DNA of 64,000 nt from Alloactinosynnema sp. L-07 (lineage in GTDB: Bacteria; Actinomycetota; Actinomycetes; Mycobacteriales; Pseudonocardiaceae), in assembly GCF_900070365.1 (NCBI RefSeq), contig NZ_LN850107.1:930001-994000 (forward strand). Direction: 5' to 3'. Positions 1-64,000 of the stretch are shown piece after piece. The notes below the pieces were generated by a model that saw only the letters and a list, made by a program, of their open reading frames with translations, was not told where the DNA came from and ran no database searches. The number at the start of each line of letters is the position of its first letter. Position 1 is the first letter of the stretch. The position numbers and the translations under genes were made by a program.

Positions 1-1241
1 TCGTCGGCGTCGGGATCGGCCCGTTCAACCTCTCCTTAGCCGCGCTCGCCTCGGCGACCGACTTACGCGCGCGGTTCTTCGACCGCGCACCAGAGTTCCG
101 CTGGCACCCCGGCCTCATGATCGACGGCACCACCATCCAGGTCCCCTTCCTCGCCGACCTCGTCACCCTGGTCGACCCCACGAGCCCGTTCTCGTTCCTC
201 AACTACCTGCGCGACCGCGACCGCCTCTACCCGTTCTACTTCGCCGAGCGCTTCCATATCCCGCGCGCCGAGTACGACGACTACTGCCGCTGGGCCAGCG
301 AACGCCTCGACTCCTGTGCGTTCGGCGCCGAGGTCGAGCGGATCGAGTGGTCCACAAAGGACAACGCGTTCGCGGTGACCACCTCGACCGGTGCCGTGCT
401 GAGCCGATCGGTGGTACTGGGTGTCGGGACCGCGCCCGTGCTGCCCGAACCGTTGCGGGGACTGGACAACGTGGTCCACTCCGCCGACTACCTCGTCGCC
501 CGCGACAAGCTGGTCGACGCCGGTGACGTCACGGTCGTCGGCTCGGGGCAGTCTGGCGCCGAGGTGTTCCTGGACCTGTTGCGGCGCAGGGAATCGGGCA
601 GGCTGCGGTGGCTCACCCGAACGTCCGCCTTCGCGCCGATGGAGTACTCCAAGCTCGGTTTGGAGCAGTTCACCCCTGACTATGTTCGCTACTTCCACGG
701 CCTCGACGCGCCCACCCGCGACCGGCTCGTGCCCGCCCAGTGGCAGCTCTACAAAGCCATCAGCGCCGAGACCATCGACGCCATCCACGACGAGCTCTAC
801 CAGCGCACCGTCGGCGGCGGCTGGCCTGAGGTGACGCTCGCGCCGGGCACCGAGGTCGTCGCCGCGCGGCCGGGCCTGGAACTCACCGTGCGACACGGCC
901 AGCAGGCGACCACGACCGAACTCCGCACCGACGCCGTCGTCTGCGCCACCGGCTATGTCGAACGCGACCTCGGCCCATTGCTGGCCGACGCGGCCTGCCG
1001 CGACGATTCCGGCAGGCTCCAGGTCGACGCCGACTACCGGCTCCGGCTGCGCCCGGGCATCACCGGCGCGGTCTACGTTCAGAACGCCGAGCGCCACACT
1101 CACGGCGTCGGCGCGCCCGATCTCGGCCTGGCCGCCTGGCGGTCGGCCACCATCGTCAACGCCGTGTGCGGCCGGGCGGTCTACCGGCTGCCCCAGCGCA
1201 CGGCGTTCACCACGTTCGGGTTGTCGGAGGGAGCGTTGTGA
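1..1241 (+). CDS. Lysine/ornithine/diamine N-hydroxylase, 5' partial
   Basis: FAD/NADPH-dependent N-monooxygenase of the IucD/PvdA/DesB family, which hydroxylates a terminal amine of lysine, ornithine or cadaverine for hydroxamate siderophores. The reading frame is open from base 3, and 412 residues are visible. The FAD loop GVGIGPFN stands at the extreme left edge, so only a few N-terminal residues are missing. An RWHPGLM segment typical of the family, an NADPH loop GSGQSGAE (about residue 180) and a C-terminal ATGY motif follow. The stop overlaps the next start by GTGA, so it is cotranscribed with the NIS synthetase. The substrate (cadaverine versus lysine) cannot be read from sequence. Confidence 0.93.
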   Translation, partial: VGVGIGPFNLSLAALASATDLRARFFDRAPEFRWHPGLMIDGTTIQVPFLADLVTLVDPTSPFSFLNYLRDRDRLYPFYFAERFHIPRAEYDDYCRWASERLDSCAFGAEVERIEWSTKDNAFAVTTSTGAVLSRSVVLGVGTAPVLPEPLRGLDNVVHSADYLVARDKLVDAGDVTVVGSGQSGAEVFLDLLRRRESGRLRWLTRTSAFAPMEYSKLGLEQFTPDYVRYFHGLDAPTRDRLVPAQWQLYKAISAETIDAIHDELYQRTVGGGWPEVTLAPGTEVVAARPGLELTVRHGQQATTTELRTDAVVCATGYVERDLGPLLADAACRDDSGRLQVDADYRLRLRPGITGAVYVQNAERHTHGVGAPDLGLAAWRSATIVNAVCGRAVYRLPQRTAFTTFGLSEGAL

Positions 1242-3004
1242 CTCGCGGTGCGCAAGCCTGGCGTGAGGCCGGGGCGTTGGTCGTGCACAAGATGCTCGGC
1301 GAGCTGAGCTACGAGGGGATGCTGCGGCCGGAACCGGCCGCACCGCCCGGGGACGGGGGCTACCGGGCGTGGACGATCACGCTGCCGGGAGCCACCTACG
1401 CGTTCGTGGCCAGGACCGGCGCGTTCGAGTCGTGGGCGGTGCGCCCCGGCTCGGCGACCCGCGACGGCGTGCCCGCCGACGACCCCAGGACGTTGGTGGT
1501 CGACGCGCGCGAGGAACTGGGCCTGACCGGGCTGCGGCTGGCCGAGGTGCTGGCCGAGCTGACCGCGACCGTCACCAACGAGGCCACCCGGCTCGAACAC
1601 GCGCCGACCGCCGCCGAACTTGTCGCCATGGACTACGACACCGCCGACGGGCACCTGACCGGGCACCCTCGATTGGTGATGAACAAGGGCCGGGTCGGGT
1701 TCTCCGCCGCCGACCGCGCCCGGTTCGCGCCCGAGGCCGGGGCTGGGTTCGGCTTGCCGTGGCTGGCCGTGCACCGCGACCACGCGTCGTTCCGGAGCGT
1801 GGACGGGCTCGCCGAGGAGCAGCTGCTCACCGAGGAACTGGGTCCGGACCAGCTGGCGATGTTCCGCGCGGCGCTGCCGGATCCGCAGAACTATGTCCTG
1901 GTGCCGGTGCATCCGTGGCAGTTGGACGAGATCGTCGGCACGTACTACGCCGCCGAACTGGCGACCGGCGTCATCGTCCAACTTGGCGAGGGCCGCGACC
2001 GCTATCGCCCACACCAGACCATCCGCACGCTGGCCAACGTCAGCCACCCGACCCGCCGCGACGTCAAGACGGCTGTGTCGGTGCGCAACACCCTTGTCTA
2101 CAGAGGACTCAACTCGGCCGCCACGCTCGCCGCTCCTGAGGTCACGACCTGGCTGCGCGAGGTGCACGCGGGCGACGAGCTGTTACGGGAGTACGGGTTC
2201 GACCTGCTCGGCGAGGTTGCGAGCGTGTCGGTCAGGCATCCGCTGTTCGGCGCGATAGACGAGCTGCCCTACCGCTTCCACGAGACCTTGGGCGCGCTGT
2301 GGCGCGAGCCGATGCGCGCGCGGCTTGAGCCGGGGGAGCGGGCCATCTCCTTCGCCGCTCTGCCGTATGGGGGTCCGGACGGCGAGTCGGTGCTGGTGCG
2401 GCTCATCCGCGAGTCCGGTATGGACACTGGGACGTGGCTGCGGCTGGTCCTTGACATGACGCTCACCCCGCTGCTGCACTGGCTGCTCGCCCACGGCGTC
2501 GGGTTCTGCCCACACGGCCAGAACCTCGTCCTCGTCACCGACGCCCACGGCACGCCGCTGCGGGTGGCCATCAAGGACTTCGCCCAAGGCGTCGACCTGC
2601 TCGACGAGGACCTGCCGAGCTACGACCTGCTCGGTTCGGCCGCCCGCGCGGACATGCTGCGCTGGCCGGCGCACCTGCTGGCACAGTCCCTGTTCAGCTC
2701 CGTTTTCGCAGGTCAGCTGCGGTTCTGGGCCGAGGTGCTCGATGAGGAACTGAACTTCGGCAGGCCCCGGCTGTGGGCTTTGGTCCGGGAGATCGTCGGC
2801 GCCTACCGTGACGCGCACCCGGAGACGGCGGCGCGGTTCGACGCGTGCGGGCTGTTCGCGGTGGATGTGGAGCGGGTGTGCCTCAACCGCGAACACCTGG
2901 CCGGGCAGGGATTCGACAAGATCGAGCGCGACGACGAGTTCGATGTCCGGTTCGGCCGTGCCGTGAACCCGCTGGCGGGACCGGACGCCGGGGGTGCCTG
3001 GTGA
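1238..3004 (+). CDS. IucA/IucC-family NIS siderophore synthetase
   Basis: ATP-dependent NRPS-independent siderophore synthetase that adenylates a carboxylate and condenses it with a hydroxylated amine. The 588-residue length is normal for the family. Visible family motifs include GHPRLVMNKGRVGFS (about residue 146), HPWQ, KTAVSVRNTLVYRG, HGQN and KDFAQGVDLLD. The GHP-x-NKGR and RNT-x-YRGL forms resemble DesD-type enzymes (desferrioxamine) more than aerobactin IucA; this is an inference from motif style. GTG start overlaps the hydroxylase stop by 4 bp, and its own stop overlaps the next gene by 4 bp. Confidence 0.93.
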   Translation: MTRGAQAWREAGALVVHKMLGELSYEGMLRPEPAAPPGDGGYRAWTITLPGATYAFVARTGAFESWAVRPGSATRDGVPADDPRTLVVDAREELGLTGLRLAEVLAELTATVTNEATRLEHAPTAAELVAMDYDTADGHLTGHPRLVMNKGRVGFSAADRARFAPEAGAGFGLPWLAVHRDHASFRSVDGLAEEQLLTEELGPDQLAMFRAALPDPQNYVLVPVHPWQLDEIVGTYYAAELATGVIVQLGEGRDRYRPHQTIRTLANVSHPTRRDVKTAVSVRNTLVYRGLNSAATLAAPEVTTWLREVHAGDELLREYGFDLLGEVASVSVRHPLFGAIDELPYRFHETLGALWREPMRARLEPGERAISFAALPYGGPDGESVLVRLIRESGMDTGTWLRLVLDMTLTPLLHWLLAHGVGFCPHGQNLVLVTDAHGTPLRVAIKDFAQGVDLLDEDLPSYDLLGSAARADMLRWPAHLLAQSLFSSVFAGQLRFWAEVLDEELNFGRPRLWALVREIVGAYRDAHPETAARFDACGLFAVDVERVCLNREHLAGQGFDKIERDDEFDVRFGRAVNPLAGPDAGGAW

Positions 3005-4350
3005 TCCAGCACGCCAGACCAGTCGGTCCGCGCACCTTGGCCGACCGCGCCCTCACCGCGTCAGCGCTGTCCGGGGCGTTGCGGGCGGCGGTGGCGTCGG
3101 GTTCGGTGCGCCGGATCATCTGCCTGGTACCCGATCCACATACCCGGTTCGCGTCCGTCGAGGTCGGTGCCGAGTTCTTTGTGGACACTGTCCTCGTGTC
3201 GGGCTACGGCCTGTGCGCCTACGTCTTCGGCTGGAACCCGGAGCGTCAGCCGGTCAACGCCTCGGCGGTCGACCAGTTCCTCGGCGGCTACGGGGATCTA
3301 CGGATGCGGCCCGACCTGGCCACTCTCGCCCCCGCGGGCCCCGGAACGTGGTTCGTGGTCTGCGACGTCGAGTGGCCCGACGGCCGCCCGGTCGCCGAGG
3401 CGCCGCGGAGTGTGCTCAAGGAACAGCTGACCGCGGCCGAGAAGGCGGGCTTGGTGCCAGCGGTCGGCATCGAGCACGAGGTCACCTTCACCGACGCGGC
3501 GGGCCACCCGCTCACCAAGGGCGGCCTCGACTACGCCGTCGGCGGCACCGAACCCCTTTCCGACCTGCTGGACAAGGTCAGCGACGCATTGGACGCGTTG
3601 GCGCTGGGCACGGAGTCCGCGCGCGGCGAGTGTCACCCCGGCCAGTACGAGATCGTCCTGCGCCACCGCGACGCCCTCGCCGCCTGCGACGACGCCATGC
3701 TCCACCAACTCGCCATCCGCCGAGCCGCCGCCGCACACGGTGTCCGCGCGGGCTACCTGGCCGCCGAGGCCACCGGCCAGGGCGGCTCCTGCCACGTGCA
3801 CCTCTCCCTCACCGACCCGGCGGGCGCCCCGATGGTCGCGGGCGCCCGGCCGACCGAGCCGTCCACTGTGTTCGGCCACTTCCTCGCGGGTGTCCTGCGC
3901 GCGGCGCCCGATCTGACCGCGTTCTGGGCGCCGACGTGGAACTCCTACGTCCGCCTGCGCACGGCGCCGTTCTCACCCCGCACGCTGCGGTGGGGGACCG
4001 ACGACCGGACCGCCGCGGTCCGCCTGGTCGGCCACGGCCCGTCCCTGCGCATGGAGGCGCGGTTCGCGGGCGCCGACGCGCAGCCGCACCTGGTGGTGGC
4101 GGCCCTGATCGCGTCCGGTCTGTCCGGAGTGGACGAACGGCTGGACCTTCCCGCCGAGGGGCGGGTCGTCGGCGACCTCGCGCGAACCCCGTGGGAGGCC
4201 CAGACCCGCCTCAGCGACTCCAAACTCGCCAGGGCGATCCTGGGCGACGCGGTGGTCGACCACCGCGTCGCGATGCTGGGCGAGGAACTGACCACCGGCC
4301 TGGACTCCGTCTCGGACTGGCAGCGCACGAGAGGGGACCTGCGGTCGTGA
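3001..4350 (+). CDS. Glutamine synthetase-like gamma-glutamyl ligase
   Basis: 449-residue glutamine-synthetase fold ligase, most likely a gamma-glutamylamide (GlnA3/GMAS-like) enzyme rather than housekeeping GlnA. The N-terminal beta-grasp segment (DPHTRFASVEVGAEFF) is present. So are the metal and substrate motifs: IEHEVTF, GECHPGQYEI, GGSCHVHLSL, NSYVRLR and RMEARFAG, so the active site looks intact. The GTG start sits in a GTGA overlap with the siderophore synthetase, and its own end overlaps a HAD gene. Family members ligate glutamate to amines; position in a siderophore operon suggests handling of a diamine or amino acid precursor, which is inference. Confidence 0.85.
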   Translation: MIQHARPVGPRTLADRALTASALSGALRAAVASGSVRRIICLVPDPHTRFASVEVGAEFFVDTVLVSGYGLCAYVFGWNPERQPVNASAVDQFLGGYGDLRMRPDLATLAPAGPGTWFVVCDVEWPDGRPVAEAPRSVLKEQLTAAEKAGLVPAVGIEHEVTFTDAAGHPLTKGGLDYAVGGTEPLSDLLDKVSDALDALALGTESARGECHPGQYEIVLRHRDALAACDDAMLHQLAIRRAAAAHGVRAGYLAAEATGQGGSCHVHLSLTDPAGAPMVAGARPTEPSTVFGHFLAGVLRAAPDLTAFWAPTWNSYVRLRTAPFSPRTLRWGTDDRTAAVRLVGHGPSLRMEARFAGADAQPHLVVAALIASGLSGVDERLDLPAEGRVVGDLARTPWEAQTRLSDSKLARAILGDAVVDHRVAMLGEELTTGLDSVSDWQRTRGDLRS

Positions 4351-4967
4351 GCGGGCTGGTGGTCGGATTCGACCTGGACATGACGCTGATCGACGCGCGG
4401 GCGGGCATGGTCGACCAGGTGCACGCGATCGGGCGAAAGACCGGCATCCCGCTCGACGGCGTGGCGTTCATCGCCGAGTTGGGGCCGCCGCTGCGTCAGA
4501 AGTTCCGCGAGCAGGGCGTCCCGGAGGACCGGATGGACGAGTTCATCGACTTGTTCCGCGCCGACTATCCCGAGGTAGTCATCCCCGGCACGGTCGCGCT
4601 ACCGGGCGCGGCCGAGGCCATCAAGGCCGTCCACGCGGTGGGCGGTCGCGCGGTGGTGGTCACGGCCAAGCACACGCCCAACGCCGAACTGCACGTCAAG
4701 GCACTCGGGTGGACGGTCGACGCGGTCATCGGCGGACTCTGGGCGGCAGCGAAGGCCCCGGAGCTGGTGCGGCAGGGCGCGCAGATCTTCGTCGGCGACC
4801 ACGAGGGGGACATGGTGGGCGCGCTCGCGGCCGGTGCCGTGCCGGTCGGGGTCACGTCCGGGCCGTGCTCGGCGGCGGAACTCCGGGCGGCCGGAGCGGC
4901 GGTCGTGCTCGCCGACCTGGGCGACTTTCCGACCTGGCTTGCCGGTTGGATAAAAAAACAAGCATGA
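4347..4967 (+). CDS. HAD-superfamily hydrolase
   Basis: 206-residue HAD phosphatase. Motif I DLDMTLID is near the N terminus, the motif II threonine lies in VVVTAK, motif III is a lysine around residue 133, and motif IV is GDHEGDM. Family members dephosphorylate small metabolites; the substrate is unknown. GTG start overlaps the upstream ligase stop (GTGA), making this the fourth gene of the siderophore-type operon. The C terminus is unusually lysine-rich (WIKKQA) because of an A7 tract. Confidence 0.82.
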   Translation: MSGLVVGFDLDMTLIDARAGMVDQVHAIGRKTGIPLDGVAFIAELGPPLRQKFREQGVPEDRMDEFIDLFRADYPEVVIPGTVALPGAAEAIKAVHAVGGRAVVVTAKHTPNAELHVKALGWTVDAVIGGLWAAAKAPELVRQGAQIFVGDHEGDMVGALAAGAVPVGVTSGPCSAAELRAAGAAVVLADLGDFPTWLAGWIKKQA

Positions 4968-4974
4968 CTGCTTG
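4951..4974 (-). terminator. Short hairpin with T-tract on the minus strand
   Basis: Perfect 6-bp inverted repeat (CAAGCA 4959-4964, TGCTTG 4969-4974) with the HAD stop codon in the loop. Read on the minus strand it is followed by seven T, the form of a small intrinsic terminator. No minus-strand gene points at it, so it may instead act on the plus strand without a U-tract or be accidental. Confidence 0.3.
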
Positions 4975-5006
4975 ATTCTGCGCACCCGCCGTGCCACGGT
5001 GGGTGC

Positions 5007-5792
5007 GTGGACCTGACCGCATTGCTGGCCGACCTGCGCGCCGAGAGCGACGAGATCGACTCCTGGGTCGCCGACCTGCCCGCCGACAGGTGGGCGACGC
5101 CGACCCCGGCCGAGGGCTGGACCGTCGCGCACCAGATCGCCCACCTGGCGTGGACCGACGAGCGGTCGCTGCTCGCCGCGACCGACGCCGACGCCTTCCA
5201 GGCCGAGTTCACGGCCGCGCTGACCAGCGGAAACCCGCAGCGACTCGTCGACGACGGCGCCGAGGAAGGCGCGGCCGTGCCGCCCGCGGAACTGCTCGCC
5301 AGGTGGCGTGAGCTGCGCGAAGCCCTCCAGGGCGCGCTGGCCGCGGTGCCGCCGGGGGTCAAGCTGCCCTGGTACGGCCCGCCGATGAGCGCGGCGTCCA
5401 TGGCGACCGCGCGGATGATGGAGACCTGGGCGCACGGCAACGACATCGCCGACGCGCTCGGCGTCAAACGGGTGCCCGCCGCGCGGATCAGGCACGTGGC
5501 CCACCTCGGGGTGCGGACCAGGGACTTCGCCTATCTGGTGAACGGCAGGACGGCGCCTACCGAAGCGTTCCGGGTCGAGCTGATCGCCCCCGACGGCTCG
5601 GTGTGGACGTGGGGACCGGACGACGCCGCGCAGCGGGTGACCGGGCTCGCCGTCGACTTCTGTCTGCTCGTCACCCAGCGCGCGCACCGCGATGACACCA
5701 CGCTGGTGGCCTACGGCGCCGACGCCGACGAGTGGCTCGACATCGCGCAGGCCTTCGCGGGCCCGCCCGGGGCCGGACGGGAGAAGTCATGA
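5007..5792 (+). CDS. TIGR03084/MDMPI-like DinB-fold metal-binding protein
   Basis: 261-residue protein with a maleylpyruvate-isomerase/DinB-like four-helix N-terminal domain ([20 protein letters not shown], then [11 protein letters not shown]) and a second conserved segment [12 protein letters not shown]. The histidines in these segments are probable metal ligands. The family is common in actinobacterial catabolic operons but its reaction is not established. GTG start; the stop overlaps the next ATG by 4 bp, so it is first in the acyl-CoA catabolic operon 5007-13758. Confidence 0.8.
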
Positions 5793-7441
5793 TCCGCATC
5801 GGCAACGCCTCCGGCTTCTACGGCGACCGCCTCTCGTCCATGCGCGAGCTGCTGACCGGCGGCGATCTCGACGTGCTGACCGGCGACTACCTCGCTGAGC
5901 TGACCATGCTCATCCTCGGGCGTCAGCGGATGAAGGACCCGGCGGGCGGCTACGCCAAGACGTTCCTGCGCCAACTGGAGGACTGCCTCGGCTTGGCCAA
6001 GGACCGCGGTGTCAAGATCGTCAGCAACGCGGGCGGCCTCAACCCGGCAGGCCTGGCCGACGCGATCCGTGCGCTGGCCGAGCGGCTCGGGGTGGACGTG
6101 TCGGTTGCCCACGTCGAGGGCGACGACCTGCTACCGCGCGAGGGTGCGTTGACCGCAAACGCCTACCTTGGCGCGTGGGGGATCGCGGAGTGCCTCACCG
6201 CGGGCGCCGACATCGTCGTCACCGGCCGGGTAACCGATGCCTCACTCGTGGTCGGCCCCGCCGCGGCGCACTTCGGGTGGGCCCGCGACGACTTCGACGC
6301 ACTCGCCGGGGCGACCGTCGCCGGACACGTGATCGAGTGCGGCACGCAGGCCACGGGCGGCAACTTCGCGTTCTTCACCGAGGTCGCCGACCTCCGTCAC
6401 CCAGGCTTCCCGATCGCCGAGATCGAGGTGGATGGCTCGTCGGTCATCACCAAGCACGCGGGGACCGGCGGCGCGGTTACGGTGGAAACCGTTACGGCGC
6501 AACTGCTCTACGAGATCCAAGGCGCGGACTACCTTGGTCCGGACGTCACTACCCGGTTCGACTCGATCGCGCTGACCGCTGATGGTTCGGATCGTGTGCG
6601 GATAAGAGGGGTCACGGGTGGACCGCCGCCGGAGACCGTCAAAGTCTGTGTGAACACCCTTGACGGGTTCCGCAACAGCGCGACTTTCGTCCTCTGTGGA
6701 CTTGACATCGAGGCCAAGGCGAACCTGGTGCGGCGCCAGCTCGAAGGCGCCATCGGCGCGGACGGCATCACATGGACGCTCGCGCGGACCGACCACGCCG
6801 ACGCCGACACCGAGGAAGCCGCCAGCGCGTTGCTGCACGCGATAGTGAAGACCCCGGACCCGGCGCGGGCCAAGGCGTTCTCGCGGGCGACCGTGGAGCT
6901 GGCGCTGGCGTCCTTCCCCGGGTTCACGATGACGGCGCCGCCCGCGGACGGGACGCCGGTCGGGGTGTATCGGCCGGAGTACGTGTCGTCGGCGGAGGTC
7001 GAGCACGTCGCTGTCGTGGCGGGGCAGCGGCGGGTCGTCAAGTGGACGCCCGGTACCGCGGTCGAGCCGCGGTCGGTCGGTTGGACTGACCCGGGCACGG
7101 ACTTCGGGCCGACTCGCGGTGTGCCGCTCGGGCTCGTGGTCGGGGCGCGGTCGGGGGACAAGGGCGGTGACGCGAACCTCGGGCTGTGGGTGCGTCGGCC
7201 GGAGGCGTACGACTGGCTGGTGCGGACGCTGACCGTCGACCGGTTGCGGGTGTTGTTGCCGGAGACCGCCGAACTGGAGATCGAGCGGCACCTGCTGCCG
7301 AATCTGGTGGCGGTCAACTTCGTGGTGCACGGGCTGCTCGGCGCCGGGGTCGCCGCGGCGACGCGGTTCGACCCGCAGGCCAAGGCGTTGGGTGAGTGGA
7401 TTCGGTCGCGGCAGGTGGATGTTCCGGAGGTGTTTCTGTGA
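5789..7441 (+). CDS. atuA: AtuA-like acyclic terpene utilization protein (DUF1446)
   Basis: 550-residue DUF1446/AtuA protein. Visible hallmarks are the N-terminal [12 protein letters not shown], the VSNAGGLNP segment, [13 protein letters not shown] and [11 protein letters not shown]. AtuA is required for citronellol/geraniol use in Pseudomonas and is usually encoded with a biotin carboxylase and acyl-CoA dehydrogenases, as here; its exact reaction is unresolved. ATG start overlaps the upstream stop (ATGA) and its stop overlaps the next GTG. Confidence 0.88.
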
Positions 7442-8583
7442 GCTCTTTTGACACGCCGGAGCGGCAAGAGCTGCGCGCGACCGTACGCAGGTTCATGGCC
7501 GCGGAAGTGCTGCCCCATTTGGATTCTTGGGAGCGCGAAGGCGAGGTGCCTAGGTCGGTGCACCGCGTCGCGGGTGACCTCGGCCTGCTCGGGCTGGCGT
7601 TTCCGGAGTCGGTCGGCGGCGGTGGCGGCGACCTGATCGACGCGATGGTCGCCGTGGAAGAGATGCACTACGCGGGTGCCTCCGGTGGTCTGATCGCGGC
7701 CCTGCTGACCTGCGGGATCGCGCTGCCGCACATCGCGTTCGCCGGTGACGCCGCCCAGATCGACCGGTGGGTCCGGCCGACCCTGTCCGGCTCGATGATC
7801 GGGTCGCTGGCGATCACGGAACCCGACGGCGGGTCGGATGTCGCGGGCCTACGGACGACGGCGAAGCGCGACGGCGACGACTTCATTGTCAACGGGGCAA
7901 AGACATTCATCACCTCCGGCGTCCGCGCGGACTTCGTCACCATGGCGGTCCGGACCGGCGACGCGGGGGCGCACGGGATCTCGCTGCTGGTGATCGAGAA
8001 GGACACCCCCGGCTTCACGGTGTCACGGCGGCTGGAGAAGATGGGCTGGCTGTGCTCGGACACCGCCGAGCTGTCCTTTGTGGATTGCCGGGTGCCCGCG
8101 GCCAACCTGGTCGGCGCCGAGAACACCGGGTTCATCCAGATCGCGCAGAATTTCGTCGCCGAGCGGCTGACGCTGGCGGTACAGGCGTACGCGGCGGCGC
8201 AGCGGGCGCTGGACCTCACGCTGGAGTGGTGCAGGCTGCGCGAGACCTTCGGGCGGCCGCTGATCTCGCGTCAGTCGGTGCAGACCACGGTGACCGAGAT
8301 GACCCGCAAGATCGACGTCGCGCGGACGTACACACGGGACGTCGCGGAGCGGCACCTGGCGGGCGAGGAGGTCATCGCTCAGGTGTGTTTCGCGAAGAAC
8401 ACGGCGGTCGAGGCGGGGGAGTGGGTGGCCCACCAGGCCGTCCAACTCTTCGGCGGCCTCGGCTACATGCGCGAGTCCGAAGTGGAGCGCCACTACCGCG
8501 ACATGCGCATCCTGGGCATCGGCGGCGGCACCAACGAGATCATGACCGGCCTGGCCGCCAAGCGATTGGGGTACACCTCATGA
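7438..8583 (+). CDS. Acyl-CoA dehydrogenase (IVD/citronellyl-CoA type)
   Basis: 381-residue FAD acyl-CoA dehydrogenase. FAD/substrate motifs include ITEPDGGSD and FITSG. The C-terminal position that carries the catalytic Glu in short/medium-chain enzymes reads GIGGGTNEI, without Glu. A Glu is present in the helix-G segment NFVAERLTLA, the position used by isovaleryl-CoA dehydrogenase. This supports action on a branched substrate (isovaleryl-, citronellyl- or related CoA). GTG start overlaps the AtuA stop. Confidence 0.9.
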   Translation: MSSFDTPERQELRATVRRFMAAEVLPHLDSWEREGEVPRSVHRVAGDLGLLGLAFPESVGGGGGDLIDAMVAVEEMHYAGASGGLIAALLTCGIALPHIAFAGDAAQIDRWVRPTLSGSMIGSLAITEPDGGSDVAGLRTTAKRDGDDFIVNGAKTFITSGVRADFVTMAVRTGDAGAHGISLLVIEKDTPGFTVSRRLEKMGWLCSDTAELSFVDCRVPAANLVGAENTGFIQIAQNFVAERLTLAVQAYAAAQRALDLTLEWCRLRETFGRPLISRQSVQTTVTEMTRKIDVARTYTRDVAERHLAGEEVIAQVCFAKNTAVEAGEWVAHQAVQLFGGLGYMRESEVERHYRDMRILGIGGGTNEIMTGLAAKRLGYTS

Positions 8584-8703
8584 GGTTGCACACAATGCGG
8601 GACGGCTGTCCACAGCCCTCCAGCAACGAAGATCCTTTGACACCTCTCGCCGGCAGACTGGACCAGGGACGTCCCCCCTGGATTGGGCGGGGGCTTCGTG
8701 CTC

Positions 8704-9270
8704 GGAGGTTGGTGGCATGACGGTTCTGCGTTCTTTGGTGGATTCGTCCGGGGGCGGCTTCCAGGCCGATCGGGAGGCGATGCTGGCGAAGCTTGCCCAT
8801 CTCGACGGCGAGCACGCCAAGGCTGTGGCGGGCGGTGGCGAGAAGTACGTCGTCCGGCATCGCAAGCGAGGAAAGTTGCTGGCCCGCGAGCGGGTCGAAC
8901 TCCTTCTCGACCAGGACTCGCCCTGCCCACGACGCCGCTGCTCGCGTTGCCGAAACAGCCACGTGCACCCGGTATGCGTGCGGTCCCTGCGCCTTGACAG
9001 CGACGCCGTGGACACGCCGATACCAGGCCAACGTTATGGGTCACACCACAGGAGGTTGGTGGCATGACGGTTCTGCGTTCTTCGGTGGATTCGTCCGGGG
9101 GCGACTTCCAGGCCAATCGTGAGGCGATGCTGGCGAAGCTCGACCACCTCGACGGCGAGCACGCCAAGGCCGTCGCGGGCGGTGGCGAGAAGTATGTCGC
9201 CCGGCATCGCAAGCGTGGAAAGTTGCTGGCCCGCGAGCGGGTCGAGCTTCTCCTCGACCCGGACTCGCCC
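8704..9270 (+). repeat. Partial tandem duplication, 220 bp, offset 347 bp
   Basis: Bases 8704-8923 and 9051-9270 are direct repeats. By eye about 16 of 220 positions differ (about 93% identity), including an identical 13-base ribosome-site stretch ggaggttggtggc before each ATG. Homology stops abruptly after base 8923. The 127 bases between the copies (8924-9050) match nothing I recognise. The left copy is a remnant of the carboxylase beta gene, and the right copy is the intact gene. Confidence 0.92.
8717..8923 (+). pseudogene. Truncated 5' copy of carboxylase beta subunit gene
   Basis: Starts MTVLRSLVDSSGGG and matches the first 69 codons of the intact gene at 9064, then loses homology. The frame runs on to a stop at 9067 through unrelated sequence, giving a 116-residue ORF with no carboxylase catalytic region. 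Of the roughly 16 differences, about 10 are synonymous. That suggests either a decayed paralogue or past purifying selection rather than a brand-new duplication. It keeps a good ribosome site, so a short product could still be made. The preceding 120 bases (8584-8703) hold only a 6-bp hairpin at 8663-8681. Confidence 0.75.
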
Positions 9271-10662
9271 TTTCTCGAACTGTCCTCGCTGGCCGCGTGG
9301 GGGACCGACTACCAGGTCGGTGGCAGCCTCGTCACCGGCATCGGCGTGGTCGAAGGTGTCGAGTGCATGATCAACGCCAGTGACCCGACGGTCAAAGGCG
9401 GAGCCATCAACCCCTGGGGCATGCGCAAAGGCTTCCGCGCCGCCGACATCGCCGCGCAGAATCGGTTGCCGTCGATCAGCCTGGTGGAGTCTGGCGGGGC
9501 GGACCTGCCGACCCAGAAGGAGATCTTCATCCCCGGTGGGCGCACCTTCCGCGACATCACCCGCGCCTCGGCGGCCGGTGTCCCGTCGGTCGCGCTCGTG
9601 TTCGGCAACTCGACCGCGGGCGGGGCGTATCTGCCCGGCATGTCCGACTACGTCGTGATGGTCAAGGAGCGCGCCAAGGTGTTCCTCGGCGGGCCGCCGC
9701 TGGTGAAGATGGCGACCGGGGAGGAGTCCGACGACGAGTCGCTCGGCGGTGCGGAGATGCACGCGCGGATCTCCGGGCTCGCCGACTACCTCGCCGTCGA
9801 CGAGGAAGACGCCATCCGGTTGGGGCGCCGCATCATCCGCAGGCTCAACTGGCGCAAGCAGGGGCCGACGCCTGCCGCCGACTACGCCGAGCCCGAGTAC
9901 GACGCCGAGGATCTGCTCGGCATCGTGCCGACCGACCTCAAGGTGCCGTTCGATCCGCGCGAGGTTATCGCGCGGGTGGTGGACGGCTCGGACTTCGACG
10001 AGTTCAAGCCGCTCTACGGCTCCAGCCTCGTGACCGGCTGGGCGCAGGTCCACGGCTACCCGGTCGGCATCCTCGCCAACGCGCGCGGTGTGCTGTTCGG
10101 CGAGGAAGCGCAGAAGGCCACCCAGTTCATCCAGCTGGCGAACCAGTCGAACACGCCGCTGCTGTTCCTGCACAACACCACCGGCTACATGGTCGGCAAG
10201 GAGTACGAGCAGAGCGGCATCATCAAGCACGGCGCGATGATGATCAACGCGGTGTCGAACTCGAAGGTGCCGCACATCTCGATCCTCATGGGCGCCTCCT
10301 ACGGCGCGGGCCACTACGGCATGTGCGGCCGGGCCTACGACCCCCGGTTCCTGTTCGCCTGGCCGAGCGCGAAGTCCGCCGTCATGGGGCCGCAGCAGCT
10401 CGCGGGCGTGCTCTCGATCGTCATGCGCCAAGGTGCCGAGAGTCGCGGGCAGGTCTTCAACGAGGAACACGACGCGGCCATGCGCGCGATGGTGGAGGGG
10501 CAGATCGAGGCGGAGTCGCTGCCGACATTCCTCTCCGGGATGATCTACGACGACGGCATCATCGACCCGCGTGACACCCGCACGGTGCTCGGGATGTCCT
10601 TGTCCGCAATCCACAATGGACCAGTGAAGGGCGCCGACGGCTTCGGCGTCTTCCGGATGTGA
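9064..10662 (+). CDS. Acyl-CoA carboxylase beta (carboxyltransferase) subunit
   Basis: 532-residue carboxyltransferase of the methylcrotonyl/geranyl-CoA carboxylase type. N-terminal acyl-CoA binding half (GRTFRDITRASAAG, FGNSTAGGAYLPGMSDYV) and C-terminal half with FLHNTTGYMVG, GASYGAGHYGMCGRAY and the GPQQLAGVL signature. It transfers carboxyl from biotin to an enoyl-CoA and partners with the alpha subunit 7 bp downstream. The strong site ggaggttggtggc fixes the ATG. Context (AtuA, IVD-like dehydrogenase) supports leucine/isovalerate or acyclic terpene breakdown. Confidence 0.93.
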   Translation: MTVLRSSVDSSGGDFQANREAMLAKLDHLDGEHAKAVAGGGEKYVARHRKRGKLLARERVELLLDPDSPFLELSSLAAWGTDYQVGGSLVTGIGVVEGVECMINASDPTVKGGAINPWGMRKGFRAADIAAQNRLPSISLVESGGADLPTQKEIFIPGGRTFRDITRASAAGVPSVALVFGNSTAGGAYLPGMSDYVVMVKERAKVFLGGPPLVKMATGEESDDESLGGAEMHARISGLADYLAVDEEDAIRLGRRIIRRLNWRKQGPTPAADYAEPEYDAEDLLGIVPTDLKVPFDPREVIARVVDGSDFDEFKPLYGSSLVTGWAQVHGYPVGILANARGVLFGEEAQKATQFIQLANQSNTPLLFLHNTTGYMVGKEYEQSGIIKHGAMMINAVSNSKVPHISILMGASYGAGHYGMCGRAYDPRFLFAWPSAKSAVMGPQQLAGVLSIVMRQGAESRGQVFNEEHDAAMRAMVEGQIEAESLPTFLSGMIYDDGIIDPRDTRTVLGMSLSAIHNGPVKGADGFGVFRM

Positions 10663-10669
10663 GCGGGAC

Positions 10670-12604
10670 ATGATCACCTCACTGCTCGTGGCCAACCGCG
10701 GCGAGATCGCCCGCCGCGTCTTCCGCACCGCCCGCGACCTCGGCATCGCCACGGTCGCGGTCTACTCCGACGCCGACGCGGACTCCCCGCACGTCGCCGA
10801 GGCCGACAGCGCCGTGCGGCTGCCCGGAAACACCCCCACCGAGACCTATCTGCGCGCCGACCTGCTCATCCAGGCCGCGCTCGACGCCGGTGCCGACGCC
10901 ATCCATCCCGGCTACGGGTTCCTGTCGGAGAACGCTGGGTTCGCCCAAGCGGTTATCGACGCCGGGCTGACCTGGGTCGGCCCGCCGGTCGAGTCGATCG
11001 AGCGGATGGGCTCCAAGATCGAGTCCAAGGTGCTGATGGCGGCGGCGGGCGTGCCGGTGCTGTCCAAATTGGACCCATCGGATGTGACCGAGTTCCCGGT
11101 GCTGATCAAGGCGTCGGCGGGCGGCGGTGGCCGGGGTATGCGGATTGTCCGCAGTGCCAACGACTTGCCTGCCGAACTGGAGGTGGCGCGCAGCGAAGCG
11201 GGCTCCGCGTTCGGCGACCCGACGGTCTTCATCGAGCCGTACCTGGAGACCGGGCGGCACATCGAGGTTCAGGTGATGGCCGACCGGCACGGCACGGTCT
11301 GGGCTGTCGGCGAACGTGAGTGCTCGTTGCAGCGGCGCCACCAGAAGGTCGTCGAGGAAGCCCCCTCGCCGCTGGTCGAGCGGACCGAAGGCATGCGCGA
11401 GCGGCTGTTCGACGCCGCGCGCACGGCCGCGTCGGCCATCGGCTACGAGGGCGCGGGCACCGTGGAGTTCCTGGCCGACGAGTCCGGGCGCTTCTACTTC
11501 CTGGAGATGAACACCCGCCTGCAGGTCGAGCACCCGGTCACCGAGTGCGTCACCGGGCTCGACCTGGTCGCCTTGCAGCTCACCGTCGCCGAGGGTGCCC
11601 GGCTTCCCGCCGAGCCGCCCGCGTCGACCGGGCACGCCATCGAGGTCCGGCTCTACGCCGAGGACCCGGCGGCGGGCTGGCGGCCACAGAGCGGGACGCT
11701 GCTCGCCTTCGACCTTCCCGGCACCGAGTTCGCCAACCCGGTCGGCGCGGGTATCCGGCTGGACTCTGGGGTGCGCACCGGGTCGGTCGTCGGGGTGCAC
11801 TACGACCCGATGCTGGCCAAGGTCATCGCCTGGGCGCCCGAGCGCACCGCCGCCGCCCGCGCGCTGGCGGGCGCGCTGACCAGGGCCAAGATCCACGGCC
11901 TGCGGACCAACCGCGACCTGCTGGTGCGCGTGCTGCGCCACCCGGCGTTCCTCGCCGGGGACACCGACACCGCGTTCTTCGACCGGCACGGCCTGGACAC
12001 TCTGGCCGCCCCGCTGGCCGACAAGGACGCCGAAGCCCTCTCCGCGCTGGCCGCGGCGCTGGCCGACGCCGAGGCGAACCGGGCGACGGCGCGCGTGCTC
12101 GGCAGGCTGCCCGCTGGGTGGCGCAACGTGCCGTCGCAGCCGCAGGTCAAACGCTATGGCGACCATGAGGTCCGCTACCGGGTGACCCGCGACGGCCTGG
12201 TCGGCGTCGAGGGCGTGCGGCTGCTGTCGGCCGCGCCGACGGTGGTCGAACTGGAGGTCGGCGGCGTCCGGCGCCGGTTCGACGTGGCCGCCTACCCGGG
12301 CCTGGCCTGCGTCGACTCGGCGTTCGGGGCGGTCGCGCTGACCGTCCAGCCCAGGTTCGAAGACCCCGCCGACCACATCGCCGCCGGTTCGCTGCTCGCG
12401 CCGATGCCCGGCACGGTCGTGCGGGTGGCGGTCGAGGCTGGTCAGCACGTCGAGGCCGGTCAGCCGCTGCTGTGGCTGGAAGCGATGAAGATGGAACACC
12501 GGATCGACGCGCCCGTCGCGGGTGTCGTCGCCGAACTCACCGTGTCCCCAGGGGACCAGGTCGACATGGGCCGGGTTCTCGCCGTTGTGCAGGAGGAAGC
12601 GTGA
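10670..12604 (+). CDS. Acyl-CoA carboxylase alpha: biotin carboxylase + BCCP
   Basis: 644-residue alpha subunit. An N-terminal biotin carboxylase (LLVANRGEIARRV, HPGYGFLSEN, ATP-grasp KASAGGGGRGM, ECSLQRRHQKV, EMNTRLQVEH) leads through a linker to a C-terminal biotinyl domain with EAMKMEH around residue 603, the Lys being the biotin site. It carboxylates biotin with bicarbonate and ATP for the adjacent beta subunit. The stop overlaps the following GTG by 4 bp. Confidence 0.95.
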   Translation: MITSLLVANRGEIARRVFRTARDLGIATVAVYSDADADSPHVAEADSAVRLPGNTPTETYLRADLLIQAALDAGADAIHPGYGFLSENAGFAQAVIDAGLTWVGPPVESIERMGSKIESKVLMAAAGVPVLSKLDPSDVTEFPVLIKASAGGGGRGMRIVRSANDLPAELEVARSEAGSAFGDPTVFIEPYLETGRHIEVQVMADRHGTVWAVGERECSLQRRHQKVVEEAPSPLVERTEGMRERLFDAARTAASAIGYEGAGTVEFLADESGRFYFLEMNTRLQVEHPVTECVTGLDLVALQLTVAEGARLPAEPPASTGHAIEVRLYAEDPAAGWRPQSGTLLAFDLPGTEFANPVGAGIRLDSGVRTGSVVGVHYDPMLAKVIAWAPERTAAARALAGALTRAKIHGLRTNRDLLVRVLRHPAFLAGDTDTAFFDRHGLDTLAAPLADKDAEALSALAAALADAEANRATARVLGRLPAGWRNVPSQPQVKRYGDHEVRYRVTRDGLVGVEGVRLLSAAPTVVELEVGGVRRRFDVAAYPGLACVDSAFGAVALTVQPRFEDPADHIAAGSLLAPMPGTVVRVAVEAGQHVEAGQPLLWLEAMKMEHRIDAPVAGVVAELTVSPGDQVDMGRVLAVVQEEA

Positions 12605-13758
12605 CCTTCACTGAGTCCCCCGAGCGTCAGGCTCTGCGCGCGGCGGTCGCCGAGTTGGGGCGCAAGTACGGATACGAGTACACGATCAAGGCCGCCCGCT
12701 CCGGCGGTCACACCACTGAGCTGTGGAACGAGGCGGGCAAGCTGGGCTACCTCGGCGTCAACGTGCCCGAGGAGTTCGGCGGCGGGGGTGGCGGCATCGG
12801 CGATCTGGCCGCGGTGTGCGAGGAACTCGGCGCGGCGGGCGCCGGCCTGCTGCAAATGGTTGTTTCGCCAGCGATCTGCGCCACGATCATCGCCCGTTTC
12901 GGCACCGACGAGCAGAAGCGGCGCTGGCTGCCCGGGTTCGCCGACGGCTCGCTGCGGATGGCCTTCGCCATCACCGAGCCCGACGCCGGGTCCAACGCGC
13001 ACAAGCTGACCACCACGGCCCGCCGCGACGGCGACGGCTGGGTCCTCAGCGGTCGCAAGGTCTTCATCTCCTGCGTTGACGAGTCGCAGTCGGTGCTGGT
13101 CGTGGGCCGCACCGAGGACGCCAAGACCGGCAAGCTCAAGCCCGCGCTGTTCGTCGTGCCGACCGACGCGCCCGGGTTCGAGTACAAGAAGATCGAGATG
13201 GACATCATCGCGCCGGACTACCAGTTCGCGCTGTTCCTCGACGACGTCCGCCTGCCCGCCGACGCGCTCGTCGGCTCCGAGGACGCCGCGCTCATGCAGC
13301 TGTTCGCGGGCCTCAACCCGGAGCGGATCATGGCCGCGTCGTTCGCCGTGGGCATGGGCCGCTTCGCGCTGGACAAGGCCGTCGAGTACGCCAAGACCCG
13401 CACGGTGTGGAAGGAGCCGATCGGCGCCCACCAGGCCGTCGCGCACCCGCTGGCCGTGGCCAAGATCGAGCTGGAACTGGCCAAGCTGATGGCGCAGAAG
13501 GCCGCCGCCCTCTACGACAGCGGCGACGACATGGCCTCGGGCGAGGCGGCGAACATGGCCAAGTACGCCGCTGGTGAGGCCGTGGCCAAGGCGGTAGACG
13601 CGGCGGTGCAGACCCATGGCGGCAACGGACTGGCCAGCGAATATGGTCTGGGCGCGCTCATCGGCGCGTCCCGGCTCACGCGGATCGCACCGGTCAGCCG
13701 TGAGATGATCCTGAACTTCGTGGCGCAGTTCTCCTTGGGGCTGCCCAAGTCCTATTAG
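12601..13758 (+). CDS. Acyl-CoA dehydrogenase
   Basis: 385-residue acyl-CoA dehydrogenase, second in the operon. ITEPDAGSN and THGGNGLASEYG segments mark the FAD fold. As in the first dehydrogenase, no Glu occurs at the C-terminal EGT position (IAPVSREMI instead), while a Glu is present in helix G (LNPERIMAA). GTG start overlaps the carboxylase alpha stop. Likely acts in the same branched-chain pathway at a different chain length; substrate unknown. Confidence 0.9.
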   Translation: MTFTESPERQALRAAVAELGRKYGYEYTIKAARSGGHTTELWNEAGKLGYLGVNVPEEFGGGGGGIGDLAAVCEELGAAGAGLLQMVVSPAICATIIARFGTDEQKRRWLPGFADGSLRMAFAITEPDAGSNAHKLTTTARRDGDGWVLSGRKVFISCVDESQSVLVVGRTEDAKTGKLKPALFVVPTDAPGFEYKKIEMDIIAPDYQFALFLDDVRLPADALVGSEDAALMQLFAGLNPERIMAASFAVGMGRFALDKAVEYAKTRTVWKEPIGAHQAVAHPLAVAKIELELAKLMAQKAAALYDSGDDMASGEAANMAKYAAGEAVAKAVDAAVQTHGGNGLASEYGLGALIGASRLTRIAPVSREMILNFVAQFSLGLPKSY

Positions 13759-13766
13759 AGGTGGCA

Positions 13767-14372
13767 GTGAGCAGCGAGGCAGTACGGCAACCCCAGCAGG
13801 ACCGTAGTCGGGCCACCCGGCAGCGGCTGCTGGAGGCCGCCATCGAGTCCCTCGCCGAGGTCGGCTGGTCGGGCAGCACGGTCACGGTCGTCGCCGAACG
13901 CGCCGGTGTGTCCCGCGGCGCCGCCCAGCACCACTTCCCGACCAGGGAAGACCTGGTCACCGCGGCGATCGAGTACGTCACCGACGAACGCATCGCCACC
14001 CTCAGCGAGGCCATGCCCGACCTGCCACCCGGGCCGGAGCGCACCGAGCTGGTGGTCACCACCATCGGCGAGCTGTACGCGGGCAAGTTCTTCCGCGCGG
14101 CCCTGCAGCTGTGGGTGGCGGCGGCCTCCGACGAGCAACTGCGTGCCCAGGTCGTCCCCCTGGAAGCCCACGTCGGCCGCGAGGCCCACCGGATGACCGT
14201 TGCCGCCCTCGGCGCCGACGAGTCGCTGCCTGGGGTGCGCGAGGCCGTCCAGGCGACGTTGGACCTGGCGCGTGGACTCGGCCTGGCGAACCTGCTCACC
14301 GACGACCGCGGCCGCCGCACGCGGGTCCTGAACCAATGGGCCGCCGTCCTGCACACCACGTTGGCGGGCTGA
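13767..14372 (+). CDS. TetR-family regulator of the acyl-CoA operon
   Basis: 201-residue TetR regulator. N-terminal helix-turn-helix DRSRATRQRLLEAAIESLAE through GVSRGAAQHHFPTREDL, then an all-helical ligand domain. I place the start at GTG 13767 because AGAGG lies 5 bases upstream; GTG 13761 is an alternative two codons earlier. Only 8 bases from the acyl-CoA dehydrogenase stop, so probably cotranscribed and likely an acyl-CoA-responsive repressor of the operon (inference). The 177 bases after it contain GTCCACTGTGGAC (14379-14391) but no ORF. Confidence 0.88.
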   Translation: MSSEAVRQPQQDRSRATRQRLLEAAIESLAEVGWSGSTVTVVAERAGVSRGAAQHHFPTREDLVTAAIEYVTDERIATLSEAMPDLPPGPERTELVVTTIGELYAGKFFRAALQLWVAAASDEQLRAQVVPLEAHVGREAHRMTVAALGADESLPGVREAVQATLDLARGLGLANLLTDDRGRRTRVLNQWAAVLHTTLAG

Positions 14373-14549
14373 CATCCAGTCCACTGTGGACCAGATGACC
14401 GGGGTCGCGCCCAACCGGCGTGGCTTTCCTGTGTCGTGACCGGGCGACGATCGTCCGGTTCGGCTTCGCTCCGGTCGACAACCGCGGCGCGGCGCTCCCG
14501 GCGGGTCCATAAGGTCGAAACGAGTTGCCTCGGTTCGTAGGATCGGGGC

Positions 14550-15356
14550 ATGGGGAGCGATGACGTCCGCGCGGTCCTGGCCGCGCACCTGCCCGACCTC
14601 CGGGTCGACACCGTCGAACACCTGGGAGAAGGGCAGGACAACACCGCCTTCGACGTCAACGGCGAGCTGATCGTCCGGTTCGCCAAGGGTGACACCGATG
14701 TGGCGGCCGAGGCCCGGTTGCTGGAGGTGGTCGCCGGGTTCTCGCCGCTGCGGATCCCGCTGCCGAGACTGGTCGTGCCGGAGCTGCGCTGTCTGGCCTA
14801 TGACCGGCTTCCCGGAACCCAGCTGCTCGACCTCCCCGAGTGCCCGCCCGGGGTCGTGGACGAGCTGCGCGGGTTCCTCGACGCGCTGCAGGTCATCCCG
14901 GTCGACCTGGTCGCCGACCTTGTCGAGGTCGACGACCAGGACGGCGAGGGCTGGCTCGCCGACGCCAAGGACTGCTACGCCGCGTTGGCCGTGCCCGCCA
15001 GGTTCCGGCCGGTCATCGAGGCGTTCCTGGCCGAGGCGCCGCCCAAGCCCGACTACGAGGTCGTCTTCTCGCACAACGACCTCGGCATCGAGCACGTCCT
15101 CATCCAGGACGGCCGGGTCAGCGGGGTGATCGACTGGACCGACGCCGCGCTGTGCGACCCGGCCTACGACCACGGCCTGCTCTACCGCGACCTCGGCGTC
15201 CTGCCTTCCGGCAGGCCAGACGGATTCGTCGAGCGGGCGGTCTTCTACGCCCGCTGCTCGGTCCTGGAGGACTGGCGCTACGGGGTCGAGAGCGGGCTGC
15301 GGCAGTTCGTGACCCAGGCCCAGGCGTCGCTGGAGTGGCTGTTCAGAGCCGAGTGA
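14550..15356 (+). CDS. Aminoglycoside phosphotransferase-family kinase
   Basis: 268-residue APH/choline-kinase-like protein. ATP-binding N lobe (GEGQDNTAFDVNGELIVRFA) and catalytic loop SHNDLGIEHVLI followed by GVIDWTDAALCDPAYD, which supplies the HxDxxxxN-type and metal-binding Asp residues. The family phosphorylates small molecules, and an antibiotic substrate should not be assumed. Monocistronic; its 3' end overlaps the convergent P450 gene by 14 bp. Confidence 0.85.
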   Translation: MGSDDVRAVLAAHLPDLRVDTVEHLGEGQDNTAFDVNGELIVRFAKGDTDVAAEARLLEVVAGFSPLRIPLPRLVVPELRCLAYDRLPGTQLLDLPECPPGVVDELRGFLDALQVIPVDLVADLVEVDDQDGEGWLADAKDCYAALAVPARFRPVIEAFLAEAPPKPDYEVVFSHNDLGIEHVLIQDGRVSGVIDWTDAALCDPAYDHGLLYRDLGVLPSGRPDGFVERAVFYARCSVLEDWRYGVESGLRQFVTQAQASLEWLFRAE

Positions 15357-16713
15357 GGCGGATCGGCAGGTCGTCGGTCGGCACGGGCAGCGCGGTCGGG
15401 TCCCAGCGCACCTGGTAGCCCTCCGGGACCGACCACCGGAACATCCGCAGCAGCTCGTGCAGCAGCGTCTTGACCTCGTACATCCCGAAGTGCATGCCGA
15501 TGCACTTGTGCACGCCGCCGCCGAAGGGCATCCACGCGTACCGGTGCACCTTGTCCTCGCGCCGGTCCTCGGCGAAGCGCAGCGGGTCGAACCGGGTCGG
15601 GTCCGGCCAGTACTCGGGCAGCAGGTGGTTCACCCACGTCGAGACGGCGATCTTGGTCCCGGCGGGCACATGGTGGCCAAGAAGATCGGTGTCGCGAACC
15701 GTTTGCCGCGCCAGCGACGGAACGGGCGAGACCAGTCGCATGCTCTCGCGGATGATCAGATCCAACGACGTCAGGCTGTCCAAAGTGGACGTGGTGATCT
15801 CGTCGACCGCCATCGACTCCGCGCGGGCCCTTTCCTGCCAGACCGGGTCTTTGCCGAGGAAGTACAGCGCCGCCGTCGTGGTGATGGTCGAGGTGTCGTG
15901 CGCGGCCATCATCAGGAAGATCATGTGGTTGACGATGTCGTCGTCGCTGAACACGTCGCCCTCGTCGGTGCGGGCGTGGCACAACGCGGAGAACAGGTCG
16001 TCGTCGACACTGGCGCGCTTGCGCGGCACAGCCTCCCGGAAGTACGCCTCAAGCACCTTGCGCCCGCGCAGCCCCGCCGCCCACCGGCCGCCGGGCACCG
16101 GGTAGCGGACCAGCGACGTCCCGGCGCGCACGGTGTCGATGAACGCTTCGCGCAGCGCGTCGGTCCGGCCGCTGGTCGCCATGAAGATGTCGGTGGCCAC
16201 GTCGAGTGTCAGCTGCTTGAGCGCCGGGTAGACCAGGAAGCCGTCGCGCGCGGGCCACTCGCGGATCTCCCGCTCGGCGATGTCGGCGACGCGGGCGTTG
16301 TAGGCGCTGATCCGGTCTTGGGTGAACGCGTGCTGCATCAGCCGCCGGTGCTGCAGGTGCTCCTCGAAGTCCATCAGCATGAGGCCGCCGCGGAAGAACG
16401 GGCCGATGAAGAACGTCCAGCCCTGCTGCGAGTACGCCTTGTCCTTGTTGGTCAGCACGACCTGCGCCGCCTCCGGGCCCGAAGCGGTGACGAACTTCGT
16501 GCCGAACGAGCTGATCCACGACACCGGGCCGTAGCGCTCATAACGCCGCAGGCCGAAATCGACGCCCTGACGCAGGATGCTGAGGGTATGGCCGAGGACA
16601 GGCAGGCCCGCGTCACCGAGCACGGGACGGGAGTCCGGAGGGGTGGGGGACAGCTCGCGCGTCGGCCACGGCCGATCCGACAGCCACCGCTCCACCTTGC
16701 GCACCGTCGTCAT
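15343..16713 (-). CDS. Cytochrome P450
   Basis: 456-residue soluble P450. I-helix oxygen-activation motif AAHDTST, K-helix IRESMR (ExxR) and haem loop FGGGVHKCIG with the Cys ligand are all intact. ATG with GGGAGGG ribosome site. It lies 10 bp behind a TetR gene on the same strand, so a tetR-P450 operon. The substrate is unknown; the divergent fadA-fadB operon hints at a lipid or steroid-like substrate (inference). Confidence 0.93.
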   Translation of the reverse strand: MTTVRKVERWLSDRPWPTRELSPTPPDSRPVLGDAGLPVLGHTLSILRQGVDFGLRRYERYGPVSWISSFGTKFVTASGPEAAQVVLTNKDKAYSQQGWTFFIGPFFRGGLMLMDFEEHLQHRRLMQHAFTQDRISAYNARVADIAEREIREWPARDGFLVYPALKQLTLDVATDIFMATSGRTDALREAFIDTVRAGTSLVRYPVPGGRWAAGLRGRKVLEAYFREAVPRKRASVDDDLFSALCHARTDEGDVFSDDDIVNHMIFLMMAAHDTSTITTTAALYFLGKDPVWQERARAESMAVDEITTSTLDSLTSLDLIIRESMRLVSPVPSLARQTVRDTDLLGHHVPAGTKIAVSTWVNHLLPEYWPDPTRFDPLRFAEDRREDKVHRYAWMPFGGGVHKCIGMHFGMYEVKTLLHELLRMFRWSVPEGYQVRWDPTALPVPTDDLPIRLTRL

Positions 16714-16723
16714 GGGGCCCTCC

Positions 16724-17938
16724 CTAGCTCGGTCGTGCGGCCTCTCGGAGGATCGCCATCGCGATCTCGGCAGTCTCGGCGGTCAGTGTGGGTCGGGCCG
16801 CGAACCGGCGCGACCGCGGCAAGTCGTTGATCACGGTCAGGGCCGCGTGGACGGCGACCCTGGCCTCGGCCTCCGTCGAGCCGGGCGCGGTCTCCCGCAG
16901 CAGCCGCACCCACTCGGCCACGTAGCTCCGCTGGAGCCTGCGCAGCTCCTTGGCGTCGCGCTCGGGCAGGTTGACCAGCTCACTGGTGTAGACGGAGATG
17001 AGGTCGTCGGAGCGCTGGACGGTGTCGGCGTAGGACCGGGTGAGCCGGTGCAAGGCGTCGACCGGGTCGGTGGCCTCGGCCAGCGCGTGTTCCAGGCCCA
17101 GGTGCAGCCGGTCGGCCATCCGGCGGCAGGAGGCGAGCAGGATGTCGGACTTGGCGGCGAAGTGCTTGTAGATGCTCGGCCCCGCGATCCCGGTGACCGC
17201 GCCGATGTCCTCCATGCTGACCGCGTGGTAGCCGCGCTCGCGGAACAGCCTGGTCGCCGCGGACAGCAGCTCCTCGCGTCTGCTGGCCGCTGGCTGGGCG
17301 CGTGACCGCCACGCCGCGGCGGCGGGCTCCTCGGCGGCCGGGACGACGTCGCTGCGGACCACGGCCTCGGCCAGTCGGGCCAGCAGCCGCTCGAACGGCT
17401 CGCGGGCGTAGTTGACGTGGTGGTCGCCGACGCTGCCGTAGACGCTCATCACGGCGAAGGTCAGCAGCTCGGTGTCGGCGCGGTCCAGCTCGGGGCGCAG
17501 GCCGCGCAGGCCGGTGACGTAGCGGGCCAGCGAACCGCCCATCCGCCTGCGGATCTCCTGCTGGTCGCCCGCGTGCAGGTGGCGGCCCTGCCAGCGCCAG
17601 AGCGCGGTCAGCTCCCGCTGTTCGATGGACACCTCGGCCGCGGCGTGCAGCAGCGGCCCGACGCAGCGCTCGGGGTCGCCGTGGGCCGCGGCGATGGCGG
17701 TGTCGAGGCGGTCGATGAGCACGTCGACGCCGGTCAGCAGCACGTGGCCGAGCAGGGCCTGCTTGTTCGGGAAGTGCCGGTAGAGGGCCGGGCCGGTGAT
17801 ACCCGCGGCGGCGGCGATGTCGTTGACGCCGACCGCGTGGTAGCCGCGCTTGCCGAACAGCTCCGCCGCCGCCTCGGCCAGTTGGGCCTTGCGGTTGCGC
17901 GGCCTGCGGCCACGCGGTGGGCTCAGTTCGGCGGTCAA
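16724..17938 (-). CDS. Double-HTH TetR-family regulator
   Basis: 404-residue protein made of two complete TetR units in one frame. The first HTH (ELFGKRGYHAVGVNDIAAAA, GPALYRHFPNKQALL) is near residues 20-60. The second (LFRERGYHAVSMEDIGAVTG, GPSIYKHFAAKSDILL) is near 225-265. Each is followed by a helical ligand-type domain. TTG start with AGGAGG 8 bases upstream. It would act as a pseudo-dimer on its own. Divergent from fadA-fadB across a 132-bp region with inverted repeats, so likely controls both directions. Confidence 0.88.
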   Translation of the reverse strand: MTAELSPPRGRRPRNRKAQLAEAAAELFGKRGYHAVGVNDIAAAAGITGPALYRHFPNKQALLGHVLLTGVDVLIDRLDTAIAAAHGDPERCVGPLLHAAAEVSIEQRELTALWRWQGRHLHAGDQQEIRRRMGGSLARYVTGLRGLRPELDRADTELLTFAVMSVYGSVGDHHVNYAREPFERLLARLAEAVVRSDVVPAAEEPAAAAWRSRAQPAASRREELLSAATRLFRERGYHAVSMEDIGAVTGIAGPSIYKHFAAKSDILLASCRRMADRLHLGLEHALAEATDPVDALHRLTRSYADTVQRSDDLISVYTSELVNLPERDAKELRRLQRSYVAEWVRLLRETAPGSTEAEARVAVHAALTVINDLPRSRRFAARPTLTAETAEIAMAILREAARPS

Positions 17939-17965
17939 CGGTCAAGCCTCCTGGTCGTGAGACGC

Positions 17966-18039
17966 GCTTAACCAAGCTAACGGAGCGACTTGCTGTTGAC
18001 AACCTGGGAATCAGCGGCACTATGTTAATGGGCATTAGC
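17966..18039 (+). promoter_or_regulatory. fadAB promoter with candidate TetR operators
   Basis: TTGACA (17996-18001) and TATGTT (18021-18026) form a -35/-10-like pair with 19-base spacing. A palindrome TAATG-GG-CATTA (18026-18037) starts at the -10 end, and a second site cTTAAccaagcTAA lies at about 17966-17981 on the other side. GCTAA and TTAGC at their outer ends are inverted copies. Such paired half-sites between a TetR gene and a divergent operon are typical operators. Confidence 0.5.
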
Positions 18040-18070
18040 TCAAACTCAGCCACGAGAGGACCGGACGAGC

Positions 18071-19285
18071 GTGAGTACCGAAGCCTTCATCTATGAGGCG
18101 ATCCGAACGCCGCGAGGCCGCGGCAAGCAGAACGGTTCGCTGCACGGGGTCAAGCCCATCTCGCTGGTCGTTGGCCTCATCGACGAACTGCGGGCCCGCT
18201 TCCCGGACCTCGACCCCACCACCATCGACGACATCGTGCTCGGAGTCGTGTCCCCGGTCGGCGACCAGGGCTCGGTCATCGCCCGCACCGCCGCGGTCGC
18301 CGCGGGCCTGCCGGACACCGTGGCAGGCGTGCAGCTCGACCGGTTCTGCGCGTCTGGCCTGGAGGCGGTCAACACCGCGGCCGAGAAGGTCCGCTCCGGC
18401 TGGAACCAGCTGATGATCGCGGGTGGCGTCGAGTCGATGTCGCGGGTGCCGATGGGCTCCGACGGCGGTGCCTGGTTCAACGACCCGGAGACGAACTACG
18501 ACTCGTACTTCGTCCCGCAGGGCGTCAGCGCCGACCTCATCGCCACCATCGAGGGCTTCTCCCGCGAGGACGTCGACACCTACGCCGTCGAGTCGCAGAA
18601 GCGCGCGGCGGCGGCCTGGTCGGCTGGCTACTTCGCCAAGTCGGTAGTGCCGGTGCGCGACCGCAACGGCGTGATCGTCCTCGACCACGACGAGCACATG
18701 CGCCCCGAGTCCACTGTGGAGGGCCTGGCCAAGCTCGGCCCGTCCTTCGCGGGCATCGGCGAGATGGGCGGCTTCGACGCGGTGGCGCTGCAGAAGTACC
18801 ACTGGGTCGAGAAGATCAACCACGTGCACACCGCGGCGAACTCCTCCGGCATCGTCGACGGCGCCTCGCTCGTGCTCATCGGCAACGAGGCCGCCGGCAA
18901 GGCCGCGGGCCTGACCCCGCGCGCCCGGATCGTCTCCGCCGCGGTCACCGGCGCCGAGCCGACCATCATGCTCACCGGTCCCACCCCGGCGGCGAAGAAG
19001 GCGCTGGCCCTGGCGGGTCTGACGCCGGACGACATCGACCTGTGGGAGCTGAACGAGGCGTTCGCGGCGGTCGTCCTGAAGTTCATGAAGGACCTCGACA
19101 TCCCGCACGAGAAGATCAACGTCAACGGCGGCTCGATCGCCATGGGCCACCCGCTGGGCGCCACCGGCGCGATGATCACCGGCACCATGGTCGACGAGTT
19201 GGAGCGGCGCGGTGCCCGGCGCGCGCTCATCACCCTGTGCATCGGCGGCGGCATGGGCGTCGCGACCATCATCGAGCGCGTCTGA
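18071..19285 (+). CDS. fadA: Acetyl-CoA acyltransferase (thiolase)
   Basis: 404-residue thiolase, last step of fatty acid beta-oxidation. Acyl-enzyme Cys in [12 protein letters not shown] (about residue 95), catalytic His in [13 protein letters not shown], and second Cys in [12 protein letters not shown] start with GAGAGGA ribosome site 10 bases upstream. Followed after 19 bases by the multifunctional fadB-type gene, forming the trifunctional-type pair. Confidence 0.93.
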
Positions 19286-19304
19286 TCCCGGAGAGATCAC
19301 TCAA

Positions 19305-21470
19305 ATGACTGAGAACATGTTCAAGTGGGAGTCGGACGCGGACGGCATCGTCACGCTGACGATGGACGACCCTGGCCAGTCGGCCAACACGATGAACGAG
19401 ACCTTCCGCGTCTCGCTCGCCGCCACCGTCGACCGACTTGAGTCCGAAAAGGACTCGATCGCCGGCGTCGTGCTGACCTCGGCCAAGAAGACCTTCTTCG
19501 CGGGCGGCGACCTCAAGCTGATGGCGAAGGCGGGCCCGGCCGACGCGCAGGCGATCACCGACCAGTGCAACGGCATGAAGCGCGACTTCCGTCGCCTTGA
19601 GACCCTTGGCAAGCCGGTCGTGGCCGCCATCAACGGCGCCGCGCTCGGCGGCGGCCTGGAGCTGGCCCTGGCCACCCACCGCCGCATCGCACTCGACGTC
19701 AAGGGCAGCGAGATCGGCCTGCCCGAGGTGTCGCTCGGCCTGCTGCCCGGCGGCGGCGGCACCGTCCGCGTACCGCGCCTGATCGGCATCCAGAACGCGC
19801 TGCTCAACGTGCTGCTGCAGGGCCAGCGCAACAAGCCCGCCAAGGCCAAGGAGATCGGCCTGGTCGACGAGGTCGTCTCGACGCCGGAGGAGCTGATCTC
19901 GGCGGCCAAGGCGTGGATCAAGGCCAACCCGGCCGCCCAGCAGCCGTGGGACGTCAAGGGCTTCAAGATCCCCGGCGGCGCCCCGTCGCACCCGGCGTTC
20001 GCGGCGAACCTGCCCGCGTTCCCGGCGAACCTGCGCAAGCAGCTCAAGGGCGCCCCGATGCCCGCGCCGCGCAACATCCTCGCCACGGTCATCGAGGGCT
20101 GCCAGGTCGACATCGACACGGCGACCAAGATCGAGACGCAGTACTTCGTGGAGCTGGTGATCGGCCAGGTCTCGAAGAACATGACCAAGGCGTTCTTCTT
20201 CGACCTGCAGGCCATCAACAAGGGCAACAGCCGCCCCGACGGCCAGCCGCAATGGCAGGCCAAGAAGGTCGCCGTCCTCGGCGCCGGAATGATGGGCGCC
20301 GGTATCGCCTACTCCAGCGCGCGGGCCGGGATCGATGTCGTGCTCAAGGACGTCACCCTTGAGTCGGCCGAGAAGGGCAAGGCGTACTCGGAGAAGATCC
20401 TGGCCAAGGCGGTGTCGAGGGGCAAGCTGACCCAGGAGAAGGCCGACGAGGTCCTCGCCCGGATCAAGCCGACCGCCGACCCGGCCGACGTCGCGGGCGT
20501 GGACCTGGTCGTGGAGGCCGTGTTCGAGAGCCCCGAGCTCAAGAAGAAGGTCTTCAGCGAGATCGAGGACCTGGTCGCCCCCGACGCGCTCCTTGGCTCG
20601 AATACGTCGACCCTGCCGATCACGCTGCTGTCGGAGGGGGTGAAGCGGCAGGAGGACTTCATCGGCCTGCACTTCTTCTCCCCGGTCGACAAGATGCCGC
20701 TGCTGGAGATCGTCGTCGGCGAGAAGACCAGCGACGTCGCCCTGGCCAAGGCGTTTGACTACGCGCTGCAGATCAAGAAGACCCCGATCGTCGTCAACGA
20801 CAGCCGAGGCTTCTTCACCAGCCGGGTCATCGGAACGTTCATCAACGAGGCCGTGGCCCTGGTCGGCGAGGGCGTCGCGGCGTCCTCGATCGAGCAGGCA
20901 GGCCTGCAGGCGGGCTACCCGGCCGCGCCGCTGCAGCTGCTCGACGAGCTGACCTTCACCCTTCCGCGCAAGATCCGCGAGGAGACCAAGGCCGCCATCG
21001 TGGCGGCGGGCGGCACCTGGAATACCCACCCGTCCGAGGTCGTGCTGGACCGCCTGATCGACGAGTTCGACCGCAAGGGCCGGTCCTCGGGCGCGGGCTT
21101 CTACGAATACGACGACGAGGGCAAGCGAGTCGGCCTCTGGGCAGGCTTGGCCGACGCCTTCGCCGTCGAAGGCGTCGACGTGCCGCTGCGCGACATGCAG
21201 GAACGCATGCTGTTCGCCGAGGCCCTGGAAACCGTGAAGTGCTTCGACGAGGGCGTCCTGCGTACGATCCCGGACGCCAACATCGGGTCGATCTTCGGCA
21301 TCGGGTTCCCACCCTGGACCGGTGGTGTCATCCAGTACATCAACGGGTATGAGGGCGGCCTGGCAGGCTTCGTGGCCAGGTCCCGCGAGCTGGCCGACCG
21401 CTACGGCGCTCGGTTCACCCCGCCCGCCTCCCTGGTGGAGAAGGCCGAAAAGGGCGAGATCTACAAGTAA
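19305..21470 (+). CDS. fadB: Enoyl-CoA hydratase/3-hydroxyacyl-CoA dehydrogenase
   Basis: 721-residue bifunctional beta-oxidation enzyme. N-terminal crotonase domain (FAGGDLKLM oxyanion segment, AALGGGLELALATHRRIA, EVSLGLLPGGGG) to about residue 300. Then a Rossmann NAD domain (VLGAGMMGAGIAYS), the HFFSPVDKMPLLEIV segment and the C-terminal 3HCDH domain. ATG 19305 has GGAGAGA upstream. Forms an operon with the thiolase and ends before a strong hairpin. Confidence 0.95.
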   Translation: MTENMFKWESDADGIVTLTMDDPGQSANTMNETFRVSLAATVDRLESEKDSIAGVVLTSAKKTFFAGGDLKLMAKAGPADAQAITDQCNGMKRDFRRLETLGKPVVAAINGAALGGGLELALATHRRIALDVKGSEIGLPEVSLGLLPGGGGTVRVPRLIGIQNALLNVLLQGQRNKPAKAKEIGLVDEVVSTPEELISAAKAWIKANPAAQQPWDVKGFKIPGGAPSHPAFAANLPAFPANLRKQLKGAPMPAPRNILATVIEGCQVDIDTATKIETQYFVELVIGQVSKNMTKAFFFDLQAINKGNSRPDGQPQWQAKKVAVLGAGMMGAGIAYSSARAGIDVVLKDVTLESAEKGKAYSEKILAKAVSRGKLTQEKADEVLARIKPTADPADVAGVDLVVEAVFESPELKKKVFSEIEDLVAPDALLGSNTSTLPITLLSEGVKRQEDFIGLHFFSPVDKMPLLEIVVGEKTSDVALAKAFDYALQIKKTPIVVNDSRGFFTSRVIGTFINEAVALVGEGVAASSIEQAGLQAGYPAAPLQLLDELTFTLPRKIREETKAAIVAAGGTWNTHPSEVVLDRLIDEFDRKGRSSGAGFYEYDDEGKRVGLWAGLADAFAVEGVDVPLRDMQERMLFAEALETVKCFDEGVLRTIPDANIGSIFGIGFPPWTGGVIQYINGYEGGLAGFVARSRELADRYGARFTPPASLVEKAEKGEIYK

Positions 21471-21485
21471 GAACCAAGCAAGGCA

Positions 21486-21521
21486 GGAGAAGGGCGGTCC
21501 CACCAGGGGCCGCCCTTCTCC
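21486..21521 (+). terminator. Intrinsic terminator-like hairpin after fadB
   Basis: Perfect 12-bp inverted repeat GGAGAAGGGCGG (21486-21497) / CCGCCCTTCTCC (21510-21521) with a 12-base loop, 15 bases after the fadB stop. A clear U-tract is missing, as is common in actinobacteria. Confidence 0.7.
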
Positions 21522-21618
21522 CATTTCAAGGGAAGGGAGAGGGGGAGGAAGGACAGTGGGGAAGCGAGTGGGGAGGGTTGGTGATCCTCCGCCAACCCAA
21601 GGGGCCCAACAGAACGGT

Positions 21619-21753
21619 CTGTTTGGGTGGTTCGCCTTGATTCGGGGTAAATGGGCCTAAACGCGCGGTGCGGGTGAGGTTCCTTGAGCTCGCCTTTTGA
21701 CCCGCACAGGCCCATTTTCGGGGTCCCCGAATCAAGGCGAACCACCCAAACAG
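21619..21753. repeat. 135-bp nested palindrome
   Basis: Three nested inverted repeats: a perfect 29-bp outer pair (21619-21647 with 21725-21753), a 10-bp pair AAATGGGCCT/AGGCCCATTT (21649-21658 with 21708-21717) and an 8-bp pair GTGCGGGT/ACCCGCAC (21668-21675 with 21700-21707). The whole would fold into one long hairpin. No ORF inside explains it. It could be a MITE-like element, a recombination site or a structured RNA. Confidence 0.85.
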
Positions 21754-21770
21754 GCGCCTCCCGCCAAGCT

Positions 21771-21888
21771 GGCCGACGAGCACCGCCCGGCCGACGAGCA
21801 CCACCACACCGGCCGATGAAGCACCGCCAGCCAGCGACGAGCACCGCTAAGCCCGCCCGACGAAGCACCGCAGGCCCGGCAAGCACCC
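21771..21888. repeat. Degenerate GACGAGCACC direct repeats
   Basis: About six imperfect copies of GACGAGCACC begin near 21775, 21793, 21815, 21836, 21859 and 21878, spaced 18-23 bp. They precede the purine operon (start 22029) in an otherwise empty 21754-22028 stretch. They could be a tandem operator array or a slipped repeat; no regulator is adjacent. Confidence 0.4.
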
Positions 21889-22028
21889 CGGAAGCCTGCC
21901 CAGCGTCAGCCCGGAGAGATCGCGGCCCGCCATGATTCCTCCGATCCCCCGATTCTGCCGCCGGACGCAACCGAGTTTCCGCAGCTAGCCAACGCTGTAG
22001 GGGCCTCCAGCGACCACCTGACGACTGC

Positions 22029-22580
22029 ATGAATTCCCCGTTGTCAGTGGCCGCGAACAGCCGGCCGGTGTCTACTTGGCTGGTGCCCGGCGACTCATTC
22101 CTGTCCAGACTCAACGCCGCCGACTCCGAGGGGGCCATCGCCACGCTGCTTCCCTGTTGTGCGTCGCGGCGTTGGGCTGGGGAAATGGCGGACAACCGGC
22201 CCTACCGGGACCTCCACAGCCTGACCACCACCTCCACCGAGATCTTCGAGCGACTCGCCTGGGATGACGTGCGCGAGGCACTCGACGCCCACCCTCGGAT
22301 CGGTGAGCGAGCGGCGGGTCCGAGTCAGGAAGCGACCTGGTCGCGGGCCGAGCAGGCCGCCGCCCAGGGGGCCGATGATGAGCTGAAACAGGCCAACATC
22401 GACTACGAGGACCGCTTCGGCCACGTCTTCCTCATCTGTGCCACCGGCCTCGACGCGCCGACCATCCTCGCCGCCGCGCGCCGCAGGCTCGCCAACAACG
22501 AGGACACCGAGCGGGTCGAGGTCCGTGCGGAAATGCGCAAGATCGTGGCGATAAGACTCGCCAAGCTGGGGGACCGGTGA
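22029..22580 (+). CDS. OHCU decarboxylase (allantoin forming)
   Basis: 2-oxo-4-hydroxy-4-carboxy-5-ureidoimidazoline decarboxylase, the third urate-degradation step giving S-allantoin. Family features: FLSRLNAADSEGAIATLLPC near the N terminus, catalytic-region DAHPRIGE and FGHVFLICATG. With ATG 22029 it has 183 residues and an N-terminal tail about 20 residues longer than usual. In-frame GTG 22083 would give a more typical 165 residues, but neither start has a strong ribosome site. First gene of the purine operon; its stop overlaps the HIU hydrolase start (GTGA). Confidence 0.87.
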   Translation: MNSPLSVAANSRPVSTWLVPGDSFLSRLNAADSEGAIATLLPCCASRRWAGEMADNRPYRDLHSLTTTSTEIFERLAWDDVREALDAHPRIGERAAGPSQEATWSRAEQAAAQGADDELKQANIDYEDRFGHVFLICATGLDAPTILAAARRRLANNEDTERVEVRAEMRKIVAIRLAKLGDR

Positions 22581-22891
22581 CGACGCTGTCGACCCACATC
22601 CTCGACACCGGCACCGGCCGACCCGCCGCCGGTGTCGAGGTTCGCCACGACGTGCGCCGCGACGGCGACTGGCGGGAGATGGGCCGCGCGATCACCGACG
22701 CCGACGGGCGGATCTCCGGGTGGACGGCCGAGGAAGGCGAACACCGATTGGTCTTCGACACCGCGGGGTACTTCGGACAGACGGCGTTCTACCCGGAGGT
22801 CGTGGTGACCTTCCAGGTGCGAGACGACGGCCACCACCATGTCCCGCTGTTGATCAGCGGATTCGGGTACTCGACCTACCGGGGGAGCTGA
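22577..22891 (+). CDS. 5-hydroxyisourate hydrolase
   Basis: 104-residue transthyretin-like HIU hydrolase. N-terminal STHILDTGTGRPAAGV supplies the active-site His, and the C terminus ends with the family tetrapeptide YRGS. Converts the uricase product to OHCU. GTG start overlaps the decarboxylase stop by 4 bp; its TGA overlaps the uricase ATG by 1 bp (TGATG). Confidence 0.95.
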   Translation: MTTLSTHILDTGTGRPAAGVEVRHDVRRDGDWREMGRAITDADGRISGWTAEEGEHRLVFDTAGYFGQTAFYPEVVVTFQVRDDGHHHVPLLISGFGYSTYRGS

Positions 22892-23745
22892 TGGGGAGTC
22901 TGGAGCTCGGCGCCAACCAGTACGGGAAGGCCGAATGCAGGCTGGTCCGGGTCGACCGGGACACCGACACGCACGCCATCACCGACCTCAACGTCACCAC
23001 GACGCTGGCCGGTGACCTCGCCGCGACCCATCTGACCGGCGACAACAGCGGTGTGCTGCCCACCGATACGCAGAAGAACACCGTCTACGCCTTCGCACGG
23101 GACGGGGTGGGGGAGATCGAGGCCTTCGCGCTGCGGCTGGTGCGGCACTTCGTGACCGCCGCGCCGACCATCTCCCGCGCACGCGTGCGGATCGAGCAGT
23201 ACACCTGGGACCGGATGGGCGCCCACTCGTTCAGCCGCGGCGCGGGCACCCGGACCGCCACGGCGACCGCCGAGGGCGACCAGGCCTGGGTGGTGTCCGG
23301 CGTGTCCGACCTGGTCGTGCTCAACACCACCGGCTCGGAGTTCCACGGTTTCCCCCGCGACCGCTACACCACCCTCGCCGAGACCAGCGACCGCATCCTC
23401 GCCACCGCGGTCACCGCCGTCTGGCGCCACGCCGGTCCGGACCAAGACTGGGCGGTGTCGTTCGACGGCGCCAAACAACGTCTGCTGACAGCTTTCGCCG
23501 ACACACACAGCCTTTCCCTGCAACAGACCTTGCACGCCATGGGCGAACGCGTGCTCGACGGCGACGACACCCTGGCGGAGATCAAGCTGACGCTGCCCAA
23601 CAAACACCACTTCCTCGTCGACCTTGCCCCCTTCGGCCTGGACAACCCGGGCGAGGTGTTCTACGCCGCGGACCGTCCCTATGGGCTGATTGAGGGCACG
23701 GTTCGCCGCTCCGACGCCCCCGACGCCGGTCTGGCGTGGTGGTGA
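22891..23745 (+). CDS. Urate oxidase (uricase)
   Basis: 284-residue cofactor-free uricase, oxidising urate to 5-hydroxyisourate. Two T-fold halves are recognisable, with the catalytic Lys/Thr segment DTQKNTVYAFARDG near residue 60 and the second-half motif LPNKHHFLVDL. It sits between HIU hydrolase (1-bp overlap) and the xanthine dehydrogenase FAD subunit (4-bp overlap). Confidence 0.95.
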   Translation: MGSLELGANQYGKAECRLVRVDRDTDTHAITDLNVTTTLAGDLAATHLTGDNSGVLPTDTQKNTVYAFARDGVGEIEAFALRLVRHFVTAAPTISRARVRIEQYTWDRMGAHSFSRGAGTRTATATAEGDQAWVVSGVSDLVVLNTTGSEFHGFPRDRYTTLAETSDRILATAVTAVWRHAGPDQDWAVSFDGAKQRLLTAFADTHSLSLQQTLHAMGERVLDGDDTLAEIKLTLPNKHHFLVDLAPFGLDNPGEVFYAADRPYGLIEGTVRRSDAPDAGLAWW

Positions 23746-24605
23746 CCGTGGACTTCCTCCGACCGGCCACCCTCGCCGAAGCGTTGCGCGCCAAGGCCGA
23801 ACACCCTGGCGCCGCGCCGATCGCGGGTGGCACCGACGTCATGGTCGAGCTGAACTTCGACAAGCGCCGCCCCGAGGCCATCATCGACCTCACCGGCATC
23901 CCTGAACTGTCCATTTGGGAGCGACAGGACGACGTGATCCGGTTGGGCGCGGGGGTCTCCTACGCGCGGATCATCGCCGAGCTGGGTGACGAGCTGCCGG
24001 GTCTGGCGATGGCGTCGCGCACTGTCGGGTCGCCGCAGATCCGCAACCGCGGCACCGTCGGCGGCAACCTCGGCGCGGCCTCGCCCGCAGGCGACGCGCA
24101 CCCGCCGCTGCTGGCCTGCGGCGCCGAGATCGAGCTGGCCTCCGAGCGGGGGAGCAGAACCGTTCCCGCCGCCGAGTTCTTCACCGGCCCCAAGCGGTCC
24201 GTCCTGGCCGACGACGAGCTGATCGTCGCCGCGCGCGTGCCGGTCGCCACGGGACCGCAGCAGTTCGCCAAGGTCGGCACCCGCAACGCGATGGTGATCG
24301 CGGTCTGCTCGTTCGGCCTGGCGCTGCACCCCGTGCGACGGGCCGTCGGCACCGGGATCGGCTCGGCCGGGCCGACCCCGCTGCGGGCGACCGACGCGGA
24401 GGAGTATCTCGCCGACGAGGCGGACTGGGATTCGCGCGACCCCCTGTCCGACACCGTGCTGCGCCGGTTCGGCGAGCTGGTCGGGCAGGCCGCGCGGCCG
24501 ATCGACGACGTGCGGGGCACCGCGGCGTACCGGCGGCACGCGTTGGGCGTGTTGGGGCGGCGGACGCTGGCGTGGGCGTGGACGCAGTATCAAGCGGGGA
24601 GCTGA
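23742..24605 (+). CDS. Xanthine dehydrogenase FAD-binding subunit
   Basis: 287-residue CoxM/XdhB-type FAD subunit. FAD motifs APIAGGTDVMVELN and TVGSPQIRNRGTVGGNLG are intact, followed by the CO-dehydrogenase flavoprotein C-terminal domain. I use GTG 23742 because it overlaps the uricase TGA (GTGA); two further in-frame GTG codons lie just upstream. Passes electrons from the 2Fe-2S subunit to NAD. Confidence 0.93.
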   Translation: MTVDFLRPATLAEALRAKAEHPGAAPIAGGTDVMVELNFDKRRPEAIIDLTGIPELSIWERQDDVIRLGAGVSYARIIAELGDELPGLAMASRTVGSPQIRNRGTVGGNLGAASPAGDAHPPLLACGAEIELASERGSRTVPAAEFFTGPKRSVLADDELIVAARVPVATGPQQFAKVGTRNAMVIAVCSFGLALHPVRRAVGTGIGSAGPTPLRATDAEEYLADEADWDSRDPLSDTVLRRFGELVGQAARPIDDVRGTAAYRRHALGVLGRRTLAWAWTQYQAGS

Positions 24606-24610
24606 TAGCG

Positions 24611-25084
24611 ATGCGGGTGAGTGTGGAGGTCAACGGCGAGCAGCGCGACGCCGACGACGTGTGGGAAGGCGAGAGCCTGCTGTACGTGCTGCGGGAGCGG
24701 CTGGGCCTGCCCGGCTCGAAGAACGCGTGCGAGCAGGGTGAGTGCGGCTCGTGCACGGTCTTCCTCGACGACGTCGCGGTCTGCGCGTGCCTGGTCGCGG
24801 CGGGTCAGGCGCACGGGCGTCGCGTGCGCACCGTCGAAGGGCTGGCGGGCGCGGATGAGTTGGACCCCGTGCAGCAGGCCTACGTCGAAACGGGCGCGGT
24901 GCAGTGCGGCTTCTGCACGCCCGGCCTGATCGTGGCCACCCATGACCTCATCCAGCGCGTCCCGTCGCCCACCGACGCGGAGATCCGCGAGTCGCTTGCC
25001 GGGAACCTCTGCCGCTGCACCGGATACGAGAAGATCCTCGACGCGGTGCGGCTGGCTGCGTCCAGAATGGAGGGTTCCTCGTGA
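24611..25084 (+). CDS. Xanthine dehydrogenase 2Fe-2S subunit
   Basis: 157-residue small subunit with two 2Fe-2S clusters: [14 protein letters not shown] near residue 39 (plant-type), then CGFCTPGL and [10 protein letters not shown] in the helical domain. ATG 24611 follows the FAD-subunit stop by 5 bases; its stop overlaps the deaminase GTG. Confidence 0.95.
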
Positions 25085-26445
25085 GGACCGTCATCGATGG
25101 CGCCGCGATAGCCACCGTCGACGCCGCGGGCACCGAACACACCGACGGATACGTGGTCGTCAACGGCGGCCTGATCGAGTCGGTCGGCGCCGGACCCGCC
25201 CCGGCCGACCTGCCCGCCGACCACCGGGTCGACGGGCGCGGCTGCCTGGTCACCCCAGGGTTCGTCAACACCCACCACCATCTGTACCAGTGGGCCACGC
25301 GCGGCATGGCCCAGCAGTCGGACCTGTTCGACTGGCTGGTGCGCCTCTACCCGGTGTGGGCGGGGCTCGATGAGGAGATCACCCGCGCGGCCGCCGCGGC
25401 GGGACTGGTTCGCTTGGCGCGCACGGGATGCACGACCGCGGCCGACCACCACTACATCTTCCCGAGCGGTGTCGGCGACCTGCTCGGCGCCACCGTCGAC
25501 GCGGCCCAGACCGTCGGCATCCGCCTGCACGCGGTACGCGGCTCGATGGACCGCGGCACCTCCGCGGGCGGGCTGCCGCCGGACTCGCTGGTCGAGGACA
25601 CCGCCGCCGCGCTCGACGGCACCGGCGAGGCGATCGCCCGCTGGCACGACGCCTCGCGCGGGTCGTTCATCCGGATCGCGGTCGGGCCGTGCTCGCCGTT
25701 CTCGGTCAGCGCGGACCTGATGTCCGGGGCGGCCGAGGTGGCGCGGGCGGCGGGCGTGCGGATGCACACCCACCTCGCCGAGACGGTCGAGGAAGAGAAG
25801 CAGTGCCTGGCCGAGTACGCGTGCACGCCGGTCGAGTACGCCGAGCGGCTGGGCTGGATCGGCCCGGACGTGTGGCTGGCCCACGGCGTGCACCTGTCCG
25901 ACGGCGCGATCCGCACACTCGGGTCGAGCCGGACCGGCATCGCGCACTGCCCCACGTCGAACTCGCGGCTCGGCGCGGGCATCGCCAGGGTCGCCGACAT
26001 GCTGGCCGCGGGTGTTCCGGTCGGTCTCGGCGCGGACGGCGCGGCGTCCAATGAGGACGGTGGATTGGGCGGGGAACTGCGTCAGGCCATGTATCTGGCC
26101 CGGCTGCGTGACGGCGCGGGCGCGCTCGACGCCCGGCGCGCGCTGTGGCTGGCGACCATGGGTGGCGCGGCATGCCTTGGCAGACAAGAGGAATTGGGCT
26201 CGCTGGAGCCGGGCAAGCTCGCCGACGTCGCGGTCTGGCGGCTGACCGGCGTCGAGCACGCGGGCATCGCCGATCCCGTGGCCGCCTTGGTGTTCGGGGC
26301 GCTGCCGCCGCTGGCGCTGCTGCTCGCGGGCGGGCACGCGGTGATCGAGGACGACGAGTCGTGCCTGGTCACCGAGTCCGACGTCGCGCGCGATCTCAAT
26401 GTCGCGAGTCAGCGGCTGGCGCGCAAGGCGGGGATGCTGCGATGA
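25081..26445 (+). CDS. 8-oxoguanine deaminase-type amidohydrolase
   Basis: 454-residue zinc amidohydrolase of the 8-oxoguanine deaminase/AtzA-TrzA group. Metal and substrate residues: NTHHHLYQW (HxH, about residue 62), [21 protein letters not shown] and the catalytic Asp in [10 protein letters not shown]. Would feed 8-oxoguanine (to urate) or related purines into the pathway. It lies between two xanthine dehydrogenase subunit genes with 4-bp overlaps on both sides, so expression is tightly coupled. Confidence 0.88.
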
Positions 26446-28646
26446 CGCGCTCGGCGGTGGAGACCCGCGGCGGTGTCGGCCAGAGCCCGACCCGGCCCGA
26501 CGGCGGCCTGAAGGTCAAGGGCGAGTTCGCCTACTCGTCGGACCTGTTCGCCGACGAGATGCTGTGGGGCGCGACGCTGCGCAGCCCGCACCCGTACGCC
26601 CGGATCAAGCTGATCGGCGTCGGTGGCGCGCTGCGGATCCCCGGTGTGCACGCGGTGCTGACCCACGCCGACGTGCCGGGCCGCAACCGCTTCGGCCTCG
26701 AATTCCCGGACCAGCCGGTCCTCGCCGAGGATGTCGTGCGCTACCAGGGCGAACCAGTCGCGATCGTGGCCGCCGACCACCCCGAGACCGCCCGCCGCGC
26801 CGCCGCGGCCATCGAGGTCGAGTACGAGGTCCTCGACCCGGTCACCGACCCCGCCGCGGCGCTGCGGCCGGACTCGGCGGTCCTGCACCCGGCGCACGAG
26901 ACCGGCAACGTGGTGCGGCACGTGCGGATCCGCCGCGGCGAACAGGGCCTGCGCGCGCCGGTCGTGGTCACCGGCGAGTACACCGTCGGCATGCAGGACC
27001 AGGCCTTCCTCGGCCCGGAGTCCGGGCTCGCGGTGCCCGCCGATGACGGCGGGATCGACCTGTTCGTGGCCACCCAGTGGCTGCACGTCGACCAGTCGCA
27101 GGTCGCCGAGTCGCTCGGGCTGCCCCCGGAGAAGGTGCGGATCACCCTGGCGGGCGTCGGCGGCGCGTTCGGCGCGCGCGAGGACCTGTCCATGCAGGTC
27201 CACGCGTCGATGCTGGCACTGCACACGGGCAAGCCGGTGAAGATGGTCTACGGGCGCGAGGAGTCGTTCTTCGGGCACGTCCACCGGCACCCGGCGGTGC
27301 TGACCTACGAGCATGGCGCCACCGAGGACGGCAGGCTGCTCTACGTCAGCGCCCGAGTCCTGTTCGACGGCGGCGCCTACGCGTCGAGCACCACCGCCGT
27401 GGTCGCCAACGCGGCCACCCTGGGCGTCGGGCCCTACGAGGTACCGTCCGTCCACATCGACTGCTACGGCGTCTACACCAACAACCCGCCCTGCGGCGCC
27501 ATGCGCGGATTCGGCGCGGTGCAAGCATGTTTCGCCTATGAGTCCCAAATGGACAAACTGGCCGAGGCGGTCGGAATGGACCCGGTCGCGCTGCGCGTGC
27601 TCAACGCCGTCAGCGAGGGCTCGACGATGCCGACCGGCCAGGTGATCGACTCGGCCGCGCCGGTCGCCGAACTGCTCGAACTCGTCCGGTCCAAGCCCAT
27701 GCCCGCTCCCGCCGCCGACGACCTGCGCGAGATGCCCGGCGGCGTGTCGAACACGACCCACGGCGAAGGCGTCGTGCGCGGCGTCGGCTATGGGATCGGG
27801 ATCAAGAACGTCGGCTTCTCCGAGGGTTTCGACGACTACTCGACCGCGCGGGTTCGGCTGGAGGTCGTGGCGGGCGAGCCGGTCGTCTCGGTGCACACCG
27901 CCGCCGCCGAGGTCGGCCAAGGCCTGGTGACCCTCCAAGCTCAGATCGCGCGGACCGAACTGGGCGTGGAGAAAGTGACCGTGCTGCCCGCCGACACCAG
28001 CGTCGGCAGCGCCGGATCCAGCTCGGCCTCCCGCCAGAGCTACGTCACCGGCGGCGCGGTCCAGGCCGCCTGCCAGGCCGTGCGCGCGTCCCTGGACGAA
28101 CTCGGCCACGGCGACATCGTCAGTGTCCTTGGCGACCGCGTCATCGAGCACACCGTCGAGTGGCGCCACCGCCCGACGCAGCCGCTCGACTCGCACGGGC
28201 AGGGCACCGCACACGTCCAGTACGCCTTCGCCGCCCATCGGGCCGTGGTGGACGTCGACGTCGAACTCGGCCTGGTGCGCGTGGTCGAACTGGCGTGCGC
28301 GCAAGACGTGGGGAAGGCGATGAACCCGCAGGCCGTGCTCGGCCAGATCCAAGGCGGGTCGGCGCAGGGGCTGGGACTGGCGGTGATGGAGGAGATCCAG
28401 GTGGTGGACGGCAAGGTCCGCAACCCGTCCTTCACCGACTACCTGATCCCCACGATCCTCGACATGCCCCCGATGCCGATCGACGTCCTCGAACTGGCCG
28501 ACCCCCACGCGCCTTACGGCTTGCGTGGCGTCGGCGAACCACCGACCATCTCCGCGACCCCCGCCATCGTCGCGGCGATCCGAGCGGCGACCGGCCTGGC
28601 GCTGACCAGGATCCCAGTGCGTCCGGAGCACATCACCGGCACCTGA
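26442..28646 (+). CDS. Xanthine dehydrogenase molybdenum-cofactor subunit
   Basis: 734-residue molybdopterin subunit, the site of hypoxanthine/xanthine hydroxylation. [27 protein letters not shown] and the C-terminal [10 protein letters not shown], with the presumed catalytic Glu, are present. ATG overlaps the deaminase stop (ATGA). Last gene of the operon; the stop is followed by a small GGGACC/GGTCCC hairpin. Confidence 0.94.
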
Positions 28647-28658
28647 ACCCGCCCCAGA

Positions 28659-28796
28659 GGGACCGCAGGTCCCTGCATTTCCCCCTGCACCCTCGTCCTG
28701 GCAATCCCTTATCCGGAAACAGCGATGTCAATGGTCAGCTCCGCTGATCGCGCAGCGACGCCGCAGGCGCCATTGACATCGCTGTTTCCGGATAAG
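28659..28796. repeat. Structured repeat element, copy A
   Basis: Left part 28659-28702 holds a GGGACC/GGTCCC hairpin and ends with GCACCCTCGTCCTGGC. It is a 42/44 match to the reverse complement of 54433-54476 in copy B. Next comes a perfect 27-bp inverted repeat (28708-28734 with 28770-28796) enclosing a 35-base loop. The loop carries a small TCAGC/GCTGA hairpin and the segment GATCGCGCAGCGACGCCGCA. A weak match to the terminal repeat follows near 28806-28818. Located after the purine operon. No ORF. Confidence 0.85.
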
Positions 28797-28866
28797 ACGC
28801 TGAAAAACGAGGGAGCGCCCCCAGCACTCGAAGCACGAACGAGCCCACTCAACCTGAGAGATCAAG

Positions 28867-29742
28867 ATGATCAGCACAGAACGCATCGAGTTCAACTCGG
28901 CCGATGTCCCGTTGGTCGGCACGCTGCGAGTCGCAGACAACCCCATCGGCGCGGTCGCGCTGAGCGGGCCGTTCACCGGAGTCAAGGAACAAGTCGTCGG
29001 CCGGTACGGCGACCGGCTCGCCGAGGCGGGGATTACCACGTTCGCCATCGACCATCGGGGTTTCGGTGAGAGCGGCGGCAGGCGGGGGCACGAGGACAGC
29101 CAGGGCAAGCTCGCCGACCTGCGCGCGGCCGTCGACGTGCTCGCCGCGCGGCCGGACGTCGACGCCGACCGGATCGGGCTGGTCGGGGTCTGCCTCGGCG
29201 GCGGCTACGTCGTGCGGGCCGCCGCGACGGATCCGCGGGTCAAGGCGGTCGCGGGCATCGCAGGGGCCTACAACAGCCCCGCGTTCTTCGCCGAGGGCAT
29301 GGGGATCGACAACTACCGTGGCGCGCTGGGGTCGTTCCTCGCCGCCTATGACGAGGTGATCCCGGCGGTCGCGCCGGACAACGGCGAGGCCGCGATGTCC
29401 GGCGACGAGCCGTACTCCTACTACGGCACCGAGCGTTCGACCGCCGAGCACTGGCGCAACGAGGTCACCCGCGGGTCGCTGCACTCGCTGATGACCTTCG
29501 ACGCCCTCGGCGCCGCCGATCTGCTCGGCGCGACCCCGCTGCTGGTGGTGCACGGCAAAGTCGACCTGTACTGCTCGCCGGTGCTGGCCGAGCGGCTGCA
29601 CGCGCGGACCCCGGGGGAGAAGGAGATCGTCTGGCTCGACGCGAACGAGCACGTCGACCTCTACGACGTAGAGCCGTACGTGACCCAGGCCGTCGACGCG
29701 ACCGCGACGTTCCTGCACAAGCATCTGGTCACCCAGGGTTAA
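28867..29742 (+). CDS. Alpha/beta hydrolase with Cys nucleophile (DLH-like)
   Basis: 291-residue alpha/beta hydrolase. The nucleophile elbow reads GVCLGG, putting Cys109 where most relatives carry Ser; dienelactone hydrolases use Cys this way. The acid lies in HGKVDLYC and the His in NEHVDLYD. Acts probably on an ester or lactone; substrate unknown. ATG preceded by GAGAG. Monocistronic, flanked by repeat element A and a methyltransferase. Confidence 0.8.
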   Translation: MISTERIEFNSADVPLVGTLRVADNPIGAVALSGPFTGVKEQVVGRYGDRLAEAGITTFAIDHRGFGESGGRRGHEDSQGKLADLRAAVDVLAARPDVDADRIGLVGVCLGGGYVVRAAATDPRVKAVAGIAGAYNSPAFFAEGMGIDNYRGALGSFLAAYDEVIPAVAPDNGEAAMSGDEPYSYYGTERSTAEHWRNEVTRGSLHSLMTFDALGAADLLGATPLLVVHGKVDLYCSPVLAERLHARTPGEKEIVWLDANEHVDLYDVEPYVTQAVDATATFLHKHLVTQG

Positions 29743-29829
29743 GATCAATTTAGCGAGATTGACCCGAATGGACGATAGGGGTTGTCAGTAGGCTGGCCCA
29801 GACCATTCCCCCGATTCCGAGGTTGAATC

Positions 29830-30651
29830 GTGACTGACACGGCGAGCTGGGTTCCCGAAGGCGTGAACACCGAACTCCCCAGCGCGGCTCGGGTATACGA
29901 CTATCTGCTTGGCGGCGGCCACAACTTCGCCGGCGACCGCGCGCTGGCCGAGAAGCTGGTGACCATGGTCCCCGCGCGGGACATGGCCCGGCTCAACCGG
30001 GCGTTCCTGCGCCGGGCCGTGCTGTTCCTGCTCGAACAGGGGATCACCCAGTTCCTTGACCTCGGCTCCGGCATCCCGACGGTCGGCAACGTCCACGAGG
30101 TGGCCCAGGCGGTCGACCCGGAGGCCAAGATCCTCTACGTCGACTACGAGCCGGTCGCGGTCGCGCACAGCGAACTGATGCTCGACGGCAACCACAACGC
30201 CGCGGTGCTGCAGGCCGACATGCGTGAGCCGGAGAAGATCCTGCAGTCTCCGCAGGCGCGCGCGCTGCTCGACCTGGACAAGCCGCTGGGCCTGCTCATG
30301 GTCGGCGTCGTGCAGTTCATCCCCGACACCGACGACCCGTGGGCGCTCGTCGCGCGCTACCGCGAGGTGATCGCGCCCGGCAGCTACCTGGCGATGTCCG
30401 CGTTCACCTGGGACAACGCACCGGAGGGGATGAAGGGCGCGGTCGAGCTGTTCCGCAACAGCCAGGACCCGATCTTCCCGCGCACGCACGGGGAGATCAC
30501 TCGGATGCTCGAAGGGCTCGACCTGGTCGAGCCGGGCCTGGTCTACACCCCGCAGTGGCGGCCCGAGCGGCCGGAGGACGTGGCCGACGCCGAGCGCTCG
30601 AACCTCTACGCGGGTGTCGCCCACAAGCCGGGAGCGCCGTCGACCGACTGA
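29830..30651 (+). CDS. PF04672-family SAM-dependent methyltransferase
   Basis: 273-residue member of the actinobacterial S-adenosyl methyltransferase family (DUF574). N-terminal ARVYDYLLGGGHNFAGDR is characteristic. The SAM loop FLDLGSGIPTVGNVHE and acidic turn VDYEPVAVAH follow. These proteins are abundant in actinomycetes, but their acceptors are mostly unknown. GTG start; 167 bases separate it from the next gene. Confidence 0.9.
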   Translation: MTDTASWVPEGVNTELPSAARVYDYLLGGGHNFAGDRALAEKLVTMVPARDMARLNRAFLRRAVLFLLEQGITQFLDLGSGIPTVGNVHEVAQAVDPEAKILYVDYEPVAVAHSELMLDGNHNAAVLQADMREPEKILQSPQARALLDLDKPLGLLMVGVVQFIPDTDDPWALVARYREVIAPGSYLAMSAFTWDNAPEGMKGAVELFRNSQDPIFPRTHGEITRMLEGLDLVEPGLVYTPQWRPERPEDVADAERSNLYAGVAHKPGAPSTD

Positions 30652-30793
30652 GCCGAACACCCGCGCAGAGTGCGCTTCGAGTGGCGGAAAGTACCCGATC
30701 GGGTGCACAGTGTTCGTGCCGACAGCGTTGTCGGTACTGACTGCGCTCAAGCGCATCGCGGGCTCAGCTGATTCGGACCCAAGGACACCCCCG

Positions 30794-30832
30794 ATGACCA
30801 GCCAACCGGACGGTTCCCGTGGACCGTGCTGA
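30794..30832 (+). CDS. Possible 12-codon leader peptide
   Basis: ATG 30794 opens a short frame (MTSQPDGSRGPC) ending at TGA 30830-30832, with AAGGA 8 or so bases upstream. It overlaps the GTG start (30819) of the next gene in another frame. It may couple translation of the c-di-GMP-type protein, or be an accident of composition. Confidence 0.25.
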   Translation: MTSQPDGSRGPC

Positions 30833-32822
30833 GCTGGCCAGGAGGTGGGCCACCGCGCTGAACCGGGTCGTGTATGTGGCGCGCTCGCGCGACGACATCG
30901 AACGCGGCCTCGGGGACTTGGTGGCCCGGCTGTCGGCCTGCCTGCGCGCGGGAGCCGACCAGTCCGCCGCGGTCGACATCGGTGGCGAACTGGTGCGGAC
31001 GGGCTTCACCAGGGCCGACTGCCTGCGCGTGTCCATCGACGTCCTCGGGCCCGGTCTGTCCGAAATGGAGGGTCTGCCCGCCAAGCGGGTGGTGCCGACC
31101 CTGGCCGCGATGGCCGCCGGGTTCACCGAGGGCACCCGCGACCGGCTGTTCTCCGACCAGGAGGACATCCGCAGCGCCTTCGTGCGGGCCAAGGAGAACG
31201 TCGAGCGCGACCTGCAGGCCAGCGAGGCGCGCTTCCAGGACGTGTTCGCCACGTCGGCGCTGGGGATGCTGATCACCGATCTCGGCGGCGGCGTGGTGCG
31301 GGCCAACGAGGCGATGGAACAGATGCTCGGCTACAAGCCGGGCACGATGTTCCGCAAACGCCTCGACCTCATCTTCCATCCCGACGAGGCACGGTTCCTG
31401 CGATCCCGCTATGTCGAACTCGTCGACGCCGAATACGAGTCGGTCCGCGAGCGCACCAAGTTCCTGCGCGCCGACGGTGAGATCGCGTGGGTGCGGGTGT
31501 CGGTGACCCTGCTGCGCGACCGCGACGGCATCGCCGACCACCACGTGACGATGGTCGAGGACGTCTCCGACCTGCACCTGATCGAGCAGAAGCTGAGCTT
31601 CCAGACCACCCACGACCTGCTCACCGGCCTGTCGAACCGGCAGTCCTTCGAGAGCAAGCTGGAGGAACTGCTCGCGGGCGGCCAGGTCACGGTGTTCCAC
31701 ATCGGACTCGACGACCTGGTCGGGGTGAACACCGGCCTCGGCCGCGACGCGGGCGACCGGCTGCTGCAGGTGAGCACGAGCAGGCTGAAGTCGATCATCG
31801 GCGCCGACGCGATCCTGGCCAGGCTGGCCGGGGACGAGTTCGCCTTCGTCGTGCGCGGCATCCCCGACGTCGCCGCGCTGGCCGCGGAGGTCAACGACTC
31901 GCTGGCCGAGGCGACCTATGTGGACGGACAGGGGATCGCGAGCACGGCGACCGTCGCGGTGTATCCCGCGCCCGCGTCGACCGACCCGGCCGACGTCCTG
32001 CGCGCCACCGAGACCACCCTGCGGCGACTCAGGGGGCAGGGCCGCAGGCAGTGGGGCCTGGTCGACGCCACGGTCGACGACCCGCTGCGCGCCCAGTCCC
32101 GCCTCGCCGCGGCCATCCCGGGCGCGTGGGAGAACGGGGAGCTGGAAGTCGACTACCAGCCCGTCGTGGACCTGTGCTCGGGCGAACTGGTGGCCGTCCA
32201 GGCGCTGCTGCGGTGGGACAGCCCGGTGCACGGGAAGTTCACCCATTCGTGCTGCCGCGAGATCTTGGCCGACTCCGGCCTCGGCGTCCACGTCGACCAG
32301 TGGGCCCTCGGCGCCGCGGCCGAGCGGCTGACGGACTGGCCCAAGGCGCCGCGGTTGTACGTCGACCTGTCATCGGAGCTGTCGGCCGACCCGGACCTGG
32401 TGCGCACCGTCCGCCGCGCGCTGACCCCGGAGGGGGTCACCTTGGGCTTCCCGATCGCCGCGCTGGCCGACAGCCAGGCCGAGGACAACCTGGACGTCCT
32501 GATCGACCTGGGCATCCAACTCGTGCTCACCGACTTCGGCGCGGCCCGCGGGGATCTGGCAGCGGTCGAGGACTACCCGGTGCACGGGGTCCGGCTGGCC
32601 GAGAGCGTCGTCGCCCGCGTCGGTGTGGCGCCGGACCCGAAGTCGCTGTTCGTGCGGTCGCTGGTGGACCTGATCCCGATGGTCCGCTCGGCGGGCCGAA
32701 CCGTGCTGGTCGGCTCGGTCGACACCGCGGCTCAGGCCGAATGGTGGGCCGCGGCGGGCGCGGACCTGGCGGTCGGCACCCACTTCGGCCGTCCGGACTC
32801 GCTGGCGAACCTGCTGGCTTGA
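30819..32822 (+). CDS. PAS-GGDEF-EAL protein, degenerate EAL
   Basis: 667-residue signalling protein. An N-terminal helical region (1-125) leads to a PAS domain (about 135-250, SEARFQDVFATSALGML), a GGDEF domain (about 260-415) and an EAL domain (about 430-660). The GGDEF signature is LAGDEF and may still be active. The EAL signature is VQALLRW, with Gln in place of the metal-binding Glu, and the later DDFG is TDFG, so phosphodiesterase activity is doubtful. GTG 30819 with GGACGG 8 bases upstream. Confidence 0.88.
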   Translation: MDRAELARRWATALNRVVYVARSRDDIERGLGDLVARLSACLRAGADQSAAVDIGGELVRTGFTRADCLRVSIDVLGPGLSEMEGLPAKRVVPTLAAMAAGFTEGTRDRLFSDQEDIRSAFVRAKENVERDLQASEARFQDVFATSALGMLITDLGGGVVRANEAMEQMLGYKPGTMFRKRLDLIFHPDEARFLRSRYVELVDAEYESVRERTKFLRADGEIAWVRVSVTLLRDRDGIADHHVTMVEDVSDLHLIEQKLSFQTTHDLLTGLSNRQSFESKLEELLAGGQVTVFHIGLDDLVGVNTGLGRDAGDRLLQVSTSRLKSIIGADAILARLAGDEFAFVVRGIPDVAALAAEVNDSLAEATYVDGQGIASTATVAVYPAPASTDPADVLRATETTLRRLRGQGRRQWGLVDATVDDPLRAQSRLAAAIPGAWENGELEVDYQPVVDLCSGELVAVQALLRWDSPVHGKFTHSCCREILADSGLGVHVDQWALGAAAERLTDWPKAPRLYVDLSSELSADPDLVRTVRRALTPEGVTLGFPIAALADSQAEDNLDVLIDLGIQLVLTDFGAARGDLAAVEDYPVHGVRLAESVVARVGVAPDPKSLFVRSLVDLIPMVRSAGRTVLVGSVDTAAQAEWWAAAGADLAVGTHFGRPDSLANLLA

Positions 32823-32855
32823 CCTTCAGTTAAGTCGAGGTGCCACGGTGTTCGT

Positions 32856-33260
32856 GTGGAGACGACAACTGAGGACACCCGGCTCGCGGCGATCGAGCGG
32901 GTGGTCGCGGCCGTGCAGCACGCGCAGCGCAATGAACTGGTCGAAGAGTTCGTCGGCCTGTTCCGACCCGACGCGATCTGGACCACCGGCCACGGCAAAC
33001 GCCTCATCGGCCGCGACGAGATCGCCGCGTTCACCCGAAAGGTCCTGCCCGGCGCGATGACGGAGCTGCTGCCGAGCTACGAGGTGGAGCACGTGTTGTT
33101 CCTGCGCCCCGACGTCGCCGCGGTGAAGGTGCGGCAGCGGTATCTGGACGCCGACGGCCGACAGGTCGGCTCAGCGGGCAGCCCGCTCTACGTCATGACC
33201 GAGGAGGACGGCCGGTGGCGACTGGCCGCCTGCCAGAACACCGAGGTCGTCGACCCCTGA
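32856..33260 (+). CDS. SgcJ/EcaC-type NTF2-like protein
   Basis: 134-residue SnoaL/NTF2-fold protein of the SgcJ/EcaC group (AIERVVAAVQHAQRNELVEE, FRPDAIWTTGHGKRLIGRDE, ending DGRWRLAACQNTEVV). The family includes small-molecule enzymes and steroid-isomerase-like binding proteins; no specific role can be assigned. GTG start; ribosome site weak. Confidence 0.75.
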   Translation: METTTEDTRLAAIERVVAAVQHAQRNELVEEFVGLFRPDAIWTTGHGKRLIGRDEIAAFTRKVLPGAMTELLPSYEVEHVLFLRPDVAAVKVRQRYLDADGRQVGSAGSPLYVMTEEDGRWRLAACQNTEVVDP

Positions 33261-33284
33261 TCCGGGCCGCCTGCCCGACGGTTC

Positions 33285-33545
33285 TCAGGCGGCCACGGCG
33301 ACGGAGTCGAGGGCGGCGATGCCCTCATTGGTGAGTACGGCGGGGACGAGCCTGCCGAAGGGGCCCTCGCTGGCGGCGATGAACCCGTCGTGGGTGAGGA
33401 CGTGGGCGCTGAACTGGTCGCAGCACGGGACGCCGTCGATGTAGAGGTCCGGCTCGCGGCTACAGCTGATCTGCGCCCGTCCCGCGGCGACGGCGCGCAG
33501 CATGGCCAGTGCGCGGTGGCTCAGTTCGTGCGGTTCGCTCGACAT
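33285..33545 (-). CDS. Small conserved-type hypothetical protein
   Basis: 86-residue protein of unknown function: HRALAMLRAVAAGRAQISCS, then EPDLYIDGVPCCDQ, ending NEGIAALDSVAVA. The layout resembles a small winged-helix-like actinobacterial protein, but this is only an impression. Start at ATG 33545 is chosen for its GGGGGGAA ribosome site; the frame is open 37 codons further. Stands alone. Confidence 0.65.
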   Translation of the reverse strand: MSSEPHELSHRALAMLRAVAAGRAQISCSREPDLYIDGVPCCDQFSAHVLTHDGFIAASEGPFGRLVPAVLTNEGIAALDSVAVAA

Positions 33546-33707
33546 TTCAGGTTCCCCCCTGCGGTGGATACTTCGTGTGGTGCTGCTTTGGATGCTTGAC
33601 CCCGTCACTTGGTTGCATCGGAAGCCACACCGGTCGATGTTACAAAGCGTGACCAAAACGCGTTGTACATCTTGTTAGAGACCGCGGGGTTGTGAGCAGA
33701 TACCTGT

Positions 33708-34214
33708 TTACGGAAGCTGATCCGGCGAGTTGAGGCCGAACAGGATCCGCCGCATCACGTCCGGATCGGTCGTCATCGGCTCATCGGGCGCCACCGCCCG
33801 AGCCGCCTGCGATGGCTTGCGCTGCCGCCGCGGCAACGGCACGGCCGACGCGCTCATGCCACTGGGCAGCGCCAGCGCGCACCAGACCACGAAGCGCCCG
33901 GGCCCCACCTGGGCCGTCCCCGCCCGCATGACCCCCGGAATCGCAGGCGTCGGCACCGCCCTGGGCGTCTCCACCTCGAAGATCAGATCCGCCCCCGACA
34001 ACCGCACCCGAGCCGTAACCATCCCCGGCGCCGCCGGATTCGCCGAGGCGACCACCGCCTCGGTGATCGCCCGCGCCGCCCGGGCGGCGATATCGCGCAT
34101 GTCGCGGAGGGACCACTCGGTGAGGGAGAACCGCACGAACATCTCCGCACACCCGACCGCGCTCGGCAGGGCGACCAGCTGCAGGTCATCGACCTGTTCG
34201 GTCCGGTCGTTCAT
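33708..34214 (-). CDS. HATPase-like ATP-binding regulatory protein
   Basis: 168-residue protein resembling the many actinobacterial anti-sigma/HATPase_c proteins: VRFSLTEWSLRDMRDIAARA, then an N-box-like helix AARAITEAVVASANPAAPG and LSGADLIFEVE. The N-box Asn is not clear, so kinase activity is uncertain. ATG 34214 has a strong GGAGGGAGAGG site. It diverges from the HNH endonuclease gene. Confidence 0.55.
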   Translation of the reverse strand: MNDRTEQVDDLQLVALPSAVGCAEMFVRFSLTEWSLRDMRDIAARAARAITEAVVASANPAAPGMVTARVRLSGADLIFEVETPRAVPTPAIPGVMRAGTAQVGPGRFVVWCALALPSGMSASAVPLPRRQRKPSQAARAVAPDEPMTTDPDVMRRILFGLNSPDQLP

Positions 34215-34349
34215 CGGCCTCTCCCTCCACGCGTGCGCAAGATGGTGCCACGGGCCCTCACCCGACCGGGACCCCGGGCGGCACCTTTCACTCCCCGTGT
34301 GCGGGCATTCCGCCACCGTGACCGTGAAGTTCGTGCGAAGGTGACAAAC

Positions 34350-35669
34350 ATGCGTCCGTTAGCCGACTCAGGTCACCCGTTCGATGCAGAGTTCGAGATC
34401 GAATCGGACGGTGACCGCTTGGCGCTGGTCCTGAAGAGCGCAGGTGGGAAGATCCCCGGCCGCACTCGGTCGCGGAACTCGGACTACGTGCCTGCGTTGG
34501 AGGCGCTGCTGGCTCGCCTGGCCTATCGCTCGGCAGTGATCGAAGCTGCGGTAGTGGCCTCGGCGAAGGTTCGGGACCGGCCGCAGAGCGAACTGTCGCT
34601 GATTGATGGGCCGATCGCACTGCACCTGGGCGTCGACGTGGCTGACTTGAGGAAGATGTTGACCACTCGGCAAGGGCGGATCGGCCAAGCGGAGGGCGCG
34701 AAAAGTGACGGGAACAACCGAAAGCGCATCCGGTTGATTCTCGACGTCCCCGACTACGGGCCGGGCGACTCGGCGCGACTCGGCGAAGACCTGCGCAGCC
34801 CGATCTACAGCGCGGACCGGGTCCTGGATGGCATCGAGGCTGTCGACAGCACGACCAAGGCGATCACGGTGCTGTGGGCGTGCGGGCGGCTTGCGGCGGG
34901 CGACGGACCTCTGTTCGTGCGGTCCGAGTTCGCGGCTGAGGTTGCAGGCTTGATCGCCGAGTTCGGTTCGGCGACCACAGTGGACCCGCTTGTTCAGCTG
35001 GGCAGTCATCCGGATTTCTGGGAGTTGCCCACCGAGGCTGAGGCGGGCTTCACCGCAGGCGCTGCCACCCTGTTGACCAACCCGGTGATCCGCGAGCAGG
35101 CGATCGGGATCCTCAAGCGGAATCACCTTCGCGTGGTTGCTGACCTCCCCGCCTTGCTGGACCGAGTCGGAGTCACGGGGCGATCGCCGATAGTCGACAT
35201 CGGCAACGCGGTGGCATCGATGACCGGAACCAAGCTGCGGGTACTCCCGCCGGACACTCTCGACCAGCTGCGTTCAGCGGTGCACCGGTTTGAGCAGGCT
35301 GACCTGCGGATGATCATCGTCGGCAGCGGCGACACGGCGACCTGTGCGCTCTGCGGACACGAGTTCCCGCTGCGGTACCTGGTGGCTGCCCACATCAAGC
35401 CCCGTTCCCAGTGCACCGACGGTGAGCGCCGGGACCTGCAGAACGTTGCGATGCCTGCCTGCGTGTTCGGCTGCGACATGCTGTTCGAGACCGGCCACAT
35501 CACCGTCGACCCCACCGGCTTGATCCGCACCGGGGCTGCTCATCCGGACGGGCGTTTCGCGGACTTGGTCATGAGTCTGAGTGGCACCATGTGCGCGGCG
35601 CACCGAGATGAGACCGAGCCTTACTTCGCCTGGCACCGCACGAACCGGTTCCTGGGCCTGGTCAGGTAA
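34350..35669 (+). CDS. HNH endonuclease, ScoMcrA-like type IV restriction candidate
   Basis: 439-residue protein. The N-terminal 150 residues (KSAGGKIPGRTRSRNSDYVP, later GNNRKRIRL) resemble the head domain of ScoMcrA-like enzymes. The middle (ITVLWACGRLAAGDGPLF, FWELPTEAEAGFTAGAATLL) resembles the phosphorothioate-binding SBD. The C terminus is an HNH nuclease with CALCGHEF at about 332 and AAHIKPRSQ. These domain calls are pattern-based. Such enzymes cut modified DNA (phosphorothioated or methylated). Start ATG 34350; the ribosome site is weak. The 3' end overlaps a convergent DUF202 gene by 8 bp. Confidence 0.75.
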   Translation: MRPLADSGHPFDAEFEIESDGDRLALVLKSAGGKIPGRTRSRNSDYVPALEALLARLAYRSAVIEAAVVASAKVRDRPQSELSLIDGPIALHLGVDVADLRKMLTTRQGRIGQAEGAKSDGNNRKRIRLILDVPDYGPGDSARLGEDLRSPIYSADRVLDGIEAVDSTTKAITVLWACGRLAAGDGPLFVRSEFAAEVAGLIAEFGSATTVDPLVQLGSHPDFWELPTEAEAGFTAGAATLLTNPVIREQAIGILKRNHLRVVADLPALLDRVGVTGRSPIVDIGNAVASMTGTKLRVLPPDTLDQLRSAVHRFEQADLRMIIVGSGDTATCALCGHEFPLRYLVAAHIKPRSQCTDGERRDLQNVAMPACVFGCDMLFETGHITVDPTGLIRTGAAHPDGRFADLVMSLSGTMCAAHRDETEPYFAWHRTNRFLGLVR

Positions 35670-35910
35670 GCAGCCGGACCAGTTCCACCGCCGCCACGAC
35701 TAGGACCAAGCCGACGACGGCAGCGGATCGGCGGCCGTCGCCGGGGTTGCTGCGGATCAGGATGAGGAACAGCAGGCAGACGGCGACTGTGGCGACCGTG
35801 ATCAGGATCGGGTCGTCGATTTTCAGGCGGATGACGACGGCGGCGAGGCCCAGTGCGGCCAGTGTTGTGCGCGTCCATGCCAGGGTTGTGCGTTCGATGT
35901 GGGCGCTCAT
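35662..35910 (-). CDS. DUF202 membrane protein
   Basis: 82-residue DUF202 protein with three predicted membrane helices and the family N-terminal motif ERTTLAWTRTTLA. Function unknown. Start overlaps the stop of the upstream DUF202 gene by 4 bp, forming a two-gene unit. Confidence 0.85.
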   Translation of the reverse strand: MSAHIERTTLAWTRTTLAALGLAAVVIRLKIDDPILITVATVAVCLLFLILIRSNPGDGRRSAAVVGLVLVVAAVELVRLLT

Positions 35911-36266
35911 CGGCTGAGGATCACGATGAGGACGACCAGCGCCGCGCCCAGTAGGCCGCTGACCAGGACCGCCGCCAAAGTCGGTGCGGGCAGTGGGCGA
36001 TCGGTGCGCATGGCGCGTTCGGTACGGGCCCAGCGGAACCAGCCGCCTGCCACCGCTACGGCTCCCAGGAGTACGAGACCGGCCGCGAGCCAGCGGCGGG
36101 CAGTGTCGGGCATCGGGAGGGTCACGGCGTCGACCACCACGCCTGCGGCGACCAGGGCTAGGCCGGTGCGGACCCAGGCGAGCATGGTGCGCTCGTTGGC
36201 CAAGGAGAAGCGGGCATCCGGGTCGGTGCCGACGCCGTAGACCTGGTGGGGCCAGCGTTTGTCCAT
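35907..36266 (-). CDS. DUF202 (YidH-like) membrane protein
   Basis: 119-residue DUF202/YidH-type membrane protein: NERTMLAWVRTGLALVAAGV then three hydrophobic helices. I place the start at ATG 36266 (MDKRWPHQVYGVGTDPDARF); the frame is open 31 codons upstream. Pairs with the shorter DUF202 gene; two-protein DUF202 pairs are common, with no established role. Confidence 0.85.
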   Translation of the reverse strand: MDKRWPHQVYGVGTDPDARFSLANERTMLAWVRTGLALVAAGVVVDAVTLPMPDTARRWLAAGLVLLGAVAVAGGWFRWARTERAMRTDRPLPAPTLAAVLVSGLLGAALVVLIVILSR

Positions 36267-36357
36267 GGGGTGATCCTGCCCGTTGTGGTACGCGCGGGCC
36301 GGGTGACCGGTGGGTGGGCCGGGCTGGCCGGTGATCGGGATCTGCGAGGGGGCGGCC

Positions 36358-36837
36358 ATGTTCGACGGCGCCCTCGACGCTGATCAGCGGCGGGTGGCTG
36401 AGCGGTTGACCCGGCTGGCCGCCGACCTGCGCCGTCGCGGGCTCGTGCGCGGGGTCTATGTGTGGGGTCCGGTCGGGCGCGGCGGACCTGGCTCACGACC
36501 GTCTTGTTCGACGCCGTCGGCGGCCGGAAGCGTCGACTGCACTTCCACGAGTTCTTTCGCGACTTCCACGCCGGCTACGCGCGCTATCGGCACCAGCGCG
36601 GGCGGTCGATCACGCCGTCGACGAGGTGATCGGCAGCTGCCGTCTGCTCTGCTTCGACGAGTTCCACTTGCACGACCCCGGCGATGCGATGCTCGTCGCC
36701 GCCGTGTTCAGGGTGCTGGTCGATCGCGGGATCGTGTTGCTGACGACGTCGAAGCCGAACCGTGGCCGGACTTGGTCTCGGCGGCCGTCCCGATCGATCT
36801 CGCCCGCACCGCGAGCAGGTTGGCGCTGCTCTAGCGG
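36358..36837 (+). pseudogene. Decayed ZapE/AFG1-type ATPase
   Basis: Remnant of an AFG1/ZapE ATPase (normally about 340 residues) spread over three frames. Frame 1 has MFDGALDADQRRVAERLTRL to VYVWGPVGRG (Walker A start). After a shift near 36480 comes RTWLTTVLFDAVGGR with LHFHEFFRDFHAGYARY. After a second shift near 36600 comes CRLLCFDEFHLHDPGDAML (Walker B) to IVLLTTS. Walker A has lost its Lys and the C-terminal half is missing. Two frameshifts plus truncation argue for a true pseudogene. Confidence 0.85.
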
Positions 36838-37760
36838 TAGCCCTCCAAGGTCTGCGTGATGCCGTCCTCGTAGGGCGTCGCTCGGGCGCCGAGCTGGGCG
36901 ATCTTGGTGCTGTCGACGATGAACGGTTCCTCGAACTCGTACCGCATCTCGCGTAGTTCCCGCACAGTCGGGTTGACCACGCCCAGCGCCCACAGCACGA
37001 GGTCGGGCACCGACCGAACCGCGCCGCTGGTGCCCGCCGCCGCGTAGGCCAGGTTCACCAGCTCGCGGGTGGTCTTCTCTGCAGGGTCGTTGGGCAGGTG
37101 CCAGACCTGGCCCGCCGCGACCGGGTGTTCGCCGAGTATCGCCAGGCCCGCGCCGATGTCGGGGACGTAGGTGTAGGTGTGCGGCTGGTCCGGGTCGCCG
37201 AGGACCGAGGCTGACTTGCCTTTCAGGACGGACCGGAACACGCGGTCGCCGAGGTTGGACTGTGCGCCGCCGCGTGGGCCGTAGTAGTCGCTGGCCCGCC
37301 CTATCGCGACCTCGACGCGACCTGCCGTGTGCGCGGCCAGCAGGTCGTCGGCCATCCGGCCCCGCAGCTTGCCTTTGACCGTATGGGCCGCGTGGGGCCG
37401 GTCCTCGGTGAACGCCGACCCGGCGGCGTGGCCGTACATGTACACGTTTTCCAGGCTCACTATCCGCGCCCCGGCCGCCTCCGCCGCGGCGAGCACGCCC
37501 GCCTGCAGGGCGGGGAAGCGGTCGACCCACTCGTGGTAACCCGGGTTGAGCACCTGGTAGACGACTCGGGCGCCCTCGGCGACGCGGGTGGCGAAGGCCG
37601 GGTCGGCCGCGTCGCCGCGGACCACCTCGACGCCGTCGGGGACCGGTGCCGAGCCGGACCGGTTGACCACCCGGATCCTGGACTCGCCGCGCGAGCGCAG
37701 CGCGTCGACCAGCGCGAGGCCGATGGCGCCGGAGCCGAACACCACGTGTCGGACAGACAA
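36831..37760 (-). CDS. NAD-dependent epimerase/dehydratase-type SDR
   Basis: 309-residue extended SDR with Rossmann loop VFGSGAIGLAL, ENVYMYG and RASDYYGPRG (Tyr of the active site). It resembles NAD(P)-binding sugar or isoflavone-reductase-like epimerases; substrate unknown. TTG start two bases after the stop of the upstream membrane-protein gene, so cotranscribed with it. Confidence 0.83.
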   Translation of the reverse strand: MSVRHVVFGSGAIGLALVDALRSRGESRIRVVNRSGSAPVPDGVEVVRGDAADPAFATRVAEGARVVYQVLNPGYHEWVDRFPALQAGVLAAAEAAGARIVSLENVYMYGHAAGSAFTEDRPHAAHTVKGKLRGRMADDLLAAHTAGRVEVAIGRASDYYGPRGGAQSNLGDRVFRSVLKGKSASVLGDPDQPHTYTYVPDIGAGLAILGEHPVAAGQVWHLPNDPAEKTTRELVNLAYAAAGTSGAVRSVPDLVLWALGVVNPTVRELREMRYEFEEPFIVDSTKIAQLGARATPYEDGITQTLEGYR

Positions 37761-37761
37761 G

Positions 37762-38286
37762 TCACTTCTCGATTCGGATCAGCAGCAACCCGGCCAGGGC
37801 GCTGTGGACGAGGGCGCCGGAACCGCCGAAGACGGTGCATTGGCGGCTGACGTCGACGCCCGCGAGCGTCGTCACCAGCCACCCCAAAGCCCACAGCGCG
37901 GGTGCGGCGATCACCCAGATGACCCGGCCGCGGCCGCTGAGCACCAGCGCTTGGGCAGGGCCGACGACCAGGCCGGTGATCGCGCCCTGGACGACCAGAT
38001 CGCCGAGACCGGTGCCGAAGCCAACCGCGGTCGCGCCGACGGTCAGACCCGCCGCCATGCCCGCGCTGGTGGCCACGGTCCAGAGCTGCGGCAGCCCGCC
38101 CGCCAGCGCCTGCGCGGCGCCGATCACCAGACCGGTCACCGCGCCGCCGACGAGCGCGGCCACGGGGTCGTCGACCCGTCCGCCCGCCGCGGCCAGGCCG
38201 AGCAGCCCGGCGGGCGGGAAGGCGAGGAAAGCGGCGACCAGGCGCGGCCACCGCTTTCTCTGTACGGTGTGCAGGAAAGTGCTCAC
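37762..38286 (-). CDS. Small integral membrane protein
   Basis: About 174 residues with glycine/alanine-rich membrane helices and internal repeats (GGAVTGLVIGAAQAL and GAITGLVVGPAQAL), suggesting a duplicated helix pair. I favour GTG 38286 (VSTFLHTVQRKRWPRL), downstream of TTGACT and a TGTACG palindrome. Function unknown; transcriptionally linked to the epimerase. Confidence 0.7.
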   Translation of the reverse strand: MSTFLHTVQRKRWPRLVAAFLAFPPAGLLGLAAAGGRVDDPVAALVGGAVTGLVIGAAQALAGGLPQLWTVATSAGMAAGLTVGATAVGFGTGLGDLVVQGAITGLVVGPAQALVLSGRGRVIWVIAAPALWALGWLVTTLAGVDVSRQCTVFGGSGALVHSALAGLLLIRIEK

Positions 38287-38309
38287 GCGACTATGTTGTA
38301 CGGCGTACA
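38261..38309 (-). promoter_or_regulatory. Operator pair around the membrane-protein start
   Basis: TGTACGGCGTACA (38297-38309) is a perfect 6-1-6 palindrome between a minus-strand TTGACT and the GTG start. A second imperfect copy, TGTACGGTGTGCA (38261-38273), lies within the first codons, and both are extended by TTCTC. Such sites are typical of TetR/GntR-type repressors; no regulator is adjacent. Confidence 0.55.
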
Positions 38310-38431
38310 GAGAAAAGTCAAGGTGAGGTGGTCGCCCAAATGTCGCCCGGGGTTTCACAGTCGTTGTGCGGTGGGAGGAGCCCGAGCGCCTAGGGTCCCC
38401 CGAAACGCGGCAATACTGGAGGCTGCCCTAC

Positions 38432-39457
38432 ATGACCGAAATGCTGACCGAGCGCCGCGGTAGCGACTTCGCCGTGCTCGCCCGTTCGATCAAGGAACTG
38501 GGCCTGCTCGACCGTCGCTATGGCTACTACGCCACCCGTATCGGGCTTACGGCGCTGTCCTTGGCCGCTTTGGCGGTCGGGTTCGTCTGGGTCGGCGACT
38601 CGTGGTGGTCGTTGTTCCTCGCGGTGGCCGCGTCGTTCGTCACGACGCAGTTCGCCTTCCTCGGCCACGATGCCGGGCACCGGCAGATCTTCACGTCCAA
38701 GCGGCGCAACGACTGGGTCGGCTACGGCTGTGGCGCGGTCACCGGGATCAGCTACCAGTGGTGGGTGGGCAAGCACAACCGACACCACCAGAACCCGAAC
38801 CACGAGGACGAAGATCCCGACATCGACATCCCTGCGCTGGCGTTCAGCCGCGACCAGGCCCGCACCAAGTCCGGCCCGCTGCGCTGGATCGCCGCGTACC
38901 AGGCCTACCTGTTCATCCCGCTGCTGATGACCCAGGCCGTCATGCTCAAGAGCGCGGGCCTCGAGGCCGCGGTCGAGGGTTCGATCAAGGGCTTGAAGCG
39001 TGAGGTGGCACTGCTCGCCACGCATGTGGCCTGGTACCTGGCCGCGGTGTTCCTGGTGCTCTCGCCGGGCAAGGCCGTGCTGTTCATCCTGATCCACCAG
39101 GGCCTGATGGGCATCCACCTTGGCATGTCGTTCGCGCCGAACCACAAGGGTATGCCGATCATCCCGCAGGGCGAGAAGTTGGACTTCCTGCGCAAGCAGG
39201 TGCTGACCTCGCGCAACATCCTCGGCAGGCGCTGGGTCGACATCATCCTCGGCGGGCTGAACTACCAGATCGAGCACCACCTGTTCCCGAGCATGCCCAG
39301 CGTCAGCCTGCGGCACGCGCAGCCGGTGGTCCAGCGCTTCTGTGAAGGCCGTGGCGTCTCCTACACGCACACGGACTTCATGACCTCCTACGGCGACGTG
39401 CTGCGCCACCTGCACGACGCGGGTGCGCCGCTGCGGGAGAAGGTCAAGACAGCCTGA
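38432..39457 (+). CDS. Membrane fatty acid desaturase
   Basis: 341-residue membrane di-iron desaturase. The three histidine boxes are complete: HDAGH, HNRHH and QIEHH, with hydrophobic stretches near residues 35-75 and 150-220. QIEHH in box 3 is typical of front-end and acyl-lipid desaturases. ATG 38432 has TGGAGG upstream. Introduces a double bond into acyl chains; position and carrier unknown. Convergent with a hydrolase-like gene (14-bp overlap). Confidence 0.92.
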   Translation: MTEMLTERRGSDFAVLARSIKELGLLDRRYGYYATRIGLTALSLAALAVGFVWVGDSWWSLFLAVAASFVTTQFAFLGHDAGHRQIFTSKRRNDWVGYGCGAVTGISYQWWVGKHNRHHQNPNHEDEDPDIDIPALAFSRDQARTKSGPLRWIAAYQAYLFIPLLMTQAVMLKSAGLEAAVEGSIKGLKREVALLATHVAWYLAAVFLVLSPGKAVLFILIHQGLMGIHLGMSFAPNHKGMPIIPQGEKLDFLRKQVLTSRNILGRRWVDIILGGLNYQIEHHLFPSMPSVSLRHAQPVVQRFCEGRGVSYTHTDFMTSYGDVLRHLHDAGAPLREKVKTA

Positions 39458-40040
39458 GTGCTTCGTCGCCGCTGAGGCAGCCCCCGGTCGTCAGGTCGAG
39501 ATTCGCCAGCGACGCCAGGTGGGCTTCCTCGGTGGCGGCGGCGACGCATTCGCGCACGACGTGGACGGTCAGGCCCAGATCCGTTCCGTGGCGCGCGGTC
39601 TGCTCGACGGTGAGGTTGGTGGCGACCCCGGTGATGAACACCGTGTCGATGCCGCGCTCGCCCAGCCAGGCCATCAGGTCATTGCCCGCCAGGCCGGACA
39701 GTTTCTGGTTGTCGACCACGTGGTCGGCTTGGTCGCGCATGTCCTCGATCAGTGCGGCGCCGGGCGCGTCCGGGCGGAACGAGTCCTGAGCCTGGCCGAC
39801 CGCTGCCATGAATCCGGTGTTGCGGACCAACTCGCCCTCGCCCGCGGGGATCGTGAACCGGGTGAAGACCACTGGCAGTTCGGCCGCGCGGGCCCGCTCG
39901 TGGAACGCGACGGCGCGGTCGACCACGCCACTGGCGGCCACCGGCGCGGCGAGCATGCCGCCGAAGAATCCCTCCGGCTTGATCACGTTGACCTGCCAGT
40001 GCAGGGCGAGGACGGCGGCGCGGCGCGGTTCGGTCGTCAT
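39444..40040 (-). CDS. Isochorismatase-like protein with altered active site
   Basis: 198-residue isochorismatase/cysteine-hydrolase fold. The usual catalytic Asp near the N terminus is His (VLALHWQVNV), the Lys is kept (DNQKLSGLAGNDL), and the nucleophilic Cys of the TNxCVE motif is Thr (GVATNLTVEQTAR). It therefore cannot use the standard Cys mechanism. ATG 40040 is used rather than an upstream in-frame ATG. Divergent from the GMC oxidoreductase across a KstR-like site. Confidence 0.82.
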   Translation of the reverse strand: MTTEPRRAAVLALHWQVNVIKPEGFFGGMLAAPVAASGVVDRAVAFHERARAAELPVVFTRFTIPAGEGELVRNTGFMAAVGQAQDSFRPDAPGAALIEDMRDQADHVVDNQKLSGLAGNDLMAWLGERGIDTVFITGVATNLTVEQTARHGTDLGLTVHVVRECVAAATEEAHLASLANLDLTTGGCLSGDEALRLS

Positions 40041-40077
40041 GGCGGTGATCTTGCCAGATGCTCTCTTCACGAATAGG

Positions 40078-40091
40078 TAGAACGTGTTCTA
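40078..40091. promoter_or_regulatory. KstR-like operator
   Basis: TAGAACGTGTTCTA is a 6-2-6 inverted repeat that fits the KstR consensus TnnAACnnGTTnnA exactly. It lies 46 bases before the GMC oxidoreductase start and 38 bases before the divergent hydrolase-like gene. KstR represses sterol-catabolism genes in actinobacteria. No KstR gene is in the window. Confidence 0.75.
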
Positions 40092-40136
40092 GAGTGCGGG
40101 GGTGGCCCGTCGGCACCCGAGCAGCGAGGTATGCCC

Positions 40137-41723
40137 ATGAATCACCCCGACTATGTCGTCGTAGGTGCTGGTAGTGCGGGGTGTGCGGTGGCCGGGAGGC
40201 TGGCCGCGAGCGGGGCTGAGGTGGTCTTGCTCGAGGCAGGCCCTGGTGACAAGAACATGTTCGTGCGCAAGCCAGGGATGATCGCGGTCTTCCACAACGT
40301 GCCGCAGCTCAAGAAGCGACTCGACTGGGGCTATTACTCCACCCCGCAGGCGAGCGCGCTGGGCAGGCGGATCCCGCAGACGCGCGGCAAGGTGCTCGGC
40401 GGGTCCAGCTCGGTCAACGGGATGATCTTCGTGCGCGGAAACCGGCGCAACTACGACGACTGGGGGCTGCCGGGCTGGTCGTTCGACGACGTGCTGCCCA
40501 GCTTCAAGCGCATGGAGGACTGGGCCGACGGGCCGAGCGAACTTCGTGGCACGGGTGGGCCGATCAAGGTCACCCGCCAGCAGGGCATCACGCCCGCGGC
40601 TGAGGCGTTCGTCGAGGCGCTGAGCGAGACCGCCGGGGTGAAGAAGAACGACGACTACAACGGTGAGACGCAGGAAGGCGCGAGCTTCATCCAGCAGAAC
40701 ATCGACCGTGGCCTGCGCTACAGCGCCTCGATCGGCTACCTCACGCCCCGGCCGAACCTGACGGTGCGGACCGGTGTGACGGTGTCGCGGGTGGTCATCG
40801 AAGGCGGTCGGGCGACCGGTGTCGAGATCCTGACTCGCGCGGGCAAGGAAATCATTCATTGCTCTCGGGAGGTCGTGCTCGCGGCCGGGGTGTTCGGGTC
40901 CGCGCAGGTGCTGATGCTGTCCGGGGTCGGTCCCGCCGCGCATCTGCGGGACGTGGGTGTCGAGGTCCGTGCCGATCTGCCGGTCGGCGACAACCTGCAC
41001 GATCATCTCTTCGTGCCGATGACGTTCCTGACGAAGAAGGCCGTCCACCGCGGCACCGCGCCTTACTTCGCCTCCGGGGTGGTCAAAGAAGCGATCCGGG
41101 GCAACACGTGGATGGGCCGCACGGTGTTCGAGGCGGTCGGCTTCGTGCACAGCTCGCGTGGCACCGCCGTGCCCGACATCCAGTTGCTCGCCCTGCCGTG
41201 GTCATACCCGCACCCCAACCAGGACGCGCCGATCCGCCATGCCGTGGACAAGCGGTCCGCGCTGACGGTCATGTCGACCCTGATCTACCCGGAGAGCCGC
41301 GGCACACTCCGGCTGGCGTCGGCCGACCCGACCGCCGCGCCGATCATCGACCCGGCGTATTTGACGTGCGGGCGGGACGCGGATCTGCTGTTGGAGGGCA
41401 TGAAGCTGATTCGCGAGGTCATGGCGAACAAGGTGATCGCGAACGATCTGGACGGCGAACTGTCCCCGGGACCGGACTTCGCCGACGACGCCGCGCTGGC
41501 CCGCGAACTGCCGAACCGCGCGACGACGGTCTATCACCCGGTTGGCACGTGTCGGATGGGTGTGGACGAGCGTGCGGTGGTGGACACGGAGTTGAAGGTG
41601 CGGGGGATTGAGGGGTTGCGGGTGGCGGACGCGTCGGTCATTCCGGACATCGTCGGCGGCAACACGAACGCCCCCGCGATGATGATCGGCGAACACTGCG
41701 CCCAGTTGATGGTTGGCGCATAG
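40137..41723 (+). CDS. GMC-family FAD oxidoreductase
   Basis: 528-residue glucose-methanol-choline oxidoreductase. FAD loop VVGAGSAGCAVAGRL, GMC signatures GKVLGGSSSVNGM and VFGSAQVLMLSGVGP, catalytic His in TVYHPVGTCRMG, and NTNAPAMMIGE near the end. ATG 40137 has GAGG 7 bases upstream (ATG 40131 would be too close). Oxidises an alcohol; the KstR-like operator suggests a steroid or lipid-alcohol substrate (inference). Confidence 0.9.
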   Translation: MNHPDYVVVGAGSAGCAVAGRLAASGAEVVLLEAGPGDKNMFVRKPGMIAVFHNVPQLKKRLDWGYYSTPQASALGRRIPQTRGKVLGGSSSVNGMIFVRGNRRNYDDWGLPGWSFDDVLPSFKRMEDWADGPSELRGTGGPIKVTRQQGITPAAEAFVEALSETAGVKKNDDYNGETQEGASFIQQNIDRGLRYSASIGYLTPRPNLTVRTGVTVSRVVIEGGRATGVEILTRAGKEIIHCSREVVLAAGVFGSAQVLMLSGVGPAAHLRDVGVEVRADLPVGDNLHDHLFVPMTFLTKKAVHRGTAPYFASGVVKEAIRGNTWMGRTVFEAVGFVHSSRGTAVPDIQLLALPWSYPHPNQDAPIRHAVDKRSALTVMSTLIYPESRGTLRLASADPTAAPIIDPAYLTCGRDADLLLEGMKLIREVMANKVIANDLDGELSPGPDFADDAALARELPNRATTVYHPVGTCRMGVDERAVVDTELKVRGIEGLRVADASVIPDIVGGNTNAPAMMIGEHCAQLMVGA

Positions 41724-41728
41724 GTCGA

Positions 41729-43200
41729 TCAGATGGGCCGGAGTGGGTCGACGAGTTCGATGCCGATGGCGACGACCCCGAGTGCTTCGCGTTCGGGGGA
41801 TATATCTGGCGGATGTTCGCCAGTTGCTGTTCGCGGGTCGCCAGCGGGTTGACCGACGCGGCGACCTCGTGGTCGAACATCTCGTCGAAGCTGGTGTAGC
41901 GGGCAACACGGGTGACCCGGGTGAGGACTTCGTCGCCCTGGCAGCGGAACCGGATCAGCGAGCCTTCCTTGATCTTTTTGCGGCTGGAGTCGTTGACGCG
42001 GATCTCCGTGGTCTTGCGCCCGGTCGCGATGAGGTCGAAATAGCGTTTGTAGATGCCCATCTCGTGGGCGCGGACGGGCAGGCTGATCGGGCGGGCGGAC
42101 ATGAGGCGACCGAGTTCCTTTACGGTGAACGAGCGGAAGAAGTGTTTAGGGTCGGTGAGTAGCTCCCCGACAAGCCAGACCAGCGAGTCCACATAGTTGT
42201 CGATGTCGCCAGGCCACGTGGTGGTGTCGAGCATCCAGGGCTCGACATCGGCGGGCAGAACCGCGCGGCCCTGCTCGCGCAGGAGTGACTTGGACAGCTT
42301 CGCGCCGGTCGGTGCGAGCACCTGCGGGGTGAAGATCCGCATCGGCATTTGTCCGGCAGGGGTGGCCAGTGCGCCAAGGGCGCCATCGACGAGCTGGCAG
42401 CCGAATGCCCAGTCGCCGCCCTTCATCATCACGTGCAGCGTGCTGGTGTCACGCCCGAAAGCGCGTTCCTTGACCAGGTTCCGATAGAGAGTGGCCAGAT
42501 CGAGATACGGCTGGTCGTCCTCTGGGTCGACATGAGTCTCGTAGTCGCCGTGGTCCAGGCAGACCGCGCCAAAGGTCGCGCCGTCCTCGTCAAGTCTGAG
42601 CAGCTTGGTTCGGTCGGCGCGTTTCTCGGCCCATCCGCAGTTCGGGCAGGGGACTCGGATGTGGACGGCGCCATGCGACGGCGCCATCCACCAACGGATG
42701 TCTTCCAGCTGACCGAGCGTGCGCAGGAACTCGGCTCGGAATCCGGGTGTGGCCTGCTGGTCGGTGTAGGTCTCGACCTCGTAGGTGGTGTCGGTGGCCT
42801 CGGAAAGCGAGTCGAAGAACGCGGTGTAGTACGTGCCGATCAGCTCGGCGATCTTGTCCTTGCCGAGCGCATGATAATAGGTCTGCTGATAGGCGTGGTG
42901 GGTCTCGGGGTCGAGGACGACCTCGTGTGGGGCGTTGTCCAAGGCGCCGAAGCGGACGACGGTTTCGATGGAGAACTCGCGGCGGGCGGTCTTGGCCAGC
43001 AGGAACGCCGCTGTCTGAACCAGGTTGGTGCCCAGGTGTGGGGCGCCGTTGATCTGGGTGCCGACAACGAATTCGATCCGTGCCGGGCGGGCCGCGTGAA
43101 CCCGGGGCCGCAGTAGGTCGATGCTTCGTAGCAGCGCGTTGGCCAGGATGCTGTTCGGTGACAGCAGCAACGAACTTGTTCCGTTGCGGCTCAACGACAT
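41729..43200 (-). CDS. Class I LysRS-like domain fused to ASCH (frameshifted end)
   Basis: N-terminal class I aminoacyl-tRNA-synthetase-like domain: PHLGTN (residues 54-59, the HIGH site), zinc-type residues C185/C188 and C214/H217, GGDW at 261, KLSKS at 301-305 (the KMSKS site). The order matches class I LysRS. Its anticodon-binding domain is replaced by an ASCH domain (about 374-490; GRKTTEIRVND, EGSLIRF). As sequenced, a C5 tract (41795-41799) puts the last ASCH strand (LGVVAIGIELVDPL) out of frame; uncorrected, the ORF runs to 41638, overlapping the GMC gene. Restoring one C gives a 490-residue product ending at 41729. ATG 43200 with GAGGAG; TGATG overlap with the ATPase gene. Confidence 0.72.
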
Positions 43201-43805
43201 CACGCTCCTCGGCTGGGCTTGGGCAGGCGGAGGTTGGCGCAGATGAAGTCAAGCCGCGCCGCAGCCGAGTCGGGGGCGACGAAAACCGGCTCATAACCAG
43301 CGTCGTAGTAGCCCTGCACGATCAGCTCGTGCACTCGGCGGATCTCGCGGTCCTTCGCCCAGACGATGTCGTCGGGATCCTCCAGGGTGTCCAGCGGGTC
43401 GAGAACGAAGATCGTGTCGTAGCGGTGGCGCTTGGTGGCTTCCTCAAGCTGAGGGGTCGGCTTGAGTCCGAAGAAACCTTCCCAGCCGAAGCCGTCTGGG
43501 ATGCCGCGGTTGTAGAACCTGATCCCCCTGGTGTGCGCGATGTACTCGGCGACGAACGCCTCCAGTACTTCGAGGGAGTACTCGCGCCGGTCTTCCTTGC
43601 GCAGGTGCCTGCCCAGCCGTTCGCGGTGCTTGCGATAGATCTCCCGGCCGGGCTCATCCTTCATACAGGGCATTCCGGCCGTGTGGATCGCCTCGATCAG
43701 GTCGTCCTTCCCCGACGAGGGGCCACCGGTGATGACGTGGCGGCTTGGTGGGCCGCCTGCCGCGGCGGCGAGAGCCGCTGCCAGTGCGCTGGGGTCCCTT
43801 GTCAT
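43200..43805 (-). CDS. AAA_28-type P-loop NTPase
   Basis: 201-residue P-loop protein of the AAA_28/NadR-like predicted kinase group: Walker A GGPSSGKDD near residue 28, a conserved DEPGREIYR segment, RFYNRGIPDG, then a DTIFVLDPLD strand and RAxFI-like end (RLDFICANL). The Walker Thr is Asp (GKD), which is unusual. Likely phosphorylates or hydrolyses a nucleotide-linked substrate. ATGA overlap with the upstream gene and overlap with the downstream LysRS-like gene show one operon. Confidence 0.78.
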   Translation of the reverse strand: MTRDPSALAAALAAAAGGPPSRHVITGGPSSGKDDLIEAIHTAGMPCMKDEPGREIYRKHRERLGRHLRKEDRREYSLEVLEAFVAEYIAHTRGIRFYNRGIPDGFGWEGFFGLKPTPQLEEATKRHRYDTIFVLDPLDTLEDPDDIVWAKDREIRRVHELIVQGYYDAGYEPVFVAPDSAAARLDFICANLRLPKPSRGA

Positions 43806-44698
43806 GGGTGGGATCCGTTCTCGCGGTCGATGGTGATGTCGGGCCGCGGGTCGACGCCGAGTAGTTCGTCGACCCAGATGCCGCCCAGCTCAGTGTCGTC
43901 GTGCAGGGCGTGGACGAACTGTTCGCGCGAGACGCCCCCGGCTGCGGCTTCGGTCATCCGGGAGGCCTGCGCTTCGGTCAGTCTGGGTGTCCAGCCCGCC
44001 AAGGCGATCAGCTGATCGACTGAGAGATCGTCGGCGCAAGCGCTGGTGTAGCTCATTGCTTCCGCGCGGGCGGCTGCCCACCGCCATGCCGCGGTCACCG
44101 CCATTTGGATCAAGTCGACCCTGGTCGCTCGCAGGCTCACCAGCCGATCGACCGCAAGCAACTCGGCGCGGGCGGCATAGATCGCCGACCACAACCTCGT
44201 GAGCTGTTCCTCATGCTCGGTGACCTCCCAGGCGAAGGGATCGGCTGGGACAGGCTGCCGGACGGTGACCGGCGCCAGCCTGGGCGCGATCATCGGCATC
44301 CTGGTGAATCGCTCCGCATCGGCCAGCAATTCCCATGCCATGCGCTCTATCAGCTTCGGCTCCACTCGCTTGCGGAAGTGGTGGACCTCGTGCCCTGCCT
44401 GCTCGGCGGCAAGGTCTCGCCGGGCGGTCAGGTTCAGCCCCGGCTCTGCCGGGAACAGCCCGAACAGCGCCCGCGCCGCGGGTGCGTACCGGGCATCCGG
44501 GAACCGGGCCAGTAGTCCGCGCAGCGTTCCGTCCAAGGCCGCCGTCCGGCTAGCCGGATCCGTGGGATCAACGGCCCTGGCGATGACTCCACGCAGCTCG
44601 AGCAGGATCGGGTCTGCGCCGGTCACCGGCAGCCCCGGCCGCAGCAGTCTGGTGAGTGCCGCGATCACCTCATCCTCGACTGGGCTTTTTGTGGGCAT
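43802..44698 (-). CDS. Uncharacterised helical protein, first gene of cassette
   Basis: 298-residue, mostly helical protein with no recognised catalytic motif. It has a segment seen in several actinobacterial proteins of unknown role: AARALFGLFPAEPGLNLTAR followed by HHFRKRVEPKLIERMAWELL. A glycine-poor C-terminal helical part follows (YAARAELLAVDRL, then AGWTPRLTEAQ). The ATG lies in one arm of a 17-bp inverted repeat. Might be a sensor or regulator for the downstream NTPase and LysRS-like enzyme (inference). Confidence 0.65.
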   Translation of the reverse strand: MPTKSPVEDEVIAALTRLLRPGLPVTGADPILLELRGVIARAVDPTDPASRTAALDGTLRGLLARFPDARYAPAARALFGLFPAEPGLNLTARRDLAAEQAGHEVHHFRKRVEPKLIERMAWELLADAERFTRMPMIAPRLAPVTVRQPVPADPFAWEVTEHEEQLTRLWSAIYAARAELLAVDRLVSLRATRVDLIQMAVTAAWRWAAARAEAMSYTSACADDLSVDQLIALAGWTPRLTEAQASRMTEAAAGGVSREQFVHALHDDTELGGIWVDELLGVDPRPDITIDRENGSHP

Positions 44699-44734
44699 GG
44701 CTTTAGTCAAGCATGAAGCCCACAAAATGCCCAG
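44680..44734 (-). promoter_or_regulatory. 17-bp inverted repeat over the cassette start codon
   Basis: CTGGGCTTTTTGTGGGC (44680-44696) and GCCCACAAAATGCCCAG (44718-44734) are inverted copies with one mismatch and a 21-base spacer. The ATG of the cassette's first gene (44698-44696) sits at the edge of one arm. In RNA this would bury the start codon; as DNA it would be an operator. Confidence 0.7.
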
Positions 44735-44904
44735 TCCTGGTGGTGGAGGATGTGTTCAGTGGTCGGCGAAGACCTGTCAGTGTGGCGCATCAGTGGGGCG
44801 GGAACATCCAGGTCGTCTCCGCCCCGTGGCGCCTATGGACCTCGCGGGTGCGACTCCTCCGAGAGCACGACATGAGCGCCGATTTCTGGGGAAAGGCGGC
44901 ATGA
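44713..44904 (+). CDS. Possible short ORF before the secreted protein
   Basis: 63-codon frame that overlaps the following ATG by ATGA, with a C terminus REHDMSADFWGKAA. Its own start lies in the inverted repeat without a ribosome site. No family recognised. Probably either a small coupled ORF or the decayed end of an older gene. Confidence 0.25.
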   Translation: MKPTKCPVLVVEDVFSGRRRPVSVAHQWGGNIQVVSAPWRLWTSRVRLLREHDMSADFWGKAA

Positions 44905-44969
44905 TGAGTAGGAACTTGCGCGCGCGAATTCTCTCGGTGGTTCTATCCGTTTGGTACTCCCACTGCTAG
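44901..44969 (+). other. Signal-peptide-like ORF ended by an in-frame amber stop
   Basis: ATGATG at 44901 has a good GGAAAGG ribosome site and encodes MMSRNLRARILSVVLSV, basic then hydrophobic as in a secretion signal. The frame meets TAG at 44967-44969 and then continues open as the secreted-protein ORF at 44979. In another frame the same bases read GTPTAS, like a cleavage region. The export signal of the following protein therefore looks broken by a stop or a pair of frameshifts. Confidence 0.5.
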
Positions 44970-44978
44970 TCGAAAGGT

Positions 44979-45680
44979 GTGGCGTCGGCAGGCCGCGCAC
45001 AGTCCGGGCTGGGAGGAAAATATCAGGATTACCTTGGATCCACTGCGGCCGCCAGCGCCGGGGCGGATCAATGTGATTTCGAACCGTCGAAGCGGGCAGG
45101 CAATTGGGTTTACCTTACCGCGGCTGAGAAGGCGGTACAAACACCCGAAACGGAAAGCATAAATTCTAGCTACTGTGTCAGCGGGAATTGCTGGAATCGA
45201 TACAATGACTTCCAGTCGGATGCGAGCATCTCGGGCAACTGGGGTTACGGAGGCACGGTTCTCGGGCGCGTCGATCTGTATGCGTCGTACCAATTGACTG
45301 GGCCTCAGACGGTGAGCAAGCCGGTACAGTACAAGAATAGTCGAGCGACAACGAATGTCGTGTTCACCGGCGACTTGATCAATGCTGCGCCTGGTGCGAC
45401 TGGCACACCGGTTCCGGGCAAATTTAGCCTCTATAACGCCGGGGATATTCCCGCCGGTCTCACGCGGTCGTGGGCACCCAATGGCTACAAATCCTATGAC
45501 AACACAATGTGGAACCACAGTCAGGTTCAGCAGTGGTCCTGGAACGCCAGCGGATACAGTGGCTACTGGTATGCTTACATCAAGAGTATCTCCACCCACA
45601 CGTCGGACAAGGTGACCTATCGCTTCTATTCGGTCAACCAGCTTCCGGCCAACGCATACGGAGCAGGTTGGCGCGCATGA
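44979..45680 (+). CDS. Secreted-type hypothetical protein (start damaged)
   Basis: 233-residue protein rich in Tyr, Trp, Asn and Ser, beta-rich in appearance (NWGYGGTVLGRVDLYASYQL, WSWNASGYSGYWYAYIKS), with two close Cys (YCVSGNCW) that could form a disulfide. No family recognised. The in-frame signal-like segment lies upstream of a TAG. Lower GC and more A/T-ending codons than neighbours suggest recent acquisition. Its stop overlaps the next gene by ATGA, suggesting a toxin-immunity or enzyme-partner pair (inference). Confidence 0.55.
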   Translation: MASAGRAQSGLGGKYQDYLGSTAAASAGADQCDFEPSKRAGNWVYLTAAEKAVQTPETESINSSYCVSGNCWNRYNDFQSDASISGNWGYGGTVLGRVDLYASYQLTGPQTVSKPVQYKNSRATTNVVFTGDLINAAPGATGTPVPGKFSLYNAGDIPAGLTRSWAPNGYKSYDNTMWNHSQVQQWSWNASGYSGYWYAYIKSISTHTSDKVTYRFYSVNQLPANAYGAGWRA

Positions 45681-45964
45681 GCGAATTTCCACCACGCTAC
45701 CGAGATTATCTGTCAGCGCCCGAGGGGGTCGAATCCGTCGAGCCTGACAGTCGCGAGAGTCCTCCGTTCGAGGAATCGGTCACCATCATGAAGTTGCGCG
45801 ATGAGGATGTGTGGCATGCGGTGTGGCACGGCGAGCACGATGCTCTCGGCGAGTTCGACGGCACGCGTGAGGACGCAATTCGTTGGGCGCGGGACAGATC
45901 CAGCCGTTGTTTGATCTTCTCCGAGGAAACCAGTGATCTGGTTCCGTTGGGGGACGACAGCTAA
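45677..45964 (+). CDS. Small acidic hypothetical protein, possible immunity partner
   Basis: 95-residue acidic cytosolic-type protein (MSEFPPRYRDYLSAPEGVES, KLRDEDVWHAVWHGEHDA, then EETSDLVPLGDD). No family recognised and no signal peptide. Overlaps the secreted protein's stop by 4 bp. Size, acidity and coupling are typical of immunity or antitoxin proteins, but this is only contextual. Confidence 0.6.
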   Translation: MSEFPPRYRDYLSAPEGVESVEPDSRESPPFEESVTIMKLRDEDVWHAVWHGEHDALGEFDGTREDAIRWARDRSSRCLIFSEETSDLVPLGDDS

Positions 45965-46020
45965 TCCGGCAGGTCGTCAGACGTTCGACTCAACTTCTAA
46001 AACATGGTCGACGTGGACAT

Positions 46021-46055
46021 CAGGCTGCTCGTGCGAACCTCGCGCGAGCAGCCTG
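46021..46055. terminator. Strong hairpin, likely terminator
   Basis: Perfect 11-bp inverted repeat CAGGCTGCTCG (46021-46031) / CGAGCAGCCTG (46045-46055) with a 13-base loop, between the small acidic gene and the large nuclease gene. No U-tract. Confidence 0.6.
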
Positions 46056-46190
46056 GGCGTCTGCTGCAACTTCGTGGCCCAAGGCGGGTCAGCGGATGGC
46101 GGGTCGTTGAACGTTCCCTGAACGGGTCTATCGGAAACGCTCTTGGGTGCCTACGGTCGGCCAGTCCCGCCGTCGTCCTTTGGAGACCCG

Positions 46191-49100
46191 TTGCGCTCGC
46201 GTCCGCTCAGACCCACCAGGCCCGTAGTGGCCGCCTTGGTCACCGCGTTGGCGGTGGTCCCGTCGATCGTGATCCTCAGCGCCCCCGCCGCGACGGCGGC
46301 CGCGTTCAGCCCCGGTGACATCGTCGTCGCCCGGGTCGGTACCGGCGATGCCGCGCTTACCAATGCCGCGACGCCTGTCTTCCTTGATGAGTTCACCCCG
46401 GACGGGACCCTGGTCCGCACGGTCGCGCTGCCCACCGCCGGGTCGGGCGCCAACCGGCGGGTCACCACGAGTGGTTCGGCCACCTCCGAGGGCGGGCTCT
46501 CCCTTTCGCAGGACGGCCGCTACCTGACCCTTGGCGGCTACGACGCCGACCCGGGGACCGCGAGTATCGCCAGCTCCACCACCGCCGCGGTCAACCGCGT
46601 CGTGGCGCGGGTCGACGTCGACGGCGCCGTCGACAGTTCGACCGCCATCACCGACGCGTTCAGCGGCAACAACATACGGGGCGTGGCCAGCGCGGACGGC
46701 GGTCGTCACTGGGCCGTCGGCGCCAACGGCGGCGTGCGCCTGGCCGAGCACGGCGCGACCACGACGACGCAGATCAACACCGTGGCGCCCACCAACATCC
46801 GTACCGCCACGGCGGCGGGCGGGCAGCTGTTCGTCTCCACCGGCAGCGGCACGACCGGCGTCTACACCGTCGGCACCGGCCTGCCGACCACCCCGGGGCA
46901 TACCCCGGCGCTGGTCGCGGCCGTGCCCAGCCCGTACGCCGTTGTCGCGCTCGACCGCGACCCCGGTGTGTCCGGTGTGGACACTCTCTACGTCGCCGAC
47001 GACTCGGCCGCGCCCAACGGTGGCATCCTCAAGTTCTCGTTCGACGGTGTCACCTGGACCGCGCGCGGCGCGTATCGGCCCAACAGTAGCGGCGTGCGCG
47101 GCCTCACCGGCACGGTGACGGGCTCGTCCGTTTCCCTCTTCGCCACCACCAGCGCGACCCTGGGCTCGCTGGTCCGCGTCGAGGACACCGCGGCCTTCGC
47201 CGAGCCGATCGCGGCCACCGGCGCCGTGCTGCGCACCGCCTCGGCCAACACCGCCTTCCGCGGTGTCGCGTTCGCACCGTCCTCTTCGGTCACCGCGCCG
47301 TCGATCGTCGGCGAGCCGCAGGACGCGGCCGTCGCGAGCGGCGCGTCGGCCACGCTGACCGTCTCCGCGACCGGCACCGGCCCGCTGGCCTATCAGTGGT
47401 ACACCGGCACCGCGGGTGACACCGCGAACCCGATCGCGGACGCCACCAGCGCGTCGTACACCACGCCTGCGCTGACCGCGCCCGCCTCCTACTGGGTCCG
47501 GGTCACCGGCCCCGGCGGCCAGGCCGACAGCCGCACGGCGACCGTCACCATCACCGGCGGCACCAACTCCGCCCCGACCATCGGCCCGGTCCCCGTGGCC
47601 GAACTCGCGCTGACCGTAGGCGACCCGGACAACCCGCCCGCGCTGCGCACCGTCGACATCGCCGACGCCGAGACCCCGGCGAGCGGCCTCACGATCACTG
47701 TCGACAGCAGCAACCCGGCCGTCGCGTCCGGTGGCTCCACCGGCAGCGGTTCGCCCCGCACGCTCACGGTCGACCCGGTCGGCGTCGGCCACGCCACGCT
47801 GACCGTCACGGTCTCCGACGGAGCGTTGACCAGCGCGACGACGTTCGCGGTCGCCGTCTCGGCCGCGCGGCCCGCGGGCACGCACAACCACTACGGTCAC
47901 AGCGATGCCAGCACCGCGATCGACCTCGGTGGCGGCGCGATGGTCGTCGCCGATGACGAGACCAACGTGTTGCGCGTCTACGACCGCGACCACTCGCGCT
48001 ACCCGGCGCAGTCGTTCGACGTGCGCGCCGCCGGTCTGGCCCTGCGCGACGCCGACGTCACCCGCGAGATCGACATCGAGGCGTCGGCCCGCCAGGGCGA
48101 CACCATCTACTGGGTCGGCTCGCACGGACAGAACTCCTCGGCCAAGACCCGCCTCAACCGGCAGGAACTGTTCTCCACAACCGTCAGCGGCACCGGGACG
48201 GGAGCTTCGCTCTCGCTCGGCGGCAGCTACCAGCTCCTGCGCAACGACCTGATCGCGTGGGACCAGGCCAACGGCGACGCTCTCGGCATCGCCGCCGCCG
48301 CGACCCGCGCGCCCGAGGGTGACGGGCTTGGCGGCCCGACCGGCGTCAACATCGAAGCCGCCGAGTTCGCCGCCGACGGCAGCCTGCTTCTGGGCTTCCG
48401 CGGCCCGCTGACCAGCGACAACAAGGCGATCGTCATCCCGGTGACCAACATCGCCGCGCTGGTGGCGGCCAACCCGACGACCGGCGTCAGCGCGTCGTTC
48501 GGCACCGCGTTGCGCTGGGACCTCGGCGGTCGGGGCGTGCGGGAGATCCGCAAGAACACCGCGGGCGAGTACCTGATCATCGCCGGTCCGACCAGCGCGG
48601 GCACGGGTGCCGCGGGCGAGTTCAAGTTCTACTCGTGGGACGGCGACGCCGCCCACCAGCCGCTGCCGCGCGCCGGGTCGCTCGACACCGTCGCCGCCAC
48701 CGGCAAGCCCGAGGCGATCGTCGAGGTCCCGTCGCCGCTGACCGACACCTCGTCGGTCCAGGTGCTCGCGGACTCCGGTGACACCGTCTTCTACGGCGAC
48801 GGCATCATCGCCAAGGACCTGCCGCCGGCCCAGCGCAAGTCCATCAGCGCGGTCGTGGCCGTCGGCGCCGGCCCGGTCTGCACCTCCGGCGTCAGCACCG
48901 TCGGCTCGGTCCAGGGCACCGGAGACGCCAGCCCCAAGGTCGGGCAGACCGTCACCGTCCGCGGCACTGTGGTCAGTGACAGCGAGGGCGCCCAGCCCGC
49001 GTTGCGCGGCTTCTACCTTCAGGACGGCGGCGACGGTGACGGCGCCACCTCCGACGGCCTGTTCGTCTTCGACAACGGCGCCAACCTGGTCTCCCTGGGT

Positions 49101-52040
49101 GACGTCGTCCAGGTCACCGGCCTGGTCTCGGAGTTCCAGGGCCAGACGCAGCTCGCGGCCAACGCGGCGGGCGTCCAGTCCTGCAACCGGCAGGGCGCGG
49201 TCACCCCGACCGACCTGATCCTGCCGCGCGCGACCGCGGGCGACCTGGAGTCCTACGAGGGCATGCTCGTCCGGTTCCACCAGACCCTGACCGTGACCGA
49301 GCACTTCCAGCTCGGCCGCTTCGGCCAGGTAGTGGTGTCGGCGGGCGGCAAGCTCCAGCAGCCGACCTCGGTGATCCGCGCGACGGACACGGCGGCGGTC
49401 AGCGCCAAGCAGAACGCCAACAACCTCAACCGGCTCATCGTCGACGACGCCACCAACGGCCAGAACCCCGACCCGATCGTCTTCGGCCGGGCCGGGCAGC
49501 CGCTGTCGGCGGCCAACACCCTGCGCGGCGGCGACACCCTGACCGACGCGGTCGGCGTGCTCACCTACACCTGGGCGGGCAACGCGGCCAGCGGCAACGC
49601 CTACCGGCTGCGCCCGCTCAACGCGCTCGGCGGCACGGCCGTGTTCGACGCCGCCAACGAGCGGCCGACCACCCGGCCGGGCACCGGCGCGGGCGCGGTG
49701 AAGGTCACGGGCGCCAACCTGCTCAACTTCTTCAACACCTACACCGGCTGCAAGTTCGGCACCCTCGGCGGCCCCGCCGACTGCCGCGGCGCGAACAACG
49801 ACACCGAGTACCAGCGCCAGCTGGCCAAGGAGGTCGCCTCGCTGCGGTTCCTGGACGCCGACGTGACCGGCGTGATGGAGATCGAGAACGACGGCTACGG
49901 CCCGACCAGCGCCATCCAGGCCTTGGTCGACGCGCTCAACGCCGCCGACGGTCCCGGCTCGTGGGGCTTCGTGGACGCCGACGCGGCCACGGGCGTCACC
50001 GATGTCGCGGGCACCGACGCGATCAAGACCGCGCTGCTGTACCGGGCCGACCGGGTCATGCCGGTGGCCGGTGCGACGTTCGTCGACCAGAACCCGGTCT
50101 TCGAGCGGCGGCCGGTGGCGCAGACGTTCCAGACGCCCGCCGGTGCGCGCCTGACCGTCGTGGCCAACCACTTCAAGTCCAAGGGGTCGTGCCCGACGTC
50201 CGGTCCGGACGCTGACCAGCGCGACGGCCAGAGCTGCTGGAACGCCCGGCGCACCCAGCAGGCCACCGAACTCGCGGACTGGCTGGACTCCGTCGTCAAG
50301 CCGGGCGCGGGTGACGATGACGTCCTGATCGTCGGCGACCTCAACTCGTACGCCGGTGAGGACCCGATCGCGGTCCTCGAAGCCACCGGCTACACCAACC
50401 TGGCCAAGGCGTTCCACGGTCCGGAGACGTACTCCTACGTCTTCGACGGGCAGTGGGGCTACCTGGACTACGCGCTGTCGTCGCCGTCGCTCACCGCCCA
50501 GGTGACCGGCGCGGGCGAGGCGCACATCAACGCGGACGAGCCGTCGGTGCTTGACTACAACACCGACTTCAAGTCCGCGGGCCAGGTCGCGTCGCTGTAC
50601 GCGCCGGACCGGTTCCGCACCAGCGACCACGACCCGGTGCTCGTCGGCATCGACCTCGGCGCGCCGCCGGTGATCTCCGGATCTCCGGTCGCGGGCACGG
50701 TCGGCCTGCCGTACTCGTTCGGGTTCACCCTGAGCGGCCCGGCGAGCGTCACCCTGGCGTCTGGCTCGCTGCCCGCGGGCGTGTTCCTCAACGAGGACGG
50801 CACCCTCACCGGCACGCCGACCAGTGCTGGGACCTCCGCGTTCACCGTGCGCGCGACCAGCGCGTTCGGTGTGTCGGAGGCCGCGGTCTCGCTGACCGTC
50901 GCGCCTGGCGTGTCCACTGTGGACCTCGTGGCCGGTCCGTCCCCGGTGGCCACGGGTGGCCAGGTCACGCTGACTGCCACGGTGTCGGCCGCGGTCGCTG
51001 TCTCGGGCACGGTGACATTCCGCGAGGGCTCCATGGTCCTCGGTTCGGCTGAGGTCGCAGGCGGTACCGCTTCGCTTGTGGTGTCGGCGCCCGCCTCGGG
51101 CCACCGATCGGTGACCGCGGAGTTCTCGGGCAACGCCGACGTGGCCGGGTCGGTCTCGGCCGCGGCCTCGTTCGACGTGGTCGACCCGGTGACCCTGGGC
51201 GGCACGCTGCCCGGCGGCACGGTCGGCGCGGCCTACTCGGCGGCCGTCGAGCACACCGGCGGCGCGCCGGTGACCCTGTCGGTGTCGGCGGGCACGCTGC
51301 CCGCGGGCCTGACGCTGACCGGCGCGACCCTCGCGGGCACGCCGACGGCGGCGGGCACGTTCACCTTCACGGTCAAGGCCGAGAACGCGGTGTCGAGCGC
51401 GACCCGCGACTACACGGTCGCGATCGGCGCGGCGGCGACCACCACGGTCGTCACCTCGTCGGCCAACCCGGCGATCACGGGGACCACGGTCCGCTTCACC
51501 GCGACCGTGTCCGGCCCGCTGGTGCCGACCGGCACCGTGCAGTTCAGCGTGGACGGCAACGCGATCGGCTCCCCGGTCGCGTTGGTCAACGGCACGGCGG
51601 TCAGCCAGCCGGTCGTCGCGGTGACCCTGGGCGGCCACCAGGTGACCGCGGTGTACTCCGGTTCGGCGTCGTTCACGGCGAGCACCGGGACGCTGAACCA
51701 GGTCGTCCATGTAGGGATCAAGATCCTGTCGCCGACGGCGGGCGGCTCGTACTCGGCCGGGGCGAACGTCCCGATCCGGTTCCAGCTGACCTCGGCGTCC
51801 GGCCAGCCGCTCCCGGCCCTGGCCTCGGCGCTGCTGCTGGCGAGCGGCAGGCTGACGGTCGCGGGCAGCGGGGCGCAGTCGTTCCCGGCGACCCGGCCTT
51901 CGTTCGACCCGTACACCAACACCTTCACCCTGGTGTGGAACACGGCTCGGCGGCCCGCGGGCCAGGTGACCGCCACGGTGTCGGTGACCTACCCGGACGC
52001 GCCGACCCAATCGGTCCCGGTGAGGTTCACGCTGCGGTGA
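46191..52040 (+). CDS. ExeM/NucH-type extracellular nuclease, multidomain
   Basis: 1949-residue secreted protein. Start TTG 46191 is preferred because TGGAG lies 5 bases upstream. A signal peptide (LRSRPLRPTRPVVAALVTAL to the ATAAA cleavage region) is followed by a repeat-rich N-terminal beta domain. Next come an Ig-like domain (about 370-455), a DUF3616-like propeller (about 563-863), an OB/lamin-like region (about 897-1010) and an endonuclease/exonuclease/phosphatase domain (about 1170-1485; VMEIENDGYG, VANHFKSKG, VGDLNSY, TSDHDPV). Putative-Ig and Big_3-type repeats follow to the end. Predicted to degrade extracellular DNA. Monocistronic between two terminators. Confidence 0.9.
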   Translation: MRSRPLRPTRPVVAALVTALAVVPSIVILSAPAATAAAFSPGDIVVARVGTGDAALTNAATPVFLDEFTPDGTLVRTVALPTAGSGANRRVTTSGSATSEGGLSLSQDGRYLTLGGYDADPGTASIASSTTAAVNRVVARVDVDGAVDSSTAITDAFSGNNIRGVASADGGRHWAVGANGGVRLAEHGATTTTQINTVAPTNIRTATAAGGQLFVSTGSGTTGVYTVGTGLPTTPGHTPALVAAVPSPYAVVALDRDPGVSGVDTLYVADDSAAPNGGILKFSFDGVTWTARGAYRPNSSGVRGLTGTVTGSSVSLFATTSATLGSLVRVEDTAAFAEPIAATGAVLRTASANTAFRGVAFAPSSSVTAPSIVGEPQDAAVASGASATLTVSATGTGPLAYQWYTGTAGDTANPIADATSASYTTPALTAPASYWVRVTGPGGQADSRTATVTITGGTNSAPTIGPVPVAELALTVGDPDNPPALRTVDIADAETPASGLTITVDSSNPAVASGGSTGSGSPRTLTVDPVGVGHATLTVTVSDGALTSATTFAVAVSAARPAGTHNHYGHSDASTAIDLGGGAMVVADDETNVLRVYDRDHSRYPAQSFDVRAAGLALRDADVTREIDIEASARQGDTIYWVGSHGQNSSAKTRLNRQELFSTTVSGTGTGASLSLGGSYQLLRNDLIAWDQANGDALGIAAAATRAPEGDGLGGPTGVNIEAAEFAADGSLLLGFRGPLTSDNKAIVIPVTNIAALVAANPTTGVSASFGTALRWDLGGRGVREIRKNTAGEYLIIAGPTSAGTGAAGEFKFYSWDGDAAHQPLPRAGSLDTVAATGKPEAIVEVPSPLTDTSSVQVLADSGDTVFYGDGIIAKDLPPAQRKSISAVVAVGAGPVCTSGVSTVGSVQGTGDASPKVGQTVTVRGTVVSDSEGAQPALRGFYLQDGGDGDGATSDGLFVFDNGANLVSLGDVVQVTGLVSEFQGQTQLAANAAGVQSCNRQGAVTPTDLILPRATAGDLESYEGMLVRFHQTLTVTEHFQLGRFGQVVVSAGGKLQQPTSVIRATDTAAVSAKQNANNLNRLIVDDATNGQNPDPIVFGRAGQPLSAANTLRGGDTLTDAVGVLTYTWAGNAASGNAYRLRPLNALGGTAVFDAANERPTTRPGTGAGAVKVTGANLLNFFNTYTGCKFGTLGGPADCRGANNDTEYQRQLAKEVASLRFLDADVTGVMEIENDGYGPTSAIQALVDALNAADGPGSWGFVDADAATGVTDVAGTDAIKTALLYRADRVMPVAGATFVDQNPVFERRPVAQTFQTPAGARLTVVANHFKSKGSCPTSGPDADQRDGQSCWNARRTQQATELADWLDSVVKPGAGDDDVLIVGDLNSYAGEDPIAVLEATGYTNLAKAFHGPETYSYVFDGQWGYLDYALSSPSLTAQVTGAGEAHINADEPSVLDYNTDFKSAGQVASLYAPDRFRTSDHDPVLVGIDLGAPPVISGSPVAGTVGLPYSFGFTLSGPASVTLASGSLPAGVFLNEDGTLTGTPTSAGTSAFTVRATSAFGVSEAAVSLTVAPGVSTVDLVAGPSPVATGGQVTLTATVSAAVAVSGTVTFREGSMVLGSAEVAGGTASLVVSAPASGHRSVTAEFSGNADVAGSVSAAASFDVVDPVTLGGTLPGGTVGAAYSAAVEHTGGAPVTLSVSAGTLPAGLTLTGATLAGTPTAAGTFTFTVKAENAVSSATRDYTVAIGAAATTTVVTSSANPAITGTTVRFTATVSGPLVPTGTVQFSVDGNAIGSPVALVNGTAVSQPVVAVTLGGHQVTAVYSGSASFTASTGTLNQVVHVGIKILSPTAGGSYSAGANVPIRFQLTSASGQPLPALASALLLASGRLTVAGSGAQSFPATRPSFDPYTNTFTLVWNTARRPAGQVTATVSVTYPDAPTQSVPVRFTLR

Positions 52041-52051
52041 CTTCGTGAGTG

Positions 52052-52089
52052 AAGCGGGGCTCGGCGACTTCGGACGCCGGGCCCCGCTT
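52052..52089 (+). terminator. Intrinsic terminator after the nuclease gene
   Basis: 15-bp stem AAGCGGGGCTCGGCG (52052-52066) / CGCCGGGCCCCGCTT (52075-52089), one G-U wobble, 8-base loop, followed by TTTCTTTC. Twelve bases after the stop codon. Confidence 0.85.
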
Positions 52090-52169
52090 TCTTTCGTCGC
52101 CGAGTCGCTGATGGGCCGCCTGAATGTGAGAGTGGTGGGCGTCAGACAGCCATGAAGGGAGCGGGCACC

Positions 52170-52601
52170 ATGACCGACCGCAAAGCGACCGCCAAGTGGA
52201 CCGGTGACCTGGCCAGTGGGTCCGGCCGGGTCAGCCTGGACAGCTCGGGGGTGGGCGAGTTCGACGTCTCCTGGCCCGCCCGCACCGAGGAACCCAACGG
52301 CGTGACCAGCCCGGAAGAGCTGATCGCGGCGGCCCACTCGTCGTGCTACTGCATGCAGTTCTCGGCCTTGCTGGCCCGCGCGGGCACCCCGCCGGAGCGG
52401 ATCGAGACCTCGGCCAAGGTGAGTTTCGGCCGGTCCGGCGGCGGCTACGCGATCACCGGCATCGTGCTCACGGTTCGCGCGACGGTCCCCGGGATCGAGG
52501 CGGACAAGTTCGCCGAGATCGCCGAACAAGCCAAGCAGACGTGCCCGGTGTCGGCCGCGCTCACCGGCACCACGATCGAACTGGACGCCGCCCTGGCCTG
52601 A
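52170..52601 (+). CDS. OsmC-family peroxiredoxin
   Basis: 143-residue OsmC/Ohr-fold hydroperoxide reductase. Both active-site Cys are present: HSSCYCMQFS (about residue 60) and KQTCPVSAAL (about 125), and EELIAAAHS is the OsmC-type segment. ATG 52170 has AAGGGAG 8 bases upstream. Detoxifies organic hydroperoxides in the cytosol. Confidence 0.9.
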   Translation: MTDRKATAKWTGDLASGSGRVSLDSSGVGEFDVSWPARTEEPNGVTSPEELIAAAHSSCYCMQFSALLARAGTPPERIETSAKVSFGRSGGGYAITGIVLTVRATVPGIEADKFAEIAEQAKQTCPVSAALTGTTIELDAALA

Positions 52602-52672
52602 GCGGTCCTCTTGCTCTGGCCCGCGCGTCGGCTAGCGTGGTCGGGTAGGCGCCTGGCTGACCAGGAGGTGCG

Positions 52673-54211
52673 ATGCGGGTACCGATGACCGTGGCCGATT
52701 TCCTCGACCGAGCCCAACTCGGGTTCGCCGACACCCCCGGGGTGATCGACGAGCCGGACCAGCCCGCCGAGGTGGTCCCCGACTCGACCTACGGCACGCT
52801 GGGCGACCGGGTCCGGGCCTGGCAGGCCGGTCTCGACGCGCTGGGAGTCGGCGAGGGCGAGCGGGTGGCGGTGGTCAGCCACAACTCCGCGCGGCTGCTG
52901 GAGTTGCTTTTCGCCGTGCCGATGAGCGGGCGGATCTGCGTGCCGGTGAACTTCCGCCTGCGCCCGGACGAGGTCGACTACATCATCGACCAGAGCGGCG
53001 CCTCGGTTCTCTTGGTCGACCCTGAGCTGGACGCGTCACTGGCCGGGGTGACCGCCCGGCACCGGTTCGTCCTGGGCGAGGAAACGGAGACCTCGCTGAT
53101 GCGCCCAGGCGTCGACCCTCGCCCTTGGTCGTCACCGGACGAGGACGCCACCGCCACGATCAACTACACCTCCGGCACGACGGCCCGGCCGAAGGGCGTC
53201 CAGCTGACCCACCGCAACATCTGGGTCAACGGCCTGACCTTCGGCCTGCACGCCCGCGTGTGGGAACGTGACGTCTACCTGCACACCCTGCCGATGTTCC
53301 ACTGCAACGGCTGGGGAATGCCATACGTACTCGCGGGCGTCGGCGCGAAACAGGTCGTACTGCGCAAGGTCGACGGAGCGGAGATCCTGCGCCGGGTCGA
53401 CCAGCACGGCGTGACCTTGATGTGCGGTGCGCCTGCCGTGTGGAACGCGGTCCTGGACGCGGCGGCGACGTGGGAAGGGGAGATCCCAGGCCGCGACCGG
53501 GTTCGGATCGTGTGCGCCGGGGCACCGCCGCCGAGCCGGACGATCCAGCGGGTCGGGGAGGAACTGGGCTGGGAGTTCATGCAGATCTACGGCCTGACCG
53601 AGACCTCCCCCCTGCTGACCTTCAACCGATCCCGCCCCGCAGACGATTCACTGCCCGCCGAGGACCGCGCCCGCAAACTGTCCAGGGCTGGGATGCCCGC
53701 TTTGGGTGTACGCCTGGACATCGCGGACTCGGGTGAGGTGTTGGCCCGGTCCAATGTGGTCCTGGAGGGCTACTGGGAGAAGCCCGAAGAAACCTCAGCG
53801 GCGTTGTCCGATGGCTGGTTCCACACCGGCGACGGGGGATCGTTGGATGACGAAGGCCATTTGACGATCTCGGACCGAAAGAAAGACGTGATCATCACCG
53901 GCGGCGAGAACGTTTCGTCGATCGAGGTCGAAGACACGATCTTCAACCATCCTGCAGTCGCCGAAGTCGCGGTGATCGGCGTACCCCACGAGAAGTGGGG
54001 CGAGACAATCAAAGCACTGGTGGTACTCGCCGAGGGCAAGGAAGCCACCGAGTCGGAGATCATCACCCACTGCAAAGAACGACTCGCAGGCTACAAGGCC
54101 CCCACCAGCGTAGAGTTCCGCGACTCAATCCCACGTACAGCAACAGGAAAGATCCAGAAGTTCAAACTCCGCCAGCCATACTGGGCAAACCTGGATCGCG
54201 GCGTCAATTAG
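52673..54211 (+). CDS. AMP-forming acyl-CoA ligase
   Basis: 512-residue ANL-superfamily ligase. AMP loop NYTSGTTARPKGVQLTHRN (about residues 160-178), YGLTETSP, GWFHTGDGG, DRKKDVIITGGENV and a C-terminal catalytic Lys in TATGKIQKFKLR. Length and motifs fit a fatty-acid or aromatic acyl-CoA synthetase; substrate unknown. ATG with CCAGGAGG ribosome site. Ends before repeat element B. Confidence 0.92.
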   Translation: MRVPMTVADFLDRAQLGFADTPGVIDEPDQPAEVVPDSTYGTLGDRVRAWQAGLDALGVGEGERVAVVSHNSARLLELLFAVPMSGRICVPVNFRLRPDEVDYIIDQSGASVLLVDPELDASLAGVTARHRFVLGEETETSLMRPGVDPRPWSSPDEDATATINYTSGTTARPKGVQLTHRNIWVNGLTFGLHARVWERDVYLHTLPMFHCNGWGMPYVLAGVGAKQVVLRKVDGAEILRRVDQHGVTLMCGAPAVWNAVLDAAATWEGEIPGRDRVRIVCAGAPPPSRTIQRVGEELGWEFMQIYGLTETSPLLTFNRSRPADDSLPAEDRARKLSRAGMPALGVRLDIADSGEVLARSNVVLEGYWEKPEETSAALSDGWFHTGDGGSLDDEGHLTISDRKKDVIITGGENVSSIEVEDTIFNHPAVAEVAVIGVPHEKWGETIKALVVLAEGKEATESEIITHCKERLAGYKAPTSVEFRDSIPRTATGKIQKFKLRQPYWANLDRGVN

Positions 54212-54267
54212 CCCTGGACAGCAACAGAACAACGGCACCGACGCCCCACCCGACCGCTTTCCGGCCA

Positions 54268-54476
54268 GCACCCCGTCCTGGCCATCTTTAACATTCGATC
54301 GACGGTGTCAAGGGTCAGCTTGCTGATCGCGCAGCGACGCCGCAGGCGCCCTTGACGCCGTCGATCGAATGTTAAACGCTCGGGCTAGGGGAGCGACCCC
54401 GCCTGCCCCACGACGAGTGCACTCGTTGGTGCGCCAGGACGAGGGTGCAGGGGGAAGTGCAGGGACCTTCGGTCCC
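54268..54476. repeat. Structured repeat element, copy B
   Basis: 28-bp stem (54287-54314 with 54349-54376, one G-U) enclosing a 34-base loop almost identical to that of copy A (tcc reduced to tt in the mini-hairpin). Imperfect terminal repeats bracket it: GCACCCCGTCCTGGC (54268-54282) and GCCAGGACGAGGGTGC (54433-54448). The right flank 54433-54476 matches copy A's left flank inverted. Stem bases differ from copy A yet remain complementary. Confidence 0.85.
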
Positions 54477-54498
54477 TTCAAGCAAGGACCTTCGGTCC
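54462..54498. terminator. Two tandem GGACC/GGTCC hairpins
   Basis: GGGACC-TTC-GGTCCC (54462-54476) and GGACC-TTC-GGTCC (54486-54498) stand between convergent genes ending at 54211 (+) and 54531 (-), so may terminate both. The first is also part of repeat element B. Confidence 0.55.
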
Positions 54499-54530
54499 CC
54501 TTAGGACAAAGCCGGTGGTTGCGCGTGTGG

Positions 54531-56012
54531 TTAGGCGTAGGTGTAGTCCGACAAGGGGAAGCGGGTGGCCTGGCGGTGGGTGGTGAGTGTCGAGTTTGGA
54601 CGGAGTAGCGCCGCTTCGCCGTGTTGGTTGAAGTAGTAGCTGCGGGCGGTGGAACAGTCGCCTCGGTAGAAGACCGAGTCTTCCAGGCGCTCGGTTACCT
54701 GGTTGAGGAAAGCGGTGTTTGCTTCCTCGGTGACCTCAAAAGTGGTCCCACCGCGTCGTTTCAACTCAGTGAACAGGCGGTTCATGTGCTTCATCTGCGC
54801 TTCGATGGTGGTGAAGTAGGACAGGCCGCTGTAGGAGTACGGGCTGTTCAGGCTGATCAGGTTGGGGAACTTGGGGATCGTGACGCCCTCGTAGGCCTGG
54901 AACCTGTTGTCCCGCCACCACTTTCCCAGGTCTCGACCGTCGCGGCCGATGATCTCGATGGCGGGGAAGTTGACGTCCCAGAGGTTGAAGCCGGTGGCCA
55001 GGAGGAGGGTGTCGATGGCGGTCTTGCGGCCGTCGGTCGTCACGACTCCATCAGGTTCAACCCGGTCGATCGACGTCGTCTCCAGGTGTACGTGGGGTTT
55101 GTTGAAGGTGGGGAAATAGTCGTTGGAGAAGGTGGGGCGTTTGCAGCCGAAGGAGTAGTCGGGGGTGAGTTTGCGGCGCAGTTCTGGGTCCTTGACTTGC
55201 CTGCGGAGGTGGGCCATGGCGAATCGGGCAGCGCCCTTGTTGGTGAACGGGGCCTGGCGGTAGTGGAGGACGCCAATCACCATCAGGGCTTCGAGGGCGG
55301 TGGTGTTGATCATTCGGGCGATGCGCTGGGTGATGGGCAGGCGGGTGAACAGTGTGCGCAGTGGGCGGGGAATGGCCCAATCCGGCTTCGCCGTGACCCA
55401 GATCGGGGTGCGCTGGTAGACGGTCAGTTCAGCGACCTTCTTGGCGACCTGGGGGATGAGTTGGACGGCGGTGGCGCCCGTGCCGATGACCGCCGCCTTG
55501 CGGCCGGTCAAGTCGTAGTTGTGGTCCCAAGCCGTACTGTGCACGACCTTGCCCGCGAACGTGTCGATACCTGGGATGTCCGGCATCTTCGGCTGGGACA
55601 GGAATCCGGTCGCGGTCAGCAAATACCTTGCGGTTACCGGGTCTTCGCCGCGGAGTTGGACTTGCCAGAGTTGGGCGTCCTCATCCCAGCGGGCACCGTC
55701 CACTGTGGTGTTGAAGCGCATCAGGGGGCGTAGGCCGTATTTGTCCGCGACGTGTTCGGCGTAACGCTTGAGTTCGGCGCCGGGGGCGAACATTCGGGAC
55801 CAGTGGGGGTTCGGCTCGAAAGAGTACGAGTACGTCACCGAGGCGATGTCGACCGCGAGGCCGGGGTACCGGTTGACATGCCAGGTGCCGCCGAGGTCGG
55901 CTTCCCGGTCGACGATGAGCAGGTTGTCGAAGCCGAGCCGCTTGAGTTCGATGGCCGCGCCCATGCCGCCGAAGCCTGCGCCCACGATGATCGCGTCGTA
56001 TTGCGGTGTCAC
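54531..56012 (-). CDS. Flavin monooxygenase, Baeyer-Villiger type
   Basis: 493-residue class B flavoprotein monooxygenase. FAD loop VGAGFGGMGAAIELKRLGF, GGTWHVNRYPG, the BVMO fingerprint FAGKVVHSTAWD, and NADPH loop VIGTGATAVQL. Inserts oxygen next to a ketone or oxidises a heteroatom using NADPH. GTG start overlaps the patatin stop (GTGA) in the tetR-patatin-BVMO operon. Confidence 0.92.
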   Translation of the reverse strand: MTPQYDAIIVGAGFGGMGAAIELKRLGFDNLLIVDREADLGGTWHVNRYPGLAVDIASVTYSYSFEPNPHWSRMFAPGAELKRYAEHVADKYGLRPLMRFNTTVDGARWDEDAQLWQVQLRGEDPVTARYLLTATGFLSQPKMPDIPGIDTFAGKVVHSTAWDHNYDLTGRKAAVIGTGATAVQLIPQVAKKVAELTVYQRTPIWVTAKPDWAIPRPLRTLFTRLPITQRIARMINTTALEALMVIGVLHYRQAPFTNKGAARFAMAHLRRQVKDPELRRKLTPDYSFGCKRPTFSNDYFPTFNKPHVHLETTSIDRVEPDGVVTTDGRKTAIDTLLLATGFNLWDVNFPAIEIIGRDGRDLGKWWRDNRFQAYEGVTIPKFPNLISLNSPYSYSGLSYFTTIEAQMKHMNRLFTELKRRGGTTFEVTEEANTAFLNQVTERLEDSVFYRGDCSTARSYYFNQHGEAALLRPNSTLTTHRQATRFPLSDYTYA

Positions 56013-56935
56013 GGCTTGACCTCCAGGTCGCCCAGGCGGGCTGGGACAGTGGTGAGCGCGGCGTCGAGCGCGGCCAGGCGGCGGCGCGGGTCCATGAAGT
56101 TGAAGCCCATCCGTGCCAGTTCCGCGGTGGTCGGATGCACCTGGATCACCCGGGTGCCCGCGGCGCGCAGGGTCGAGACCTCGGCGGCCAGGGTTCGGCT
56201 CATCGAGCGGCGCAGGAGGCCCTCGACGCGTCCGCCCAGCCCGGGCACGGTGGCGCCGTCGGTCGAGGCCATGGGCGAGATGACGACCACCTCGTCCAAT
56301 CCCAGGTCGGCGACCAGGTCGGCCGACGTGGGGGAGCCGACGCCGCCGTCGAGGTAGCGCCTGCCCGCGATCGGGACCGGCGGGTACCAGCCCGGCACCG
56401 CCCAGGACGCGCGCACCGCGTCCCGCAGCGCGGCCGTGGGGGCGTCGGGCCTGCCGAAGGCCACCCGCTGCCCGGTCGCCGCGTCGAGGGTGACGATCCA
56501 GGTTCGCGGGTGCGCCACCCAGCCGTCGGGTGCCAGGTCGTCGACCAGGCGGTCTAGGAAGCTCGCGTCAGTGCGGCCCCTGGGCGCCAGGCCGGACAGG
56601 CCGACCAGCCAGGACCGCGACCGCAGACCGGCTCGGGCCAGTTTCAGCGACGTCGGCGGCGCGAGGGGCGCGCGGGGGAATCGAGCCGGGGGAGCGGTGA
56701 AGAACCGGCGAACGGACTCGCGGGCGGCCAAGTAGCCGCGCTGGCCCGCGACCAGCTCATCGACCCCGACCCCCGCGCCGAGCATCGCGGCCAGCGAGGC
56801 GCCGGAGGACGAGCCGACGATCACCTCGGCGGTGCGGGGTTCCCAGTCCAGCGCGTCGCGGACCGCGGCCAGTGCGCCGACTTCCCAGGCGCCGCCGACC
56901 GTGCCGCCACACCCGATGACCAGTCCGCGTCGCAC
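56009..56935 (-). CDS. Patatin-like phospholipase
   Basis: 308-residue patatin-family lipid acyl hydrolase. Oxyanion loop CGGTVGGAWEVG, nucleophile elbow VGSSSGAS (Ser about residue 43) and catalytic Asp in DGGVGSPTSAD. Acts on membrane lipids or lipid esters. Preceded by an operator copy at 56963-56976 and cotranscribed with the BVMO. Confidence 0.88.
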   Translation of the reverse strand: MRRGLVIGCGGTVGGAWEVGALAAVRDALDWEPRTAEVIVGSSSGASLAAMLGAGVGVDELVAGQRGYLAARESVRRFFTAPPARFPRAPLAPPTSLKLARAGLRSRSWLVGLSGLAPRGRTDASFLDRLVDDLAPDGWVAHPRTWIVTLDAATGQRVAFGRPDAPTAALRDAVRASWAVPGWYPPVPIAGRRYLDGGVGSPTSADLVADLGLDEVVVISPMASTDGATVPGLGGRVEGLLRRSMSRTLAAEVSTLRAAGTRVIQVHPTTAELARMGFNFMDPRRRLAALDAALTTVPARLGDLEVKP

Positions 56936-56962
56936 CGCCGCACCTCCGCCGTAGAGATTCCA

Positions 56963-56976
56963 TTGATATTTGAATA
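56963..56976 (-). promoter_or_regulatory. TetR operator copy upstream of patatin gene
   Basis: On the minus strand this reads TATTCAAATATCAA, differing by one base from TATTCAGATATCAA at 57615-57628. It lies in the 52-bp gap between the tetR stop and the patatin start. Confidence 0.55.
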
Positions 56977-56987
56977 CGGCTGGTATG

Positions 56988-57575
56988 TCAAGACGCGCGA
57001 AGCAGCAGGCGGGCCAAGTCGAAGAGTCCGGCCGAGGACACGTTCGGGTCGATGAGCCTGCGGGTGGCCCAACCGATCGCCAGGTTGAAGCACGCTTCGG
57101 CCACCGCGCGGACCGGCACGAACCCGAGCAGCTGGTCGGTGTCGAGATCCGCGGCGATGGCCTCGGCGATCCGGTCGACCGCCGACCGCTGCCGCTCGGC
57201 CTCCGCGGCGATCAGCGAGCTGTCGGCCCGCGCGTCGAGGGCGAACTCCAGCTCCAACCGCGGCCACCCGGTCCCCATCGCCCGCTCCGCCCAGGCTTGG
57301 ATCTGATCGATCTTGGCCGCGGTGGTCTGTCTGCCGGTGAGCACCGAGGTGAGTTCGTCGAGTTGTTCGCGCTGGATGTCGCGCAGGACCAGCAGCGCCA
57401 TCTCGGCCTTGCTGTCGAAGTTCGAATACAGCGCGCCGGTGGAGAACCCGGCCATGTCGGCCACCTTGGCGATGGAGGTGACCTGGTAGCCGTCGCTGAG
57501 GAACAGCTCGCGGGCGGCCAGCAGCAGGGCTTCGCGGTTGCGGGCCTGGCTCTCGGCGCGGGTGAGTCGCGGCAT
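56988..57575 (-). CDS. TetR-family regulator
   Basis: 195-residue TetR regulator: HTH ARELFLSDGYQVTSIAKVAD followed by FSTGALYSNFDSKAEMALL, then a helical ligand domain. Sits between the patatin/BVMO genes (same strand) and the divergent SDR/ligase genes, with matching candidate operators on both sides, so probably controls both units. Confidence 0.9.
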   Translation of the reverse strand: MPRLTRAESQARNREALLLAARELFLSDGYQVTSIAKVADMAGFSTGALYSNFDSKAEMALLVLRDIQREQLDELTSVLTGRQTTAAKIDQIQAWAERAMGTGWPRLELEFALDARADSSLIAAEAERQRSAVDRIAEAIAADLDTDQLLGFVPVRAVAEACFNLAIGWATRRLIDPNVSSAGLFDLARLLLRAS

Positions 57576-57590
57576 GGCGAAACCGTAGCA

Positions 57591-57631
57591 TTGACAGTAT
57601 CCAGAAATCGGTGTTATTCAGATATCAACAC
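57591..57631 (+). promoter_or_regulatory. Promoter and operator of the SDR-ligase operon
   Basis: TTGACA (57591-57596) and TATTCA (57615-57620), 18-base spacing, with the ATG 29 bases on. The TATTCAGATATCAA operator overlaps the -10 and is flanked by GTGTT (57611-57615) / AACAC (57627-57631), an 11-base-spaced dyad. Confidence 0.6.
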
Positions 57632-57648
57632 TCTCCTGGAGGTTGTCG

Positions 57649-58509
57649 ATGGCCACTTGGCTGGCTAGGTCGAAGGCCGCGAACTGGCTCGCCAGTCCGC
57701 ACGGCCGGGTGGGCGCCGCGGCGCTGCGGGAGGCGGTGAACGGCAAGATCGTGCTGGTCACGGGCGCGTCGTTCGGCCTGGGCGAGGCCACGGCCCGACG
57801 CCTGGGCGCGGCGGGCGCCACCGTGCTGCTGGTCGCCCGCACCCGCGACAAGCTCGACTCGGTCGCCGCCGACATCACCGCGGCGGGTGGCCGCGCCGAG
57901 TCCTACCCGGTCGACTTGACGAACCCGGCCGAGGTCGACGACCTGGCCAAGGCGGTGCTGGAACGGCACGGGCACGTGGATGTGCTGGTCAGCAACGCGG
58001 GCAAGTCCATCCGCCGGACGATCGCCCAGTCCTACGACCGGTTCCACGACTTCGAGCGCACCATGGGGATCAACTACTTCGGCCCGGTCAAGCTGATGCT
58101 GGCGCTGCTGCCGTCGATGCGCGAACGCGGGCAGGGCCACATCGTCAACGTCTCGACGGTCGGGGTCCGGGTGCCGCCGGGGCCGAGGTGGGCGGCCTAT
58201 CAAGCGTCCAAAGGAGCGTTCGACATCTTCTTCCGCAGCGCGGCCCTGGAATTGGCCGCTGACAACATCTCCACGTCGTCTGTCTACATGGCACTGATCC
58301 GAACCCGGATGAGCGCGCCGACCCGGATCTTCGAGCACGTCCCGGGGATGACCGCCGACGAGGCGGCCGAGCTGGTCTGCGTCGCCATCGTGCGCAAGCC
58401 CGCCCAGATCAGCCCATGGTGGGCGGGCGCGGTGCAGGCGGTCGACGCGGTCACCCGGCTGCCGTGGGTGTGGACGGTCGGGCAGGTCTACCGGGCGAGC
58501 AGGCGTTGA
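57649..58509 (+). CDS. Short-chain dehydrogenase/reductase
   Basis: 286-residue classical SDR. Cofactor loop VTGASFGLGEATARRLG, SNAG, active Ser region NVSTVGVRVP and YQASK (Tyr/Lys). About 30 extra N-terminal residues and a C-terminal hydrophobic helix suggest membrane association. ATG 57649 has GGAGG 6 bases upstream. TGATG overlap with the downstream ligase. Confidence 0.9.
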   Translation: MATWLARSKAANWLASPHGRVGAAALREAVNGKIVLVTGASFGLGEATARRLGAAGATVLLVARTRDKLDSVAADITAAGGRAESYPVDLTNPAEVDDLAKAVLERHGHVDVLVSNAGKSIRRTIAQSYDRFHDFERTMGINYFGPVKLMLALLPSMRERGQGHIVNVSTVGVRVPPGPRWAAYQASKGAFDIFFRSAALELAADNISTSSVYMALIRTRMSAPTRIFEHVPGMTADEAAELVCVAIVRKPAQISPWWAGAVQAVDAVTRLPWVWTVGQVYRASRR

Positions 58510-60062
58510 TGGGCGGCCTCGTGATCACCGGCCTCCGCGCGCTGGCATCGTGTGGCCTGCTCTCCGGGTTCCGGCCATGGCATCTCCCTGGCGTGGTTCG
58601 CGCGGTCTGGCACGGCGGCCTGTCCCCGGCCACCTTGATCGGCATCGCCGCTGCGCACCGTTCGGGCGCCCCCGGCGTGATCGACGACCGGGGCACGATC
58701 ACCTACGGCGAACTGGACTCCGGCGCGGCCCGACTGGCCGAAGGTCTCGCCCACCGGGCCGAGCGGCCGCACATCGCGATCCTGTGCCGCAACCACCGCG
58801 GGTTCGTGCTCGCCCTCGCCGCCGCGGGCAGGCTCGGCAGCGACGTTCTGCTGCTGAACACCGACTTCTCCGGCCCACAGCTGGCCGCCGTCCTCGATCG
58901 GTCCCGGCCCGACCTCGTGATCGCGGACGAGGAATTCCTGCCACACCTGGGCAATCAGGACGTTGTCGTCGCCTGGCGCGACGCGGGTGAGTCCGAAGTG
59001 GACCGGATGATCGCCGCCCACCCGCCGCGCGCGGGCCGGGGCGGGTCCGGGGCGATCACCATCCTGACCTCAGGCACGACCGGCACCCCGAAAGGCGCCC
59101 CGCGGCGGCCGGACCCGCTGGCCATGCTCGGCCCGGCCGCGACCATCCTCGACCGGACCAGCCTGCGGGCGGGCGACGCGTTCGTGGTGGCACCGCCGCT
59201 GTTCCACGGGTTCGGCCTGGCCATCCTCGCCATCGCGGTGACCCTGCGCGGGCCCGTCGTGCTGCGCAGGCGGTTCGATCCGGAGACCACGCTCGCCGAC
59301 GTCGAGCGGCACGGGGGCGCGCTGCTGGCGGCTGTTCCCGTGATGCTGCAGCGGATCCTCGCCCTGCCCGACGACGTCCGCGCGCGCTACCGCCGCGACC
59401 GGCTGCACACCGTCTTCTCCGGCGCCGCGCCGCTGCGGCCCGAACTGGCCGAGCGCCTGCTCGCCGAGTTCGGCGATGTCCTGTTCAACGGCTACGGCTC
59501 CAGCGAGGTCGGCATCGCCAGCGTCGCCACCCCGGCCGACCTGCGCGCCGCCCCGGGGACCGTCGGCAAGCCGTCGCTCGGCGTGCCGATCCGCGTCCTC
59601 GATGAGCAGCGGCGCCCGGTGTCGACCGGTCGGCCTGGAACGATCTTCGTCGGCGGCGCGCTGCTGGTCGACGGGATCGGCAAGGAGATCGCCGACGGCC
59701 TGATGAGCACCGGCGATCTGGGCCACTTCGACGCGGAAGGCCGCCTCCACGTCGACGGCCGCACCGACGACATGATCGTCTCCGGCGGCGAGAACGTCTT
59801 CCCCCAGGAGGTCGAGGACCTGCTCACCCGCCACCCCGCCATCGCCGACGCGGTCGTGGTCGGCACGGACGACGCCGAGTTCGGCCAGCGACTGGTCGCC
59901 TACGTCGTGGCCAGGGGCGCCCGGCCCGACCCGGCCGACCTGCGCGAGCATGTCAAGGCGAATCTGGCCCGCTACAAGGTGCCGCGCTCGTTCGTCTTTC
60001 TCGATGAACTGCCCCGCAACCCGACCGGGAAGGTAGTGCGCCGGGACCTGCCCGCCGACTAG
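58509..60062 (+). CDS. AMP-forming acyl-CoA ligase
   Basis: 517-residue ANL ligase. AMP loop ILTSGTTGTPKGAPRR, FNGYGSSEVG, STGDLGHFD, DDMIVSGGENVFP and C-terminal Lys in NPTGKVVRRDL. N-terminal about 35 residues are hydrophobic. The start overlaps the SDR stop by 1 bp, so the pair is cotranscribed. Together with patatin and BVMO it suggests release and activation of a lipid-derived acid (inference). Confidence 0.9.
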   Translation: MGGLVITGLRALASCGLLSGFRPWHLPGVVRAVWHGGLSPATLIGIAAAHRSGAPGVIDDRGTITYGELDSGAARLAEGLAHRAERPHIAILCRNHRGFVLALAAAGRLGSDVLLLNTDFSGPQLAAVLDRSRPDLVIADEEFLPHLGNQDVVVAWRDAGESEVDRMIAAHPPRAGRGGSGAITILTSGTTGTPKGAPRRPDPLAMLGPAATILDRTSLRAGDAFVVAPPLFHGFGLAILAIAVTLRGPVVLRRRFDPETTLADVERHGGALLAAVPVMLQRILALPDDVRARYRRDRLHTVFSGAAPLRPELAERLLAEFGDVLFNGYGSSEVGIASVATPADLRAAPGTVGKPSLGVPIRVLDEQRRPVSTGRPGTIFVGGALLVDGIGKEIADGLMSTGDLGHFDAEGRLHVDGRTDDMIVSGGENVFPQEVEDLLTRHPAIADAVVVGTDDAEFGQRLVAYVVARGARPDPADLREHVKANLARYKVPRSFVFLDELPRNPTGKVVRRDLPAD

Positions 60063-60412
60063 GCGGACTGCCAAAGCTCGATTCGGTTGCCCTCGGGGTC
60101 GGTGACCCAGCCGAAGCGGCCGACACCTTCCATGTCCTGGGTCTCGTCGGCCACGTCGGCGCCCTTGCCGCGGAGTTGGGCGAGCATGGCGTCCAGGTCG
60201 CGGACCCGGAAGTTGAGCATGGTCTGCTGGGAACGGGAACCGAAGTAGTCGGTCCCAGCCTCGAACGGCGCGAAGACGGTGAGGCCCGCCTCTTGGTGCC
60301 AGACGCCGTTCTCGTCGGCATCGATGCCGAGGCAGTTCCGATACCAGGCACCCAGAGCGGCCGGGTCCGAAGCGCGGATGAAGTATCCACCGATTCCGAG
60401 CACGCGTTCCAT
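60059..60412 (-). CDS. VOC (glyoxalase/bleomycin-resistance fold) protein
   Basis: 117-residue vicinal-oxygen-chelate protein: GIGGYFIRASDPAALGAWYR, LNFRVRDLDAMLAQL and the metal Glu in DPEGNRIELWQ. The first metal position is Gly/Tyr rather than His, so metal binding may be partial. Function unknown. Convergent with the ligase gene (4-bp overlap). Confidence 0.85.
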   Translation of the reverse strand: MERVLGIGGYFIRASDPAALGAWYRNCLGIDADENGVWHQEAGLTVFAPFEAGTDYFGSRSQQTMLNFRVRDLDAMLAQLRGKGADVADETQDMEGVGRFGWVTDPEGNRIELWQSA

Positions 60413-60489
60413 GCCCTGATCCTGCCGGCACCCGACCGAGCGGTCGACTCGGTTCGGAACCCGAGCGAGGGGTCGGGAGCGCGGGTAGC

Positions 60490-61230
60490 GTGAGGTGGGT
60501 GATCGGACTGCCCGACGACGTGACGGCCTGCCTGTTCGACCTCGACGGCGTGTTGACCAGCACCGCCGCCTTGCATGAGATCGCGTGGAAACAGACCTTC
60601 GACGACTTCCTGATCATCCACTGTGGACCGCACGAGGCGGAGTTCAGCACGAACGACTACACCGCCTATGTGGACGGACGCCCGCGCACCGACGGTGTGC
60701 GCACCTTCCTCGCCTCACGGGGAATCACACTGCCAGAAGGGCTTCCCGACGATCCGCCCGGCGACGAGACGGTCAACGGGGTCGGCAACCGCAAGAACCA
60801 CCTGCTGTTGCGGATCATCGAAGACCGCGGGGTCACCCCGTATCCCGGTTCGGTGGCCTATCTGCGCGCCGCGAAGGGCGCGGGGCTCGCCATCGGTGTC
60901 GTGACGTCGTCGGCCAACGGTGCCCACGTCCTCGACGTCGCCGGGCTGACTCCCTTCGTCCAGGCCAGGATCGACGGTTTGGTGATCGCCGAGCGTGGGC
61001 TGCGCGGCAAACCGGCGCCGGACTCCTTCCTCGCGGGCGCCGCCGACTTGGGCGTGCCGCCCGCGACCACGGCGGTCTTCGAGGACGCGTTGGCGGGCGT
61101 CGCCGCGGGCAAGGCCGGGCACTTCCGGCTCGTCGTCGGCGTCGACCGTGCCGACCAGGCCGACGAGCTGCGGGCCAACGGCGCCGACATCGTCGTCGCC
61201 GACCTGGCCGAACTGTTGGATTCGCCGTGA
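60490..61230 (+). CDS. Beta-phosphoglucomutase-type HAD enzyme
   Basis: 246-residue HAD phosphatase/mutase of the beta-PGM group: FDLDGVLTSTAALHEIAW (nucleophile and acid/base Asp), VVTSSANG, RGLRGKPAPD and VFEDALAGVAAG. Interconverts beta-glucose 1-phosphate and glucose 6-phosphate, matching the GH65 phosphorylase that follows. GTG 60490 or GTG 60499 could be the start. Its stop begins the micro-ORF chain (GTGA at 61227). Confidence 0.87.
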   Translation: MRWVIGLPDDVTACLFDLDGVLTSTAALHEIAWKQTFDDFLIIHCGPHEAEFSTNDYTAYVDGRPRTDGVRTFLASRGITLPEGLPDDPPGDETVNGVGNRKNHLLLRIIEDRGVTPYPGSVAYLRAAKGAGLAIGVVTSSANGAHVLDVAGLTPFVQARIDGLVIAERGLRGKPAPDSFLAGAADLGVPPATTAVFEDALAGVAAGKAGHFRLVVGVDRADQADELRANGADIVVADLAELLDSP

Positions 61231-61304
61231 GCGAGCCTGCGAGCGAATCAGTGTCACAGTGTCTTCGTGAGTGGAGCCACCGAACTTGTGAGGTGGCCGG
61301 TTGA
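61227..61304 (+). CDS. Micro-ORF 1 of tandem array
   Basis: 25-codon product beginning MSEPASESVSQC and ending CEVAG. GTG start overlaps the beta-PGM stop (GTGA); its TGA overlaps the next TTG. Two Cys. Ribosome site weak. Confidence 0.35.
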   Translation: MSEPASESVSQCLREWSHRTCEVAG

Positions 61305-61378
61305 GCGAGCTTGCGAGCGAATCAGTGTCACAGTGTCTTCGTGAGTGGAGCCACCGAACTTGTGAGGTGGCCGGTTGA
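61301..61378 (+). CDS. Micro-ORF 2 of tandem array
   Basis: 25 codons, MSELASESVSQC to CEVAG, TTG start with GAGGTGG 6-7 bases upstream; TTGA overlaps on both sides. Differs from ORF 1 by Pro4 to Leu. Confidence 0.35.
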   Translation: MSELASESVSQCLREWSHRTCEVAG

Positions 61379-61452
61379 GCGAGCTTGCGAGCGAATCAGT
61401 GTCACAGTGTCTTCGTGAGTGGAGCCACCGAACTTGTGAGGTGGCCGGATGA
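61375..61452 (+). CDS. Micro-ORF 3 of tandem array
   Basis: 25 codons, same product as ORF 2, TTG start; its stop overlaps the ATG of ORF 4 (ATGA). Confidence 0.35.
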   Translation: MSELASESVSQCLREWSHRTCEVAG

Positions 61453-61523
61453 GCGAGCCTGCGAGCGAATCAATGTCACAGTGCGCCCGGGAATGCCGCC
61501 GAGTGTGCGAGGTGGCCCAATGA
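61449..61523 (+). CDS. Micro-ORF 4 of tandem array
   Basis: 24 codons, MSEPASESMSQC to CEVAQ, the only copy with an ATG. It has several substitutions and a 3-base in-frame deletion yet keeps the frame, and its TGA overlaps the GH65 ATG (ATGA). May be the ancestral leader ORF. Confidence 0.45.
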   Translation: MSEPASESMSQCARECRRVCEVAQ

Positions 61524-63847
61524 GCTACCAGGTCGCGCCGTGGGAGTTGCGCTGGTGTGGGCTCGCGGTGGACCAGCTGCATCGCACCGAGTCGACGTTC
61601 GCGCTGGCCAACGGGCACATCGGGATGCGCGGGTCGCTGGAGGAGGGTGAGCCGGTCGGCAAGCCCGGCACCTACCTCAACGGCTGCTACGAGTCCCACG
61701 TCCTGCCGTACGCCGAGAGCGGCTTCGGCTACCCGGAGGACGGCCAGACCGTCGTCAACGTGACCGACGGCAAGGTGATCCGGCTGCTGGTCGAGGACGA
61801 GCCGCTCGACGTGCGCTACGGCCGCGCGGTCGCCCACGAGCGCGCCATCGACTTCCGCGCGGGCACCCTGAGCAGGGACACCGACTGGGAGTCGCCGACC
61901 GGGCGCCGGGTGCGGATCCGCTCCACCCGCTTGGTCTCCTTCACCCAGCGCGCGGTCGCGGCGATCTCGTATGAGGTCGAGCCCGCCGAGGCCATGCAGC
62001 TCGTGGTCCAGTCCGACCTGCTGGCCAACGAGCCCATCGAGCGCGTCGGCCGCGACCCCCGCGTCGCCGCCGCGCTGCGCTCGCCGCTGGTCGCCGACTT
62101 CGCCTCGGCCGACCGGCTGCGCGCGGTGCTCGTCCACCACACGCGCAAGTCGGGCCTGCGGGTGGCCGCGGCGATGGACCATGAGATCGAGGCAGGCGAC
62201 GGGCTGCGCACCGACATCACCGCCGAGGGCGACCTGGCCCGACTGACCGCGGCGGTCGACGTGCCCGCGGGCGGCAGGCTGCGGCTCGTCAAGTACCTCG
62301 GCTACGGCTGGTCGGCGAAGCGTTCGGTCCCGGCCTTGCGCGCGCAGGTCGAGGCCGCGCTCGCGGGTGCGCGGCAGACCGGGTGGGATGGCCTGCTCGC
62401 CGAACAGCGCGCCTTCCTCCACGACTTCTGGACCGCAGCCGACGTCGAGATCGACGGCGACGACGAGCTGCAGCAGGCCGTGCGGTTCGCCTTGTTCCAC
62501 ATCCTGCAGGCGGGGGCGCGTGGAGAGAGCCGAGCCATTCCGGGGAAGGGGCTCACGGGGCCGGGCTACGACGGACACGCCTTCTGGGACACCGAGGCGT
62601 TCGTCCTGCCGGTCCTGACCTACACCATGCCCGACGCCGCCCGGGACGCGCTGCGCTGGCGGCACGGCACGCTGCCGCAGGCCCGCGAGCGGGCGAAGGT
62701 GCTCGGCAAGCAGGGCGCGGCGTTCCCGTGGCGCTCCATCGACGGAGCCGAGTGCTCGGCCTACTGGCCTGCCGGGACCGCCGCGTTCCACGTCAGCGCC
62801 GCCGTCGCCGATGCCACGGCCCGCTACATCGCCGCGACCCGGGACGAGGAGTTCGACCGGTCCTACGGCGTGGATCTGCTGGTGGAGACCGCCCGCCTGT
62901 GGGCGTCGCTGGGCCACCACGACCAGCACGGCGGCTTCCGCATCGACGGCGTGACCGGGCCGGACGAGTACACGGCGGTGGTGGACAACAACGTCTACAC
63001 CAACCTGATGGCCCGGCGGAACCTGACCGAGGCCATCGCCGCGTGCCGCAGACATCCCGACCTCGCCATGAGCCTGGACGTCTCGGGCGACGAACTCGCC
63101 GCGTGGCGGCTGGCGGCCGACCAGATGGTCATCCCGTTCGACGAGCTGCTGGGCGTGCACCCGCAGTCGGAAGGATTCACCCAACACCAGGAATGGGACT
63201 TCGCCGCGACGCCCGCGGAGAACTACCCACTGCTGCTGCACTATCCGTACTTCGACCTGTACCGCAAGCAGGTTGTCAAGCAGGCCGACCTGGTGCTGGC
63301 GATGCACCTGTGCGGCGACGCGTTCACCCCTGAGCAGAAGGCGGCGAACTTCGCGTACTACGAAGCCAGGACCGTGCGGGACTCGTCGCTGTCGGCGGGC
63401 ACCCAGGCCGTCATCGCCGCCGAGGTCGGCCAGCTGGACCTGGCCTACGACTATCTCGCCGAAGCCGCGTTCACCGATCTGCACGACCTGCATGACAACG
63501 TCCGCAACGGCCTGCACATGGCGTCGCTGGCGGGTTCGTGGACCGCGGTGGTCGCGGGCCTGGGCGGCATGCGCGACCACGGCGAGAACCTGGCCTTCGC
63601 ACCGCGCCTGCCCGACGCGCTGCACCGGGTGGCGTTCCGGATGTATGTGCGGGGCAGCCGGATCCAGGTGGAGATCACCCAGTCGTCGGCGACGTACCGG
63701 CTGGTGTCCGGTGAGCCGCTGGCGGTGTCGCACCACGGCGAGCCGATCACTATCGGACCGGGGGAGCCAGTGGTGCGGCCGATTCCGACGTCGCCGCGGC
63801 CGCGTCCGCTCACGCAGCCCGCCGGGCGGGAGCCGCGTCGGCGGTGA
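61520..63847 (+). CDS. GH65 disaccharide phosphorylase/hydrolase
   Basis: 775-residue glycoside hydrolase family 65 enzyme (maltose, trehalose or kojibiose phosphorylase group). N-terminal beta-sandwich (ESTFALANGHIGMRGSLEEG), (alpha/alpha)6 barrel with GYDGHAFWDTEAFVLPVLTY, catalytic Glu in GVTGPDEYTAVVDNN, KQADLVLAM and late SSLSAGTQ. Phosphorolysis would yield glucose and beta-glucose 1-phosphate for the upstream mutase. ATG 61520 with GAGGTGG site. The C-terminal 20 residues are Pro/Arg-rich. Confidence 0.92.
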   Translation: MSYQVAPWELRWCGLAVDQLHRTESTFALANGHIGMRGSLEEGEPVGKPGTYLNGCYESHVLPYAESGFGYPEDGQTVVNVTDGKVIRLLVEDEPLDVRYGRAVAHERAIDFRAGTLSRDTDWESPTGRRVRIRSTRLVSFTQRAVAAISYEVEPAEAMQLVVQSDLLANEPIERVGRDPRVAAALRSPLVADFASADRLRAVLVHHTRKSGLRVAAAMDHEIEAGDGLRTDITAEGDLARLTAAVDVPAGGRLRLVKYLGYGWSAKRSVPALRAQVEAALAGARQTGWDGLLAEQRAFLHDFWTAADVEIDGDDELQQAVRFALFHILQAGARGESRAIPGKGLTGPGYDGHAFWDTEAFVLPVLTYTMPDAARDALRWRHGTLPQARERAKVLGKQGAAFPWRSIDGAECSAYWPAGTAAFHVSAAVADATARYIAATRDEEFDRSYGVDLLVETARLWASLGHHDQHGGFRIDGVTGPDEYTAVVDNNVYTNLMARRNLTEAIAACRRHPDLAMSLDVSGDELAAWRLAADQMVIPFDELLGVHPQSEGFTQHQEWDFAATPAENYPLLLHYPYFDLYRKQVVKQADLVLAMHLCGDAFTPEQKAANFAYYEARTVRDSSLSAGTQAVIAAEVGQLDLAYDYLAEAAFTDLHDLHDNVRNGLHMASLAGSWTAVVAGLGGMRDHGENLAFAPRLPDALHRVAFRMYVRGSRIQVEITQSSATYRLVSGEPLAVSHHGEPITIGPGEPVVRPIPTSPRPRPLTQPAGREPRRR

Positions 63848-63890
63848 TGGTTTCCCGTGAGCACTCTGCGCCGATTGATTGCCCACGGGT

Positions 63891-63915
63891 GATTGGTCGC
63901 CGTCGGAACGGGTAT
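63891..63915 (+). promoter_or_regulatory. Possible SigB/SigF-type promoter
   Basis: GATT (63891-63894), 15 bases, GGGTAT (63910-63915), near the stress-sigma form GTTT-N15-GGGTAT, 35 bases before the partial gene at 63950. Confidence 0.35.
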
Positions 63916-63949
63916 CCCATCGGGGTGGTTCACCCGAAGGGAGCAGGCG

Positions 63950-64000
63950 ATGGCAAGCATCGGCGACTATGGCCTGAGCGGGTCTCAGGTGCGCCACGAA
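63950..64000 (+). CDS. Unknown protein, 3' partial
   Basis: First 17 codons only (MASIGDYGLSGSQVRHE), with AAGGGAG 5-11 bases upstream and a stress-type promoter candidate before it. No family can be named from this fragment. Confidence 0.6.
   Translation, partial: MASIGDYGLSGSQVRHE

Follow-up and report, generated by a model that had tools for sequence, protein, structure and literature searches.

A co-inherited gene cassette joins a LysRS-like and an ASCH domain with an AAA_28 protein and a family-less helical protein

A cassette of three genes on the minus strand (41726..44737) of the 64,000-nucleotide stretch of DNA analysed here (the window) is co-inherited as a trio, carries its own paired operator, encodes a catalytic protein whose adenylation motifs are strongly constrained, and has relatives on plasmids and phages as well as chromosomes, in soil bacteria. 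The first gene codes for HEL, an all-helical, two-domain protein of 298 residues that belongs to no family (43802..44698, minus strand), the second for an AAA_28 P-loop NTPase-like protein of 201 residues (43200..43805, minus strand), and the third, from a GTG start, for a fusion of 521 residues as read (41638..43203, minus strand), in which a lysyl-tRNA synthetase (LysRS)-like domain precedes an ASCH domain. The limits of the cassette are those of its 82% DNA identity to a second copy in the same genome (L052), beyond which blastn finds nothing in common. The explanation we favour, though tentatively, is a mobile, self-regulated module in which the fusion protein would aminoacylate an RNA or a nucleoside, HEL would act as repressor, and the AAA_28 protein would be a switch or a kinase. 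The original prediction for this DNA is confirmed as an observation and partly supported as an interpretation; its trio linked by 4-bp overlaps agrees with the ORF coordinates, which give two such overlaps between neighbours. Against Pfam, the trio yields AAA_28 (E 8.8e-24) and, over residues 382-471 of the fusion, ASCH (E 6.2e-10), HEL and fusion residues 1-373 being without a match; against NCBIfam it gives only matches far under the cut-off, and none of the three proteins is matched by a PADLOC model (E ≤ 1).

The domain formed by fusion residues 1-373 (42085..43203, minus strand) is here called LRL, as are its stand-alone counterparts. Its modelled structure supports a catalytic fold of the class I LysRS type without an anticodon-binding domain, a kinship that is structural and not sequence-level: in the structural comparison the class I LysRS 1irx lies 2.7 Z above BshC. 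By sequence, the resemblance to genuine LysRS is marginal (E 0.029 and probability 1.7 in hhalign; best blastp E 0.047), PF01921 does not match the window protein and is not one of the 12 families to which any of 38 members have a match (E ≤ 1), and a search of the LRL-ASCH profile against the PDB returns just weak unrelated matches. The two similarities named in the original prediction are reached by different routes, ASCH by profile, and the synthetase-type core by structure with marginal sequence support. LRL shares with class I LysRS (PF01921; 1irx) the catalytic Rossmann fold and motifs of the HIGH and KMSKS types in the same order, namely PHLGTN at residues 55-60 (43024..43041, minus strand) and KLSKS at residues 302-306 (42286..42300, minus strand), each type being kept in 239 of 240 LRL proteins. 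Between them lies a zinc knuckle, made of C186-x2-C189 (42637..42648, minus strand) and C215-x2-H218 (42550..42561, minus strand), whose ligands are near-invariant across the same 240 proteins and whose position is that of the knuckle present in some LysRS (e.g., L060 and L062). All of these motifs had been predicted, with the zinc ligands numbered one lower.

The GKDH segment of LysRS has a role in lysine binding. It is not kept in LRL, where two alignments set it on unlike residues, S-T-L-H or T-L-H-V of the window protein, a position that varies as T-L/M-H/Y-V over the family. LRL has instead a KGxDW motif of its own, aligned with the LysRS GGS just after the GKDH segment; since both alignments place GKDH just ahead of KGxDW, the DW was rejected as a replacement of GKDH and is taken as a separate feature of LRL. 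In a tree all LRLs group apart from LysRS-I with support of 100/100, on long branches flagged by the program, and the genome itself holds no class I LysRS above the family cut-off.

LRL further differs from class I LysRS in having an ASCH domain fused or adjacent to it and no C-terminal anticodon-binding domain, none being found in the fusion, where residues 382-471 are ASCH. Stand-alone LRLs have a median length of 371 residues, against 492-580 in nine aligned LysRS proteins. In what we call the Streptomyces set (loci from viruses and plasmids, together with loci from the genus of one genome that encodes an LRL with 92% identity to a Streptomyces protein), LRL is a separate gene of about 371 codons, and in 26 of the 29 loci an ASCH gene follows it at a distance of 0-24 bp; the exceptions are L146 and L153, which have fusions with HEL and AAA_28, and L139, in which no ASCH was seen. 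Within the same set, neither HEL nor AAA_28 was found in 27 of 29 loci, 14 of the 27 spanning only about 1.5 kb per side, and 21 of 150 genomes of the genus contain an LRL match, some of them fragments only. The separate adjacent genes and the length of the stand-alone proteins are the reason for regarding LRL as a lineage devoid of the anticodon-binding domain that pairs with ASCH. Of the predicted replacement of that domain by ASCH, the absence therefore stands, while the pairing describes the rest better.

The ASCH domain spans residues 378-476 (41776..42072, minus strand; motif GxKTxExR) and scores 40.1 bits against a cut-off of 21.2 for PF04266, in agreement with its earlier assignment to the third gene. 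Its motif, GRKTTEIR at residues 395-402, is of the GxKxxxxR type described for ASCH proteins (PMC5615036). Among solved structures, the archaeal 2z0t, 1s04 and 1xne come closest in sequence, and this part of the structure model is less certain, with block pLDDT of 55-77. YqfB of E. coli, an ASCH amidohydrolase, uses a Lys-Thr-Glu triad with Thr24 as the catalytic threonine (PMC6972931). The motif Lys and Arg of YqfB are kept here as K397 and R402, whereas the position of Thr24 falls, by motif alignment, on E400, so that hydrolysis of the YqfB type appears unlikely for the cassette domain. From about residue 471, the window ORF continues with some 50 residues that resemble no relative, in a frame differing from that of the relatives, and runs on into the convergent neighbouring gene; related fusions are typically 488-491 residues long with an intact C-terminal part, including the second copy of the same genome.

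The AAA_28 protein matches PF13521 over the full profile length, with 85 bits against a cut-off of 27; its profile has no match in the PDB at E ≤ 0.01. The Walker A motif, TGGPSSGKD (43704..43730, minus strand), ends in GKD in 23 of 26 cassette copies examined, in GKE in two and in AKD in one. Ordinary chromosomal relatives, by comparison, have GKS or GKT in all eight that were examined out of 20 distant matches in the host family (27-34% identity). Judged from these alignments, an acidic residue in place of the Walker A Ser/Thr is a hallmark of the cassette; the predicted NTPase-like protein with GKD is supported, the GKD being specific to the cassette.

HEL, as anticipated, is an unrecognised helical protein: it is modelled as two all-helical domains (pLDDT 84, pTM 0.45), structure searches give no convincing relative, its members share no common Pfam family, and structure and profile searches demonstrate no DNA-binding fold. 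The inverted repeat noticed on its start codon turns out to be conserved and to consist of two copies of a 16-bp element, TGGGC(A/T)TTTT(C/G)TGGGC, located by a genome-wide pattern search in one copy 5' of the HEL start (44718..44733, minus strand; TGGGCATTTTGTGGGC) and in a second, inverted copy over the start codon (44681..44696, plus strand; TGGGCTTTTTGTGGGC). In the 7.4-Mb genome, no exact match lies outside the two cassette copies; when as many as two mismatches are allowed, the total is seven, and a reversed control likewise gives seven. After 22 duplicate loci had been left out, two copies were present in all 34 loci with a detected HEL start, and none was found in 77 loci without one, 20 of which are informative (LRL start and at least 1.7 kb upstream; L080 and L117 among the negatives are the same phage). 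The lone exception, L153, with the element and no detected HEL, does possess a diverged HEL (profile E 4.5e-81). The pair is usually inverted across the start codon, and in L017, L023, L025 and L153 it forms direct repeats further upstream, which in L153 precede a Shine-Dalgarno-like AAGGAGG. The HEL leader folds well (z -6.3); control of HEL translation by an RNA hairpin was nevertheless rejected, since the direct repeats of these four loci fit a DNA operator only. Because the element travels with HEL, HEL (or AAA_28) is likely to be a DNA-binding autoregulator of the cassette, a candidate role suggested by the distribution of sequences.

The conservation of the trio, proposed earlier as a check, is evident. 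HEL, AAA_28 and the fusion follow each other in the same order in 31 of 42 fetched loci, with the ASCH part alone kept in eight of the 42. Among 120 same-family genomes, six contain HEL matches with 71% identity or more, at seven places that all adjoin AAA_28 and the fusion, and there are two extra matches that are weak and partial. Between the three proteins, the pairwise distances are correlated with coefficients of 0.91-0.94 (23 loci; 0 of 2000 permutations as high), dN/dS is 0.06-0.34 for the three genes over seven pairs, and the rate of change in HEL is roughly double that of its partners (median amino acid difference 0.384 vs 0.17). Homologues of the fusion number 684 at E ≤ 0.001, with ASCH in all of the 120 matches listed. 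The family is sporadic in the phylum, as only 4 of 296 genomes have a match. Its activity is evidently dispensable, given that 10 of the 31 trio loci have a fusion gene disrupted by a stop codon, a frameshift or a deletion, some possibly assembly errors; the pattern is that of a dispensable element that is recurrently acquired. Programmed recoding was rejected for the in-frame stops within LRL-ASCH of close relatives of the cassette, which are confined to single loci at unrelated positions (125, 233, 343 and 358), so that decay is likelier to explain them. Some split copies also have a stop at 377, which corresponds to the end of the LRL gene.

The two copies in the genome share only 41726-44737, their flanks being unlike. 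Compared with two congeners, 41712-52153 is without DNA match, and the conserved flanks are separated there by about 2.8 kb in one case and 5.6 kb in the other. No flanking gene is conserved across loci, the most widespread being XRE-type regulators and cassette-antisense ORFs (at most eight loci). The 150 flanking genes scanned, which come from 29 loci and from a selection of 176 genes (the other 26 being those of L026, L031, L034, L075 and L076, and two of L019), include four phage integrases, two resolvases and two Tn3 transposases. Homologues were found in 16 plasmid records, nine covering at least 80% of the query, in 12 IMG/VR loci, one of which is probably the Glycomyces contig record of L018, and in three records of the Streptomyces phages Picard and Mojorita. 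Both phages, with Streptomyces venezuelae ATCC 10712 as recorded host, carry the minimal LRL/ASCH pair; in Picard this is a 'tRNA synthetase' of 371 residues and an 'RNA binding protein' of 119 residues, with a 4-bp overlap, adjoining a serine integrase. Enrichment in defence islands, the other check proposed, failed to appear: PADLOC matches are scattered among the 150 flanking genes of the 29 loci (53 models at E ≤ 1e-5, none in more than three genes among the 25 listed), apart from a pPIWI-RE DinG/PIWI pair immediately upstream of the cassette in L014 and one weak candidate match in L029, from a follow-up of six large neighbours. A defence island was accordingly rejected, and mobility is better supported than defence.

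LRL is also present beyond these loci. A distant clade in Actinoalloteichus and other actinobacteria accounts for 176 matches (120 listed), and the four loci read contain two methyltransferase genes together with AdoMet decarboxylase, alanine-dehydrogenase-like and M20 peptidase genes, identified by eye and checked with Pfam in L123 only. Macrococcus-type plasmids combine two ATP-grasp genes, LRL, a small gene and an MFS transporter, and a Pantoea plasmid combines a methyltransferase, LRL, a LOG-type protein, a DMT transporter and an NTP pyrophosphatase. The small proteins of the actinobacterial clusters (four of four loci read) and of Macrococcoides are homologous (hhalign E 6e-6, 117 columns) and have a K-x2-E-x-R motif that resembles ASCH. 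They were not accepted as ASCH on so short a motif (hmmsearch 0.41-0.76, hhalign 0.1, not significant); they have no informative Pfam match, and that of Macrococcoides none in the PDB. The constant core over all settings is LRL, with ASCH in the best-sampled branches.

In the explanation we favour, LRL would activate an amino acid with ATP as aminoacyl-adenylate, perhaps not lysine, because the GKDH segment is not kept, and would then, much like GluQ-RS, hand it on to an acceptor that ASCH presents, either a nucleoside or the base or end of an RNA. HEL would bind the operator pair and repress the operon, and AAA_28 may be a nucleotide-dependent switch or, with the Walker A Ser/Thr exchanged for an acid, a nucleoside kinase of modified chemistry; the host or the element might profit in stress, conflict or addiction. 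GluQ-RS (YadB), a paralogue of the GluRS catalytic domain, makes glutamyl-queuosine on tRNA-Asp; it is a precedent for a synthetase paralogue that consists of the catalytic domain only, needs no anticodon domain and transfers an aminoacyl group to an RNA base (PMC3542578). It differs in being derived from GluRS, and a GluQ-RS-like activity of LRL is a prediction by analogy. GluQ-RS is not known to have an ASCH domain or a cassette. Points against the favoured explanation are the marginal LysRS homology, the weaker ASCH model, the lack of tRNA genes in the 64-kb window, the absence of a demonstrable DNA-binding fold in HEL and the disrupted fusions.

The main rival comes from the clusters around distant LRLs, whose transporters, ATP-grasp, AdoMet decarboxylase and methyltransferases suggest small-molecule work and speak against RNA reading. 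LRL could then adenylate an amino acid and couple it to a metabolite or nucleotide in free form, on the model of MshC in mycothiol synthesis, with ASCH binding the nucleoside part and the cassette making or detoxifying a nucleotide-like compound. We consider this possible, if doubtful: the trio and the Streptomyces pairs have no conserved biosynthetic or transport neighbours, and 1irx scores above BshC. The aminoacyl ligases BshC and MshC use sugar thiol precursors as substrates and are not known to be fused to ASCH. An accessory synthetase that charges an ordinary tRNA under stress, or resists a synthetase inhibitor, would suit the class I LysRS-like fold and a genome without class I LysRS above the cut-off, but the missing anticodon-binding domain and the lost LysRS motif residues make it the least credible of the readings, with very little probability. 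Hardly better is a degenerate, non-adenylating LRL that has become a ligand-binding regulator working via ASCH or HEL; the lost GKDH segment and the Walker A without Ser/Thr are what one would expect of it, and the near-invariant HIGH, KMSKS and zinc ligands and the purifying selection are not.

The mobility of the cassette and its decay are in keeping with defence or addiction. LRL-ASCH might alter host or phage tRNA, restrained by HEL and AAA_28, and serve as a toxin-antitoxin module or in superinfection exclusion, as its carriage by phages (beside an integrase), by plasmids and in the IMG/VR loci, the many decayed copies, the faster evolution of HEL and the pPIWI-RE pair of L014 would allow. 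According to PMC7641849, ASCH and a P-loop AAA ATPase also occur, near a possible tRNA-acting enzyme, in putative toxin-antitoxin (PIN)-GNAT-EVE operons, which have GNAT-EVE for LRL and AAA_17 for AAA_28. The trio has no PADLOC match, however, defence neighbours are scattered, and no antitoxin is constant, given the Streptomyces-set loci in which neither HEL nor AAA_28 was found; we regard such a role as improbable, though less so than the degenerate or accessory enzyme.

If, as favoured here, LRL-ASCH aminoacylates a nucleoside, a horizontally moving enzyme would write a new RNA or nucleotide mark, comparable to glutamyl-queuosine yet on mobile DNA, and the tRNA-synthetase-like gene beside the Picard integrase would be accounted for. 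A wider proposition, to which we give rather low credence, is that LRL represents a deep, essentially unstudied aminoacyl-adenylate-forming branch in Actinomycetota, Bacillota and Pseudomonadota, often mobile, which recurrently partners ASCH, and perhaps other PUA-like, readers to mark a specific nucleoside, whether free or within RNA; the cassette would then amount to a mobile system for RNA aminoacylation, equipped with an NTP switch and a repressor of its own. Searches of the open-access literature, with subscription papers and preprints mostly outside their scope, gave no paper joining an ASCH domain with lysyl-tRNA synthetase, nothing on the Picard tRNA synthetase, and nothing on the cassette by title or abstract. 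Neither Pfam nor NCBIfam has a model for LRL among the proteins tested, so annotation would benefit from one; the named members listed are mostly 'hypothetical' or 'ASCH domain-containing' and in few cases 'tRNA synthetase'. PHROG 35625 ('tRNA synthetase') and 19935 ('RNA-binding protein') already contain the Picard pair, and the window fusion matches phrog_35625 and phrog_19935 near end-to-end (E 9.4e-125 and 2.7e-22), which makes them the same family by sequence; the phage versions differ in consisting of two genes and, in Picard, in having no detected HEL, AAA_28 or operator.

The genome that holds the window carries a second full cassette (L052:8698-11632, where L052 is G000:C1:1947000-1966000), composed of the genes for the all-helical protein HEL, the AAA_28 NTPase-like protein and the fusion of the class I LysRS-like catalytic domain (LRL) to ASCH. 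It is 89% identical to the window copy in the fusion, 91% in the NTPase-like protein and 79% in HEL; the C-terminus of its fusion is intact and it has an operator pair of its own.

The ASCH end of the fusion is left alone at 8 of the 42 loci fetched (L035, L037-L043), and the LRL end alone at none of the 42. The ASCH reading frame is still open in some of these eight, perhaps kept for some function. At L118:12001-13422, L153:6001-7395 and L154:10001-11437 the fusion frame is unbroken, but the PLSDB gene table, known to be incomplete, gives just an ASCH-sized CDS. At two loci in the genus of G193, which is part of the Streptomyces set, the ASCH domain is followed in the same frame by sequence that by eye resembles a NUDIX hydrolase (L047:1504-2340; L050:1504-2361).

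In Crossiella sp. S99.2 the cassette lies directly downstream of a pPIWI-RE-type pair, with DinG matching at E 7.4e-101 and PIWI at E 1.2e-89 (L014:224-6378). In the window, a 1965-aa ORF (46143-52040, plus strand) falls within a stretch absent at the DNA level from two congeners.

Distant LRL genes occur in other settings. At L121-L124, genes for an alanine-dehydrogenase-like protein, two methyltransferases, LRL and an AdoMet decarboxylase share one strand, near a small motif-bearing protein, an M20 peptidase and an XRE-like regulator, called by eye and without a Pfam match; the arrangement suggests a cluster not described before, for biosynthesis or amino-acid metabolism. On Macrococcus-type plasmids, two ATP-grasp genes accompany LRL and a small protein (L120:5461-9375; L169:3503-7417), with a divergent MFS transporter gene, and this compact group is possibly a peptide or nucleotide natural-product cluster.
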